Source of the DNA: Prochlorococcus sp. AG-402-I21
GTDB lineage: Bacteria > Cyanobacteriota > Cyanobacteriia > PCC-6307 > Cyanobiaceae
Length of the DNA stretch: 64,000 nt
Reading direction: 5' to 3'
Assembly (NCBI GenBank): GCA_003216955.1
Contig: QCHZ01000004.1
Coordinates: 1-64,000, forward strand
Shown here: piece by piece, positions 1-64,000 of the stretch
Layout of the letters: every line of letters begins with the position of its first letter
Numbering within the stretch: the stretch's first letter is position 1
Made by a program: the position numbers and the translations under genes
The notes under the pieces: model-generated
The model's database searches: none
Told to the model about the DNA's origin: nothing
The model's input: the letters and a program-made list of their open reading frames with translations, nothing else

Positions 1-108
1 TTAGCTCAGCCATTGGAAAGATTGTAAATGTTCAAGTCCCCGTTCCATGGCTTGAATCAAACTGCGACTCAAATTGAGCTGAACGTTTGTAGATAATACA
101 CAATTCAT
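1..108 (-). CDS. possible very small protein, 35 residues
   Basis: An open frame reads from an ATG at 106-108 to a TAA at 1-3, with a TGA in frame just upstream (130-132), so the frame cannot extend much further. The product would be a soluble 35-residue peptide ending in LQSFQWLS, with an amphipathic stretch in the middle. I do not recognise it. No strong ribosome binding site is visible, so it may be a chance frame. It is listed only because this lineage has many conserved genes of this size. Confidence 0.3.
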   Translation of the reverse strand: MNCVLSTNVQLNLSRSLIQAMERGLEHLQSFQWLS

Positions 109-244
109 TCTCAATCTGTTGATGTTTCTTCAAAAATTATTATCAATCTAGATATGAATTCCAGATTCATTAAAGAATTTCTAGAGAATCAGATTGAATA
201 CTCCGAGTGAGAGGTCTTATTAAATGAATGCAATAAGTAATTAA

Positions 245-874
245 CTATTGAGCAAGTCTAGAAATGTATGAATCTCTTGAACCGGCATTGATCCATCCGG
301 TCGCAATTGTTTTTGGATGAGTCTTATTAACTCGACCTCTATGAATATGTGTAAGACCAGCGGGAAAGATAACTAGTTTTCCTCGTTCCGCTGACTCATG
401 ATGTTCCTGCCAGTGAAATTCTGTTCCTCCTGAATCGACATCATTGCAATACAGAATCCAAGCTAAGACTCTGTGAACTGGTTCGGTCGCTTCATCGCTA
501 ACAGTCCAGTCACAGTGCCATTTCTTAAACCCTTCCCCAGGAGCATAACGTTGTAGGTTGAAAATGGGATTAACAAAGAGGGATTGTTCAGGCGCGCATT
601 CGCTGAAAAGAGGGCGTTCTTGAAGGTATTTTTGAAGGCCAGCATTGACTCCTCTTACTATTACTTCAGACAAAGCAAATGATTCCGGATCAGTTCGATC
701 TATTGCTACAAGGCTGATATCAGTAGAAATTTTTGCAGGGTCTAAATCATTATTTGCCCCATGACTGAAGGCGATTCCATTGCGATGCAAGTCTGTGCGA
801 CGATCGAAAAATGACATCACTCCATCTGCAACAGATTCAAACCCTTTATTTCTATAACTAGCTATTAAATTCAT
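245..874 (-). CDS. 2-oxoglutarate/Fe(II)-dependent oxygenase family protein
   Basis: This 209-residue soluble protein has the double-stranded beta-helix signature of 2OG-Fe(II) oxygenases of the prolyl-4-hydroxylase/PiuC type. The iron-binding HxD is His120-Cys-Asp122 in the segment KKWHCDWT. The distal histidine lies in FPAGLTHIHRG (His176 or His178), followed by basic residues that would hold the 2-oxoglutarate carboxylate. The segment YAPGEGFKKWH is the usual approach to the HxD. Length fits the family. The substrate cannot be told from sequence: it may be a protein side chain or a small metabolite. It stands alone, with small genes on the same strand upstream. Family assignment is firm, role unknown. 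Confidence 0.85.
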   Translation of the reverse strand: MNLIASYRNKGFESVADGVMSFFDRRTDLHRNGIAFSHGANNDLDPAKISTDISLVAIDRTDPESFALSEVIVRGVNAGLQKYLQERPLFSECAPEQSLFVNPIFNLQRYAPGEGFKKWHCDWTVSDEATEPVHRVLAWILYCNDVDSGGTEFHWQEHHESAERGKLVIFPAGLTHIHRGRVNKTHPKTIATGWINAGSRDSYISRLAQ

Positions 875-1026
875 AGAATTTTTTTAAGGTTTTTTGATCT
901 CTGGATACTTTAAATCGCTTGAAAGTGACATTTCAATGAAAATCTTATATGGACTATTGCCCGCTCTTGATTGGCTAGCGGTAATTTTTAATTTAGATGA
1001 AGTTGTTTTAATTAAAAGGCTATAAA

Positions 1027-1182
1027 TTAAGCTACGGCTTTGTCTTTAAGAGATCTTAAATATCTCTTTCTTTGACCGCTACCTTCTACTTCAAAATGCC
1101 AAGTAGGTTTTTTGTTGTCGGGTTTTTTTAAGTTAACTCCAGGATTGCTAGTGCTTAACTTCTTCTTATTCAGTGTGTTCAT
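1027..1182 (-). CDS. small basic protein, 51 residues
   Basis: An ATG at 1180-1182 opens a 51-codon frame ending in TAA at 1027-1029. The product is strongly basic (runs of Lys, RKRYLRSLKDK near the C-terminus) and has no membrane segment. A central PTWHFEVEGSG is the kind of conserved core seen in small unannotated proteins of marine picocyanobacteria; I recall this type but cannot name a family. The net positive charge would fit nucleic-acid or ribosome contact, which is inference only. Coding is supported by sensible composition over the whole frame and by its place among similarly oriented genes. Confidence 0.6.
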   Translation of the reverse strand: MNTLNKKKLSTSNPGVNLKKPDNKKPTWHFEVEGSGQRKRYLRSLKDKAVA

Positions 1183-1253
1183 GAGACTATTAAAGCACAT
1201 TCTCAAATTCTTTCTGGTTTGGTCGTTACTTTTTCTTCTCGTAAATAGATAAT

Positions 1254-1283
1254 AAAAAAGAGGCCCACTTGAACCCCTCTTTT
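1254..1283. terminator. intrinsic terminator, probably bidirectional
   Basis: AAAAGAGG (1256-1263) pairs with CCTCTTTT (1276-1283) across a 12-base loop. The stem has A-runs on the left and T-runs on the right, so either strand would produce a hairpin followed by uridines. It sits between the two small minus-strand genes at 1310-1453 and 1027-1182 and would end the transcript of the former. Confidence 0.6.
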
Positions 1284-1309
1284 AAATTTAAAACAATTTT
1301 GACCTTAAC

Positions 1310-1453
1310 CTATGCAATTCCTCGGTTCTTATAAGGGTCATCTCTGAAAGGCTGTGCCTCAAAACTTGGAGGTGAGTTATCTTTATAAGGATGAAATAGA
1401 GCATTGCCCATTGAAATGAGTAATTCTTGAAGCCAAAGAATTGTTTTTTTCAT
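1310..1453 (-). CDS. small conserved protein, 47 residues
   Basis: The frame runs from ATG 1451-1453 to TAG 1310-1312. The N-terminal half (MKKTILWLQELLISMGNALF) is an amphipathic or weakly hydrophobic helix. The C-terminal half has HPYKDNSPPS and QPFRDDPYKNRG. I recognise the pattern (helix, then NALFHP, a PP turn and QP-RD) from short unannotated proteins common to Prochlorococcus and marine Synechococcus, but no function is known to me. A hairpin terminator follows directly at 1254-1283, which supports a monocistronic unit. It may associate with the membrane surface. Confidence 0.65.
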   Translation of the reverse strand: MKKTILWLQELLISMGNALFHPYKDNSPPSFEAQPFRDDPYKNRGIA

Positions 1454-1598
1454 TGAGTCCTCTAGTGGGATATAACCATATATAAGTTATGTGGAATATT
1501 TATACATCAGTAAAAACTCCTCTTATTGAATTTTTCATTTTCTAGTCAATATCAATCGAGGAGTTATCGAGTATGTATTGGGAGGAAAAGATTCAATT

Positions 1599-2672
1599 TT
1601 ATTTGAGTCCTTGAGGTGCCGTCTTTGTCCGAACCTTAAATTCCCAAACCGTAATGCCTCCATTTGCATTTATTGCAGCCAAGGCACTGTCATCAGGATG
1701 CCAAGCTATTTGGCTTACATGGTCACCTGCAAATGCACCACCAACTGGATCACCCTGACCATCTTTTTGGAGAAACCAAGAAAAAACTGAACCATCTCTG
1801 GCACCAGAAGCTAGAAGCATTCCGCTATGTGAGAAAGCAAGGCTAGAAATTGGTTCCGTATGAAGCATTAACTCTCCTGGCACAGTGCCCTCAGGACCAT
1901 TTCCTTGAAAACTCCAAACTGTCACTCGATCACTACCCCCGGTAGCTAGAACTGTGCCAGTTTGATCAAAAGCTAGATGTCTTGGTTTGCCTGGATATCC
2001 TGTCATCTCTGAATCTTCATCAGTTGAACGACGCCAAAAATGAACAGAATTATCCTGACTGCCGCATGCCACTATATCTCCATCTGGACTAAGCACCATA
2101 GATACTAGTGAACCTCGCCATTCCAGCTTTTGATTGACGTTGTCGCTAACTACATCAAAAAAACTGACTTGGCCATAGCATGCTGTTGCTAATTCATTTG
2201 AATTAGACCAAGCAATCGCGCTGACAGTACTGGGATGTTCCTCTGATCTCCAGTGCTCTTGACCTTTTTTATCAAAAACATATACATACTTACTAAAAAC
2301 TACTGCTAAGAATTTTCCGTCTTGGGACCACTTGATGTGCTCAACCCATCCTCTCCCAAGTTCCAAATTTTTAGTTGATTTACCCTCTTGACTTTCCCAT
2401 ATATACACATGCCCATCCTGGCCAGCAGTCGCAAAAGTATTGCCATCTGGATGAATAGACATTGCTAGTAAGCCACCTTTATGTATATCTTTCACTTGCC
2501 AAATGAGCTTCCCAGATTTCCCCTCAAATGCGTAAAGCCCACCAGCGACATCACCTACTAAAAAAGTTTTACCTTCTAGTGCCCAGCCGCAGACAATCGC
2601 ATAGTCGTCAACTTGAGTAGACCAACCTTCATGAAGCATTCCCTTGGGACTAAATGCTTCTATACCAGACAT
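1599..2672 (-). CDS. WD40-repeat beta-propeller protein, partner gene of the CobW GTPase
   Basis: This 357-residue protein consists almost wholly of WD40 blades of about 40-45 residues. Typical blade ends are KLIWQV, HVYIWES, SVHFWRR, RVTVWSF and ITVWEF, each preceded by an SPDG or HPDG turn such as IHPDGNTFATAGQDGHVYIW. About seven blades can be counted, enough to close a propeller. There is no signal peptide and no second domain, so it is likely a cytoplasmic scaffold. Its ATG lies 13 bases inside the end of the cobW-like gene, so the two are translationally coupled. Context suggests it organises zinc delivery with the GTPase, but no metal site is visible in the propeller itself. Confidence 0.85.
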   Translation of the reverse strand: MSGIEAFSPKGMLHEGWSTQVDDYAIVCGWALEGKTFLVGDVAGGLYAFEGKSGKLIWQVKDIHKGGLLAMSIHPDGNTFATAGQDGHVYIWESQEGKSTKNLELGRGWVEHIKWSQDGKFLAVVFSKYVYVFDKKGQEHWRSEEHPSTVSAIAWSNSNELATACYGQVSFFDVVSDNVNQKLEWRGSLVSMVLSPDGDIVACGSQDNSVHFWRRSTDEDSEMTGYPGKPRHLAFDQTGTVLATGGSDRVTVWSFQGNGPEGTVPGELMLHTEPISSLAFSHSGMLLASGARDGSVFSWFLQKDGQGDPVGGAFAGDHVSQIAWHPDDSALAAINANGGITVWEFKVRTKTAPQGLK

Positions 2673-4039
2673 TTGTCAAACTCCCTACTCATTTCTGCTT
2701 CATCAAGATTTCTACCGATAAAGACGAGTTGGTTGCGGCGAGGTTCATTGCCCCACTCTTTATCAGGTTGGGCGGTGAAGAGCATATGTACTCCTTGAAA
2801 AACTATTCGCCGTGACTCTCCCTCATAGCTAATGAATCCTTTCGTTCGGAATATGTCCACCCCTTTTTCAGATAAGAGCCTGTTTAACCACCTATTTAGT
2901 TTCTCTGGATCTACATCCCCTACTCTCTCGATAGCAATGGAGCCTACTTCGTCATCATGTTCGTGCTCGGCTACCCAAGTTCGCTCAGCTATTAGAGGAA
3001 TTGTTGAGTTCTGATTATTATCTATATCGTCCGTAGAAGAAGTATTTACTTTCGTTAATTTCATATTAAATTCTTCGGCTGTATGTTGAGTGAATAGACC
3101 TATATCCCTTGCCTTATCAACATCTATGAAGAAGGACTTAGTTCCTTTGGATTGAAGTTGAAGGCTCACATGCTTGCCGACTGGAACTATATCCCCCGGA
3201 TTCATAGGTTCTTCTTGTTCTGCGTAAAGTCTCACGCATGATTCAGCACCTGTGTTGAGAGCTGTCTCGTCTTTACCTTGGTCTAATAACAGGACGAGAG
3301 ACATTGTGGGGTCTGGACCTTCTTCAAGCGTTAGTTCATAGCGACCTTCTTCAAGTGCAAATACACCTGTCCACTCAAATGGGTATTCTGGTTCAAGAAA
3401 AGTTGGACGACGCTGAAGTACTTGATCTAGATCAAAAGCACTTAGATTTAGCACAGTATCAATTGAGACGTCTGCATGTTTACTGCGTATGACACGAGCC
3501 ATACGATTCATATCGCGTAGCCGTGACTCTAAGTTGTCGAGTGATTCATCTGAAACTAGATCAGTTTTATTTAGGACAAGGACGTCAGCAAAGGCAACTT
3601 GCTCCGAACTTTCATCACTTCGACCAAGTTGTTGCTCTATATGGGCTGCATCAACAAGTGTGACTATGCCATCAAGTGAAAACTCATCACGGATTTCGTC
3701 ATCCATAAAGAATGTCTGAGCAACAGGACCAGGATCAGCAAGGCCAGTAGTTTCAACTAATATATAGTCAAATTTGTCTCGCCTCTTCATGAGGTTTCCA
3801 AGTACACGAATAAGATCACCCCGAACGGTGCAGCAGATGCAACCATTCGACATCTCGAAGACCTCTTCGTCAGCATTGATTACTAATCCTTGATCAATAC
3901 CAACTTCACCATATTCATTTTCAATAACAGCTATTTTTTGACCATGCTCTTCGCTCAGGATTCGATTAAGTAAAGTTGTTTTTCCAGATCCTAGAAAACC
4001 AGTCAGTATTGTCACTGGTACTTTTTGCTTGTTGCTCAT
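2660..4039 (-). CDS. CobW/COG0523-family GTPase, putative zinc metallochaperone, with an inserted domain
   Basis: This is a G3E GTPase of 459 residues. The P-loop GFLGSGKTT is at residues 14-22. The metal-binding CxCC motif (GCICC) is at 66-70, the ETTGLADP switch region near 96-103, and the NKTD guanine-specificity motif at 157-160. The CobW C-terminal domain occupies about 365-455. COG0523 proteins are thought to insert metal, often zinc, into client enzymes. Residues about 221-330 are not part of the usual fold. They resemble the extra domain of the neighbouring ZnuA (FEWTGVF here, FEWAGVF there). A short HEHDD stretch near 359-363 adds ligands. It lies in a znuA-88aa-cobW-WD40 operon likely controlled by Zur. 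Confidence 0.92.
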   Translation of the reverse strand: MSNKQKVPVTILTGFLGSGKTTLLNRILSEEHGQKIAVIENEYGEVGIDQGLVINADEEVFEMSNGCICCTVRGDLIRVLGNLMKRRDKFDYILVETTGLADPGPVAQTFFMDDEIRDEFSLDGIVTLVDAAHIEQQLGRSDESSEQVAFADVLVLNKTDLVSDESLDNLESRLRDMNRMARVIRSKHADVSIDTVLNLSAFDLDQVLQRRPTFLEPEYPFEWTGVFALEEGRYELTLEEGPDPTMSLVLLLDQGKDETALNTGAESCVRLYAEQEEPMNPGDIVPVGKHVSLQLQSKGTKSFFIDVDKARDIGLFTQHTAEEFNMKLTKVNTSSTDDIDNNQNSTIPLIAERTWVAEHEHDDEVGSIAIERVGDVDPEKLNRWLNRLLSEKGVDIFRTKGFISYEGESRRIVFQGVHMLFTAQPDKEWGNEPRRNQLVFIGRNLDEAEMSREFDKCLV

Positions 4040-4099
4040 TTTCTTTAATTAACTTTGTGAACAATGAGAATTTTCAAGAGAAATATCAGTTAGCCAATT

Positions 4100-4366
4100 C
4101 TATTGGATACCCAATAATTCAAGTGATTTTAATTCAAAGTCATCAAGCTGATAATAGTTGTATGGAACTTTGACTCTTAATGTATGTTTTCCCTTCTCTT
4201 CTTTAAGAGAATGATTTGAAAATTGAAGTTCTTTTAGATTGTCACTGAAATTAGTTGAGATAGTAAGTTTTAAGATCTTGTCTTTATCCCATGGTGGTTT
4301 ATCCATGAAACCTGCCTGGTCTTCCCAATGTTGTTTGTAAGCTTTATATCCTTTGGTTGGAAACAT
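4100..4366 (-). CDS. hypothetical protein, 88 residues, within the zinc operon
   Basis: The frame runs from ATG 4364-4366 to a stop at 4100, between znuA (17 bases upstream) and the cobW-like GTPase (60 bases downstream), on the same strand. The 88-residue product is soluble, rich in Lys and aromatic residues, and has no signal peptide, cysteine or His cluster. Alternating hydrophobic residues in KILKLTISTNF and KHTLRVKVPYNYY suggest beta strands. I do not recognise a family. Its position makes a role in zinc import or delivery likely, perhaps as a small partner of the GTPase; that is inference from context. Confidence 0.7.
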   Translation of the reverse strand: MFPTKGYKAYKQHWEDQAGFMDKPPWDKDKILKLTISTNFSDNLKELQFSNHSLKEEKGKHTLRVKVPYNYYQLDDFELKSLELLGIQ

Positions 4367-4383
4367 TATTTAAACTTGAAAAG

Positions 4384-5901
4384 TTAAAGGTTAGTTAAGG
4401 AATTCCATTTATTCTCGAGTCTTTTACCCTCTTTTTCATCACATTCTCCACCAAGCGAATCAACAATTGTGCATGTGTTGTGTACTGCTACTGAAACAGT
4501 ATTCCCTTCTAGCATTAGACCATCAACAAAGATTTGATTTCTTGCGATAGGGGTGGAAGTTTGTCTACTCAAGTTTTTTAATAGCTTGGAAGGAGGCTTT
4601 TGCTCAGCGAATAAGACGTTCACGTTTTCTTCTTTGAGCTCAGCTATAACCGTTGAAATAGTCTCTGGTCTAAGGCTGGAAGAATCACCAAGGAAATCTA
4701 ATAGACTCAAAGTCTTCAAGCCAAATGCATCTCCGTAATATTCCATCGCTTTGTGCTTAGAAACGATTGTCCTTCGATCAGTAGGAATTGTGGCAACTTG
4801 TTTTTGAGTCCATGAGTCGAGATCTTCCAAAATAGAATTAACGGCTTTAGTTCTTTCTTTTAAAACCTTTTTTGTTTCTCTGTCAAAGAAGGAAATTTTC
4901 TTATTGATATTTTTAGAAATGACATTTCCCATCTTGATGATGTTATGAGGGTCATGCCAGATATGAGGATCTAGCCCACCATGGTCATGGTGATGATGAT
5001 GATCACCTTCATCTGGGACTTGAGCAATCGGTTCAACATCGCCGCCTGAAATATCCTTAAAGAAATGTTCGTCGGCTTCAAACTCAAAAGGCATATGCTC
5101 AGTAAAGAATGCATATTTACCAGCTTTTTTGATTTCTACAGTAAATGTAGTGATGTCTTTCTTCTCATTGAATGAAAGAAAATATGCTTTTTCCTGCGCA
5201 ACAAGTTTGTCATTATTGCGTTTGGTTTCTGAATCCTTAGATCCTAATAATTCTTTAGCAAGCTCTTCTGATGCTTCAATATCACCAGAATTGAGAATAA
5301 CCATTTTCATTGCAGGATCAGCATAGTCTCCATCGACTTTGGCAAAAGACCACTTGTATGTTCCTGCTGAAAGATCAAAAACACCAGCCCATTCAAAAGC
5401 TCCTTCTCCATGGCTATCACCATGATCATTGTGGTCATCATGATCGTCATGTTTAGCAGCTGAATGATCATCGTGGTCATTATCCTTAGCAGCTGAATGA
5501 TCATCGTGGTCGTCATGATGATCGTCTATTTCTATTGCACTTACACCAACGACAACAGTTAAGGGATTATCTAACCATTTTTTAATTGCAGGGGTCATCT
5601 CTGAACCAAGCGTAAATACTTGATTCGCACTTTTTAGTGTTTGAGCTTGCCTTGGAGTGATCTTGACATCATGAACATCTTGTTTTCTGTCAATTAAGCA
5701 GGTTACGGGCGTAGAGGGTGGTGCAATTGCAGAAACTACATCGCAGACTAATGGCTCTACAGCAACAATTGATTTTGAATTTGCCTGTGCGCTCTGATGA
5801 ATTCCCGAAAATAAAAATGCTCCAGCAAGAAAAGAGTTCTTAAGGACTGTTTTATTAAATATTGATTTGCTCTTGATGCGTTGATTGAACAATTTCGACA
5901 T
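4384..5901 (-). CDS. znuA: zinc ABC transporter, periplasmic binding protein with His-rich loop and extra domain
   Basis: The precursor has 505 residues, against about 300-350 for most ZnuA proteins. A signal peptide covers residues 1-40 and ends QSAQA. Cluster A-I metal ligands are recognisable: His77 (DVHDVKITPRQ), His313 (LDPHIWHDP) and His383 (SKHKAMEYYG). Two regions make it long. Residues 126-165 are a His/Asp loop with repeats of DHDDHSAAK, and HHHHHDH sits at 301-307. Residues 169-280 form an additional domain (FEWAGVFDLSAGTYKW, ending near FFTEHMPFEFE). A similar domain is inserted in the downstream CobW GTPase. It leads the operon and is divergent from znuC, with a Zur-like site between. 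Confidence 0.93.
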   Translation of the reverse strand: MSKLFNQRIKSKSIFNKTVLKNSFLAGAFLFSGIHQSAQANSKSIVAVEPLVCDVVSAIAPPSTPVTCLIDRKQDVHDVKITPRQAQTLKSANQVFTLGSEMTPAIKKWLDNPLTVVVGVSAIEIDDHHDDHDDHSAAKDNDHDDHSAAKHDDHDDHNDHGDSHGEGAFEWAGVFDLSAGTYKWSFAKVDGDYADPAMKMVILNSGDIEASEELAKELLGSKDSETKRNNDKLVAQEKAYFLSFNEKKDITTFTVEIKKAGKYAFFTEHMPFEFEADEHFFKDISGGDVEPIAQVPDEGDHHHHHDHGGLDPHIWHDPHNIIKMGNVISKNINKKISFFDRETKKVLKERTKAVNSILEDLDSWTQKQVATIPTDRRTIVSKHKAMEYYGDAFGLKTLSLLDFLGDSSSLRPETISTVIAELKEENVNVLFAEQKPPSKLLKNLSRQTSTPIARNQIFVDGLMLEGNTVSVAVHNTCTIVDSLGGECDEKEGKRLENKWNSLTNL

Positions 5902-5928
5902 TTAATCAAAAATTAACGTATCCAAAAA

Positions 5929-5943
5929 CGATAATCATTTCCA
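5929..5943. promoter_or_regulatory. candidate Zur operator between znuA and znuC
   Basis: CGATAATCATTTCCA is an imperfect 7-1-7 inverted repeat of the AT-rich kind used by Fur-family zinc regulators (form TGAWAAT-n-ATTWTCA). It lies in the 92-base divergent spacer, about 28 bases from the znuA start and 51 from the znuC start, where one bound dimer could repress both. The match is weaker than the palindrome at 11235-11255. Confidence 0.6.
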
Positions 5944-5993
5944 TTCAAGATTGGCAAGTATATTATGTTTCTTGTCAGCAAACCCTTTGATTG

Positions 5994-6689
5994 ATGTCTA
6001 GTTTGATTGCTGAAAATGTGACATATTCCTATTCCAGTAATATCAAGCCTGCTTTAAGTAAGGTTTCTCTTAAGCTTGAGCCAGGTACTTTGACTGCTCT
6101 TGTTGGTCCGAATGGCGCTGGTAAGTCAACATTATTAAGCTTGCTGCAAGGAAGTAACACTCCGGATCAAGGAGAAATTACTGTTGACGGGAAACCATTG
6201 AGAAATAATCGATCTCAAGTGGCTTTAATGCCTCAGAGGGGAAAGCTGAATTGGAATTTTCCAATTACTGTTGAAGGATTAGTGTCTTTAGGTCGAGTAA
6301 ATCATTCCAAATCGACTTGTTGTGAATTAGAAGCTGCCCTTCAACGTGTTGGAATATCTCATTTAGCAAAAAGGAGACTGGATGCTTTGTCTGGTGGACA
6401 GCAACAAAGAGCATTACTTGCAAAAACATTAATGAATCCAGCCAAAATTTTTCTTCTTGATGAACCTTGCTCCGCCTTTGATCCTCCCGCTAAAGAAGAT
6501 TTCCTCTTAATCATTCGTCAGCTAGCCGATTCGGGATTAACGGTTTTTGTTAGTAGTCATGACTGGGGAACATCTTTAAATGCCTATGACAAGGTTGTTG
6601 CTTTAGATAAAATTATTTTGGCTTCTGGCAGCCCTCAGGAAGTTCAAGAAAAACTAAGTTCAATTAATTATTTGAGGTGGAAGTTATAG
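5994..6689 (+). CDS. znuC: zinc ABC transporter, ATP-binding protein
   Basis: This ABC ATPase has 231 residues. The Walker A motif is GPNGAGKST near residue 37, a Q-loop sits in ALMPQRGKLNWNFP, the signature is LSGGQQQRALLAKTL, and Walker B is IFLLDEPCSAFDP. The switch His is in VSSHDWG. The wording is that of the zinc/manganese (ZnuC/MntB) branch. It would power zinc import through ZnuB. A TTG at 5991 lies directly before the ATG; the ATG at 5994 is preferred. It diverges from znuA and is followed on the opposite strand by zur, then by znuB on its own strand. Confidence 0.93.
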   Translation: MSSLIAENVTYSYSSNIKPALSKVSLKLEPGTLTALVGPNGAGKSTLLSLLQGSNTPDQGEITVDGKPLRNNRSQVALMPQRGKLNWNFPITVEGLVSLGRVNHSKSTCCELEAALQRVGISHLAKRRLDALSGGQQQRALLAKTLMNPAKIFLLDEPCSAFDPPAKEDFLLIIRQLADSGLTVFVSSHDWGTSLNAYDKVVALDKIILASGSPQEVQEKLSSINYLRWKL

Positions 6690-6712
6690 GTTTGATTCAT
6701 ATTCAAATAATC

Positions 6713-7117
6713 TTATCCAGCATTAAGTTGCTGAGAACAATTTTGGCAGAGACCAAAGTACTCAAGAGTATGAAACAAAAGCTCAAATTTTTTAGAAGTG
6801 TTTTTCGACAGATCCATCATTTTGACCGGACATCCCTTCAAGCGTGTGGTTTCTCCACAGCTTACGCAAGTTAAATGATGAATATCTCTTTCAACTGGCG
6901 CATAAAGAACCTCACCATTGGGAAGATGTCTGGAACGAATCAAACCTTGCTTTACTAGTACTTGCAGGTTTCGATAGACCGTGGTCAGTCCCATTGCCTT
7001 TTCACCATTATGAAGTTGTCTATGCAGTTCTTGCCCACTCAATTCATCAGTACATTTCTTGAGCTCATTGAGCAGTTGCTGTTGGCGTCTAGTGATTTCA
7101 GGCTTGCTTTTACTCAT
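6713..7117 (-). CDS. zur: Fur-family zinc uptake regulator
   Basis: This Fur-family repressor has 134 residues from the ATG at 7115-7117 (MSKSKPEITRRQQQ). A longer frame to 7153 adds only 12 atypical residues. The winged-helix domain covers about 1-80, with the recognition region MGLTTVYRNLQVL. The dimerisation domain has the DIHHLTCVSCGET segment and two CxxC pairs (CVSC and CQNC) that form the structural zinc site. Placement between znuC and znuB makes Zur far more likely than ferric Fur or PerR. It is on the strand opposite to both transporter genes, so a znuC-znuB transcript would run antisense through it. Confidence 0.87.
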   Translation of the reverse strand: MSKSKPEITRRQQQLLNELKKCTDELSGQELHRQLHNGEKAMGLTTVYRNLQVLVKQGLIRSRHLPNGEVLYAPVERDIHHLTCVSCGETTRLKGCPVKMMDLSKNTSKKFELLFHTLEYFGLCQNCSQQLNAG

Positions 7118-7170
7118 TAGCAAGATCTTAACTTGATCTCTCTTCCTGACCATACTGAATCATTGGCTTA

Positions 7171-7956
7171 ATGTCTTTTTTCAATACAAATTGGTGGATA
7201 ATTCCTCTTTTGATAACTTCCTTTTCAGGAATACTTTGCCCTGCCATGGGAACTGTATTGATCACTCATAAAAGGCTTCTTCAAGTTAATTTAATTTCGC
7301 ATTGTGTGCTGCCAGGTCTTGCTTTGGCTATGGCGCTTGGTTTGGACCCTTCTATTGGTGGAGTCATCAGTGGCTTGGTAGGAGCTATTGCAGCAGAAAG
7401 CTTGACAAATAAAAAAAATCAAAATTATGAAGCAGTTATGAATACAATTCTTGCTGGTTCGATGGGACTCGGTGTTTTGCTTATACCTCTACTGGGTATC
7501 AGGATTGATTTGGAGGCTGTTTTATTTGGAGATTTATTAACTGCAAACTTGAGTGATCTGCTAAGAACGTTGATCGCTTTCTCGGTATTTATTTGCTTAA
7601 TGCTTTTTGGTTACGACAAGCTTGTTCATATTGGTTTAGATCCAGAAGGAGCTGCTTCAAGTGGAGTTAATGTATCTTTTTTAAATTTGGCTCTTGGTTT
7701 TACTACGGCACTTGTCATTGTGAGTTCAATGTCTGCAGTGGGAGTCATTCTTGTGATTGCGTTACTTTCAACCCCAACTTTGTTGGGATTACAGAAAGCA
7801 AGATCTTTATGGATTGCGATGGTTAGATCCTCCATATTTGGATTGATTTTATCTCTTATAGGTTTTTCTCTTGCCATGATGTTGAATTTGCCTCCTGGTC
7901 CTTTGATTAGTGTTCTTTGTGTGATTTCATTGATTTTGCTACCAAATAATAGATAG
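7171..7956 (+). CDS. znuB: zinc ABC transporter, permease
   Basis: This is an ABC-3 family integral membrane permease of 261 residues with seven or eight hydrophobic segments. Near the N-terminus, CPAMGTVLITHKRLLQVNLISHCVLPG matches the family's conserved opening. Later, SAVGVILVIALLSTPTLLG is the coupling region and GPLISVLCVISLILL the last membrane span. It would form the zinc channel driven by ZnuC. Its ATG at 7171 is 53 bases from the divergent zur start. No convincing Zur site is visible in that gap, so it may depend on read-through from znuC. Confidence 0.92.
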   Translation: MSFFNTNWWIIPLLITSFSGILCPAMGTVLITHKRLLQVNLISHCVLPGLALAMALGLDPSIGGVISGLVGAIAAESLTNKKNQNYEAVMNTILAGSMGLGVLLIPLLGIRIDLEAVLFGDLLTANLSDLLRTLIAFSVFICLMLFGYDKLVHIGLDPEGAASSGVNVSFLNLALGFTTALVIVSSMSAVGVILVIALLSTPTLLGLQKARSLWIAMVRSSIFGLILSLIGFSLAMMLNLPPGPLISVLCVISLILLPNNR

Positions 7957-8116
7957 ATTTATTGTTACGCTTATTGCTTCTAAGAGATGCTTTTTGGATG
8001 GATGAAAAGAGATAGTTTCTTAAAGATCAAGAAATCTGAAAATGGTAACGATATGGTTTTGAATTCAATAAAATATTGATTGATTGGATATTTTCCACCC
8101 TTTCATTGATTAACTC

Positions 8117-8734
8117 ATGAAGAGAACGCAACTCAATGTAAGTATTGACCCAAAACTTTTAGAAAAGATTAAAGAGAGTGCGAGGATTTCGGGAAAATCA
8201 TTGGTTAGTTATGTCTCTGATTGTTTTGTTAATCAAATAGAGAATCTGTCTGTTGAATCGATAGATTCTCGATTTCATATGATTGAACAAAGACTGCAAT
8301 CAATAGAGAAAAAACTTGACTTTCCCGATTATGAAAGCCATGTCACACAATCTTTCACACCTCAGGAATTGCAGAATTTTAATGAATTCATTAAAGCTGT
8401 TTTCAGCAAAGAGTTAAAAAGGAAGGGATATAGATCAATGAAGGAAGCATGGAATGATTTTATAAACCATATAAATTGTTTTGAACAATGGAATGAGACA
8501 TGTTCTTTTAGGCTTAAAGAGTGTCTTTTTATTGAACATGCTGATCCTTTAACAAGCGAAGAAATCAATCACCTTAAAGAAGGAGAAGTATGTCCTCAAC
8601 CAATCCGAACAGGGATTATTAATTGGATCAACAATTCAGATAGAGGAGAATGTTGTTGCTCCGATAAAGAGTTCCCTTCACAGGAGCAAATTTGCGAAAA
8701 GGGTTCACTGTTAGTTGAAGATATATATTCTTAG
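8117..8734 (+). CDS. ribbon-helix-helix protein with C-terminal Cys-rich tail
   Basis: Residues about 4-40 (QLNVSIDPKLLEKIKESA and following) form a ribbon-helix-helix domain of the CopG/Arc type: one beta strand then two helices, which dimerises and binds DNA. Residues 49-69 look like a short coiled coil. The remaining 130 residues match nothing I recognise. They contain a cluster GECCCSDKEFPSQEQIC near the end that could bind metal. At 205 residues it is much longer than simple antitoxin-type RHH proteins, and no toxin gene adjoins it. Being inside the zinc island it may be a local regulator; that is inference. Confidence 0.75.
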   Translation: MKRTQLNVSIDPKLLEKIKESARISGKSLVSYVSDCFVNQIENLSVESIDSRFHMIEQRLQSIEKKLDFPDYESHVTQSFTPQELQNFNEFIKAVFSKELKRKGYRSMKEAWNDFINHINCFEQWNETCSFRLKECLFIEHADPLTSEEINHLKEGEVCPQPIRTGIINWINNSDRGECCCSDKEFPSQEQICEKGSLLVEDIYS

Positions 8735-8867
8735 ACCAATTAAGATCAATTTTCGAAAGTTACTTAAATCCTAATTTTGTACAAATAGGGGGATGAATTG
8801 AGTCTTTTGTAAAAATATTGCCAAGAATTTTATCTCACAACTTTAAAATTCTTAATTACTTCAATAA

Positions 8868-9311
8868 TTAGTTAGGGTTGATATGGATTGCACAAGGCAT
8901 CCATAATGCACCCATCTTATGGACACCATTGCATCCGATCTTTTTGGCTTCGATCTCTGCCTGAGCTTTAGTTGGATATGCATATATATTTTTTGAAGAA
9001 GGAGAATGTGAACGATCGATTGACTCGTGAATAGCATTATTTTCCGGACTCCACACCTTTAGACCCATAGTTGTTATTCCTGCAGAAAATATTCCCATTC
9101 CTACTATTGAGGCATTAACGACTCCCATCGCTACTACGCCTATAGAAACGACACCCATGGGAACAATCCCAATGGTAACAATTCCCATGGGAACAATTCC
9201 AATGGATATAAATCCGAGTGGTGCTATCCCAAATGCAATTTTTTTTGGTTTACTTCCGCAATGAGAAGGACTTTCGGAATGGTTCTGATCGGTACTATTT
9301 GAATTTGTCAT
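8868..9311 (-). CDS. DUF3721 protein with decapeptide hydrophobic repeats
   Basis: The 147-residue product has three parts. Residues 1-25 are polar. Residues 27-83 are about six copies of a ten-residue unit of the form GIVPMGIVTI. The C-terminal part, residues 108-143, is a DUF3721 domain with KAQAEIEAKKIGCNGVHKMG and a final WMPCAIH. The two cysteines (127 and 140) and histidines are the family's conserved polar residues. The glycine-rich hydrophobic repeats suggest a membrane-embedded or stacked beta structure. A second DUF3721 gene lies immediately upstream on the same strand, only 12 bases away. A metal-binding periplasmic role is inferred from its neighbour's His tail. Confidence 0.8.
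   Translation of the reverse strand: MTNSNSTDQNHSESPSHCGSKPKKIAFGIAPLGFISIGIVPMGIVTIGIVPMGVVSIGVVAMGVVNASIVGMGIFSAGITTMGLKVWSPENNAIHESIDRSHSPSSKNIYAYPTKAQAEIEAKKIGCNGVHKMGALWMPCAIHINPN
9154..9205. repeat. 30-base in-frame tandem repeat
   Basis: Two 22-base blocks beginning CCCATGGGAACAAT (9154-9175 and 9184-9205) lie 30 bases apart and differ at one position. They encode two of the ten-residue units of the protein on the minus strand. Flanking units are diverged at DNA level but conserved in protein, pointing to old duplication with a recent copy. Confidence 0.7.
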
Positions 9312-9323
9312 TATCTAACAATA

Positions 9324-9563
9324 TTAGTGATGATGGTGATGCCCATCATGAGATTCATGATCTGTATGACTTTTGCAAGGCATCCATTTATCTCCCATCT
9401 TATGAGCTCCAGTACAATTGAAATTTTTTGCTGCTTTTTCAGCTTCTGCTTTCGTTTCAAAAAGTGCAGGAGTTCCGTTTGTTTGGGAATTACCTGAGCA
9501 TCCCATCAGTGAAAACGACATAGAAATAATGATGGCGGTGAAAATAGGCTTGAGATTGTTCAT
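9324..9563 (-). CDS. His-tailed DUF3721 lipoprotein
   Basis: From the ATG at 9561-9563 the product has 79 residues. The first 21 form a lipoprotein signal peptide and the lipobox is SLMGC, with Cys22 acylated. Residues 33-66 are a DUF3721 domain (FETKAEAEKAAKNFNC, then GAHKMGDKWMPC) with Cys50 and Cys63. The tail HTDHESHDGHHHHH holds eight histidines and probably binds zinc or another transition metal in the periplasm. An upstream in-frame ATG at 9680 would add 39 residues but bury the signal peptide, so it is rejected. It is followed by a paralogue 12 bases away and is divergent from a His-rich outer-membrane gene. Confidence 0.82.
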   Translation of the reverse strand: MNNLKPIFTAIIISMSFSLMGCSGNSQTNGTPALFETKAEAEKAAKNFNCTGAHKMGDKWMPCKSHTDHESHDGHHHHH

Positions 9564-9638
9564 CTTTCTAGGTTTATCTAGTTCGTCTAGTTTTAGGTTA
9601 ATTAAAGAGTGAACCTTGTCAGTAAAAGACCTTGAATA

Positions 9639-9680
9639 TTTGTAGTGAAAAGCACATAATCTTTGTAGCGAAAAGGACAT
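9639..9680. repeat. imperfect direct repeat, operator-like, in divergent promoter region
   Basis: TTTGTAGTGAAAAGCACAT (9639-9657) is repeated as TTTGTAGCGAAAAGGACAT (9662-9680), 17 of 19 bases identical, 23 bases apart (about two helical turns). It lies between the divergent DUF3721 lipoprotein gene and the His-rich outer-membrane protein gene, where a shared regulator would bind. It does not resemble a Fur-family box. Confidence 0.65.
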
Positions 9681-9762
9681 CTCTTATCGCTCTCGCAAGT
9701 GTTTGAGGTTAAATTCGTATCTGTATATAGTTTTACTAGGTTGACTAGTATTTGTGAGATCT

Positions 9763-10971
9763 ATGAAGCTCTTTTCGCGATTACTCTTGATTCCTGCTGT
9801 GTTCGGTTTAATGGCTCCAATGGCTGTTGAAGCAGGAGGTGGTGATCATAAAGGTCATCATGATCACCATGATAGTCATATGAAGATGGGGGATTCATAC
9901 CCTTCGACTATGTTTATGGGTAAAACGACTTTTGTTTTGGGTGGAGTAGATGGCGTAAGCGATTCTGGAATGGGAGGAATGGGAGGAATGGGAGGAATGG
10001 GTGGAATGGGTGGAATTTCTTCTTCTGGGGACAAGGATGGGACAGTTTTTCATTACGATACAAAGCTCATGTTTATGACCAGTTTTACTGGCCAAGACAT
10101 GCTTAAGACTGCTGTTCGCATAGGTAATTTTGGGATGATGGAGCCCTTCGGGATGATGGGTGAGGCAAGATTAGATACTGCTTTCAGTAGTAGTGATTCG
10201 TTAGAACTTCATAAGGCTTATTACCAATTCCCTGTTGGAGACGATATTCAAGTAACTTTTGGCCCCAAGCTTCGTCAAGATGATTTGCTTGGTGCGTGGC
10301 CAAGTGCTTACCCAGGTGATGGAGTCTTGTTTGTACTAAACCAGGCCGGAGCCAATGATACTTATTCCAAAAAAATGGGAGCGGGTGCTGGTATTACTTG
10401 GTCCCATGAAAAATTAGTTGCTTCTGCACTCTTCGTTTCAGAAGACGCATCAAACTCTTCGATTGGCTTCTTAACTGATGACGGTAAAGATCACATAACA
10501 ACTCAGTTGGCATGGGTTGATGAGAAATTTACTCTTGCAGCTGCATATACACAGGCGGATAACGGGAATACTGACAACTCTCCTGATGTTAACGACTACT
10601 CTTCTTTTGGGGTTAGTGGTAGCTATAAATTTGGAGATGACTATAGCCTGAGTGCAGGAATGGGATGGAAAAATCCTGATAATGAGGATAACCCTGATAC
10701 TGCGATGAATAAGGTGGAGAATGGTAATACATGGTCTGTTGGATTCTTATGGAATGATGCGTTTGTTGAGGGAAATAAGTTTGGTTTTGGCATTGGATCA
10801 GCCGAAACTCATAGAGATGACAGTGGCTATGACGATCCTTTAGCTTGGGAGGTTTTTTATGATTTCAAAGTGAATGATAGCGTTATAGTTACTCCAGCTG
10901 TCTTTGTGATCGAGAAAGATGGTAAAGAAGATGTTAATGGAGCTTTGGTGAAAACCACTTTCGAGTTCTGA
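9763..10971 (+). CDS. His-rich outer-membrane beta-barrel (porin-like) protein
   Basis: The preferred ATG at 9763 gives 402 residues with a clean signal peptide (MKLFSRLLLIPAVFGLMAP, ending VEA). An in-frame GTG at 9754 adds three residues. After cleavage comes a His cluster (DHKGHHDHHDSHMKMGD, residues 28-44), then a GGM repeat at about 70-84. The rest shows alternating polar/aromatic strands, many with Gly and Asp turns, and ends in Phe (VKTTFEF), as expected of a beta barrel inserted by BamA. I cannot see an SLH domain. In the zinc island it could admit or capture zinc at the outer membrane. Barrel identity is fairly secure, substrate inferred. Confidence 0.77.
   Translation: MKLFSRLLLIPAVFGLMAPMAVEAGGGDHKGHHDHHDSHMKMGDSYPSTMFMGKTTFVLGGVDGVSDSGMGGMGGMGGMGGMGGISSSGDKDGTVFHYDTKLMFMTSFTGQDMLKTAVRIGNFGMMEPFGMMGEARLDTAFSSSDSLELHKAYYQFPVGDDIQVTFGPKLRQDDLLGAWPSAYPGDGVLFVLNQAGANDTYSKKMGAGAGITWSHEKLVASALFVSEDASNSSIGFLTDDGKDHITTQLAWVDEKFTLAAAYTQADNGNTDNSPDVNDYSSFGVSGSYKFGDDYSLSAGMGWKNPDNEDNPDTAMNKVENGNTWSVGFLWNDAFVEGNKFGFGIGSAETHRDDSGYDDPLAWEVFYDFKVNDSVIVTPAVFVIEKDGKEDVNGALVKTTFEF
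9967..10011. repeat. 9-base tandem repeat, five copies
   Basis: GGAATGGGA is repeated five times without gaps (the last two copies end in T) inside the outer-membrane protein gene, encoding Gly-Met-Gly units. Such a tract is prone to copy-number change by slippage while staying in frame, so the length of the flexible linker may vary between strains. Confidence 0.9.
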
Positions 10972-11103
10972 TGTTAATATTTGCTTTCGCTTTGATTAAG
11001 CTAATTGAGTAGACGATATAAAAGATATTATCTCTATTCTAGATATTTAATTTCTGAAGAATGAAAATAATGATTATTTATATCTAAAGATCTATTATCA
11101 AGA

Positions 11104-11193
11104 TTAAAAAGGGACCAATTCAACTAATCTGCTAAGGATCCAGCTGGTTTTGCCACAACCTGGAGGACCTGAAATCAGCCAGACCTGACGCAT
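11104..11193 (-). pseudogene. N-terminal remnant of a second CobW-like P-loop GTPase
   Basis: An ATG at 11191-11193 opens a 29-residue frame reading MRQVWLISGPPGCGKTSWI and ending at TAA 11104-11106. GPPGCGKT is a complete Walker A motif preceded by a beta strand, the usual first 16 residues of a G3E/CobW-like GTPase. Nothing after it belongs to such a protein, and only about 130 bases remain before the next gene, so most of the gene has been deleted. A perfect Zur-like palindrome sits about 42 bases upstream in promoter position, indicating the lost gene was zinc-regulated. A functional 29-residue peptide is possible but less likely. Confidence 0.62.
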
Positions 11194-11234
11194 TCATTAG
11201 ACACTGAACAACGTATACAATTATACTTCTATTT

Positions 11235-11255
11235 TGAAAATGATTTCCATTTTCA
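11235..11255. promoter_or_regulatory. perfect Zur/Fur-type palindrome
   Basis: TGAAAATG (11235-11242), a five-base centre ATTTC, and CATTTTCA (11248-11255) form a perfect inverted repeat. It can also be read as two overlapping 7-1-7 Fur-family sites. It precedes the GTPase remnant on the minus strand. The nearby Zur is the likeliest ligand. It is now an operator with almost no gene, unless it serves an unannotated RNA. Confidence 0.8.
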
Positions 11256-11498
11256 TCTGTAAGTTAAAACATTCGAAACTGAAGTTTTAGTCGGATTAGA
11301 TTATCTTTCTAATACTTGAGAAAAAGATGTCTTGCCTCCTCAGCAATGGCTGTGGCATGCAGTTGATAATGTGATTGTCATAGTTATGAGTTTCATAGCC
11401 AATTTGCATTGTTATTTTCTACACTATTAGATCACTCTATTTACAATTAGAGATTCATTAAGAAGTTGAAGTAACCCCAAACCAACCGTTAAGTTGAT

Positions 11499-12245
11499 TT
11501 AGTAATTTTTGCCGAAGTTTGACTGCTGCTTAACAAGTTCGAAGAACTCCTGCTTCAAGCTTGCATCATGACGAAAATCACCCCTAACGATTGAGTTGAT
11601 CATGCTAGTTTCAGGTTCTTTTACTCCTCTCCATTTCATACAGTAATGTTGAGCTTTAACAAGGATTGCTAGACCTTTGGGTTCGCACAAACGTTCTATT
11701 TCGTCCGCAAGAATCATCACAGCTTCTTCTTGAATATGTGGTCTGGAAAAGACCCAGTCAGCTACTCTTGCAAACTTAGAAATTCCAATAACTTTTTCTC
11801 CGGGTTTTATTCCTATCCAGCAATCTCCAAGAATTGGAACAAAGTGATGAGAACAAGCAGATCTAACAGTTATTGGTCCAAGTGTATAGATCTCATCTAA
11901 ATTTCTATCGTTAGGGAAATTAGTAACTTTCGGTTGAGGGTGATATCTGCCTTTAAATACTTCATTTAGATACATTCTTGACACGCGTTCTGCAGTTTCT
12001 TGAGTGTTATGGTCATTATCAATATCAATCAATAAAGTTTTCAGCAAATCTCTAACTCTGGTGGCAACTTCTCTCTCAAGAGTTTCAAGTTCTCCGGGCT
12101 GAATAAAATCGGAAATATTATCATTTGCATGGAATCTTGCTCCATTTGCTTGTATACGTTCGCGAATTATTTCTGAGACTAATTTGCAAGAAATTTGTTC
12201 TTTTAAATTATCCTTAACATTCTCATTAGGAGCAGTAGAAGTCAT
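11499..12245 (-). CDS. folE: GTP cyclohydrolase I
   Basis: This 248-residue enzyme converts GTP to dihydroneopterin triphosphate, the first step of folate (and pterin) synthesis. The zinc ligands are Cys131 and a following His in RSACSHHFVPILGD, and Cys202 in AQHYCMKWRGV. The TQETAERVSRMY segment near 81-92 and GISKFARVADWV near 154-165 are characteristic of the type I enzyme. The N-terminal 40 residues are a polar extension. As a zinc enzyme at the edge of the zinc island, next to the remnant of a GTPase whose family is proposed to metallate FolE-type clients, its position may be meaningful. Confidence 0.96.
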   Translation of the reverse strand: MTSTAPNENVKDNLKEQISCKLVSEIIRERIQANGARFHANDNISDFIQPGELETLEREVATRVRDLLKTLLIDIDNDHNTQETAERVSRMYLNEVFKGRYHPQPKVTNFPNDRNLDEIYTLGPITVRSACSHHFVPILGDCWIGIKPGEKVIGISKFARVADWVFSRPHIQEEAVMILADEIERLCEPKGLAILVKAQHYCMKWRGVKEPETSMINSIVRGDFRHDASLKQEFFELVKQQSNFGKNY

Positions 12246-12503
12246 AACCTTTGTTTGTAAGGGTAAAAACCGATGACATACATTTAGAGCGCTAAGACCC
12301 TAACATACCAAGATCACTTTCGTTATGAAGAGAATACCTAGGAACTTTTCTTCGAATCAATAGACACAGTGATTTTCTAAGAGAAAGGTTATTGTTATTT
12401 CAAGAGTTTTCGCAGTTTTCAGAAAAGAATGAATATCTGAAAAAGTTATTGATTCAGCTCACTTTTTCAAAGAAATCTCCTCTAAAGCGACTTAATAGCT
12501 TTA

Positions 12504-12575
12504 TGCCGATGAGTGGAATTGAACCACCGACCTACTGGTTACGAATCAGTTGCTCTACCCCTGAGCTACACCGGC
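12504..12575 (-). tRNA. tRNA-Thr, anticodon CGT
   Basis: The minus strand folds into a complete 72-base cloverleaf. The acceptor GCCGGTG pairs with CATCGGC, with A as discriminator base. The D-stem is GCTC/GAGC, the anticodon loop TTCGTAA gives anticodon CGT (reads ACG), and the T-arm is GGTGG/CCACT with loop TTCAATT. One A-C mismatch closes the anticodon stem. CCA is not encoded. No integrase or duplicated 3' end is nearby, so it is not an island insertion site. Confidence 0.95.
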
Positions 12576-12609
12576 ATTAGAATCAAATTATCATCTTTCG
12601 ATTTATTTT

Positions 12610-12876
12610 TTGAATAATTCTAATAAGCCTGGATCCAATCTGAATCCCAATTTAAGAGCTCGATTATTGAAGGAGTCAAAAAATCCTTATCGGGGATTAA
12701 GAAGAGCTGTTTGGATAGCGCTTTTCGGGTCAGCTGCTTTGGGGTTTTTTATTATGGTTACTAATATTGTCGCGGGAGAAACTGTCTCTATGAATGATCT
12801 TGCAATCCAAACCTCTGCATTATTAATTCTTGGTTTTTTATTATTTAAAGATAGAAATAAAGAGCTTAAGGATTAG
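12610..12876 (+). CDS. DUF3493 membrane protein
   Basis: The 88-residue product has the DUF3493 signature: a basic N-terminus, LKESKNPYRGLRRAVW, and two membrane spans (about 33-53 and 66-80). The family is found in cyanobacteria and chloroplast-bearing plants and has no assigned reaction; thylakoid location is likely. The frame has no upstream ATG, so the TTG at 12610 is the probable start. It converges with infB, whose stop is 55 bases away. Confidence 0.75.
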   Translation: MNNSNKPGSNLNPNLRARLLKESKNPYRGLRRAVWIALFGSAALGFFIMVTNIVAGETVSMNDLAIQTSALLILGFLLFKDRNKELKD

Positions 12877-12931
12877 GTTTTCGCCTTTAATAATTAATTT
12901 TATCTATGATTCAAAATCAAAAAAACCTACT

Positions 12932-15900
12932 TTAATTGGTCAATTTTCTTCTTTGGGTTACAAGCTTGAATGCTTCTATTTGATCTCCTTCCTCCCAGTT
13001 CGCAAAGCGATCACAACCTATTCCACATTCGAAGCCTGTTGATACGTCTTTTACATCATCTTTATTCCTTTTTAGTGAATCTAGATCTCCTTCAAAAACG
13101 ATTTGCTTCCCTCGCTTGACTCTGGCCCGGCAATTACGTTGAATTTTTCCGTTTGTAACATAGCAACCAGCAACAGCACTTTTGCCAATTGAGAATATTG
13201 CTCTAACCTCAGCGATCCCTAAGGCTTCTTCTATCATTTCAGGTTCTAGAAGACCCTCCATAGCTAATTGGATATCTTCTAAAAGCTTATAGATAACCTC
13301 ATAATCCCTTACATCAACACCATTCGCATCAGCTGCGCGTTTGGCACCCGATGCCATTGAAGTATTGAATCCAACAATGACCGCACCAGATGCCGCTGCT
13401 AAGTCAACATCAGTCTCAGTGATTTCACCTGGAGCTGAGAGCAAAACTCTTACTTGGACTTCATCTTTTGGAAGTTGCTCTAAAGAACCAAGTATTGCTT
13501 CTAAGCTACCTTGTACATCCGCTTTGAGGATGATATTTAATTCTTTAAGTTCACCTTCACTTGCTTGCCCAGACATCGAAGAAAGTGATACTCGTCTGGA
13601 AGCCATTTGCTGAGCAAGTCTTGCTGCCCGAGCATCTGTGGCACGCTCTCCAACCACTGCTCTTGCGGCCTTTTCATCTGGGTAAACTTCGAACTCATCA
13701 CCTGCAGTTGGGACTTCACTGAATCCAAGAGCTTCTACTGGAAAAGATGGACCTGCTTCTTTAATCCTAGATCCGTTTTCATCAACCATCGCTCTTACTT
13801 TCCCAAGTACAGGACCCGCTGCGACTACATCTCCTGATTTAAGGGTACCGTTTTGCACTAGTAATGTTGCAACAGGTCCTTTAGCTTTATCCAAGTGGGC
13901 TTCAATAACTGTACCTTTGGCCAATCTGTCTGGGTTTGCTTGTAAATCCTCTACTTCAGTTACGAGCAAAACCATTTCTAATAGTTTATCTATGTTTTCA
14001 CCTTTAATCGCGCTAACGGGAACCATTACAACGTCTCCTCCCCATTCTTCTGATAATAAATCTTGCTCTGATAACTCTTGTTTTACGCGATCGGGAGAAG
14101 ATCCTTCTTTATCAATTTTATTAATTGCTACTACAATAGGGACCTTTGCTGCTCTTGCATGGCTAATAGCTTCAAGGGTTTGGGGCCTAACACCGTCATC
14201 AGCAGCTACAACTAAAATCGCTACATCTGTAACCCTGGTGCCTCTGGCTCTCATCGCTGTAAAAGCTTCATGCCCAGGAGTGTCAAGAAAAGTTAGTTTT
14301 TTAGTTGATCCATCATGTTCAGTCTCGATTTGATAAGCACCAATGTGTTGAGTTATACCTCCAGCTTCTCCTGCTGCAACCCTTGCTTTTCTTATAGCGT
14401 CTAGTAAAGATGTTTTCCCATGGTCCACGTGTCCCATGACAGTAACGACAGGAGGCCTTCTTATTAGATGTTTTAAATCTCCCTCCTCAATCATTTCAAC
14501 TGTCTTCTTCGCAGCCTCTTCAACATCATCTTGAAGAACAGGTACCCCGAATTCCTCAGCAACTGTTTCGATTGTTGCTAGATCAAGTGATTGAGTAACA
14601 GTCGCAGTAATTCCTTTGAAAAATAATGATTTAATTATTTCAGAACTTTCTACACTCAACATATCAGCAAGTTCTTGAACTGTGAGATTGTCTTCTGGGA
14701 CAACAATCATTTCAGGCCTTACCAGTTTTGCTTCTCTAGCGGCTCTTAATTCCATTGCACGCCTTCGTTGCCTTTGACGAGTTGTCTCTTTTTTACGTTT
14801 TTTAAGAGCAGTTAAAGGCTTGCCATTGCTTCTCTTGGCAGATTTAGGCTTAGATGGTCTAGCCAAGCTTGCCGATAGAACAACTGCTTGTTGTTCTCCT
14901 GCAAATCCACTCGTCTCTGCAGTCAGCGCATCATCATTTTCTCCAATTATATGGACTTTTTGACGCTGCTTTTGAGGCGATTTATTTCTTAAGGCATCTA
15001 GTTTTGCACTATCGTCCCAATCAGGCCTCCCTGATCTTCTTGGAGCAGTCGCAGTTCCACCTGGCCTATGGGATGGCTTCTTCGGAGCTGCTGGTGTTGG
15101 CCTATTTATTGGCGGTCTTGCTCCACTTGAATTTTCTCTTTTAGGTCTAGGACTAGTTGAAGAATCGGATTTCTTTTGAGGAGTGCTTGGTCTGGCTTGT
15201 GGCTTTTGCAGTTGCATTAATTCGCTAGGTGCAACTGGTTTTCTCATGCCAGATGGAACACCTGGACGATTATTGGAACGGTTTGGTCCAGCCGCCGCTC
15301 TATTAGGAACAACAGGTCTATTTTGTGCCCCTCCTCGATTTTGATATCCAGATCGTACTGGCCCTCCAACTCGATTGTTAGACCCTGGACGATTTTGGCC
15401 TTGAACAGGGCGGTTACCCCCTCCTCTATTAGAACCTTGCCGATTTGGGGCTCCAGGGCGGTTAGCCCCTCCTCTATTAGGAGCAGGACGATTTGTTAAC
15501 CCCTGTCGATTTGTTGCCGAGACAGGTGGTTTAGGTGCTCCAGGTCTAGATGGAATTAATGATTTGTTTCTTGCTTCGTTAGTTTGAGGTTTATTTATGG
15601 GCTTTTCTCTGCGTATGGGAGCACCTACAAGTTCAAGAGTATTTCCTTTGGTTGGAGGCTGAGGTGTTCTTGTAGGGGAATTCGGTTTGTTTTGACTTTT
15701 GATTTTTTGAAAATTTCCTGGACTAACCTTATGCGCAGAATTATCAATTTGATTAATTCTTGTTTTTTGTTTTTGACTATTTGGTTGTAATTGTTTTTTA
15801 TCTTGAGTGTTGATTTTTGGTCTGCTTGGAGGTGCTAATGGTCTTTTAGCCTCCTGCCTAGGAGTTCGTTGCGGTTGGTTAATAGGCTTTCTAGCTGATT

Positions 15901-16447
15901 GAGAACTTTTTAGTTCGATAGGAGAAACTTTCTTCTCAATTTGAGTTTGGGTCTGCGTAATAGTTGGCTTTACTTCTTGTCTTGGCTTAGGAGGCAGGGG
16001 CTTGTTTGGTTTAGAGGGTGCGTATACTTGTTGTTCTGAAGGAAGTGTATTCTTTTGATTTTTTTGGCTGTTGGATTGAATCGAATCTTGAGTTTTAACT
16101 AAAGTTTGACTTGGCTTTAAAGGGCCTTTTATCTTCGCTTGTGAAAGTTCTGAATGATCAGGAGAATTTTGTTTGAATTCAGGCTTCTGATTCTTGTGAG
16201 TTTTGATAGGACTTTTTTTAACGGAAAGAATCTCTTTATCTAATTTTTTACTTGGTTTACTGTTGGTTTTTAGACTATTGCTATTTGTTAGAAAATCTTT
16301 GATTTGATTTGCTTCAAGACTGCTTATAGAACTGCTATGGCTTTTTGCTGCGATAGCAAGCTTTCTAGCTGCGTCTAGCACATCTTTATTGTCAAGGCTC
16401 AAGTCCTTGGACAATTCATAAATTCTGATTTTGCCGCTGCTGGTCAT
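12932..16447 (-). CDS. infB: translation initiation factor IF-2
   Basis: The 1171-residue GTPase brings initiator tRNA to the 30S subunit and promotes subunit joining. The N-terminal IF2_N module ([20 protein letters not shown]) is followed by a roughly 500-residue low-complexity region rich in Pro, Arg, Gly, Asn and Gln, with many NRPG/NRGG units. That region is long but common in cyanobacterial IF-2. The G domain starts near residue 670, with [17 protein letters not shown] and NKID. The C-terminal domains II-IV follow. It is the last gene of rimP-nusA-ylxR-infB. Confidence 0.97.
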
Positions 16448-16505
16448 TAATGTTGTGCTTGAACTTTAGAGTTGGTTTTAGTTGACTGAGTTCTCTTCAG
16501 GAACA

Positions 16506-16781
16506 TCATGCCTCAGTATTTGAATCAATGCAGGTATTAAGTTCTTTTTGGAGCATATTGAAAACGCTTGAGTGAATCTCACATCTCAAAGCTTTTTGTA
16601 ACCTTTTACGCTTCAAAGCTTCTTCAAAACATGACTCAGTTGGACAGAGATAAGCTGATCTTCCCATCCCGCCTGAGAGAACTACTCCATTCTGAAAATC
16701 TCTAGTAACTTTTAAAAGATACTTGCGATCAAGAACTTTTTTGCAAGCTACACACTTACGCAGAATGGGGCTTTGACTCAC
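16506..16781 (-). CDS. ylxR: YlxR-family (DUF448) small RNA-binding protein
   Basis: This 91-residue basic protein has the YlxR core: RKCVACKKVLDRKYLLKVTR, then GRSAYLCPTESCFEEALKR. The paired Cys residues and the GR-AYLCP motif are diagnostic. It lies between nusA and infB, the conserved place for ylxR in bacteria, and its ATG overlaps the nusA stop by four bases. It probably binds RNA or RNase P and links transcription and translation. Confidence 0.92.
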   Translation of the reverse strand: MSQSPILRKCVACKKVLDRKYLLKVTRDFQNGVVLSGGMGRSAYLCPTESCFEEALKRKRLQKALRCEIHSSVFNMLQKELNTCIDSNTEA

Positions 16782-18217
16782 CGGGTTCCTTCCTCTTGTG
16801 TGATTATTTTATCTTCGCCAGTACTCGCTTCTTCAATAGTTTCTTCAATATTATTAGAAACTTCTTCTGTTTGTATTTCATCAGTATCTATATCTGATAA
16901 TTGTTCATCTTGAAAGTCTTCTTCGTCTTCTGGTAAGGGATAAAGCTCTCTTAATCGTGCATCTTCTTCAGCTCTAGCTGTCTGCTCTGCCTCTAATCTC
17001 TGCTCTGCTTCTCTCTGTAAAGATTCTTCTTCTTCTCTTTGGGAAATTAATTCTGCAACCTCAGAATCTTCAGTAGCCTGATCGTATTCTTGTGAATTTT
17101 TGATATCTATTTTCCATCCTGTAAGCCTTGCAGCCAGTCTGACATTTTGCCCTTCTCTACCAATGGCAAGACTAAGTTGATCTGGAGGAACGAGTACATG
17201 AGCATGTTGACCTTCGGGATCTACAAGTCTTACTACTTCAACTCTTGCAGGACTTAATGAATTACAGATGTATTGAACAGGGTCGGAAGACCAACGAATT
17301 ACATCTATTTTTTCTCCTCGAAGTTCATTTACTACTTGCTGAATTCGAGATCCTCTAGCCCCAATACATGCTCCAACAGGGTCCACCTCTCTCTCAATAC
17401 TATCAACAGCTACTTTTGTTCTGGGACCTACTGCTCTTGAAGGTGGGTTTGCTTCACGAGCAACAGCAACAATTCTTACGGATCCTTCTTGAATTTCAGG
17501 AACTTCATTCTCAAATAAGTAGACAACAAGACCAGCATTTGATCTGCTTACAAAAAGCTGAGGCCCTCGTCTAGGGATTTCACTAACTTCTTTAAGGAAT
17601 ACTTTAAATGTTGCATTAGCCCGATAATTATCATTTGGCAATTGATCTCTTCTAGGAAGTTCAGCTTCTACCTCCGGTCTCCCTAAACCTGAACTTACTG
17701 CCATGATTACCGATTGCCTTTCGAACCTTATGACTCTGGCAGTTAGGACAGGATCTTCTAAGTCAGCAAATTCCTCTTGAATCATTCTCCTTTGCTGATC
17801 TCTTAATTTTTGGGCTAAAACTTGCTTTGTCGTAGCCGCAGCCATTCTTCCAAAATCTTCTTTCTCTGGAGTTACATCTAGAACAACGGTATCTCCAACT
17901 TGAGCATCATCGGCAACTTGCATAACTTCAGCTATTGCTATCTGATGATCATCACTTTCAACCTCTTCAACTATTATTTTACTAGCTAAAACTCTATAGC
18001 CTTCCTCTTCTAGATCTAAACCAACGTCAAAGTTACTAAAATAATCTTCTTCAAAGGGATCTTCGCTTATACCTAAATAAAGGGTTCTTCGATATCTTTC
18101 ATAACCTTTTAGAAGTGCTTCTCTTAAAGCAGCTTCGACAACTTGTGATGGAAGTTTTTTTTCCTCACTAATGTCTTCAATTAAGTTATTTAAGCCTGGG
18201 AGTAGAACGAGAGCCAT
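16778..18217 (-). CDS. nusA: transcription termination/antitermination factor NusA
   Basis: The 479-residue protein has the NusA N-terminal RNA polymerase-binding domain, an S1 domain (about 110-185), and two KH domains with GACIGARGSRIQ and SLAIGREGQNVRLAARLTGW. The C-terminal 95 residues are acidic and low in complexity, replacing the AR2 repeats of E. coli. It modulates pausing and termination. It follows rimP and overlaps ylxR by four bases, so the operon is tightly coupled. Confidence 0.97.
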   Translation of the reverse strand: MALVLLPGLNNLIEDISEEKKLPSQVVEAALREALLKGYERYRRTLYLGISEDPFEEDYFSNFDVGLDLEEEGYRVLASKIIVEEVESDDHQIAIAEVMQVADDAQVGDTVVLDVTPEKEDFGRMAAATTKQVLAQKLRDQQRRMIQEEFADLEDPVLTARVIRFERQSVIMAVSSGLGRPEVEAELPRRDQLPNDNYRANATFKVFLKEVSEIPRRGPQLFVSRSNAGLVVYLFENEVPEIQEGSVRIVAVAREANPPSRAVGPRTKVAVDSIEREVDPVGACIGARGSRIQQVVNELRGEKIDVIRWSSDPVQYICNSLSPARVEVVRLVDPEGQHAHVLVPPDQLSLAIGREGQNVRLAARLTGWKIDIKNSQEYDQATEDSEVAELISQREEEESLQREAEQRLEAEQTARAEEDARLRELYPLPEDEEDFQDEQLSDIDTDEIQTEEVSNNIEETIEEASTGEDKIITQEEGTR

Positions 18218-18272
18218 CGAGGATGGGATATAGAGATGAGAATGATTGGTTTAGATAGTTAATATCTAGATT

Positions 18273-18743
18273 TTAACCAGAAGGTGTTGTGAGTCGAACT
18301 TTAATAATGTCTTCGACTGGGATTCGTTGAGTTTTACCTTTGTGATTTATTTGAAGATCATTATCTGTCCTTTTTAGAAGCAAACCATTTGTTTGTTGTT
18401 CAATTTTTTTTAAATCCAGATAAGTAACTTCAATTGGAAAACCTTTAAAAATTTGAAAATCTTTTTCCTCAGTTAACAAATCCCCAACTCCCTCGCTGCT
18501 GATTTCTAACGTGAAAGGCCTATCAATGATTGAGGAAACTTGAATAGCCTCATCAATATCTTTAGTCAGGGTTGAGCAGTCATCAATGGTGACTTTCTTT
18601 TCGGGATTTTTGTGTCGGATATTTACTTGAATTGATAAGGGATTTAGGTGAGTAAACATCTTAAAATCGGTTACATCAAAGCCATGAGTAGTTGCTGACT
18701 TTGCTGTAAGAACTTTCAATTCTGAAACGGTTTGATTAGACAA
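18273..18743 (-). CDS. rimP: ribosome maturation factor RimP
   Basis: This 156-residue protein has the RimP architecture: an N-terminal alpha/beta domain with VTIDDCSTLTKDIDEAI, LEISSEGVGD, and a C-terminal Sm-like barrel. It assists maturation of the 30S subunit. It is the first gene of the nusA-infB operon, its usual place. The frame begins with TTG at 18741-18743. No strong ribosome binding site is visible; instead a GC-rich hairpin lies 15 bases upstream. Confidence 0.92.
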   Translation of the reverse strand: MSNQTVSELKVLTAKSATTHGFDVTDFKMFTHLNPLSIQVNIRHKNPEKKVTIDDCSTLTKDIDEAIQVSSIIDRPFTLEISSEGVGDLLTEEKDFQIFKGFPIEVTYLDLKKIEQQTNGLLLKRTDNDLQINHKGKTQRIPVEDIIKVRLTTPSG

Positions 18744-18758
18744 AAGGCAGTGTCGATG

Positions 18759-18775
18759 TCGGGCAGGGAGCCCGA
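18759..18775 (-). promoter_or_regulatory. GC-rich hairpin in the rimP leader
   Basis: TCGGGC (18759-18764) and GCCCGA (18770-18775) form a perfect six-base stem with a five-base loop, 15 bases before the TTG start of rimP. The surrounding DNA is AT-rich, so this stem stands out. It could hold back or time translation of the operon. Confidence 0.5.
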
Positions 18776-18807
18776 GCGGTTTTAAGTTTTGACCCGCCCC
18801 TATTTAA

Positions 18808-20069
<1,262 letters not shown>

Positions 20070-20105
20070 AAATCTTGCTACTGTCACTCGAAAAGGTACG
20101 ACTAA

Positions 20106-20825
20106 ATGGATCTCCAAAATCAGATGAAACAAGCAGTTGCTCAAGCTGCTGTAGATCAAATTCAAAACGGGATGATTCTTGGTCTTGGTTCTGGATCTAC
20201 AGCTGCTTTAATGATAGAAGCCCTTGCTTTGAAAATAAAATCAGGAGAAATTAAAGATGTTGTCGGAGTCACTACATCTTTTCAAGGGGAAGTCCTTGCT
20301 TCTGAATTAGGAATACCACTTAAATCACTTACCTCAGTTTCAGAAATTGATCTTGCAATTGATGGTGCTGATGAAGTTGATCCTAAATTTCAATTAATTA
20401 AAGGAGGAGGAGCTTGTCATGTACAGGAAAAACTTGTTGCTGCTTTGGCTAAAAAGTTTATTGTTGTTGTTGACTCAACGAAAATTGTTAAAACATTGAA
20501 TCTTGATTTTCAATTACCGGTAGAGGTTCTTCCCTCGGCTTGGAAACAAGTTAACGAAACATTAAGAAATCTTGGAGGAGAAGGGAATCTCAGAATGGCA
20601 CAGAAAAAGGCTGGACCTATTGTTACTGACCAGGGAAATTTGATACTTGATTTAACTTTTGCAAATGGAATTAAGCAACCTGAACTATTGGAAAGTCAAA
20701 TTAACAACATTCCTGGTGTCCTTGAAAATGGACTTTTTGTAGATCTAACAGACGAGGTTCTAGTTGGGAAAGTAGAAAATGATGTAGTGGGTGTTGAATC
20801 ACTTACAAAGATTGAGAATCTCTAA
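20106..20825 (+). CDS. rpiA: ribose-5-phosphate isomerase A
   Basis: This 239-residue enzyme interconverts ribose 5-phosphate and ribulose 5-phosphate in the Calvin and pentose phosphate cycles. Diagnostic motifs are [15 protein letters not shown] near residue 27, [11 protein letters not shown], and [14 protein letters not shown] containing the catalytic acid and lysine. Length is typical. It follows htrA by 36 bases and its 3' end overlaps the convergent hisD by 23 bases. Confidence 0.96.
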
Positions 20826-22152
20826 TTCTTATTGACTGAGCGTGACTATGCAAACCTTCACTATTGGCTAAATGAACAACAGCAGTTTTAGTCTCATTAA
20901 AGGCTTCTTTTGAAAAATCTATAAGTGAGGTGTTTTTCATAAAAGTTTCTACTCCAAGAGCACCAGCAAATCTTGCAGTGCCTGAGGTGGGAAGAGTATG
21001 ATTCGGCCCCCCAAGATAATCTCCAATAGCCTCTGGACTCCATGAACCCATAAATATTGCTCCAGCGTTCTTGATACTTTTTGATAATTCTTTGGGGTTA
21101 TTTACAAGTAATTCAAGATGTTCTGGGGCGAAAGTGTCACTTAATTTTGCACAAGTTTCTAAATCATCACAAAGGACAATCAAACCCCAATCTAAGATTG
21201 ACTTTTTGCATATTTCCAATCTTGGATGATTAATTAATTGACGTTCAATTTCTGCTGGCAATTTTTCAGCTAATTTTCTATCAGTAGTGATTAGTATCGC
21301 TGACGCTAAAGGATCGTGTTCCGATTGCGCTAACATGTCTGATGCAACATGTTCCAATTTTGCTGTTTGATCAGCGATTATTAGAATCTCGCTTGGCCCA
21401 GCCAAGGAATCAATGCCTACTTTTCCATAAACTTCTTTCTTTGCCAAAGTTACATAAATATTTCCTGGACCAGTAATTACATCTACTTTTGGAATTGATT
21501 CAGTTCCCATAGCAAGTGCGCCAATAGCTTGCGCTCCTCCAATACGAAAAACTTGGTTGATACCAGTAATATATGCAGCAGCTAATACGGTTTGGTTTAT
21601 TTCCCCATGCGAGTTGGCTGGAGAAACCATAATGATTTGATTGACTCCTGCAACATAAGCAGGAATAGAATTCATTAACACAGTGCTTGGATAGGCGGCT
21701 CTCCCCCCAGGAATATAGATGCCTGCTTTTTCAACGGGACTCCACCTGCGTCCTAGTGATTCGCCATGCGGACCAGTGTAATTGATATTTTTTGGAAATT
21801 GAAGATTATGAAATTCTTCAATTCTTTTTTTTGCTAATAAAAGTGAATCTTGCAATTCTTTAGGAGTTTCTTCCCAAGCTTTGAGTATTAAATCTGGTGA
21901 AACTTGAAACTCTTCTGCTAGAAATCGATCAAAGCGATAAGTGTATTCTTTAAGAGCCTCATCCCCCCTATCACTAACGTTTGTAAGAATATCTTTGACT
22001 ACGTTTATAGCCTGATCTTGAACGCCTCCAGATGTCCTATCTGTAATTTTCCTAAGCTCATGCTGAGCTTGCTCAATATTACTAGCTGTTTTTATAATCA
22101 AATTTTCTGAAGAGGTTTTTTGTACCTCATTTTTATTAATTATTTGCGCCAT
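20803..22152 (-). CDS. hisD: histidinol dehydrogenase
   Basis: The 449-residue enzyme carries out the last two oxidations of histidine synthesis, histidinol to histidine with NAD. Key segments are [48 protein letters not shown], the SEHDPLASA zinc region and [15 protein letters not shown]. It is a zinc enzyme. It stands alone, away from other his genes, as is usual in cyanobacteria. The end overlaps rpiA tail to tail. Confidence 0.96.
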
Positions 22153-22263
22153 GAACTTTTGGCTATTGGTTCACTTTGATTATCTTATGCCTTAATTTTG
22201 ATTTATGTAGATCTTCTTCATGGTCTTGAGGTAGTGTGGACTAACATAAGATCAAAACACTAA

Positions 22264-22566
<303 letters not shown>

Positions 22567-22612
22567 GAAAAAATAATCTAGAATTTGATTTAGAAAGTGC
22601 ATTCTATTTTTT

Positions 22613-23407
22613 ATGTTGAGCGATTCCGAAAGTTCAATAATTGATAGTCACTGCCATATCGTATTTTCTAACTTTAATGAAGATAGAGAAAAAGTTGCAC
22701 AAAGGTGGAGGTCTCAAGGAGTTAAAGCCTTGTTGCATGCATGTGTAGAACCTTCTGAAATCCCAGCTATTAAGTCAATGGCGGATCAATTTCATGAAAT
22801 GAGATATGCAGTTGGAGTTCATCCATTGGATTCACATCATTGGAGACCCGAGACCCTAAGTGTTTTAAAGAAAGCAGCTCTTGATGACAGTCGAGTTGTC
22901 GCAATAGGAGAATTGGGACTTGATCTTTTTAAAGCAGAAAACTTGAGCGAGCAGCTATCGATCTTAATGCCGCAATTGAACCTAGCTTTTGAATTGAACT
23001 TGCCAGTAATTGTGCATTGCAGAGATGCCGCAAAAGAAATGCTAGAAGTTTTTTCTAAGCTCTCGAAAGATGGTTGCTGTCCAAAAGGTGTGATGCATTG
23101 TTGGAGTGGTAAAGTCCAAGAAATGAGAGAGTTTCTTAACCTTGGCTTTTATATAAGTTTTAGTGGAAATGTAACTTTCAAAAACGCTATTGATATTCAT
23201 GAATGTGCAAAAGAAGTTCCCCCAAGTAGATTTCTAGTTGAAACTGATAGTCCTTTTTTGTCACCCGTTCCTCATAGAGGGAAAAGGAATGAGCCTTCTT
23301 TTGTTAAGCATGTGGTAGAAAAAATTTCAGAGCTTAGGGGCGAAAGCTTTTCAGAAATTGCCGAAAAAACAACCTACAATGCTCGGGAATTGTTTGCGTT
23401 GCCTTAA
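22613..23407 (+). CDS. tatD: TatD-family metal-dependent deoxyribonuclease
   Basis: This 264-residue TIM-barrel hydrolase has the full set of TatD metal ligands: DSHCHI near the N-terminus, GELGLD, VHCRDA, MHCWSGK and ETDSPFLSP. The family has 3'-to-5' DNase activity and may act in DNA repair or quality control. It lies between rpsT and rpoB on the same strand. Confidence 0.94.
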   Translation: MLSDSESSIIDSHCHIVFSNFNEDREKVAQRWRSQGVKALLHACVEPSEIPAIKSMADQFHEMRYAVGVHPLDSHHWRPETLSVLKKAALDDSRVVAIGELGLDLFKAENLSEQLSILMPQLNLAFELNLPVIVHCRDAAKEMLEVFSKLSKDGCCPKGVMHCWSGKVQEMREFLNLGFYISFSGNVTFKNAIDIHECAKEVPPSRFLVETDSPFLSPVPHRGKRNEPSFVKHVVEKISELRGESFSEIAEKTTYNARELFALP

Positions 23408-23485
23408 ATATCATTATTTGCCCTAGTTAATTATCTGATTTGAGTGTAGAGTTATTTATTGTCTTGTATAGCGTGTTATCTGCGC

Positions 23486-23503
23486 TTAACCCTTTAAGGT
23501 TAA
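23486..23503 (+). promoter_or_regulatory. hairpin upstream of rpoB
   Basis: TTAACC (23486-23491), loop CTTTAA, and GGTTAA (23498-23503) form a perfect six-base stem in the 252-base tatD-rpoB spacer. It is followed only by ACCTTTT, so it is a weak terminator at best, ending tatD or shaping the leader. Confidence 0.4.
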
Positions 23504-23549
23504 ACCTTTTGAGTCAGTTTGTTCGTTGATTAAGTAAATTCATTTTCAG

Positions 23550-23586
23550 ATCTCAGCCTTTACGGAGATTGTTTTTTGATTTTTCT
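23550..23586 (+). terminator. terminator or attenuator-like hairpin in the rpoB leader
   Basis: ATCTC (23550-23554) pairs with GAGAT (23565-23569) around a ten-base loop and is followed by a T-rich run (TGTTTTTTGATTTTTC). It lies 75-110 bases before the rpoB start, so it could either end tatD transcription or attenuate the polymerase operon. Confidence 0.45.
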
Positions 23587-23659
23587 TAGTAAAGATCATT
23601 TTTTGACCTAAAGGACAAGACATCAACCCCGTCCTCTAAATATAAACGCAGGTTCTCGA

Positions 23660-26600
23660 ATGAGCAGAAGCGCAATTCAGGTAGCCAAAGCAGCTACATA
23701 TCTGCCTGATTTGGTTGAGGTTCAAAGATCAAGTTTTAAGTGGTTTTTGGATAAAGGCTTGATAGAGGAATTAGACAATTTTTCTCCTATTACTGACTAT
23801 ACCGGTAAGCTTGAATTACATTTTATTGGTGCAGAATACAAGCTTAAGCGTCCTAGGCATGATGTAGAAGAAGCAAAAAGAAGAGATGCAACCTTTGCTT
23901 CTCAAATGTATGTTACTTGTCGATTAGTTAATAAAGAAACTGGAGAGATAAAAGAACAAGAAGTCTTTATAGGTGAACTCCCCTTAATGACTGAACGTGG
24001 TACTTTTATAATAAACGGAGCTGAAAGAGTAATAGTTAACCAAATTGTTCGAAGTCCAGGAGTTTATTTCAAAGATGAGCAAGATAAAAATGGTAGAAGA
24101 ACTTACAATGCAAGTGTGATTCCTAATCGCGGAGCATGGTTGAAGTTTGAAACTGATAAAAATGATTTATTACATGTTCGTGTAGATAAAACAAGGAAAA
24201 TCAATGCTCATGTCCTTATGAGAGCAATGGGTTTGTCAGATAATGATGTGATAGATAAATTAAGGCATCCTGAGTTTTATAAAAAGTCAATTGATGCTGC
24301 TAATGAAGAAGGTATAAGTTCAGAAGATCAAGCATTGTTAGAGCTTTATAAAAAGTTAAGGCCAGGCGAACCTCCATCAGTAAGCGGTGGGCAACAGCTA
24401 CTTCAAACACGATTCTTTGATCCAAAACGATATGACCTAGGAAGAGTTGGTAGATATAAAATAAATAAAAAATTACGCCTAACTATTCCTGACAATGTCA
24501 GAACACTTACAAACGAAGATGTTTTATCTACCTTAGATTATTTAATCAATTTAGAATTAGATGTAGGTGGGGCAACCCTTGATGATATTGATCATTTAGG
24601 TAATAGAAGAGTAAGGTCAGTAGGCGAACTTTTGCAAAATCAAGTTCGAGTTGGCTTGAATAGACTTGAAAGGATAATTAAGGAGAGGATGACAGTTGGG
24701 GAGACAGATTCACTCACTCCAGCACAACTTGTAAATCCAAAACCTTTGGTCGCAGCAATCAAGGAGTTTTTTGGTTCAAGTCAATTAAGTCAATTTATGG
24801 ATCAAACCAATCCACTCGCTGAATTAACTCATAAAAGGCGCATATCTGCCTTGGGACCAGGAGGTTTAACTCGCGAAAGAGCTGGATTCGCGGTGAGGGA
24901 TATTCATCCTTCTCATTACGGAAGACTTTGTCCAATTGAAACTCCTGAAGGACCAAATGCGGGTCTAATTAATTCATTAGCAACTCACGCCAGAGTTAAT
25001 GAATATGGTTTTATTGAAACACCATTTTGGAAGGTGGAAAATGGAAGATTAATTAAAGAAGGAGATCCTATTTATCTCTCAGCTGATTTAGAGGATGAGT
25101 GTAGGGTTGCTCCTGGTGATGTAGCTACAGATGAAGAAGGAAAAATATTGGCAGAACTTGTTCCTGTTAGATATAGACAAGATTTTGAAACTGTTTCTCC
25201 TGAGCAAGTTGATTACGTCCAACTATCACCTGTTCAGGTTATTTCGGTGGCGGCATCTTTAATTCCGTTCTTGGAACACGATGATGCTAATAGAGCCTTG
25301 ATGGGTTCAAACATGCAAAGACAGGCAGTTCCACTTTTGCGTCCAGAAAGACCATTAGTTGGAACTGGTTTAGAGACTCAAGTCGCTAGAGACTCTGGGA
25401 TGGTTCCAATTTCGAAAGTAAATGGAACAGTCTCCTATGTTGACGCAAATGCAATCGTCGTTACTGATGAAGATGGGAATGAACATACGCATTATTTGCA
25501 AAAATATCAAAGATCTAATCAAGATACTTGTTTGAACCATAGGCCCATAGTTTTTAATGGTGACCCAGTAATTGTGGGGCAAGTCTTAGCTGATGGTTCA
25601 GCATGTGAGGGAGGAGAAATAGCTCTTGGTCAAAATGTATTAATTGCATATATGCCATGGGAAGGATACAACTACGAAGACGCAATTCTCGTTAGCGAGA
25701 GATTAGTTAAAGATGATTTATATACTTCCGTACATATTGAAAAATATGAAATAGAAGCTCGTCAAACAAAGTTAGGCCCTGAAGAAATAACAAGAGAGAT
25801 CCCAAATGTATCTGAAGAAAGTCTTGGGAATTTGGATGAAATGGGAATTATTCGAATAGGAGCTTTTGTTGAGAGTGGAGATATTCTTGTTGGGAAAGTA
25901 ACACCTAAAGGAGAATCAGATCAACCGCCTGAGGAAAAACTCCTGAGAGCTATTTTTGGAGAAAAAGCTAGAGATGTAAGAGATAATTCTCTGCGAGTCC
26001 CCTCAACTGAGAGAGGACGAGTGGTTGATGTCAGAATCTATACCAGAGAACAAGGTGATGAGTTGCCACCTGGAGCAAATATGGTTGTAAGAGTCTATGT
26101 CGCGCAACGGAGGAAGATTCAAGTTGGTGACAAAATGGCAGGCAGGCATGGCAATAAGGGGATTATCAGCAGAATTCTTCCAAGAGAGGATATGCCTTAT
26201 CTACCTGATGGAACACCTGTAGATATATGCCTCAACCCACTAGGAGTTCCAAGTCGAATGAATGTAGGTCAAGTCTTTGAGCTACTTATGGGTTGGGCTG
26301 CCTCGAATTTAGATTGTCGAGTTAAAATTGTCCCTTTTGATGAGATGTATGGACCAGAAATGTCTAATCAAACTGTTCAAGCCTATTTAAAAGAAGCTGC
26401 AAAGCAGCCAGGTAAATCATGGGTATACAACCCTGAGGATCCTGGGAAGTTACTCCTTACAGATGGTCGAACCGGTGAACCTTTTGATCAACCAGTTGCT
26501 GTTGGCTACGCTCATTTCTTAAAACTTGTACATCTAGTAGATGATAAAATTCATGCTCGATCTACAGGTCCATATTCTTTGGTTACTCAACAACCTTTAG

Positions 26601-26947
26601 GTGGAAAAGCCCAACAAGGTGGACAGAGATTAGGCGAAATGGAAGTATGGGCACTTGAGGCTTATGGAGCAGCATATACTTTGCAAGAGCTTTTGACTGT
26701 TAAGTCTGATGATATGCAAGGACGTAATGAAGCGCTTAATTCAATTGTAAAAGGAAAGCCAATTCCAAGGCCTGGAACTCCAGAATCTTTCAAAGTTTTA
26801 ATGAGAGAACTTCAGTCATTGGGATTAGACATTGGAGTTTATACAGATGATGGAAAAGAGGTAGATCTAATGCAAGATGTAAATCCTCGTAGAAGCACAC
26901 CAAGTAGACCTACCTATGAATCATTAGGTAAGGAATACGAGGAGTAG
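23660..26947 (+). CDS. rpoB: RNA polymerase beta subunit
   Basis: This 1095-residue subunit is short compared with E. coli beta (1342) because cyanobacteria lack two large lineage insertions. It contains the fork and rifampicin-pocket region ([32 protein letters not shown], positions about 24796-24890), the catalytic loop segment [12 protein letters not shown], and [23 protein letters not shown] near the end. It heads rpoB-rpoC1-rpoC2 and starts 252 bases after tatD. Confidence 0.98.
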
Positions 26948-26989
26948 TCGACTTAATTGAAACAAATCATCTAAACACCTTAATTACTC

Positions 26990-28897
26990 ATGACTAATAG
27001 CAATCTACGTACGGAAAACCATTTTGATTATGTCAAAATCAAACTTGCTTCGCCTGAAAGAGTGATGGAATGGGGGCAAAGAACTTTGCCCAATGGCCAG
27101 GTTGTAGGAGAAGTAACCAAGCCTGAAACAATCAATTATCGAACACTAAAGCCGGAGATGGATGGTTTATTTTGTGAAAAGATTTTTGGTCCATCTAAGG
27201 ATTGGGAATGCCATTGTGGCAAATACAAGAGAGTTCGACATCGTGGAATTGTTTGTGAAAGGTGTGGTGTTGAAGTAACAGAAAGTCGTGTGAGAAGGCA
27301 TAGAATGGGATTTATTAAATTAGCAGCTCCCGTATCACATGTATGGTATCTAAAAGGTATTCCTAGCTATGTAGCTATTTTGTTAGACATGCCTCTTAGA
27401 GATGTTGAGCAAATTGTTTACTTTAATTGTTATGTTGTTTTAGATATAGGTGACAGCAAAGACCTCAAATATAAGCAGCTATTAACAGAAGATGAATGGC
27501 TTGAAATTGAAGACGAGATTTATGCTGAGGATTCAACTATCGAGAATGAACCTATTGTCGGAATAGGAGCAGAGGCTCTAAAACAATTACTTGAAGATTT
27601 AAATTTAAAAGAAGTTGCGGAGCAATTGAGAGAAGAAATTGCAACTAGCAAGGGTCAAAAAAGGGCTAAGCTAATCAAAAGACTAAGGGTAATAGATAAT
27701 TTTATTGCAACAAGTGCAAGCCCTGAGTGGATGGTTCTAGATGCTATACCTGTTATACCTCCTGATTTGAGACCTATGGTTCAATTAGATGGGGGTAGAT
27801 TCGCCACCTCGGATTTAAATGACTTATATAGGAGAGTAATCAATAGGAACAATCGTCTTGCTCGTCTTCAGGAAATACTCGCTCCAGAGATAATAGTTAG
27901 AAATGAAAAAAGGATGCTACAGGAAGCTGTGGATGCACTTATTGACAATGGCAGAAGAGGAAGAACTGTTGTTGGTGCCAATAATCGTCCTTTGAAATCA
28001 TTAAGCGATATTATCGAGGGTAAACAAGGTAGATTTAGACAGAACTTGCTTGGGAAAAGAGTTGATTATTCAGGTCGTTCAGTAATAGTAGTTGGACCTA
28101 AGTTGAAAATGCATCAATGTGGATTGCCAAAAGAAATGGCAATAGAGCTTTTTCAACCTTTTGTAATTCATAGACTCATTCGTCAGAATATCGTCAATAA
28201 CATCAAAGCTGCAAAGAAACTGATCCAAAAAGCAGATGATGAAGTTATGCAAGTATTACAGGAGGTTATAGATGGTCATCCTATCCTTCTCAACCGTGCC
28301 CCTACTTTGCATCGACTGGGCATTCAAGCTTTTGAGCCTAAATTAGTGGCTGGACGAGCTATACAGTTACATCCATTAGTCTGTCCGGCTTTTAACGCTG
28401 ACTTTGATGGAGATCAAATGGCTGTTCATGTGCCTTTAGCTATTGAGGCGCAAACAGAAGCAAGGATGTTAATGCTCGCTAGTAACAACATTCTTTCCCC
28501 TGCGACCGGCGATCCAATTGTTACTCCATCTCAAGACATGGTTTTAGGCTCATATTACCTAACCGCAATTCAGCCTCAAGCAACTCAGCCTAAGTTTGGA
28601 GATCATTCACACACATATGCTTCCCTTGAAGACGTTTTACAAGCTCTTGAAGATAAAAGAATAGATTTACATGATTGGGTCTGGGTACGATTTTCGGGTG
28701 AAATTGAGGATGACGATGATCTTCAGAAACCTCATAAGGTGGAGACGTTGAAAGATGGTACTCGTGTTGAGGAATGGACATATCGTAGAGATAGATTAGA
28801 TGAAGATGGAAGTTTAATTAGCCGTTATATCTTGACTACCGTTGGTCGGGTAGTAATGAATCATACAATTATTGATGCTGTAGCAACGACATCATAA
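26990..28897 (+). CDS. rpoC1: RNA polymerase gamma subunit (N-terminal half of beta')
   Basis: This 635-residue protein is the N-terminal part of beta', a split seen only in cyanobacteria and plastids. The zinc ribbon is [19 protein letters not shown]. The bridge to the active site includes [15 protein letters not shown], with the three magnesium-binding aspartates, and [18 protein letters not shown]. It follows rpoB by 42 bases and precedes rpoC2 by 45. Confidence 0.98.
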
Positions 28898-28930
28898 CTC
28901 TCATAATAAATCACCTCACCATTCCCCTGA

Positions 28931-33052
<4,122 letters not shown>

Positions 33053-33108
33053 ATGAATTTTTCTACAATATTCCTCTAATTTTTCTAATATTTAATTCTT
33101 CCATTTAA

Positions 33109-34346
<1,238 letters not shown>

Positions 34347-34374
34347 GCATGAAATATGTGACTTTTGAGCTTCT

Positions 34375-36126
34375 ATGACATTTATTGATTGGTTCATTTT
34401 ATTTGTTTATTTAATTTTTTCCTTGATATTAGGAGTTTATATATCTCTAAAAAATCGTAATGAAACAGACTATTTTGTTGCTGGCCGTCGTTTGAATGGT
34501 TTGCTTGCAGGTATGTCTATGGCTGCGACAACGTTTTCAATTGATACACCTCTTTATGTGGCCGGTATTATTGGAACTAGAGGGTTGGCTGGGAATTGGG
34601 AGTGGTGGAGTTTTGGTCTTGCACATGTTGCTATGACAGTTGTCTTTGCTCCACTTTGGAGGCGTAGTGGAGTATTAACTGACGCAGCATTCACTGAATT
34701 ACGTTATGGGGGCCGGGCAGCAGCTTATTTAAGAGGTATAAAAGCTTTTTTGCTCTCTGTCCCAATCAATTGTATTGGGATTGGTTATGCTTTCTTAGCA
34801 ATGCGTAAAGTCGCTGAATCATTAGGTGTGGTAGACGGACATATTGTATTTGGGACCTTTACTGACACAATACTTTTAATGATTTTAGTTGCTTTATTTT
34901 TGCTTATTTACACTGTACTAGGTGGGCTTTGGGCAGTAGTGGTTAATGATTTTGTACAACTAATATTGGCTCTTATAGGCGCCTTTGCTGTTTGCTTTGT
35001 GGCCCTTGAGGCTTCAGGCGGTATGACCGATTTGTTAACAAAGTTAGAGGTGCTAGATCGACCTGAGCTCCTCTCTTTATTTCCATGGACATTAAATAAA
35101 GATGGTTTTAATTGGTTGGATAGTTCAGGAATAAGTATTAGTACTTTTTTCGCTTTTATTTCTTTGCAGTGGTGGAGTTTTAGACGAAGTGATGGTGGTG
35201 GGGAATTTATACAACGTTTATTGGCTACTAGAGATGAAAAACAAGCGACTTTGGCAGGAATAGTTTTTTTAATTATTAATTATATTGTTCGCAGTTGGCT
35301 CTGGGTTTTAGTGGGCTTGGCTGGCTTAGTTCTCTTGCCTGAACAAACTGACTGGGAATTAAGTTATCCAAAACTCGCTATTACATATTTGCCACCTGTG
35401 GGACTTGGATTAGTCGTTGTTTCATTGGTTGCTGCATTTATGAGTACCTTAAGTACTTCAATTAATTGGGGGGCAAGTTATCTTGCTCATGATCTGTACA
35501 AAAGATTTTTGAGGCCATCGGCTGGCCCTAGAGAAATGATTCTTGTGGGCCAGACTGCAAGTATTTTCTTGCTTCTTATTGGAGTCGTCATGGCTTTATT
35601 TAGTAACAGTATTGGTTCCATGTTTAGACTTGTAATTGCAATAGGTACAGGCCCAGGTGCTGTTCTTGTCCTTAGGTGGTTTTGGTGGCGAATTAATGCC
35701 CAAGCAGAACTTTCGGCAATGTTGAGTGGTTTTTTTATAGGCTTAATCACCTCAGTTTCACCCTATTTCACAATTGAAGATTTTGGGAAAAGACTCTTAT
35801 TCACTACTTCATTTTCAGCTTTGATTTGGCTGCTAACTTTACTTTTTACTGAGCCAGAGTCAGAGGAGACACTCAATGAATTTGTTAAACAGGTAAAACC
35901 TCCAGGACCTGGTTGGGGGCAAATAAGAAAAAATTTAAATATTGAGCCAGTTGACTCCTTTTCAGTTCTTGGATCACGTTTTGTTTTAGGCTCAGGAATT
36001 CTTTATGGTGGATTAGTTAGTATTGGAGCTTTCTTATTACATCAAGAAAGGAGTGCTTGGATTGCACTATCTATTGCAGTGAGTTGTATTTTTTTAATAA
36101 AGAAAACAAGATTATTAACTGAATAA
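34375..36126 (+). CDS. sodium/solute symporter (SSS family)
   Basis: This 583-residue membrane protein has about 12-14 hydrophobic spans. The start FIDWFILFVYLIFSLILG and DYFVAGRRLNGLLAGMSMAA match the SSS opening, where sodium sites are formed, and VVVNDFVQLILALIGA and VVSLVAAFMSTLSTSINWG are further family landmarks. The substrate (an amino acid, sugar or organic acid) cannot be told. It follows rlmN by 28 bases. Confidence 0.88.
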   Translation: MTFIDWFILFVYLIFSLILGVYISLKNRNETDYFVAGRRLNGLLAGMSMAATTFSIDTPLYVAGIIGTRGLAGNWEWWSFGLAHVAMTVVFAPLWRRSGVLTDAAFTELRYGGRAAAYLRGIKAFLLSVPINCIGIGYAFLAMRKVAESLGVVDGHIVFGTFTDTILLMILVALFLLIYTVLGGLWAVVVNDFVQLILALIGAFAVCFVALEASGGMTDLLTKLEVLDRPELLSLFPWTLNKDGFNWLDSSGISISTFFAFISLQWWSFRRSDGGGEFIQRLLATRDEKQATLAGIVFLIINYIVRSWLWVLVGLAGLVLLPEQTDWELSYPKLAITYLPPVGLGLVVVSLVAAFMSTLSTSINWGASYLAHDLYKRFLRPSAGPREMILVGQTASIFLLLIGVVMALFSNSIGSMFRLVIAIGTGPGAVLVLRWFWWRINAQAELSAMLSGFFIGLITSVSPYFTIEDFGKRLLFTTSFSALIWLLTLLFTEPESEETLNEFVKQVKPPGPGWGQIRKNLNIEPVDSFSVLGSRFVLGSGILYGGLVSIGAFLLHQERSAWIALSIAVSCIFLIKKTRLLTE

Positions 36127-36191
36127 GTTGACCCTTCATAGCCAAATGGTCAAAATTTAGAGAAGAATGAAAATCTACTAAACTTTCAACC

Positions 36192-36317
36192 TTGGGTTTC
36201 TTACGTACAACTATTTTCCCTATCTTGATAGTATTGCTTTTTGGTGTCGCTTTATTTGCAGTCAGTGCTCGTATATGGCTTCCTGGGGATATGCTTGCAC
36301 CAGCACCAATTAATTGA
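36192..36317 (+). CDS. small single-span membrane protein, 41 residues
   Basis: A frame from TTG 36192 to TGA 36315-36317 encodes LRTTIFPILIVLLFGVALF, one membrane span, then ARIWLPGDMLAPAP. The wording is familiar to me from short conserved picocyanobacterial proteins with the same RIWLPGDM tail. No ATG is available in frame, so TTG is assumed. It lies between the symporter and the HEAT-repeat gene. It could be a subunit of a membrane complex. Confidence 0.55.
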   Translation: MGFLRTTIFPILIVLLFGVALFAVSARIWLPGDMLAPAPIN

Positions 36318-36341
36318 GCTTGCTTTTTTTCAGTTAGGGCT

Positions 36342-37151
36342 ATGAATGATGCAAATCAAAATATAAGTAAAGAAGGGTTGGCTAATTTGGCCATAGACCC
36401 TGATCTATTGGCTAGAGAATTAGCAGCTCAGTTAGCTGGAGATCCTTTAGATGAAATTGAACTAGACAAATCTGATGAAGATCTAGTGAATTCATCGAAA
36501 GAATGTGATCTTGCATTGAAATTGCTTCAATCTGGCACTGAAGAAAGACTTCAAGGCCTTAGAGTATTTTGTGAATATAGAGATTCTAGAGCTCTTCCAT
36601 TTTTAGTACCTTTACTTGATGAACCCTCTCCTGTCGTGAGGATGAGTGCTGTTTATGCCTTAGGTAGAAACCCTTGTCCACAAGCTATTCACCTTCTACT
36701 GCATTTGTTGAGGTTTGATAGTAATGCTTATGTTCGAAAAGCTACTGCTTGGAGTCTTGGAAATTACTCAGATGCCCCTGTTCTAGAACCTTTGATTAAT
36801 GCCTTAAAACAAGATGTTGCTGCTGTTCGATTGTGGGCATCAAGCTCTCTAGCAGAGGTTGGACTTAATTCATTAGGAAGCTCTTTGCCAGCAGCGAATC
36901 AATTGCTTGAAAGTTTACAAATCGATGTTGAACCAATCGTGAGGAGTAACTGTATTTGGTCTCTTGGTCGCCTTTACAGCCTTTTGAGTGAGGAAATCAA
37001 AATCGAGATAGAAGAGGCTTTCATTTCTGTTTTACTAAACGACCGTGAGCCTTCTGTTCGTTATGAAGCCAGGACAGCTTTAGAGCAATTGGATAATCAT
37101 GAGGTACAAAAAAAATTAAAATCTTTAATTGATGATGGGCAATTGGTTTAA
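36342..37151 (+). CDS. HEAT-repeat protein (PBS-lyase-like, possibly IaiH-like)
   Basis: The 269-residue protein has an acidic N-terminal 60 residues and then about five HEAT repeats of 30-35 residues, each with the P-LV-LL--D-SP-VR--A--ALG pattern, for example PLLDEPSPVVRMSAVYALG and ALKQDVAAVRLWASSSLAEVG. Such repeats occur in phycobilin lyases (CpcE/CpeY) and in the cyanobacterial IscA-interacting protein IaiH. A Prochlorococcus of this kind has few phycobilins, and an iron-sulfur ferredoxin is encoded just downstream, so an IaiH-like role is plausible but unproven. Confidence 0.8.
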   Translation: MNDANQNISKEGLANLAIDPDLLARELAAQLAGDPLDEIELDKSDEDLVNSSKECDLALKLLQSGTEERLQGLRVFCEYRDSRALPFLVPLLDEPSPVVRMSAVYALGRNPCPQAIHLLLHLLRFDSNAYVRKATAWSLGNYSDAPVLEPLINALKQDVAAVRLWASSSLAEVGLNSLGSSLPAANQLLESLQIDVEPIVRSNCIWSLGRLYSLLSEEIKIEIEEAFISVLLNDREPSVRYEARTALEQLDNHEVQKKLKSLIDDGQLV

Positions 37152-37240
37152 TTTTTGGTACAAAAACAATTCGTTGTAATTAATAATTCGCGTTTCTAGA
37201 GTTTTTTTCTATATCATGCTTGACTTAGGGCCTATCTTTC

Positions 37241-37444
37241 ATGCCACAAAGAACATTGCGTTTTAAAATTCGACAAGATGGACGGGTTGAAGAAACCGTT
37301 GAAGGTCTTGTTGGAGAAGCATGTATCGATTTAACTGAGAGGCTTGAGGATGCCTTAGGCACCGTTGAGAGGAGAGAACCAACTTCTGATACCTTTCTTC
37401 GTGAAAAGGTTCAAAAACAGACTATTACTGCAGAAATCCACTGA
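37241..37444 (+). CDS. DUF2997 protein
   Basis: This small soluble protein of 67 residues has the DUF2997 pattern: a beta hairpin RFKIRQDGRVEETVEGLVG followed by a helix with C-DLTERLEDALG. The family has no assigned reaction and is almost always next to a DUF1257/Ycf35 gene, as here. The ATG of ycf35 overlaps its stop by one base, so the two are co-translated and probably form a complex. Confidence 0.85.
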   Translation: MPQRTLRFKIRQDGRVEETVEGLVGEACIDLTERLEDALGTVERREPTSDTFLREKVQKQTITAEIH

Positions 37445-37836
37445 TGTCACATTTCAGCACAGTAAAAACTCAACTTCGCAAGAAAGAGTTTTTAAAACAA
37501 GCTCTTATAGATTTAGGGTATGTACCCAACGAAGGCGAAAATTTGGTTAGAGGTTACAGAGGACAAACAGTAAAAGCTCAAGTGACTGTTGAAATGAGCA
37601 AAGGAGCAGACATTGGATTTCGTTGGAATGAAGGGTCAAAATCATATGAACTTGTAACAGACCTTGATCTCTGGAAACAGTCAATACCAATCGAGAGATT
37701 TTTAGCTCAGGTCACCCAGCGTTATGCTCTAAATACTGTTCTTGATTCAACTGCTCAAGAAGGATTTCAAGTATCTGAGCAAAAGAGAAATCTAGATGGA
37801 TCAATAGAATTAGTAGTTACTCGTTGGGACTCCTGA
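37444..37836 (+). CDS. ycf35: Ycf35 (DUF1257) protein
   Basis: This 130-residue protein begins MSHFSTVKTQLRKKEFLKQAL, the conserved Ycf35 start, with GYRGQTVKAQVTVEM and FLAQVTQRYALNTVLDS further in. Ycf35 is encoded in cyanobacterial genomes and in red-algal plastids, and its function is not settled. It lies in a run DUF2997-ycf35-ferredoxin with one-base and nine-base spacing. Confidence 0.9.
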   Translation: MSHFSTVKTQLRKKEFLKQALIDLGYVPNEGENLVRGYRGQTVKAQVTVEMSKGADIGFRWNEGSKSYELVTDLDLWKQSIPIERFLAQVTQRYALNTVLDSTAQEGFQVSEQKRNLDGSIELVVTRWDS

Positions 37837-37845
37837 CATTACTTA

Positions 37846-38271
37846 TTGAAATTGACTTTTGACACTAGCGCAGCTTTTCAAACTAGGTCTAGTGAATACC
37901 AGAAATCATCTGATATTCATGATACAAATGCTGCTTTTGAAGCAGCTATCAGTGAAGATTTCGAGCTTAGTGGTAGAGATCCAGTACTTGGAGGGAAGTT
38001 AAGAGAAAAAGCTGTTTGGGTTGATGAGAGAAAATGTATTGGTTGTACGTACTGCAGTTCAGTTGCTACTAATACTTTTGCCATGGAGCCAGAGCAAGGG
38101 AGAGCAAGAGCGTTTAGACAAGATGGAGATAGTGATGAATTAATACAAGAAGCCATAGATACCTGCCCTGTTGATTGCATAGATTGGGTATCTTTTGAAG
38201 ACTTACTTAAATTGGAAGAAGTTTTAAAGAATCATCATTTTAGGAATTTAGGGTTACCACCCGTTACTTGA
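37846..38271 (+). CDS. 4Fe-4S ferredoxin-type protein
   Basis: Of 141 residues, the central part is a ferredoxin domain with Cys64, Cys67 and Cys70 (CIGCTYC) and Cys107 in DTCPVDC, enough for one 4Fe-4S cluster. A further Cys111 lies nearby. The N-terminal 50 residues are polar and acidic and belong to no family I know. Start is TTG at 37846. It could supply electrons to the aldo/keto reductase that overlaps it or to the Ycf35 complex; this is inference from gene order. Confidence 0.88.
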   Translation: MKLTFDTSAAFQTRSSEYQKSSDIHDTNAAFEAAISEDFELSGRDPVLGGKLREKAVWVDERKCIGCTYCSSVATNTFAMEPEQGRARAFRQDGDSDELIQEAIDTCPVDCIDWVSFEDLLKLEEVLKNHHFRNLGLPPVT

Positions 38272-39515
38272 TTTTTAAATACAGAGAAGTGGCAAGAATT
38301 AAAGATACTAAAAACAATTTAATACCAAGAAGAAGGTTTGGTAGAACAGAGATTCAGATGCCCGTCTTATCTCTTGGAGGAATGCGCTTTCAACAAAGCT
38401 GGAAGGATTTAGACCCTAAAGAGATTAATAATCAACAACAGGACATCTTACAAAAAACTATTAAGCATGCGACTCAAAAAGGTATGCATCATATAGAAAC
38501 TGCTCGTCATTATGGAACATCCGAGCGCCAGATAGGCTGGGCTTTTTGTCAAATCGATGACCCAAAAAGAATATTGCAAACGAAAATCCCACCAAATAAT
38601 GATCCTTCGATATTTGAGCACGAACTTGAGTTAAGTATGGGTAGATTAGGTTCTAAGAAAATTGATTTATTAGCTATACATGGTATCAATCTTCCTGAAC
38701 ACTTAGATATGACTATTCGTCCTAATGGATGTCTAGAAATTGTTCGTCGTTGGCAAAAAGATGGTCTTATTGGTCATGTGGGATTCTCAACTCATGCAAA
38801 CGTCGACCTGATAATTAAAACAATTGAAACGGGACTTTTTGATTATGTTAATTTGCATTGGTATTATATTCGTCAGGAAAACGAAAGAGCTTTACAAGCA
38901 GCAAATTCTAATGATATGGGGGTTTTTATTATAAGTCCCACTGATAAAGGAGGGCATTTACATACACCTTCATTAAAACTTTTAGAGTTATGTAGTCCTT
39001 TGCATCCAATAGAATTTAATGATCTATTTTGTTTGAGTGATAAAAGAATTCATACATTAAGTGTTGGAGCGTCAAAGCCTGAAGATCTAATTATTCATTT
39101 AAGTGCAATTGATAAAATGGATAGTATGCATGGGTTAATTAGTATTATAGATAAACGACTTATGGATGCCTTATATAAGTCGCTTGGTGAGTCTTGGTCG
39201 ACTACTTGGAATATAGGTTTACCTAGTTGGGATCAGACTCCAGGAGGAATTAACATACCTATTTTATTATGGCTAAATAATTTATTAGAGGCTTGGGATA
39301 TGGAAAGCTTTGCTAAAGATCGTTATGGCCTTTTAGGCAGAGGAGGACATTGGTTCCCAGGTTCAAACGCAGATTGCTTGGATTGTGAAGTGAGCGAGGA
39401 TGACTTGAAAAAAGTTTTGGTTAAAAGCCCGTGGAGTTCTGAAATACCTTTTGTCCTTAGAAAATTGAAAGATAGATTGGGGGGAGCAAGAAGAGATAGA
39501 TTATGGGGAATTTAG
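38268..39515 (+). CDS. aldo/keto reductase family oxidoreductase with C-terminal Cys extension
   Basis: The N-terminal 290 residues are an AKR barrel. RRRFGRTEIQMPVLSLGGM is the opening, HHIETARHYGTSERQIG holds the catalytic Tyr, LQTKIPP the Lys and LLAIHGIN the His. The remaining 120 residues, ending with NADCLDCEVSED, resemble the C-terminal extension of AKRs that pair with ferredoxins. Its TTG start overlaps the ferredoxin stop (TTGA). The start is uncertain, but later ATG codons would cut the conserved N-terminus. It converges with rsmG. Confidence 0.87.
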   Translation: MIFKYREVARIKDTKNNLIPRRRFGRTEIQMPVLSLGGMRFQQSWKDLDPKEINNQQQDILQKTIKHATQKGMHHIETARHYGTSERQIGWAFCQIDDPKRILQTKIPPNNDPSIFEHELELSMGRLGSKKIDLLAIHGINLPEHLDMTIRPNGCLEIVRRWQKDGLIGHVGFSTHANVDLIIKTIETGLFDYVNLHWYYIRQENERALQAANSNDMGVFIISPTDKGGHLHTPSLKLLELCSPLHPIEFNDLFCLSDKRIHTLSVGASKPEDLIIHLSAIDKMDSMHGLISIIDKRLMDALYKSLGESWSTTWNIGLPSWDQTPGGINIPILLWLNNLLEAWDMESFAKDRYGLLGRGGHWFPGSNADCLDCEVSEDDLKKVLVKSPWSSEIPFVLRKLKDRLGGARRDRLWGI

Positions 39516-40258
39516 TGACCTAAAGGCTGTTTTTTGGGTTTGCCAATTGCTCTTGGATATTGATTGGGACATTTATTAATAGAATTAATCCTAATAATAT
39601 TTCTAATACCGCGGTTGTTAGGGAGTATGAATTTATGATTGAGTTGGATCTCTGCATTTAGTTCAGTTAAAGCTTTTTTTAGTATTTGTTGTTCAGCTTC
39701 ACTCCAGCTCCCCTTGAATATGAGCGCTTGACCTGTCGACTTTAAAAAAGGGATGAGATATTCTGCTACTACATTTGCAGATGCAACTGCTCTTGCAATG
39801 GCATAGTCAAAATTACTTCGAAGGATGGGATCCCTCCCCGCTTTCTCAGCGCGTTCAGTTACGACTGTTATACGAGAATTTAATCCAAGTTCTTTAGAAA
39901 CTTCTTTTAGAAAAGTCGTTTTTTTAATTGAAGAATCTAGAAGAGTAATATTAGAATTTGGCATTGCTATAGCTATGGCTATACCAGGAAATCCACAACC
40001 CGAACCTATATCAATATATTTGTGAGAAAGTTCTGGGTACTGAAGTTCTTTTTGAAGTGGCAACAAGCTATCACATACTTGTCCAGTCCAGAAGTTATCT
40101 CCATCAACTAAACGGGTAAGGTTTGTCTTCTTATTCCATTCTTTAAGCAATTCTTGCAAATGGATGAATTGAGCTAATTGTTTTTCACTTGGGATCCATT
40201 TAAGCTCATTCCATATCGTGAGATGATTTGCTTTTTGGTTTTTTTTATTATTAGACAT
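39512..40258 (-). CDS. rsmG: 16S rRNA (guanine527-N7)-methyltransferase
   Basis: This 248-residue SAM-dependent methyltransferase (GidB/RsmG) has YIDIGSGCGFPGIAIAIAMP as motif I, then NSNITLLDSSIKKTTFLKEV. The N-terminal helix segment EWNKKTNLTRLVD is typical. It modifies G527 in the 530 loop of 16S rRNA. Its end overlaps the aldo/keto reductase by four bases in a convergent arrangement. Confidence 0.94.
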   Translation of the reverse strand: MSNNKKNQKANHLTIWNELKWIPSEKQLAQFIHLQELLKEWNKKTNLTRLVDGDNFWTGQVCDSLLPLQKELQYPELSHKYIDIGSGCGFPGIAIAIAMPNSNITLLDSSIKKTTFLKEVSKELGLNSRITVVTERAEKAGRDPILRSNFDYAIARAVASANVVAEYLIPFLKSTGQALIFKGSWSEAEQQILKKALTELNAEIQLNHKFILPNNRGIRNIIRINSINKCPNQYPRAIGKPKKQPLGH

Positions 40259-40336
40259 TTTGAATTGTTTTTTGAAATAGTCAGGCCTGAGATATTTAGA
40301 TAAAATCTATACATTATTAGATCATATTTTCTTTCG

Positions 40337-40777
40337 TTGACTCCTTCTTTCAATTGTTACGAACTGCTTGGGGTCTCACCCTCTGCAAATAATGCAGAGC
40401 TTAGAAAAGCTTTTCGTCAATTAAGTAAGCGACTTCATCCGGATACGACATCTTTGCCAAGTGATGAGGCGACAAGGCAATTTCAAAATGTTTGTGAGGC
40501 TTATGATTTATTAAGTGATCCTGTCCTAAGGGCGAACTATGACTTATTGATAGAGAAAGAGAATAATCTTATAAGTCAGCAAAAAGAACCCTATTTAATC
40601 AATATAAAACCTGTACAATTTTCTAAATCAATAGGAGTAAGGCGACCACTATCGGGTGGAGAACTGTTTTCACTTCTTCTTTTAATTACTTCTATTGTCT
40701 TAAGCCTGGCTTTAGTAGTGTTTATTTCTTTTTTAAGAGGCACAAACTTAGAGTTTACTCCAAGTTGGTTGATGTAA
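40337..40777 (+). CDS. membrane-anchored J-domain protein
   Basis: Of 146 residues, the first 65 are a DnaJ domain (YELLGVSPSANNAELRKAFR, then HPDT containing the HPD motif that stimulates DnaK ATPase). A linker leads to one membrane span (about 112-135, LLLLITSIVLSLALVVFISF). There is no zinc-finger or substrate domain, so it is a type III J-protein that recruits Hsp70 to a membrane, possibly the thylakoid. The frame starts with TTG at 40337. Confidence 0.87.
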   Translation: MTPSFNCYELLGVSPSANNAELRKAFRQLSKRLHPDTTSLPSDEATRQFQNVCEAYDLLSDPVLRANYDLLIEKENNLISQQKEPYLINIKPVQFSKSIGVRRPLSGGELFSLLLLITSIVLSLALVVFISFLRGTNLEFTPSWLM

Positions 40778-40834
40778 GTGGATTTTTTAGAAATAATTAT
40801 ATAGCACAGTTATTGGAATTCTTTTAAAAAAATC

Positions 40835-42160
40835 CTAGGGTAGAGAATTTAAACCCTCTTGGATTGCAAAGTAGCATTTCTCTAGTTCTTCATCTGTAAT
40901 ACACAGTGGTGGCATTAGATAAACTACATCTCCTAATGGCCTAATGAAAACACCAACCCTCAATGCACTTGCTTTCATGATTTTCCCAACGGAACTTAAA
41001 TATCCTTTTTGACCTTTTACTTTAATATTAAAAGCAGCAATGCTTCCTGTAATTCTTGGACATTCAATTCTTGGATCTTTAACTATTTTTTGTAGATGAG
41101 GTAGATGACGTGACTCAAAATCCAAATATTTTTGAGGGGAGTTTTCTAAAAGATCTAAGCTGGCATTGGCGGCTGCGCAGCCTAAGGGGTTAGCTGTGAA
41201 ACTATGACCGTGCCAGAAAGTTTGCTTTGGATCTTCCCCAAGGAAACCTTCAGAAATTCTTTTACTGGACATAGTAACTCCCATCGGAAGGAAGCCACCT
41301 GTTAACCCCTTTGAGAGTGATATAAGGTCTGGTTTTAACCCTGCTCTTTGAAAAGCGAATAGTTCTCCACACCTTCCAAAGCCAGTTAAGACTTCATCTG
41401 TTATTAGTAATGTATTCGCCTGGCGAATTCTTTTTTCGACTTCTACTAAAAATTCTGAACGAACCATGCGCATCCCTCCAGCCCCCTGCACTAATGGCTC
41501 AAGAATTACCGCAATAGTTGGTTTCCTTAAGAGGTGATCAAGGGTTCCTAAAACCTCCTTTTCTCGTCTTTCAAAACTTTCATCGCCCCACCATGTCTCA
41601 GGCCAGGGGACTCTGCTAACTGGAAATAGCATTTGATCAAAAGGCTTGCTAAATATATTTCGCTCGCCTACGGCCATTGCTCCAAATGTATCTCCATGGT
41701 AGGCACCTTCGAATGCAATGATTTGAGATCTATTATCACCTTTATTTTTCCACCATTGACGAGCCATTTTTAAAGCCACTTCTACTGCTGTAGAGCCATT
41801 ATCTGAAAAGAATAACTTTTCTAGACCTGTTAATTTACTGAGTCGATTAGCTAAGAGCTCAGCTTGAGGATGAGTGAAATCTGCAAAGATAATTTGTTCT
41901 AATTGCTCTGCTTGAGTTGCGATAGCCTTAGCAATATATTCATTTGCATGACCATGAAGAGTGACCCACCAGCTACTTATGCCATCGATTATTGGAGCTC
42001 TATCTTTAGGAAGTAAAAGGGCACCTTTGGCTTCTTCAACCAATAATTGCGGCTTAGAGGATGTAAGTTGTGTGAATGGTGGCCATATATGAGGATTCTG
42101 AATAGTTTGATTTGAATTTTCTTTCTCATTCATCAAATTTAGTTTCCCCTCTTGTTTCAT
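40835..42160 (-). CDS. bioA: adenosylmethionine-8-amino-7-oxononanoate aminotransferase
   Basis: This class-III, PLP-dependent aminotransferase has up to 441 residues. The start is either ATG 42160 or 42133 (MNEKENSNQ); the family begins near IWPPFTQL. Motifs include SSWWVTLHGHAN, AFEGAYHGDTFGAM, LLITDEVLTGFGRCGELFAF and the PLP lysine in SLSKGLTGGFLPMG. It converts KAPA to DAPA in biotin synthesis. It is the last gene of bioF-bioK-bioC-bioD-bioA, 51 bases after bioD. Confidence 0.95.
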   Translation of the reverse strand: MKQEGKLNLMNEKENSNQTIQNPHIWPPFTQLTSSKPQLLVEEAKGALLLPKDRAPIIDGISSWWVTLHGHANEYIAKAIATQAEQLEQIIFADFTHPQAELLANRLSKLTGLEKLFFSDNGSTAVEVALKMARQWWKNKGDNRSQIIAFEGAYHGDTFGAMAVGERNIFSKPFDQMLFPVSRVPWPETWWGDESFERREKEVLGTLDHLLRKPTIAVILEPLVQGAGGMRMVRSEFLVEVEKRIRQANTLLITDEVLTGFGRCGELFAFQRAGLKPDLISLSKGLTGGFLPMGVTMSSKRISEGFLGEDPKQTFWHGHSFTANPLGCAAANASLDLLENSPQKYLDFESRHLPHLQKIVKDPRIECPRITGSIAAFNIKVKGQKGYLSSVGKIMKASALRVGVFIRPLGDVVYLMPPLCITDEELEKCYFAIQEGLNSLP

Positions 42161-42211
42161 TTAACTTGATTGAAGTCAAAATAATCTTTTGATTAAGAAA
42201 AAAATAAAATT

Positions 42212-42862
42212 TTAATTTTGAATGTATTTTTTAAGCTTTTGATCTACTTGCTGTTTAATCCATTCTTGTGAAAGTACTTTTGCGCTGACTTCGTCAAAGA
42301 TAGGAAGACTTGCAAGAATTGTAGTATCTCCAAATTGCTCTAGAGTCTTTGGATTGTCTGTGTGTGGAGGGCCGTTTAATACTATTCCTAATACATCTAA
42401 ATTTCTATGTTTCAAGGCCTCTAAACTTAATAAGGTGTGATTGAGAGTCCCAAGACCTGTCCTGGCTACAAGAATTATAGGAGCTCCCCAAACCTCTAAT
42501 TGGTCTATTTGTAGCCAATCCCGATTTAAAGGAACCATTAATCCACCTGCAGTCTCGATGATTATTAATTCATCTAAGTCAGGTAATTTTAATTTGCTTG
42601 GTTCAATAAAACCAGATTCTTGTTCGGCAGCCCAATGTGGAGAGACAGGCTCCTTGAATTTATATCTTTCAGGAAGATAGCGGTTAGGTTCAAGATTTAA
42701 AAGATTGCAAACAGTTTTGGTATCAGTACCTTCCTTTGTTCCACTTTGAATGGGCTTCCAGTAGATACCTTTAAGACCTTGTACAAAAAAACTACTAACT
42801 ATCGTTTTACCTACATCTGTATCTGTACCACAAATAATAATTCTTTTTGAGAAAGAACTCAT
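42212..42862 (-). CDS. bioD: dethiobiotin synthetase
   Basis: From the ATG at 42860-42862 the product has 216 residues. The P-loop is ICGTDTDVGKTIVSSF. YWKPIQSGTKEGTD, PVSPHWAAEQ and IIETAGGLMVPLNRD are typical. It closes the ureido ring of dethiobiotin using CO2 and ATP. The chosen ATG overlaps the bioC stop as ATGA, which supports it over an ATG ten codons upstream. Confidence 0.95.
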   Translation of the reverse strand: MSSFSKRIIICGTDTDVGKTIVSSFFVQGLKGIYWKPIQSGTKEGTDTKTVCNLLNLEPNRYLPERYKFKEPVSPHWAAEQESGFIEPSKLKLPDLDELIIIETAGGLMVPLNRDWLQIDQLEVWGAPIILVARTGLGTLNHTLLSLEALKHRNLDVLGIVLNGPPHTDNPKTLEQFGDTTILASLPIFDEVSAKVLSQEWIKQQVDQKLKKYIQN

Positions 42863-43620
42863 CGCTTTATTAATAAAAACTGAATTGACCAACTAAGGCT
42901 TACTTGCTTATCCTTGTTGGAAATTGGCCAAAAAGACAACAGATGTCGCCAATCTGAAACACTTAATTGCTCTTTCTGACTACTTTGTGCTCCGACCTTG
43001 ATCATAGGTTTTAATAAAGAAGTCGCTTTCTTCGCTGTTTGTTTAATAACTTCAATTTTATTATATAAAATACTTTGCTTTGGAACGACTCTAATTAGTG
43101 AGTCGTATGATGGTAAATCAAGAGCCGTACATGTTAAATTTGCTTTTTCTGCAGCTTCGTACCATTCTGGAAAACTTCCCTTTATTGGGATCGCTAAAGC
43201 AATCCAGCCATCTAAGCTTAGAGAATTCAACCATTCCTTAAGCTTCTTTTGAGGATTATTAAGCCAATGCAAAACAAAACTTGACGCTAATAAATTTGGT
43301 TTTTCAGACCACTTAGGTAACCCATTATTTAAATCCCAAAGTTGTTTAATACTCTTTTCTGAATGTTGATCAATCATTTTTTTAGAATTATCTAATCTTA
43401 GTACATATTGGTTTGGATGTAGATCTTCTAATGATTTAGCGAGTAGTCCAGTGCCAGAACCAAGGTCAACCCATAGTCCATGTTTAATTGAATGATGAGA
43501 ACATATTTTTGCAAGTTTTAAAGCTGTACTTTTTTGAATTGATGCTGATTCGTTATAACTTAATGCAGCATCGTTAAAGTTTTTATTAACTTGGCTAGAC
43601 CATGTTTTTTGCATGATCAA
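42859..43620 (-). CDS. bioC: malonyl-ACP O-methyltransferase
   Basis: This 253-residue SAM-dependent methyltransferase has motif I as LWVDLGSGTGLLAKSLE. LLASSFVLHWLNNPQKKLKEW, with the ALHWL-like post-I segment, matches BioC. It caps malonyl-ACP so that fatty-acid enzymes can build the pimelate moiety of biotin. It overlaps bioK by 26 bases and bioD by four. Confidence 0.9.
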   Translation of the reverse strand: MIMQKTWSSQVNKNFNDAALSYNESASIQKSTALKLAKICSHHSIKHGLWVDLGSGTGLLAKSLEDLHPNQYVLRLDNSKKMIDQHSEKSIKQLWDLNNGLPKWSEKPNLLASSFVLHWLNNPQKKLKEWLNSLSLDGWIALAIPIKGSFPEWYEAAEKANLTCTALDLPSYDSLIRVVPKQSILYNKIEVIKQTAKKATSLLKPMIKVGAQSSQKEQLSVSDWRHLLSFWPISNKDKQVSLSWSIQFLLIKR

Positions 43621-44323
43621 ATTCTAGCCAGTGTTTGACTTTTTTGATGTTTTTAATTTTTGTTATGGTATGCCCCTCGTCTTGAAGGTTGATTATGTTA
43701 GGTACGGCATCTAACTGGTGTATTAAATCTTCAGATAGCTTTTCTTTCGTTTGATTAGCCAAGATATAGTCTTGTTCACTGTTAACAATAAGTACTTTGG
43801 CAGAATTATTTATGCCAATTGGTAGAGAATCAGAATTAACAAGAAGTTTTAAATCATTTTGTAATCTCAATCTTCCTGAATCTGATATATGAAGGAAATT
43901 TGATTTGGATGACTTAATATCTATGTAATTCGGTTTATAAGCTTTTATATGAAATTTTCTTAACATAGATGCTTCATTAGGCGTATTAATTGCATTCATC
44001 ATCCTATTAAGGGCCAGTTTTATCGGACGATTTTCTTTGCCAATTGGAATAAAACAGCTAAAACTATTTATTAATACAATATGAGTAGCTGAGTGTAAAA
44101 CTTCTTTATCTATCAAATGCGAGCCAAGAGAGTGACATATAGCAACTCTTTTCAGTTCGATTTGATTTGAGTTATGACTCCATTTTGGTGTATATGGTCT
44201 GATGTTTTTATATCCGCGTTCATAAGTTTGCCATTCCCAATCACAACTTTTAAAAATCTTTTCCCAATTTGACCATTGATGACTATCACCAGCCCAGCCA
44301 TGCATAGCAATTATTTCTTTCAT
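43595..44323 (-). CDS. bioK: pimeloyl-ACP methyl ester esterase, BioK type
   Basis: This alpha/beta hydrolase has 242 residues. The nucleophile elbow is CHSLGSHL, the start MHGWAGDSHQWSNWE gives the oxyanion region, an acid may be in VNSEQDYILANQ, and the late His is in DEGHTITK. It sits between bioF and bioC, where marine picocyanobacteria carry BioK, a replacement for BioH and BioG. It would remove the methyl cap from pimeloyl-ACP. Its ATG overlaps the bioF stop by four bases. Assignment rests on place and the hydrolase motifs. Confidence 0.82.
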   Translation of the reverse strand: MKEIIAMHGWAGDSHQWSNWEKIFKSCDWEWQTYERGYKNIRPYTPKWSHNSNQIELKRVAICHSLGSHLIDKEVLHSATHIVLINSFSCFIPIGKENRPIKLALNRMMNAINTPNEASMLRKFHIKAYKPNYIDIKSSKSNFLHISDSGRLRLQNDLKLLVNSDSLPIGINNSAKVLIVNSEQDYILANQTKEKLSEDLIHQLDAVPNIINLQDEGHTITKIKNIKKVKHWLEFDHAKNMV

Positions 44324-45462
44324 TTGTTTTTAAGAACTTCGATAAGTCTTTCGAAGGCCTGAACGGGAGTATTTCGCCTGATTACTAACCTAAGTCTCGA
44401 TTTGCCTTCAGGGACAGTTGGTGGACGGATCGCAACAGTTAGAAGGCCTTGTGCCTCAAGTCTTTGTTGATAAACCATGGCTAATTCGTCTGAACCTAGA
44501 ATTATAGAGATTATTGGACCTTCCCCAACAGGCCGTTGCCATCCAATTTGAGACAACTTGTCTCTTAAAGCTATTGATTTCTCTTTCAGTTCGCTACCCC
44601 AGGTAGGGTTGTTTTCAATTAGATTTAATGCGGCTAAAGCACTTGCACAAAGTGGAGGAGCTAAAGCAGTTGTATAGCGAAAGGCCCCACAGTTTTGTAT
44701 TAAATTTTCTCCTGTTATTTGATCTGTTGCTAGAAATGCTCCCCCACTTCCAAATGCTTTGCCGAAGGTTCCACTGATAATTGATATTGGGTCTTTGAGT
44801 CCAAAAGATTCTCCTCTTCCTTCTGGACCCATAACGCCAAAAGCATGGGCTTCGTCTATCAATAACTTGGAATCATACTTAATGCATAGTTTTGAAATTT
44901 CTTTTATGGGTGCTGTTGTACCCTCCATACTAAAAAGGCTTTCAGTAATTACTAAAGGTTGTTTTTGAGGATTGCTTTGTCTGGATTTTTTTAAAAGTCT
45001 TTCTAGTTCAGATAAATCGTTATGCTTGAATCTAATGAGCTTTGCTCCACTTGCTTTCACTCCAACGAGCAGAGAATGATGTATCAGACGATCACAAATA
45101 ACAGGCGTGTGACGATCAGTAAGTGCTAAAACTGCAGCCAGATTAGCCTGAAACCCACTCGGATAAATCAGGACAATTTCACGATCAAGCCATTGGGCAA
45201 GCTTCGTTTCAAGTCTTTGATGAATATTTCTACTACCAGTAATAAATCTTGATCCTCCAGAACCAACTCCATCACTTTCTAAGGTTTGTCTAGCTGCCTC
45301 AATTAATAATGGATGTCTTGCCAGATCTAAATAGTCATTACTCGCTAGGTCGATTAACGTGATTTGATTATGATTTTCATCTACTCCAATCAATTCTGAT
45401 GATCTTTCCCCTGGAACCCAAGTCCTCAGTTTACGAATTCTATAGTTAGGGATTGCAGGCAT
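44320..45462 (-). CDS. bioF: 8-amino-7-oxononanoate synthase
   Basis: The 380-residue PLP-dependent enzyme joins pimeloyl-ACP and alanine to give KAPA. SNDYLDLARHP, GSGGSRFITGSRNIHQRLE, LLIDEAHAFGVMGPEGRG and the PLP lysine segment SGTFGKAFGSGGAF are diagnostic. It heads the biotin operon. A promoter should lie in the 121-base spacer shared with the divergent helicase gene. Confidence 0.96.
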   Translation of the reverse strand: MPAIPNYRIRKLRTWVPGERSSELIGVDENHNQITLIDLASNDYLDLARHPLLIEAARQTLESDGVGSGGSRFITGSRNIHQRLETKLAQWLDREIVLIYPSGFQANLAAVLALTDRHTPVICDRLIHHSLLVGVKASGAKLIRFKHNDLSELERLLKKSRQSNPQKQPLVITESLFSMEGTTAPIKEISKLCIKYDSKLLIDEAHAFGVMGPEGRGESFGLKDPISIISGTFGKAFGSGGAFLATDQITGENLIQNCGAFRYTTALAPPLCASALAALNLIENNPTWGSELKEKSIALRDKLSQIGWQRPVGEGPIISIILGSDELAMVYQQRLEAQGLLTVAIRPPTVPEGKSRLRLVIRRNTPVQAFERLIEVLKNK

Positions 45463-45583
45463 ATTGTTATTTTGTATTTAAAGATTGGGGTGTTGGCTTA
45501 AAATTTTTCTTTGGTTTCTTGATTTTATTATGTATACACATCAAAAATCATGTGGTCATAGAATAATCCCTTAGGATTTAGCA

Positions 45584-48367
45584 ATGACTTCATCAGAAAG
45601 AGATACGTCTGAGAACGAAATCCTCCAAAACAATTTAAATCCAAAGGAAATCTTTCCATTTGCATTGGATGAGTTTCAACTTAAAGCAATTGACTCACTC
45701 AATCAAGGGCATTCTGTAGTTGTCAGTGCTCCTACGGGATCAGGAAAAACCTTAATTGGAGAATATGCAATTTATAGAGCGATTTCTCATGGAAATAAGG
45801 TGTTTTATACAACCCCCTTAAAAGCTTTATCTAATCAAAAACTAAGAGACTTTAGGAATCAATTTGGTTCTAGCAATGTGGGTCTTTTAACAGGTGATTT
45901 AAGCCTGAATAGAGAGGCTTCGATTCTTGTTATGACTACTGAAATTTTTAGAAATATGCTTTATGCAGCAGCAGATAGAAATGATGACCCTCTACTTGAT
46001 ATAGAAACTGTTGTTCTTGATGAATGTCATTACATGAATGATGCTCATAGAGGAACAGTGTGGGAGGAATCAATTATTCATTGTCCTAAATCCGTTCAGT
46101 TCGTTGCTCTATCGGCAACGGTTGCCAATTCAGGTCAATTAACTGATTGGATTGAGCAAGTTCACGGACCTACAGATTTGATATCTAGTGATTTAAGACC
46201 AGTTCCCCTGGAATTCAACTTTTGTAGTGCTAAAGGACTGCATCCTTTACTCAATGAAAAAGGGACTGGATTACATCCAAACTGTAAGATTTGGCGCCCA
46301 ACAAAATCACATAAGAAGAGAGGACGCTTATCGAAGCCTATTCAACCTGATTCTCCTTCACTGGGCTTTGTGATATCGAAGTTGGCAGAAAGAAATATGT
46401 TACCTGCTATTTATTTTATATTTAGTCGTCGTGGTTGTGATAATGCTGTGAAAACAATATCTAGCACTTGTTTAGTGAACCAAGAAGAAAGAAAATCAAT
46501 TCAAGATCGATTTGAAAAATATACAATTTTAAATTCAGAGGGTTTGAGAGATGATTTACATATAAAAGCTTTATTTAATGGAATTGCATCTCATCATGCG
46601 GGAGTTCTTCCTGCCTGGAAGGAGTTGATTGAGGAATTATTTCAAGAAGGATTGATAAAGGTTGTTTTTGCAACTGAAACCTTAGCTGCAGGAATCAATA
46701 TGCCGGCGAGAAGCACAATTATATCTACTTTGTCTAAGAGATCAGATAATGGACATCGTCAATTAATGGGGAGTGAATTCTTACAAATGGCTGGAAGAGC
46801 TGGAAGAAGAGGCCTTGACTCTAAAGGCTATGTGGTCACTGTACAAACTCGATTCGAAGGGGTTCGAGAAGCTGGTCAATTAGCTACTAGCCCAGCCGAT
46901 CCGCTGATTAGTCAATTCACTCCCAGCTATGGGATGGTACTTAATCTATTACAGCGTTATGACTTAGAGAAATCAAAAGAATTGATAGAGAGAAGCTTTA
47001 GTAGATACTTGGCGAGCTTGGATCTAGTCGAAGAAGAGGAAGAGTTATTCAGATTAAAAGAGGAGTTTAAAGAGTATAAAACTTTTTCAGAAGATATACC
47101 ATGGTCTGATTTTGAAAGATATGAGAAAATAAAAAGTCATCTAAAGGAAGAAAGAAGACTATTAAAAATTCTCCAAAAGCAATCAGCAGAAACCTTATCT
47201 AATGAGTTGATCTCAGCCTTAGAATTTGCAAATAATGGAACCCTCATAAGTCTGAAGACATCACAATTACGAGGAAAAGTTACACCTGCAGTCATTGTGC
47301 AAAAAATACAAAAAGGAGATAGACAATCTCAATTATTATGCTTAACAGATGAAAATATTTGGATACTTATTGCTTGTAAGGAAGTTGTTAGTCTTTATGC
47401 TGAATTAACTTGCTTAGATGTATCACATCTTATAACTCCGGAAATTAGTAGATTAGGTGAAATACATCATGGTGATTTACTTAGTAATGAGACAGCTTCA
47501 ATAATTTCAAATTTGGCTCAGAAAAATGATATGAGAACGGCTCAATATGATCTTGCTAGTGAAGTTTTATTTCAAGCTAGATTAGTTAAATCTCTGGATG
47601 ATGAATTATTGATTCAGCCAGCTCATCGATGGGGGGATAAGAAAAAATTAAAGAAGCATAGACGAAGAATGGATGAAATAGGTATTGAAATACGTGAACG
47701 TGAGGAGTTGCTCTATGACAGGTCCAATCGTCATTGGGAAACTTTCTTATCACTAATTAAAGTACTAAATCACTTCGGTTGCTTGGACGATTTAAATCCC
47801 ACTGAAATTGGTAGAGGCATTGGATCTTTAAGAGGTGAAAATGAGTTATGGTTAGGATTGGTTTTGATGAGTGGACATCTTGATGAACTAACACCAGTAG
47901 AATTAGCAGGTGTTATTCAGTCAATTGTTACTGAAGTAAATCGTCCTGATTTATGGTCTGGTTTCATTCCAAGTGCAGTTGCGGATGAAGCATTTAATGA
48001 TTTATCAAATATACGAAGAGAATTGTTTAGAGTTCAAGAAAGATGGGGTATAGAAGTCCCAATCTTATGGAGTTCTGAATTAATGGGTTTGGTAGAAGCC
48101 TGGGCTCGAGGAAGTACTTGGACAGATTTAATTTCAAATACTTCCTTGGATGAGGGTGATGTCGTAAGAATACTCAGAAGAACAAATGATTTACTTTCAC
48201 AGATTCCCTATTGCGAAGCTGTGAGTAGGCAACTGAGAAATAATGCCAAAGCAGCGATGAAGCTAATGGATAGATTTCCAGTTTGTGAAGCTGAAGATAT
48301 TCATCGAGCAAAAGAAAAAAATCTTGAACTGATTAATCCAGCAACTGAAAGACATAATTTAGATTGA
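45584..48367 (+). CDS. Ski2-like DEAD/DEAH-box RNA helicase
   Basis: This 927-residue protein has an SF2 helicase core: the Q-like ALDEFQLKAIDSL, Walker A SAPTGSGKTLIGEYA, Walker B DECHYMND, SAT motif ALSATVANS, and motif VI MAGRAGRRGLD. A DSHCT domain occupies the C-terminal 170 residues (ELTPVELAGVIQSIVTE and following). Ski2/Mtr4-like helicases unwind RNA for decay; the cyanobacterial version probably works with RNases. It is divergent from bioF. Confidence 0.92.
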   Translation: MTSSERDTSENEILQNNLNPKEIFPFALDEFQLKAIDSLNQGHSVVVSAPTGSGKTLIGEYAIYRAISHGNKVFYTTPLKALSNQKLRDFRNQFGSSNVGLLTGDLSLNREASILVMTTEIFRNMLYAAADRNDDPLLDIETVVLDECHYMNDAHRGTVWEESIIHCPKSVQFVALSATVANSGQLTDWIEQVHGPTDLISSDLRPVPLEFNFCSAKGLHPLLNEKGTGLHPNCKIWRPTKSHKKRGRLSKPIQPDSPSLGFVISKLAERNMLPAIYFIFSRRGCDNAVKTISSTCLVNQEERKSIQDRFEKYTILNSEGLRDDLHIKALFNGIASHHAGVLPAWKELIEELFQEGLIKVVFATETLAAGINMPARSTIISTLSKRSDNGHRQLMGSEFLQMAGRAGRRGLDSKGYVVTVQTRFEGVREAGQLATSPADPLISQFTPSYGMVLNLLQRYDLEKSKELIERSFSRYLASLDLVEEEEELFRLKEEFKEYKTFSEDIPWSDFERYEKIKSHLKEERRLLKILQKQSAETLSNELISALEFANNGTLISLKTSQLRGKVTPAVIVQKIQKGDRQSQLLCLTDENIWILIACKEVVSLYAELTCLDVSHLITPEISRLGEIHHGDLLSNETASIISNLAQKNDMRTAQYDLASEVLFQARLVKSLDDELLIQPAHRWGDKKKLKKHRRRMDEIGIEIREREELLYDRSNRHWETFLSLIKVLNHFGCLDDLNPTEIGRGIGSLRGENELWLGLVLMSGHLDELTPVELAGVIQSIVTEVNRPDLWSGFIPSAVADEAFNDLSNIRRELFRVQERWGIEVPILWSSELMGLVEAWARGSTWTDLISNTSLDEGDVVRILRRTNDLLSQIPYCEAVSRQLRNNAKAAMKLMDRFPVCEAEDIHRAKEKNLELINPATERHNLD

Positions 48368-48373
48368 CAAACC

Positions 48374-49774
48374 TTAATTTGAATCTCTTCCAAGCATGGA
48401 TTTTGGATTAGTCAGATTATCAAATTCTTCTTGATCAATATAATTTAATTGATTGGATGCTTGTCTTAGACTTAGATTTTTTTCATGTGCTAATTGTGCA
48501 ATTTCACTAGCTTTCTCGTACCCGATTGATGGCGCTAGTGCAGTTACCAACATCAAAGACTTGTCTAGATATTCTTTGATTTTTGCTTTGTTGGGTTGAA
48601 TACCTTCAATCATATTTTCTCTGCAACTCTTACATGCATTTTGCATAAGGTTTATACTCTTTAAAATGTTGTAGCCAATTAGTGGTTTGTAAACATTCAT
48701 TTGTAGATGTCCTCCACTTCCTGCAATGGAGACTGAGCAGTCCATACCAATTATTTGCGTACACACCATTGCCATCGCTTCGCATTGAGTAGGATTAATC
48801 TTTCCTGGCATTATTGAGCTGCCAGGCTCATTGGCTGGAAGCTGTAGTTCTGATAATCCAGCTCTTGGTCCACAAGATAAAAGTCTAAGATCATTAACAA
48901 TTTTGAGAAAAGTTACGGCTAATAATTTTAGTTGAGACATTATATTCACAAGACCATCATGGCTTGCCATAATGGCAAATTTATTAGCTGCAGTTTCAAA
49001 AGGTAAACTTGTTTTTCTGGCAATATCCAAGGCAATTAAATTGTCGAAATTTTTAGGAGCATTAAGGCCAGTCCCAATTGCGGTTCCTCCCAATGGAAGT
49101 GAATAAAGTTCTTCTAGGTTGATCTCAATACGTCCTAATGCAGTTTCTAATTGAGCAGCCCATGCAGAGACTTCTTGCCCAAGAGTTAGTGGTACTGCAT
49201 CTTGAAGATGAGTACGACCTATCTTTATAGTATTTTTCCATTCTTTACTTTTTTGATGGAATAAATCAATGAGCTTTGTTAATTCAGGTATTAATGTATC
49301 TTTTAATGTAACTATTGTGGCTATTTGAATTGCAGCTGGGAAAACATCGTTTGTTGATTGAGAGCAATTGACATGATCATTAGGATGTATTGGATCGTGA
49401 CTACCTAACGGATTATTTAAACGTTTTGAAGCTATATTGCAAATCACTTCATTGACGTTCATATTGGTTTGAGTCCCACTGCCTGTTTGCCAAACTTTTA
49501 CAGGGAATTGATCATTATGTTTCCCTTCAATAATTTCTAAACTTGCTTCGATAATAAATTGAGTGGTTTTTGTATTTATCAGGCCTAGATGATTGTTCAC
49601 GTGAGCCGCAGAAGCTTTTATTTGGGCAATTGCATGAATGATCTCGAGTGGTATCAACTCATCCCCAATAGCGAAATTTAATATTGAGCGTTGAGTTTGA
49701 GCTCCCCATAGCGCATCCTTTGGAACATCAATCGAACCTAGGCTATCTTTTTCAAGTCGTTTCATATTGGACAT
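48374..49774 (-). CDS. fumC: fumarate hydratase class II
   Basis: The 466-residue enzyme interconverts fumarate and malate in the (branched) TCA cycle. Signatures are KVWQTGSGTQTNMNVNEV, NCSQSTNDVFPAAIQ, the active-site loop GSSIMPGKINPTQCEAM and GRTHLQDAVPLTLGQE. It is oxygen-stable and needs no iron-sulfur cluster. The ATG at 49774 or the one three codons later could be the start. It lies downstream of purB on the same strand with a hairpin between. Confidence 0.96.
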   Translation of the reverse strand: MSNMKRLEKDSLGSIDVPKDALWGAQTQRSILNFAIGDELIPLEIIHAIAQIKASAAHVNNHLGLINTKTTQFIIEASLEIIEGKHNDQFPVKVWQTGSGTQTNMNVNEVICNIASKRLNNPLGSHDPIHPNDHVNCSQSTNDVFPAAIQIATIVTLKDTLIPELTKLIDLFHQKSKEWKNTIKIGRTHLQDAVPLTLGQEVSAWAAQLETALGRIEINLEELYSLPLGGTAIGTGLNAPKNFDNLIALDIARKTSLPFETAANKFAIMASHDGLVNIMSQLKLLAVTFLKIVNDLRLLSCGPRAGLSELQLPANEPGSSIMPGKINPTQCEAMAMVCTQIIGMDCSVSIAGSGGHLQMNVYKPLIGYNILKSINLMQNACKSCRENMIEGIQPNKAKIKEYLDKSLMLVTALAPSIGYEKASEIAQLAHEKNLSLRQASNQLNYIDQEEFDNLTNPKSMLGRDSN

Positions 49775-49806
49775 TGAGCTTGGGTTGAGAATTTTTAAGT
49801 TTCCTA

Positions 49807-49857
49807 GGGAATAGAAACTTATAACTATTGATTTTAGTTAAATCTAGTTCTATTCCC
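49807..49857 (-). terminator. long inverted repeat between purB and fumC
   Basis: GGGAATAGAA (49807-49816) and TTCTATTCCC (49848-49857) are perfect ten-base complements. Inside, GATTT (49830-49834) and AAATC (49840-49844) form a second stem. There is no uridine run after it on the minus strand, so it may be a processing or stabilising structure rather than a true terminator of purB. Confidence 0.55.
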
Positions 49858-49902
49858 TTCTGGGAGTGTATTCACTGATATTAATTGAGTATGATTTTAA
49901 AG

Positions 49903-51198
49903 TTATATTCCAAGTCTTTCCCAAATAACTTTCAAATTGGATTGATGTAATTCGGTTGAGAAACACTCAGAAAGTTTTTCTGTTGAGAGACTCTTCATTA
50001 CTTCTGGGTCATTCTCAAGGTTTTTTTTGAAATTTCCTTCGGTTTGATTCCAGGCGGAATGAGCATTTTTTTGGACTAATCGGTAAGAATCTTCTCGACT
50101 CATTCCATTCTCTACTAAAGCTAAAAGAACTCTTTGACTAAAAACTACTCCTCCATAAATGTTCAAATTTTTCAGCATATTATTTGGATAAACGCCAAGA
50201 CCTTTAATTATTGCAGTCATTTCTGTGATCATAAAATGAAGAGTAATAGATGTGTCTGGAAGCATTAACCTTTCATTGGAACTGTGACTTATATCTCTCT
50301 CATGCCATAGAGCTACATTTTCAAGGGCTGCAACTACATAACTTCTTAAAACTCTGGAAAGGCCACTCACCCTCTCGCTTCGTATTGGATTTCTTTTGTG
50401 AGGCATCGCAGAGCTTCCTTTTTGGCCCTTAGCAAAATTTTCTTCTACTTCGAGAACATCCGTTCTTTGAAGGTTTCTAATTTCTGTAGAAAAACGATCT
50501 AGCGAAGATCCAATCAAAGCAAGAATTTGTACATAATGAGCATGTCTATCTCTTGAGATAACTTGAGTGCTTGCTGTATCACACTCAAGTCCCAAAAGAT
50601 CGCAAGTGATTCTCTCAATTTCGGGATCAGTATTGGCATAAGTACCCATAGCCCCGCTAATTTGTCCAACTGAGATGTCTTCCTCGAGACTTTTTAGCCT
50701 GTCTTTGTTTCTGAGAGTTTCAGCCAACCATCCAGCTAACTTAAATCCAAAGGTAATTGGTTCTCCATGAATCGCATGAGAACGTCCAATCATCACTGTT
50801 TTCTTATGTTGCCTTGCTAAATCTCTAATAGCCTCTTCAAGTAATAAAAGCTCTTTTCTTAAAAGCTTGACTGATGACTTTAATTGAAGTGCAAGACCAG
50901 TATCGAGTACATCGCTACTGGTCATCCCAACGTGTATGTAACGGCCAGCATCCCCAACATATTCATTGACATTTGTTAGAAAAGCAATTACGTCATGTCG
51001 AACTTCTGCTTCTATTTCGAGGATGCGTTCTGGCTTAAAACTTGCCTTTGTTCGAATAGTCTCCATAGCAGAATTGGGGATTTTCCCCAATTTGCAATTA
51101 GCCTCACATGCGGCAATTTCAACATCAAGCCATGTTTGATATTTAGCTTGATCAGACCAAATATTTCCCATTTCTGGGTTTGTGTAACGCTCAATCAA
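49903..51198 (-). CDS. purB: adenylosuccinate lyase
   Basis: This 431-residue fumarase-superfamily enzyme carries out two steps of purine synthesis, each releasing fumarate. MIERYTNPEMGNIWSD is the standard start. GMTSSDVLDTGLALQ and the flexible loop KGSSAMPHKRNPIRSER are diagnostic. The fumarate it makes could feed the FumC encoded next, a reasonable metabolic pairing. Confidence 0.96.
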   Translation of the reverse strand: MIERYTNPEMGNIWSDQAKYQTWLDVEIAACEANCKLGKIPNSAMETIRTKASFKPERILEIEAEVRHDVIAFLTNVNEYVGDAGRYIHVGMTSSDVLDTGLALQLKSSVKLLRKELLLLEEAIRDLARQHKKTVMIGRSHAIHGEPITFGFKLAGWLAETLRNKDRLKSLEEDISVGQISGAMGTYANTDPEIERITCDLLGLECDTASTQVISRDRHAHYVQILALIGSSLDRFSTEIRNLQRTDVLEVEENFAKGQKGSSAMPHKRNPIRSERVSGLSRVLRSYVVAALENVALWHERDISHSSNERLMLPDTSITLHFMITEMTAIIKGLGVYPNNMLKNLNIYGGVVFSQRVLLALVENGMSREDSYRLVQKNAHSAWNQTEGNFKKNLENDPEVMKSLSTEKLSECFSTELHQSNLKVIWERLGI

Positions 51199-51241
51199 AG
51201 TGCTACAAAGTTAAAGGTTACTTTAATTTAGGTCGTAAAGG

Positions 51242-51502
51242 TCACGCTGACTTGAGTCTATTGTGTTCAACTTCCCAATGGACATATCTCCCCCAAGCCT
51301 GCTGTCTTACCCTGCATCTTCCTCCTTTACAATCAATTACTTGAAAGGGAGGCAAATCATTTGGTTGATTTGCAAATATTGCGAAACTTCCTGGCGGCAG
51401 TAGTTCAAGTACTTCTCCAGTTTGTTTTTTTGAGGTTAGATGAAAATGACCATGGCTAGATAGCTCATTTTCATTGTTTTGATGTCTGAGCTTTTTAGAC
51501 AA
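51242..51502 (-). CDS. conserved hypothetical protein, 86 residues
   Basis: A soluble protein with a polar N-terminus (HGHFHLTSKKQ) and a conserved-looking core LPPGSFAIFANQPNDLPPFQ followed by CRVRQQAWGRYVHWEVEH. I recognise it as a small cyanobacterial protein of unknown role. The two Cys at CKGGRC could bind a metal, but there is no fuller motif. It lies 43 bases upstream of purB on the same strand and may be co-transcribed. Confidence 0.7.
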   Translation of the reverse strand: MSKKLRHQNNENELSSHGHFHLTSKKQTGEVLELLPPGSFAIFANQPNDLPPFQVIDCKGGRCRVRQQAWGRYVHWEVEHNRLKSA

Positions 51503-51597
51503 AACCTTTGGTTAGTTAAATTGATTCTCTATTAAAAAAGTGGATCAGCACGAGTTCTGCGGTTTTTGTTCCGTTTCCTGTTTGTTTTTGTAAACAA

Positions 51598-52769
<1,172 letters not shown>

Positions 52770-52772
52770 TTA

Positions 52773-53000
52773 TCAAATTTTGTCTATTTGACTTAGAGAA
52801 TTGATGAAATTTACATCTAAACCAGATTTTTGAGCATCTTCACAGAGCATTTTTGCATCATTGGTTGGAATTATTACGAGCCCATGACAGATTGATTCCC
52901 AATGATTGGATTCAAAATGAGTTTGAAGCCAGAGTATTCCATGAACACTCTTTGGTTCTATTTGAGTACCATTTCGTTGATCAGAAAGATTTATGTCCAT
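52773..53000 (-). CDS. conserved hypothetical protein, 75 residues
   Basis: The preferred ATG at 52998-53000 gives MDINLSDQRNGTQIEPKSV. An upstream ATG at 53057 adds 19 residues of poor quality. The protein is small and soluble with one core FESNHWESICHGLVIIPTNDAKMLCEDA, suggesting an alpha/beta fold. I do not recognise a family. It is upstream of glnB on the same strand, so it may share its promoter. Confidence 0.6.
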   Translation of the reverse strand: MDINLSDQRNGTQIEPKSVHGILWLQTHFESNHWESICHGLVIIPTNDAKMLCEDAQKSGLDVNFINSLSQIDKI

Positions 53001-53148
53001 ATAAAACTTTTGGTTAGTTCTATTAGGGGGGATAGCGAAGAATAGTTTTGTACTCAATGATACAAATCAGGTTTTTGGCATCATTAACGCCACATTTGAT
53101 TAGAAGAATTTATTTAGAGTTTGGATTTCAATAAGGCCTTTATGTAGT

Positions 53149-53595
53149 GTGAGTTGTAAATGCTACGAAAATGTGATTAGGCGAGACAAAAAAATTGAAG
53201 ATGAAATTATGTATGGGGAAAGGGAAATAGAGGCTGGGAGTTTAATTTGTTTCCCAAATCCAAATACTAATAGAGATTATGAAATTTCAATAGATTTCCC
53301 TGAATTTACATGTAAGTGTCCTTTTTCGGGGTATCCGGATTTCGCAACCTTGAGAATTAAATATCATCCAAATACTAAGGTTATAGAATTAAAAGCAATT
53401 AAACTTTACTTAAATAGCTTTCGAGAAAAGAAAATATCTCATGAAGAAGTTACGAATAAAATAATCGATGACTTAGTTGAAGTTTCTGATCCAAAGTGGA
53501 TGCAATTAGAAGCTGATTTTAACCCTAGAGGTAATGTTCATACAATCATTAGAGTCTGTCATGGCAAAAGAAATAATTTAGAGCTAAGTCTCTGA
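53149..53595 (+). CDS. queF: NADPH-dependent 7-cyano-7-deazaguanine reductase
   Basis: This unimodular QueF has 148 residues. [18 protein letters not shown] carries the nucleophilic Cys57 and the catalytic Asp64. [22 protein letters not shown] is the substrate- and NADPH-binding segment. It reduces preQ0 to preQ1 for queuosine in tRNA. The start is given as GTG at 53149; a later ATG before YGEREIEAG would also keep the core. Confidence 0.94.
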
Positions 53596-54879
53596 GAAAC
53601 TAATAAATTTTGGCAATTCTTTTGAAAGACCAGAGAGATTTCTGTTACTTAAACCACCTATATAAATCATAGATTTTTCCTTTTCATGCAAGACCCAGAT
53701 TTTCTTAGTGGAAATAATACTAAGTGAACCTCCAATAAGTATTATTGCAAAACTGGTATATACAACAGGTACTCCAGGGTCATGCTTTAAAAGTAACCCA
53801 CTACTTGGGATTATATTTATTATATTAATTAAAGTATCTTTGACTTTTGCTTCCTTATTTGTACTTAATTTTGTAAGTAATGTACCATCACTATCATAAA
53901 AACTGACTGGTCCTAATTCATTATTTACGGTTACTAGAATAGGATCTTTACCATCTTTTTTGGTAGGTATAATTGTTCCCCAAACTTGTTCACCTAGCTC
54001 AGGAATAGGTTCTATTGGAATTTGTAATTTTGGGCTATTTTCAATTTTAATAGTTATTGCAGCTAAAGACCAGTCGGCCTGATATAATGTTAGACCTTTG
54101 TATCTTAATGGATAATTAACACTAATTTCTTTTGATTGATTAGTTCCATTTGGCTCAATAACATTTACTATCGATCTATATTGCTCAGCTCTTCCTTGAG
54201 GGTCTCTTTCGATTTTAAACTGTTGTAATTCAATAGTTAATCCTTTCTCTTGATTATTATTTAGTAAATCTATTGATCTGCCCGGGGCTAAAAACTTCTC
54301 TACTGTTTTCCCATTTAATGAGCCGTATGTTGCTCCTATCATTAATAGGATCATTCCTAGATGAATTAATATAGGTCCTAATCTACCTATTACTCCTTTT
54401 CGAGCAGCTATCCTTCCATCGGTTTCTTTTATATTCCAACCCTTTTTTTTTAAATTAATTTTAATTTTCTCTAAGCTTTCCAAGTAATTATTAGTGTTTA
54501 TTGTTTGTGCAATTGAAAGTTTTGCTATTTGACGAGACGATTTATAATCTATCCAGTTTAATGCTGATTTAAGTATTGGTAATTGTCTTCTAAAACTACA
54601 AACTGCAAGGGCAAAACCAAGCCATATGAGTAATAGTAAAAACCAAAAACTTGTATAGACGTGATTGAATTGAAAAAGTAGTAATATATTTCCATTAATT
54701 ATTCCAAGAAAAGGATATTTGTTAAAATTATCGTAATAGAATTGATCTGATTCAAGTTGTGGTATTAAAGTCCCAGCTGCGCATGCAATAGCTATTAATA
54801 ATAATAGTAATATTGCAATCTTTAAGCTAGAAAGCGAGTTTAAAACTTTGCTAATTGTTTTCATATATTTTATATCCAT
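53584..54879 (-). CDS. ccs1: cytochrome c biogenesis protein Ccs1 (ResB)
   Basis: This 431-residue membrane protein has three N-terminal spans ([21 protein letters not shown], then [16 protein letters not shown] and a third near [23 protein letters not shown]), a large soluble domain, and a last span near the C-terminus. With CcsA it forms the system II heme lyase that attaches heme to c-type cytochromes. It overlaps ccdA by ten bases and its end overlaps queF tail to tail. Confidence 0.92.
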
Positions 54880-55610
54880 ATAGAAAGGAGGCTCATAAGA
54901 CCTATTGTTAATAAAATCACCCCACTAATTGGTGGAATCCATTTCCCGATAGGTCTTAACGATAATAATTTTGGAATACTTGCTGCAAAAGTACCTGCTA
55001 CAAATAAAGGAAGAATTTGCCCAATCGCAAAACTTCCAAGAAAAATGGTGCCAGTAAGAGGATTTCCTTGCTTAGCAACCCAGGCGAGAAGAACTGCAAG
55101 AACAGGAGTAGTACAAGGCGAAGAGGCTAATCCAAAAGCAAAACCCGCTGAAACTGGAGCGAATGCGGGAGGAACTTGATTTGTCCAAAGCTCAGGATTA
55201 GGACCAGATGGAAGAGAGAATTTAAAAAACCCAAGAAGATTCAGGCCCATAATTATGGCTAGAAAGCTTATAAAAATTGAAAAGAAACCTGGTAATTGAC
55301 CATAAATTTTCCCTAAAAACCCGCTTAGACTTCCCAATAGCACTAGTGAAATAACTATACCGCTGCAGAAACTAATTGTTTTTTGTAAAGGGGTTTGGTT
55401 ATTTTTAAATCCAGCTAAATATGCAACTGTTATTGGTAAAAGTGATAATGAACAGGGCCCAAAACTAGTTAAAAGTCCTCCCGTGAAAACTATCAGGATT
55501 GTTAATGGGGTTGGATTATTGAGCCCATTATTAATTAACTGCTCGCCATGACGAGTCAAATCAGAGAAAATTAAACTTATAGAAGAAATGTTCAAAAAAA
55601 GATTTGCCAA
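54870..55610 (-). CDS. ccdA: thiol-disulfide transporter CcdA
   Basis: This 246-residue protein has six membrane spans. The two conserved cysteines are in TSFGPCSLSLLP and ASSPCTTPVLA. It passes reducing power from cytoplasmic thioredoxin to the lumen, keeping apocytochrome c thiols reduced for Ccs1, its neighbour. Pairing with ccs1 is typical of cyanobacteria. Confidence 0.93.
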   Translation of the reverse strand: MANLFLNISSISLIFSDLTRHGEQLINNGLNNPTPLTILIVFTGGLLTSFGPCSLSLLPITVAYLAGFKNNQTPLQKTISFCSGIVISLVLLGSLSGFLGKIYGQLPGFFSIFISFLAIIMGLNLLGFFKFSLPSGPNPELWTNQVPPAFAPVSAGFAFGLASSPCTTPVLAVLLAWVAKQGNPLTGTIFLGSFAIGQILPLFVAGTFAASIPKLLSLRPIGKWIPPISGVILLTIGLMSLLSIWI

Positions 55611-55629
55611 TCTACGTTCTTACACCAGA

Positions 55630-56862
55630 TTATCTAGTTAGAAGTCTATTTGAGGAATTTTTAATTAATAAATCTGAAGACTCTATGGAGGATCTGATCA
55701 ATAAGGAAGCAATTAATAAGCTTGAAATCAATGAGTTTCCTCCATAACTAATCAAAGGGAAGGGTAGGCCAGTTGTAGGCATTGCTCCTGATGAAACTGC
55801 TATATGCATAATTGATTGGCCAACAAGAATAGTACCTGATCCCATAGATATTAGTTTAGAATAATTATTTCTACAATTAAGAGATATCTTAAGAGTTAAA
55901 TATGCAATAACAAGCAAGAATGATAAAAGTAAAATAGATCCAAAGAATCCAAATTCTTCAGCAAAAATAGCAAATATAAAATCAGTACTTCTGTAGGGCA
56001 AATATTGTAATTTTTGCATTGAAAGACCGTAACCTTCTCCGAAGAGACCACCAGAACCAATAGCATAAAGACTCTGAATTAATTGATAACCACTTCCTTG
56101 TGGATCTTTCCATGGATTAATAAATGACATAACGCGACTTTGTTGATACGCATTAAAAAAAATGCTTATTGAACCAATAAAAAAGCCTGATAAAGCCGTG
56201 TTAAATAGATAGCGGAAATTAATACCAGATGCTAAGGCAATCGTCCAAAGTAATATCCCTATTAATGCAGCAGTACTTAGATTTGGCTGTTTTATAATTA
56301 ATATAATTATGGATGCAAAAATAGTTAACCAAAAAAGTTTTTTTTCTGAATTGATTCTTTCCCATTGACCAAAAAGCTTTGCACTTTGGAGAATGATAAA
56401 AGGTTTGATTAACTCAGATGGTTGAATTTGGATTGGGCCGAGAATCAACCATCGAGTAGACCCATTAACAGTGCTACCGAAAAAGCTTGTTGATGCAATT
56501 AGAACCATACCTATGAAAAGGCAAGGTCCTGATAGCCTAAGCCAACTTTTTAAATTGATATTAATTGCTAAATAAAAGATGCTCCAACTAGCTGCCAGCC
56601 AAATTAGTTGTCTTTTTATGTAATAAGCACCTTCACCCATTTCTCTAGTTGCTACCCACCAACTAGCTGATCCAAGTATGAAAATTCCAGATATGCTCCA
56701 AAAGGTAATTAATCCCATGATTAAACGCCCCTCCTTCGGCCAAAAAGACCAAGGCAATGGAAGTATCGTGTTGTTTATTAAATTACCCAGATCATTTTTT
56801 GGTTGAGGAGGTTTTTTCCCTTTGGGTTTAGAGAGGATTTTTTTATTAGAAATATTACTCAA
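55630..56862 (-). CDS. ftsW: FtsW/RodA/SpoVE peptidoglycan polymerase
   Basis: The 410-residue SEDS protein has about ten membrane spans after a basic Pro/Lys-rich N-terminal tail. GSTRWLILGPIQIQPSELIKPF, FINPWKDPQGSGYQLIQSLYAIGSGG and TTGLPFPLISYGGNS are the FtsW signature, with the catalytic Asp near WKDPQG. It polymerises septal peptidoglycan with a PBP partner. It starts 377 bases from the divergent atp operon. Confidence 0.95.
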   Translation of the reverse strand: MSNISNKKILSKPKGKKPPQPKNDLGNLINNTILPLPWSFWPKEGRLIMGLITFWSISGIFILGSASWWVATREMGEGAYYIKRQLIWLAASWSIFYLAININLKSWLRLSGPCLFIGMVLIASTSFFGSTVNGSTRWLILGPIQIQPSELIKPFIILQSAKLFGQWERINSEKKLFWLTIFASIIILIIKQPNLSTAALIGILLWTIALASGINFRYLFNTALSGFFIGSISIFFNAYQQSRVMSFINPWKDPQGSGYQLIQSLYAIGSGGLFGEGYGLSMQKLQYLPYRSTDFIFAIFAEEFGFFGSILLLSFLLVIAYLTLKISLNCRNNYSKLISMGSGTILVGQSIMHIAVSSGAMPTTGLPFPLISYGGNSLISSLLIASLLIRSSIESSDLLIKNSSNRLLTR

Positions 56863-57239
56863 AGGATCTTTTGTTCATACACCATTGAGCCGTCGAATTC
56901 CAATTTTGCCAAGTCTTTATATGTAATTAATTTACTTTTTTAAGGAATTTCATAAAAATCAAGAAGATTTTTATTAGTTAAACTTTAATTGTTAATTTTA
57001 TATCACTTCGATTACTTTTTTAAATAGATTATCTATTGATTTAGATTGGATAAATAAACTGTTTTAAATTTTTGATCAAGTTGATCAATTAAGAAGCTTT
57101 TCAATTTAGTAATAAAAAATTTTTTTGTTTTGATGCAAGTCTCGTGATAGATTCCCCGGGCCTTTGCAGAGAGCTTAGGTGTCTTGTTTGCAAAACAACT
57201 TCTCAATATCACTAAGGAACTCCAATAGGAGGAATTTTT
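56863..57239. other. 377-base divergent regulatory spacer, ftsW / atp operon
   Basis: No gene is visible. The stretch is AT-rich with many T-tracts. A short palindromic pair at 57072-57088 is listed separately. An AGGAGG ribosome binding site at about 57228-57233 serves atp1. The atp promoter should lie around 57100-57160, where TTGATGC is followed by a TAGATT-like -10 box; the match is loose. Confidence 0.55.
57072..57088. repeat. tandem palindrome TTGATCAA in the atp upstream region
   Basis: TTGATCAA occurs twice, separated by one base (57072-57079 and 57081-57088). Each copy is a perfect eight-base palindrome, and together they form a symmetric 17-base site, compatible with a dimeric regulator. 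Chance is possible in AT-rich DNA. Confidence 0.45.
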
Positions 57240-57659
57240 GTGGCATCTGAGACTGTTGAAAATTGCTCAAGTCATAATCCTCTTCTGGATTTTGATTCAT
57301 TGGACTCATCGTCCGGAGTCAAATCAGACGAATATCTTGAACTTCAATTTCGAGTATTTCGTCTGGCATTTTTATTGACTATTTTTTCTGTTGGCATAGC
57401 AGGTTTCTTTTGGGGAATCCAAGCTGGTGCAAGCCTTTTTGTAGGTGCTTTATCAGGAATTTTTTATTTTCGCTTGCTTGCTCGCGGAGTTGAAAGACTA
57501 GGTACTTCATCAAAAATCGTCGGTAAAGTCCAGTTGTTAGTTCCGGTCCTTTTAGTTTTGGTATCTTCTAGATTTCCTCAACTTGATTTAATTCCGGCTT
57601 TATTAGGATTTTTGCTTTATAAACCAGCGTTAATTATTCAGTTTCTATCAATGCCTTAG
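57240..57659 (+). CDS. atp1: ATP synthase assembly protein I
   Basis: This 139-residue membrane protein (AtpI/Atp1) with four hydrophobic segments heads the atp operon. It helps assemble the c-ring and is not part of the final enzyme. Start is GTG at 57240 with a strong AGGAGG about seven bases before it. The polar N-terminal 35 residues are lineage-specific. Confidence 0.9.
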   Translation: MASETVENCSSHNPLLDFDSLDSSSGVKSDEYLELQFRVFRLAFLLTIFSVGIAGFFWGIQAGASLFVGALSGIFYFRLLARGVERLGTSSKIVGKVQLLVPVLLVLVSSRFPQLDLIPALLGFLLYKPALIIQFLSMP

Positions 57660-57734
57660 GTGTGTTTTAGAAATTAAATTTTTAAGTTTTGTTTGTTTGG
57701 CGTTTATTTTCTACGCAACCTAACTTCCAGAGAA

Positions 57735-58460
57735 ATGGGTTTTTTGCCATTTGTTTTCCCTTTGGCTGAGTTAGAGGTGGGTCAACATCTCTATTGGCAG
57801 ATTGGAAATTTTAGAATTCACGGCCAAGTTTTTATGACTTCATGGCTGCTCATAGGCGCTTTGCTTGCCTTAGTGGTCATTGGAACAAAAAAAATGGAGC
57901 GTGATCCAAAAGGTGTACAAAATCTTTTGGAATTTCTATGGGATTACATACGTGATCTAGCAAGAACACAAATTGGTGAAAAGGTTTATAGAGATTGGAT
58001 GCCTTTCATCGGAACCCTCTTTCTGTTCATATTTGTGAGCAACTGGGGCGGAGCATTAGTTCCATGGAAGCTGATTGAACTACCAAGTGGTGAACTTGGG
58101 GCACCTACAGCTGACATAAATACGACTGTTGCTCTAGCACTACTGGTATCTCTCTCATATTTTTATGCGGGGTTGAGCAATAAAGGTTTGCGTTACTTCG
58201 AGTATTACGTTCACCCAACGCCAATAATGCTCCCATTCAAAATTGTTGAAGACTTTACAAAGCCTCTTTCTCTCTCCTTCCGTTTATTTGGAAACATTCT
58301 TGCGGATGAACTTGTTGTAGCGGTACTTGTCTTTCTTGTACCTCTTGTTCTACCCGTTCCTGTTATGTTTCTAGGCTTGTTTACTAGTGCTATTCAAGCT
58401 CTGATTTTTGCAACTCTTGCTGCCTATTACATCGGGGAAGCAGTTGAAGAGCATCATTAA
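57735..58460 (+). CDS. atpB: ATP synthase subunit a
   Basis: From ATG 57735 the product has 241 residues with five or six spans. [22 protein letters not shown] contains the essential Arg (in SFRLFGN) that releases protons from the c-ring. [22 protein letters not shown] is the C-terminal helix. A TTG-started extension to 57693 adds 14 residues that do not fit the family and is not used. Confidence 0.95.
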
Positions 58461-58595
58461 TCATTATTTTTTGCTACTGAATTAACTTTTCAATGGCAAA
58501 TTTCCTGCTTTGAGGCCTGCAATTCTTTCATTATCTTCTCAAGAACTATGAGATGCACCCCTCGCAGGTATAAACTCCCGGTCACAACTCTATAA

Positions 58596-58877
<282 letters not shown>

Positions 58878-58880
58878 ATA

Positions 58881-58942
58881 TTTCAAAAAGGGGCTGTTTG
58901 AATCAATCAATTTGATTAACTATTCAGCCCCAATATTTGAAA
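58881..58942 (+). terminator. long hairpin downstream of the c-subunit gene
   Basis: TTTCAAA (58881-58887) pairs with TTTGAAA (58936-58942), and GGGGCTG (58890-58896) with CAGCCCC (58925-58931). The loop contains further AT complementarity (ATCAA and TTGAT). It lies three bases after the atpE stop. There is no uridine run, so it probably acts as an RNA 3' stabiliser or partial terminator. Confidence 0.65.
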
Positions 58943-59002
58943 CTCTTTAGCAAACTTCAATTGCCGTTGTACGGCTCGCTTAAATTCTTGCACCCCTAGC
59001 TA

Positions 59003-59464
59003 ATGCCAACTTTGTTTTTGTTTGGTGCCTCTGAGGGAGGTCTGTTTGATTTCGATGCAACCCTTCCGCTGATGGCGGTTCAAGTTGTATTACTTACTTT
59101 CATACTTAATGCTCTTTTCTTCAAGCCTGTTGGACGGGTAGTTGAAGAAAGAGAGGATTATGTAAATACAAGTCGAGCAGAAGCAAAGAAAAAAATCGCT
59201 GAGGTTGAAAGACTAGAGACTGAACTTAAAGATCAGCTCAAAAAAGCACGTCTTGAAGCTCAGAAGGTGATTCTTGAGGCAGAGCAAGACTCTGAGAATC
59301 TTTATAAAGAAGCTCTTGCTCTTGCTACTTCAGAAGCAAATGCATCGAGAGAGAAAGCAAGGCGAGAGATTGATTCACAAAGGGATGAAGCTCTTAATCA
59401 ACTCAAAAGCGAGGCTGACAATCTTGGTGATTTGATCATTGAAAGACTCTTGGCAAAAAAATGA
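59003..59464 (+). CDS. atpF2: ATP synthase subunit b'
   Basis: This 153-residue protein has one N-terminal span ([19 protein letters not shown]) and then a long charged helix for the coiled-coil stator stalk. Photosynthetic bacteria use b and b' as a heterodimer. It overlaps atpF by four bases. It is also named atpG in cyanobacteria and plastids. Confidence 0.95.
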
Positions 59465-59973
59465 CTTCTTTAATTTTCGCTTCCGAAGGCTTCGGTCTAA
59501 ATTTAAATATTTTTGAGACCAACATTATCAACTTATCTGTTGTTGTTTTTGGCCTCTACAAGTTCTTGCCAGGCTTTATAGGAAAAATCCTTGAAAGAAG
59601 AAGAACTACAATCCTTTCTGACTTGAAAGAAGCAGAAGAGCGATTAGAACAAGCACAAGTTTCTCTTTCAAAAGCAAAAGACGAACTTGCTTCAGCCAAG
59701 CAAAAAGCAGACAAAATCAGAAATGATTGTAAAGCGAGAGCAGAAGCAATCCGTCTAGAGAGTGAAAAAAGAACTGTTGAGGAAATGGCAAGAATTAAAC
59801 AAGGAGCTGCATCTGACTTAAATGCTGAAGCTGCGAGAGTTACTTCTCAACTAAGAAAAGAAGCTGCAGAACTTGCTATTGAAAAAGCATTAGCAATGCT
59901 TCCTAACAGGTTAGATTCAAATACTCAAGATAATTTTCTTAAACAGTCAATTAAAAATATTGGAGACAACTAA
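59461..59973 (+). CDS. atpF: ATP synthase subunit b
   Basis: This 170-residue protein has a membrane span near residues 18-38 ([19 protein letters not shown]) and then a long heptad-rich helix [20 protein letters not shown]. It pairs with b' to hold F1 to F0. It overlaps both b' (four bases) and delta (one base). Confidence 0.95.
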
Positions 59974-60521
59974 TGCCATTACTTAATACCATTACTACTC
60001 CATATGCTGAGGCATTCCTTCAAGTAGCTGAGAGCCGAAGCGAGGTTGATGAAGTAGTTACTCAAGCTAAATCAATTTTAGAACTTTGGAATACTTGTCC
60101 TGAATTTAGCGATGCTATGTCATCACCAGTTTTAGAGGTTAACCAGAAGAAAGCAGCTCTTGAAAAGCTTTTCTCCAGTCAGGTCACTCCCTCGTTCTTA
60201 AACCTTTTAAAACTTTTGGCAGATCGACAAAGAATTGGATTGTTGAATTCTGTTCTTGAAAGATTATTGGAAATTTATCGAGAACAAAGAAATATTGCTT
60301 TAGCAACAATTACTTCAGCTTCAGCTCTAAATGAAGATCAACAATCTGAGCTACTCAAGAAAGTACAATCAATAGCCGGTACAGATAATTTGGAAATCGA
60401 TCTAAAAGTCGACTCCGAATTGCTAGGTGGCTTTGTGGTCAATGTTGGATCAAAGGTCATTGATGCCAGCATTGCAGGGCAAGTCAGGCGACTTGGTCTC
60501 GCTTTGGCCAAGGTCAGCTAA
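59973..60521 (+). CDS. atpH: ATP synthase subunit delta
   Basis: The 182-residue soluble OSCP/delta subunit connects the b/b' stalk to the top of the alpha3beta3 head. YAEAFLQVAESRSEVDEV is the N-terminal start of the helical domain. LLGGFVVNVGSKVIDASIAGQVRRL is the conserved C-terminal end. Confidence 0.95.
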   Translation: MPLLNTITTPYAEAFLQVAESRSEVDEVVTQAKSILELWNTCPEFSDAMSSPVLEVNQKKAALEKLFSSQVTPSFLNLLKLLADRQRIGLLNSVLERLLEIYREQRNIALATITSASALNEDQQSELLKKVQSIAGTDNLEIDLKVDSELLGGFVVNVGSKVIDASIAGQVRRLGLALAKVS

Positions 60522-60532
60522 TTCTGTCCTGA

Positions 60533-62101
<1,569 letters not shown>

Positions 62102-62133
62102 ATACAAAGGCTATCTAAGAGAGACAATCACCT

Positions 62134-63084
62134 ATGGCTAACCTCAAGGACATAAGAGACAGAATTGTATCTGTCAAAAACACCAGGAAAATCACAGAGG
62201 CGATGAGACTCGTTGCTGCTGCGAAAGTTCGCAGAGCACAGGATCAGGTCCTTCGTAGTAGACCTTTCGCTGATCGATTGGCAAGGGTTTTAGAAAATAT
62301 ACAATCAAGAATGCAGTTTGAAGCTGCTGATTCTCCTCTACTCAATAGGCGTGAAGTTAAGACAATCACTCTCTTGGCTGTTACTGGGGATAGAGGACTA
62401 TGTGGGGGCTACAATGCAAATATTATTAAACGAACAGAGAAACGGTATGCCGAATTAAAAGGGCAAGGATATAGTCCTGACCTAGTGTTAATTGGTAAGA
62501 AAGCTATAGGATACTTCGAGAATAGATCTAGTCTTTATAATATAAGAGCTACTTTTAAAGAATTAGAACAAGTTCCGACTTCTGAGGATGCTGGCTCTAT
62601 TACTAGTGAAGTATTAGCAGAATTTCTTTCTGAAAGTACTGATCGAGTAGAGGTTATTTTTACTAAGTTTGTAAGTTTGGTTAGTTGTAACCCAACAATA
62701 CAAACTCTTTTACCTTTAGATCCTCAAGGAATAGCAGATTCAGAAGATGAAATTTTCAGACTAACTACAAAAGATAGTCAATTAATTATTGAGAAAGATG
62801 CTGCTCCTTCGAATGAAGAGCCAAAATTACCATCGGATATTGTTTTTGAACAAAGTCCTGATCAACTTTTGAATGCTCTTTTACCTCTTTATTTACAGAA
62901 TCAATTACTACGTGCATTACAGGAGTCAGCTGCTTCCGAGTTGGCGAGTAGAATGACTGCAATGAATAACGCTAGTGATAATGCTAAGGAATTGGCAAAA
63001 AACCTTACTATTGATTACAACAAAGCTAGACAAGCAGCAATTACGCAAGAGATATTAGAAGTTGTGGGTGGAGCTGCAGCTTAG
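62134..63084 (+). CDS. atpG: ATP synthase subunit gamma
   Basis: This 316-residue central shaft has N-terminal and C-terminal coiled-coil helices ([20 protein letters not shown] and [14 protein letters not shown]). [15 protein letters not shown] is the conserved middle segment. A region of about 30 residues near 195-230 is the cyanobacterial/plastid insertion; the redox Cys pair of plant chloroplasts is absent. It is also called atpC in plastid nomenclature. Confidence 0.96.
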
Positions 63085-63137
63085 TTTCTTATAGGTTTCT
63101 GGCTTTACGAATTCATAAATTATAAGTAATTAATAAA

Positions 63138-63365
63138 GTGAATCTTGAATTTATAGAATTAGACCTTGATTGGCCTTCTGAATTAAGTGTATACGATTTG
63201 AGAAATTATATTTTATCTAAACTAGTTGAATATGGCGAACCACTCAGGTGGGCGATTACTTCAGTAACTGATCACTATGACAAAGAAATCCAGATAATAT
63301 CAGTAGAAGTTGTCTTGATTATTAATCAAGATAAGGGGACAGAAATTAATTCTGAATTGAATTAA
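63138..63365 (+). CDS. conserved hypothetical protein, 75 residues
   Basis: The frame starts with GTG at 63138, 53 bases after the gamma subunit gene. The acidic 75-residue product is predicted alpha/beta: LEFIELDLDWPSELSVYDLR, then LRWAITSV and IQIISVEVVLI strands. I recognise it as a small cyanobacterial protein without known function. It lies between atpG and the DUF3326 gene, which starts eight bases later, so the three may be co-transcribed. Confidence 0.75.
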   Translation: MNLEFIELDLDWPSELSVYDLRNYILSKLVEYGEPLRWAITSVTDHYDKEIQIISVEVVLIINQDKGTEINSELN

Positions 63366-63372
63366 TTTCTGT

Positions 63373-64000
63373 ATGACTAACGCTGAACCTTTGCCAACAT
63401 TATTGATTATTCCTACTGGCATAGGGTGCAATATTGGTGGATATGCAGGGGATGCAATCCCTGCTGCAAGATTATTGGCTTCTGCTAGTGAATGTTTAAT
63501 AACGCATCCCAATGTTATGAATGGTGGGTCTTTATATTGGTCAAATACTTGTATCCAATATGTAGAAGGATATAGTTTAAATCTTTTTGCTGCTGGAGAA
63601 GTATTTTTAAAACCAGTAAGACAACAAAAAGTAGGTTTACTTTTAGATGCTGGCTTAGAGTCTGATTTAAAGAAAAGACATTTACAAGTCGCTGACGGCT
63701 GTGTCGCAAGCTTGGGGCTGGATATTGGCCCTGTAATTACCACTGAAAGAGCTATACGAATTAATTTAAAAAAGGGTTTAAGTGGTTCAAGTTGGGGGGA
63801 TATCGAAGAACCTGATGTTCTTTTAAGAGCTGCTGAAAAATTAAAGAAAGCTGGTGCAACTGCTATTGCTGTAGTAACTCGCTTTCCTGATGATAGTGAT
63901 GGATTAGAGACTAAACTTTATCGACAAGGTAATGGTGTAGATATTATTGCTGGGGTCGAAGCTGTAATAAGTCATTTTCTTGTCAAGCATTTATTGATTC
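63373..64000 (+). CDS. DUF3326 protein, truncated by the window end
   Basis: ATG at 63373 opens a frame that is still open at 64000 (about 209 residues seen). LLIIPTGIGCNIGGYAGDAIPAARLLA, VMNGGSLYW and VADGCVASLGLDIGPV match DUF3326, a cyanobacterial and plant-plastid family of unknown function, normally about 350 residues. The second half contains AIAVVTRFPDDSDGLE. The rest of the gene lies beyond the window. Confidence 0.85.
   Translation, partial: MTNAEPLPTLLIIPTGIGCNIGGYAGDAIPAARLLASASECLITHPNVMNGGSLYWSNTCIQYVEGYSLNLFAAGEVFLKPVRQQKVGLLLDAGLESDLKKRHLQVADGCVASLGLDIGPVITTERAIRINLKKGLSGSSWGDIEEPDVLLRAAEKLKKAGATAIAVVTRFPDDSDGLETKLYRQGNGVDIIAGVEAVISHFLVKHLLI

Follow-up and report, generated by a model that had tools for sequence, protein, structure and literature searches.

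The question raised by this locus was whether the additional segments carried by a CobW GTPase and by a nearby ZnuA-type metal-binding SBP are one and the same domain, and, if so, what such a domain does in two otherwise unrelated proteins. The window, that is, the whole 64,000-nucleotide stretch of Prochlorococcus sp. AG-402-I21 DNA that was analysed, contains both genes on the minus strand in the following setting (the segment is hereafter called the module).

1599..2672, minus strand: WD40 beta-propeller protein (Pfam WD40, 1.3e-30), the start of whose gene shares 13 bp with the end of cobW
2660..4039, minus strand: CobW GTPase (COG0523) of 459 aa, with the module between the G domain and CobW_C (Pfam cobW at residues 8-184, 5.1e-62; CobW_C at 366-458, 5e-25)
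3044..3397, minus strand: module in the GTPase, residues 215-332 (by homology; model pLDDT 90-97 per block for residues 221-330)
3071..3073, minus strand: Glu323 of the GTPase, in the EF pair (conserved in the alignments)
3083..3085, minus strand: His319 of the GTPase, part of FTQH, two positions past the last strand
3311..3313, minus strand: Asp243 of the GTPase, belonging to DPxM; strand 3 begins two residues later
3374..3376, minus strand: Glu222 of the GTPase, first member of the conserved polar set of four; module strand 1 begins at the next residue
4100..4366, minus strand: 88-aa ORF between znuA and cobW, from the ORF list, with no Pfam family; it may not be a gene
4384..5901, minus strand: ZnuA-type cluster A-I metal SBP of 505 aa (PF01297, 1.7e-46, in two stretches)
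4975..5013, minus strand: His-rich run behind the SBP module, residues 297-309, immediately before the DPHIW ligand His313
5056..5415, minus strand: module in the SBP, residues 163-282 (by homology, alignment and model)
5410..5526, minus strand: His/Asp-rich loop ahead of the SBP module, residues 126-164 (pLDDT below 50 at 120-166; 33-nt direct repeats)
5991..6689, plus strand: ZnuC-type ABC ATPase, divergent from znuA (profile searches with Pfam and NCBIfam)
6713..7153, minus strand: Fur-family regulator (PF01475, 2.1e-17), probably Zur, judging from the locus
7171..7956, plus strand: ZnuB-type permease (ABC-3; PF00950, 1.8e-42)

The two host proteins were assigned by profile searches and by their conserved residues. 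The GTPase scored 209.1 bits with cobW (cut-off 20.7) and 87.6 bits with CobW_C (cut-off 22), and its Walker A sequence GFLGSGKTT and its CxCC motif (C67-I-C-C70) were invariant among 34 aligned relatives. H77, H313, H383 and E433 of the SBP, which we take to be the His/acid ligand positions of the PF01297 family, were invariant in 14 aligned rows. The window SBP lay below the NCBIfam ZnuA equivalog cut-off (70.2 bits versus 268). It also fell short of the NCBIfam ZrgA cut-off (24.7 bits versus 185, with the match at residues 87-166 covering the His-rich run instead of the module). No sequence-model match to a ZinT-type accessory domain was obtained: only PF01297 was found by Pfam in the window SBP at E up to 1, and the nine further families returned for the inserts did not rise above noise. 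In the znuA-znuC gap, the best site (5929-5943) had three mismatches to the Zur box motif TGATAATNATTATCA, and it is not taken as evidence; matches of the TGATAATNATTATCA type numbered 17 in the window versus 8.8 expected, a count reached by 3 of 100 shuffles. No inverted repeat was found in the gap.

The inserts in the window GTPase and SBP are one homologous domain, as the original prediction had proposed. By BLASTP, 32 of 112 positions were identical, and the alignment of the inserts scored 91 against 27.0 +/- 4.5 for 5000 shuffles (largest 57; shuffle z about 14). When the alignments of the two inserts, having no rows in common, were compared with each other by hhalign, they matched over 111 columns with a probability of 99.8 and an E of 1.4e-29, and chance resemblance was thus ruled out by the shuffles and the profile-profile match together. 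Two structure models built separately from alignments without common rows gave the same order of strands and helix in both inserts, with the Glu immediately ahead of strand 1, the Asp two positions ahead of strand 3 and the His two positions past the last strand; both were models of the full proteins, and the comparison concerns the order of predicted elements. Of the two outcomes that the original prediction had named as refuting it, differing predicted structures and a lack of any significant profile match, neither came about at this level of comparison. The motif pairs described from the sequence were recovered (FEWTGVF/FEWAGVF, DPTM/DPAM, LFTQH/FFTEH and EEF/FEF), both ORFs lie where they had been placed, and the inserts fall outside the usual folds of their families, the Pfam matches to cobW and CobW_C skipping the GTPase segment and PF01297 matching the SBP in two pieces. 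The claim that one domain serves two compartments also stood, because the carrier families sit in different compartments: the SBP has a signal-peptide-like N-terminus, as judged by eye, together with its cluster A-I match, and neither the GTPase nor the WD40 protein showed a signal peptide on such inspection.

That this domain has no standard name held for Pfam, NCBIfam and PDB sequences, in which nothing significant was found for the inserts. Among 17 module copies, the best Pfam E was 0.0058 (APH_6_hur, 4 members), which was taken as noise; the carbohydrate module CBM_35 gave weak, non-significant matches for 2 of the 17 (best E 0.085), and eight other unrelated Pfam families appeared at the same noise level. 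With the full-protein models as queries, the Foldseek and VIA lists were filled by host domains: the VIA matches of the GTPase model spanned residues 4-218, and those of the SBP model had ranges spanning the insert, but with 244-260 of 505 residues aligned. Searches of the viral fold library at E 0.001 gave no match for the SBP model; the GTPase model had five matches, of which four were unnamed or GTPase/translation-factor entries, and none pointed to the module. Neither the literature searches nor the passages cited here named an inserted domain of this kind, which is no proof that none has been described.

The module, about 115 residues in length, is not confined to the window pair, but is a portable part that has been placed by evolution into several unrelated metal-handling proteins. 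When the genome of the window (96% complete) was searched with the SBP insert under an E limit of 10, only the two copies described here were returned. Altogether, 165 distinct full-length copies were collected from 220 loci and the window, belonging to CobW GTPases (121), cluster A-I metal SBPs (40) and four other proteins. Three of the latter are haloarchaeal lipoproteins (RR...lipobox proteins) in which His-rich runs flank the module on both sides, and the fourth (L211) is a membrane protein of Alicyclobacillus whose gene neighbours include cation transporters and metal-type regulators. Its HSILPDHW motif was taken by us as a hint of a NicO/RcnA-type transporter, a candidate identity for which Pfam gave nothing significant, and the protein is left unassigned. 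In the SBPs inspected, the module was located within the His-rich loop, and two modules in tandem were found in the loops of L010, L133 and L176; a two-copy SBP of 873 aa in genome G223 was dropped, its halves being joined across a run of N, and the tandem copy in G161 contained no N. Two same-family genomes (G219 and G358) possess SBPs that keep the His-rich loop without the module, which is therefore dispensable there. Among viral sequences, 37 pattern matches in IMG/VR contigs included no relative, and phage records gave no match.

As judged by trees, the two copies in the window are old relatives and no recent copies of each other. Among 28 SBP pairs compared, 24 combined a backbone similarity of only 24-32% with modules 37-72% alike; in three (L133/L105, L105/L176 and L133/L176) the module was less alike than the core, so that it is not always the slower part. 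A single clade of module-bearing SBP cores was rejected by a quick tree with long branches. Local copying of a segment of one gene into its neighbour could be imagined for two genes lying two ORFs apart in one operon-like run, but it is extremely improbable as the origin of both inserts: SBP-type and CobW-type copies were separated by one branch with 100/99 support (51 rows; bootstrap not quite settled), and the nearest other relative of the GTPase copy was a Dehalococcoidia CobW copy (62%), while the relatives of the SBP copy were SBP copies.

Four polar residues were conserved across the family, namely Glu222, Asp243, His319 and Glu323 of the GTPase, with E170, D195, H269 and E273 as their SBP equivalents. 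The Glu-Asp-His-Glu set was complete in 160 of the 165 distinct full-length copies, in 60 of the 65 left after 70% redundancy removal and in 73 of 77 copies from outside the pattern-seeded scan, the scan patterns themselves having contained the FEW, TQH and EF motifs, so that part of the conservation arises by construction. The set is not universal. In 17 of the 20 Verrucomicrobiota genomes with a match, variants occur in which the Asp motif gives way to an extended His-rich loop linking strands 2 and 3; the loop speaks for metal, but in these variants FTGHDVPTHF or FEGCGEDPLHIH types stand where other copies have the TEHxPxEF end.

On this basis, the module is likely, with some reserve, to be a beta-sandwich-like metal-handling part (strands, one helix, strands) that binds a divalent metal, most plausibly Zn2+, through Glu/Asp/His/Glu for hand-over. 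The data show the homology, the common order of predicted elements, the carriers, the slot, the conservation, and gain and loss of the module; we infer the binding, the identity of the metal and the hand-over. The four residues, predicted to lie at one end of the strands, would hold the metal; in the SBP, the module within the flexible His-rich loop could serve as a built-in collector, drawing metal from the His-rich runs and delivering it to the adjacent His3/acid cleft; in the GTPase, the module between the G domain with its CxCC and the C-terminal domain might hold or receive metal for a GTP-driven hand-over. The role in zinc binding or sensing suggested in the original prediction keeps its conditional standing and is backed by the kinds of carrier found, namely GTPases of the CobW family, SBPs for metals, lipoproteins with His-rich runs and a membrane protein whose neighbours are metal genes. 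The presence of the module in further metal proteins from distant bacteria and archaea makes it probable that it is a part for metal handling that can be reused. A wider reading, put tentatively at slightly below an even chance, is that a previously undescribed family of metal-binding domains serves bacteria and archaea as a general plug-in for metal hand-over, used outside the cell by SBP loops and lipoproteins, at the membrane by one protein and inside the cell by CobW GTPases, moving between unrelated backbones via His-rich loops and being gained, doubled or lost.

The metal might instead be cobalt or nickel, or whichever first-row metal the host needs, which is somewhat unlikely. Haloarchaeal SBP operons adjoin CobW-like GTPases, cobalt-factor II methyltransferase and cobalamin/ECF genes, one stand-alone copy sits after urease genes, and CK_1600, a Zn- or Mn-type SBP of picocyanobacteria which may or may not be the window SBP, is described in the relevant passages of PMC8786288 as iron-stress responsive and as competing with cobalt. 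The bacterial setting, however, is ZnuABC with Fur/Zur-type regulators (among 54 loci at least 8 kb long, 35 contain an SBP or Fur-family gene), subfamily 5 COG0523 genes are tied to Zur sites in the account of PMC2770081, and one module-bearing SBP, from SAR324 (L178), exceeds the NCBIfam ZnuA equivalog cut-off (295.8 versus 268). A role in docking or dimerisation, by which each carrier would find a partner while the module itself binds no metal, is unlikely: the invariant polar set, made up of three acids and a single His, and the His-rich surroundings better suit a metal, a common partner for carriers in different compartments is hard to name, and no WD40 neighbour was seen for the haloarchaeal and SAR324 SBP forms. 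Docking would agree with the contacts often mediated by portable beta-sandwich domains, with the WD40 gene, a typical interaction partner, that follows the GTPase form in 69 of 76 loci, and with the docking of ZinT on ZnuA loops and the transfer of zinc from the propeller AztD to the AztC loop, as described in part in PMC6689063. Beta-sandwich folds often bind small ligands as well, but a metal-ligand complex or another small molecule in place of the bare ion is highly unlikely, the CBM_35 matches being at noise level along with those to the eight unrelated families.

The module and its carriers resemble several known systems in some respects. Based on the passages concerned of PMC2770081 (Haas et al. 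2009), the GTPase is like COG0523 subfamily 5 in its cobW and CobW_C domains, CxCC, WD40 neighbour and znuABC neighbourhood, a likeness by domains and neighbours and not by a tree; the CobW-WD40 gene pair was already known from that source, in which the C-terminal region is called highly variable and, in those passages, no inserted domain is mentioned. Zinc SBPs of cluster A-I with a His-rich loop (ZnuA, AztC and the AdcA N-domain) share the PF01297 fold, the His ligands and the position of the loop before the DPHxW ligand, whereas the loop of the window SBP adds a whole extra domain, and some SBPs two in tandem. AdcA of Streptococcus pneumoniae, as far as it is described in PMC7858048, is likewise an SBP with its own accessory zinc domain, but its second zinc domain is fused at the C-terminus and not placed inside the loop. 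AztD, in the corresponding parts of PMC6689063, is a helper that brings zinc to an SBP loop, often with CobW genes nearby, but it is a separate periplasmic propeller protein, while the module is small and built in. ZepA of Anabaena, according to the description in PMC10957091, is also a zinc protein of sporadic occurrence, encoded near COG0523 genes and containing a domain predicted to be a beta-sandwich, and is set apart as a stand-alone PEP-CTERM zinc-binding exoprotein. The diatom ZCRP-B is described in the text concerned of PMC9010474 as NikA-like and hence belongs to another family than the window SBP.

Marine picocyanobacteria live at very low zinc. Which of their SBPs supplies zinc or cobalt is said in the relevant part of PMC8786288 to be unresolved, and a domain that a single locus uses on either side of the membrane is a concrete part to test. 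If the module binds metal, its sites would form a new family, for which the module-free SBPs of G219 and G358 offer a natural control, and the COG0523 GTPases, long studied but poorly understood, would gain a second candidate for a metal site in addition to CxCC.

The minus-strand genes in the window follow the order SBP, 88-aa ORF, CobW GTPase and WD40 protein:

5901-4384, minus strand, ZnuA-type metal substrate-binding protein (SBP)
between SBP and CobW GTPase, minus strand, 88-aa ORF
4039-2660, minus strand, CobW GTPase
2672-1599, minus strand, WD40 protein

ZnuC, a Fur-family regulator and ZnuB are placed on the opposite flank of the SBP. The source genome is 1.73 Mb, the GC content of the window is 38%, and the close relatives are Prochlorococcus single-cell genomes (window GTPase against locus L124, 91%), which points to a Prochlorococcus source. 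Close to the metal locus, an adjoining pair of small DUF3721 (PF12518) proteins is encoded on the minus strand (8868-9311 and 9324-9680), with a His-rich tail in one and GLTT repeats in the other. A 405-aa protein (9754-10971, plus strand), which no Pfam family matches and whose N-terminus is rich in His and Met, is perhaps an outer-membrane porin; it is matched by an ORF adjoining znuABC-type genes in genome G221.

The original prediction that the same extra domain is inserted in ZnuA and in the adjacent CobW GTPase was borne out by insert alignment, profile match and the order of the modelled elements. Both segments were uncovered by the Pfam domains of the SBP and the GTPase. The inserts were identical at 32 of 112 aligned positions, with an alignment score of 91 against 27.0 ± 4.5 in 5000 shuffles. 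A profile of 12 SBP copies (A5) matched a profile of 32 GTPase copies (A6) with a probability of 99.8 and an E-value of 1.4e-29, no row being common to both. AlphaFold2 models of the full-length proteins, from input alignments likewise without common rows, showed the same order of elements: strands 223-229, 232-238 and 245-252, helix 258-272 and strands 277-279, 290-294, 301-307 and 311-317 in the GTPase, and strands 171-177, 180-187 and 197-203, helix 208-219 and strands 225-227, 232-243, 250-257 and 261-267 in the SBP, respectively. Model confidence was 90-97 per block for the GTPase module and 73-92 for the SBP module (residues 171 to 270), and lower for the whole models (means of 83.9 and 72.9, respectively).

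Trp9 and Gly11 (profile numbering) were invariant. The full set of Glu8, Asp29, His106 and Glu110, which corresponds to Glu222, Asp243, His319 and Glu323 of the window GTPase and to Glu170, Asp195, His269 and Glu273 of the window SBP, was present in 160 of 165 distinct full-length copies, the scan patterns having included three of these four residues; it was also full in 73 of 77 copies from outside the pattern scan and in 60 of 65 copies of the 70% non-redundant set. In both models the four residues flank the same module strands in the same way. In 17 of the 20 matching Verrucomicrobiota genomes, the GTPase module had a long His-rich loop (strands 2/3) and an altered end instead; these variants probably reflect few independent events. 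Such loops, after the second strand and before the third, were seen in the CobW proteins of L182 and L184-L199.

The module also proved more general than originally predicted, with many other carriers. The 165 copies were drawn from 220 loci and the window, 49 further proteins with a partial match being excluded. By best match, 121 carriers were CobW-like ORFs and 40 SBP-like ORFs (both counts inflated by near-copies from Prochlorococcus and Poribacteria), and the other four were three haloarchaeal lipoproteins and one Alicyclobacillus membrane protein (L211), in which the module is placed between membrane segments. The carrier was a CobW or an SBP in all 26 loci examined afterwards. The lipoproteins (L210, L212 and L213) are small and comprise an RR...lipobox signal (signal and lipobox judged by eye), a His-rich stretch, the module, a second His-rich stretch and little else. 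The module was found in 11 plasmid records (union of two tblastn searches), the source of the most telling cases: besides the three lipoproteins and L211, they supplied four haloarchaeal metal SBPs (L209, L214, L215 and L218), as well as CobW-type copies from Pantoea (two) and Paraburkholderia (one). All carriers seen were thus metal-type proteins or adjoined metal genes, except L210 and L213, which are without a metal neighbour and whose metal link is their own His-rich stretches only.

Several plasmid loci had further features. The stand-alone lipoprotein of L212 (Natrinema plasmid, 3875-4426) immediately follows the urease genes ureG, ureD, ureE and ureF, a possible nickel link. The plasmid of Haloarcula halophila (L216) carries, at the end of its record, a further module-SBP gene copy that is truncated and preceded by the same genes as the first. 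The CobW-type gene of L217 (Pantoea soli plasmid, about 4000-4700) is split into short frames and lies close to zigA and to genes for a nickel transporter and a repressor. A short "hypothetical protein" ORF (about 73 aa) lies between SBP and ABC ATPase in all three annotated haloarchaeal operons (L209, L214 and L215).

In 24 of the 28 pairs among eight module-bearing SBPs, the cores (SBP backbones without the module) were 24-32% identical, yet the modules were 37-72% identical. Module and core identities were 62% and 29% for the window SBP and L178 (SAR324), and 72% and 28% for L177 and L178 (both SAR324); counter-cases, with the module less alike than the core, were L133/L105 (40% and 53%), L105/L176 (42% and 52%) and L133/L176 (87% and 92%). 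The module-bearing cores are different SBP kinds: L178 was above the ZnuA equivalog cut-off and matched ZnuA chains at 1e-66, the N-part of L177 matched 8svc and AztC chains, and the window SBP matched PsaA-type chains at 7e-17. A single clade for the 14 module-bearing cores was rejected in a tree of 37 SBP cores (p-AU 8.6e-6), a quick tree in which long branches meet and no more than two changes are required by the starred branches on their own.

When 84,980 genomes were scanned with seed patterns, 563 places were confirmed; the best 80 were analysed, and 79 of these had a module-bearing CobW and one (L105) an SBP instead. Sampled whole-genome searches detected the module in 31/386 (GTPase query) and 8/146 (profile) cyanobacterial genomes, and in 20/194 Verrucomicrobiota, 7/52 SAR324, 10/151 Chloroflexota, 9/149 Acidobacteriota and 2/398 Pseudomonadota genomes and 1/198 from the phylum of a Desulfobacteraceae MAG (non-cyanobacterial phyla being those of the named centre genomes, which are included in the counts). 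The low fractions across many phyla therefore indicate a widespread but sporadic module. Among cyanobacteria, the GTPase form was present in all 22 genomes bearing the SBP form and stood alone in 9 of the 31 module genomes; elsewhere, the SBP form occurred without a detected GTPase form in G392 and G1030 (MAGs, which may be incomplete).

In G219, from the window's family, the syntenic SBP (371 aa; 218/360 aligned residues identical to the window SBP) keeps the His-rich loop and lacks the module, as does the SBP of G358 (358/371 identical to that of G219); both genomes retain the GTPase form. Tandem pairs of modules were found in G161, L133 and L176. An 873-aa "two-module SBP" (L008/L024, G223) was rejected, its halves being joined over a run of N. 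His-codon repeats of 20 nt, in four copies (70-80% relative to the reference), flank the window module on both sides and could help module gain or loss.

In a 51-copy tree, SBP and GTPase forms were split by one branch (100/99, bootstrap not quite settled). With archaeal copies added (58 rows), the SBP copies from bacteria and archaea formed one group with those of the lipoproteins (98/98), and the Alicyclobacillus copy fell outside, among the GTPase copies. One passage between inside and outside, in either direction, therefore accounts for most copies.

The host systems are known: the CobW-WD40-znuABC association was already described in 2009 (PMC2770081), and a WD40 gene was next to the module-CobW in 69 of 76 loci with sufficient downstream sequence. 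By contrast, no description of the module itself, nor any name for it, was found in the literature searched. In SBPs read by sequence, the module lies directly ahead of the DPHxW-type motif with the ligand His and is bordered by a His-rich run on one side or both. The module may act as an on-board metal site, which would collect metal and pass it on. Published precedents are AdcA, with a ZnuA-type domain and a second zinc domain (PMC7858048), and ZinT and AztD, which deliver to SBP loops (PMC6689063). The module as a domain and its mobility are well supported, and metal handling is a good guess at its chemistry.
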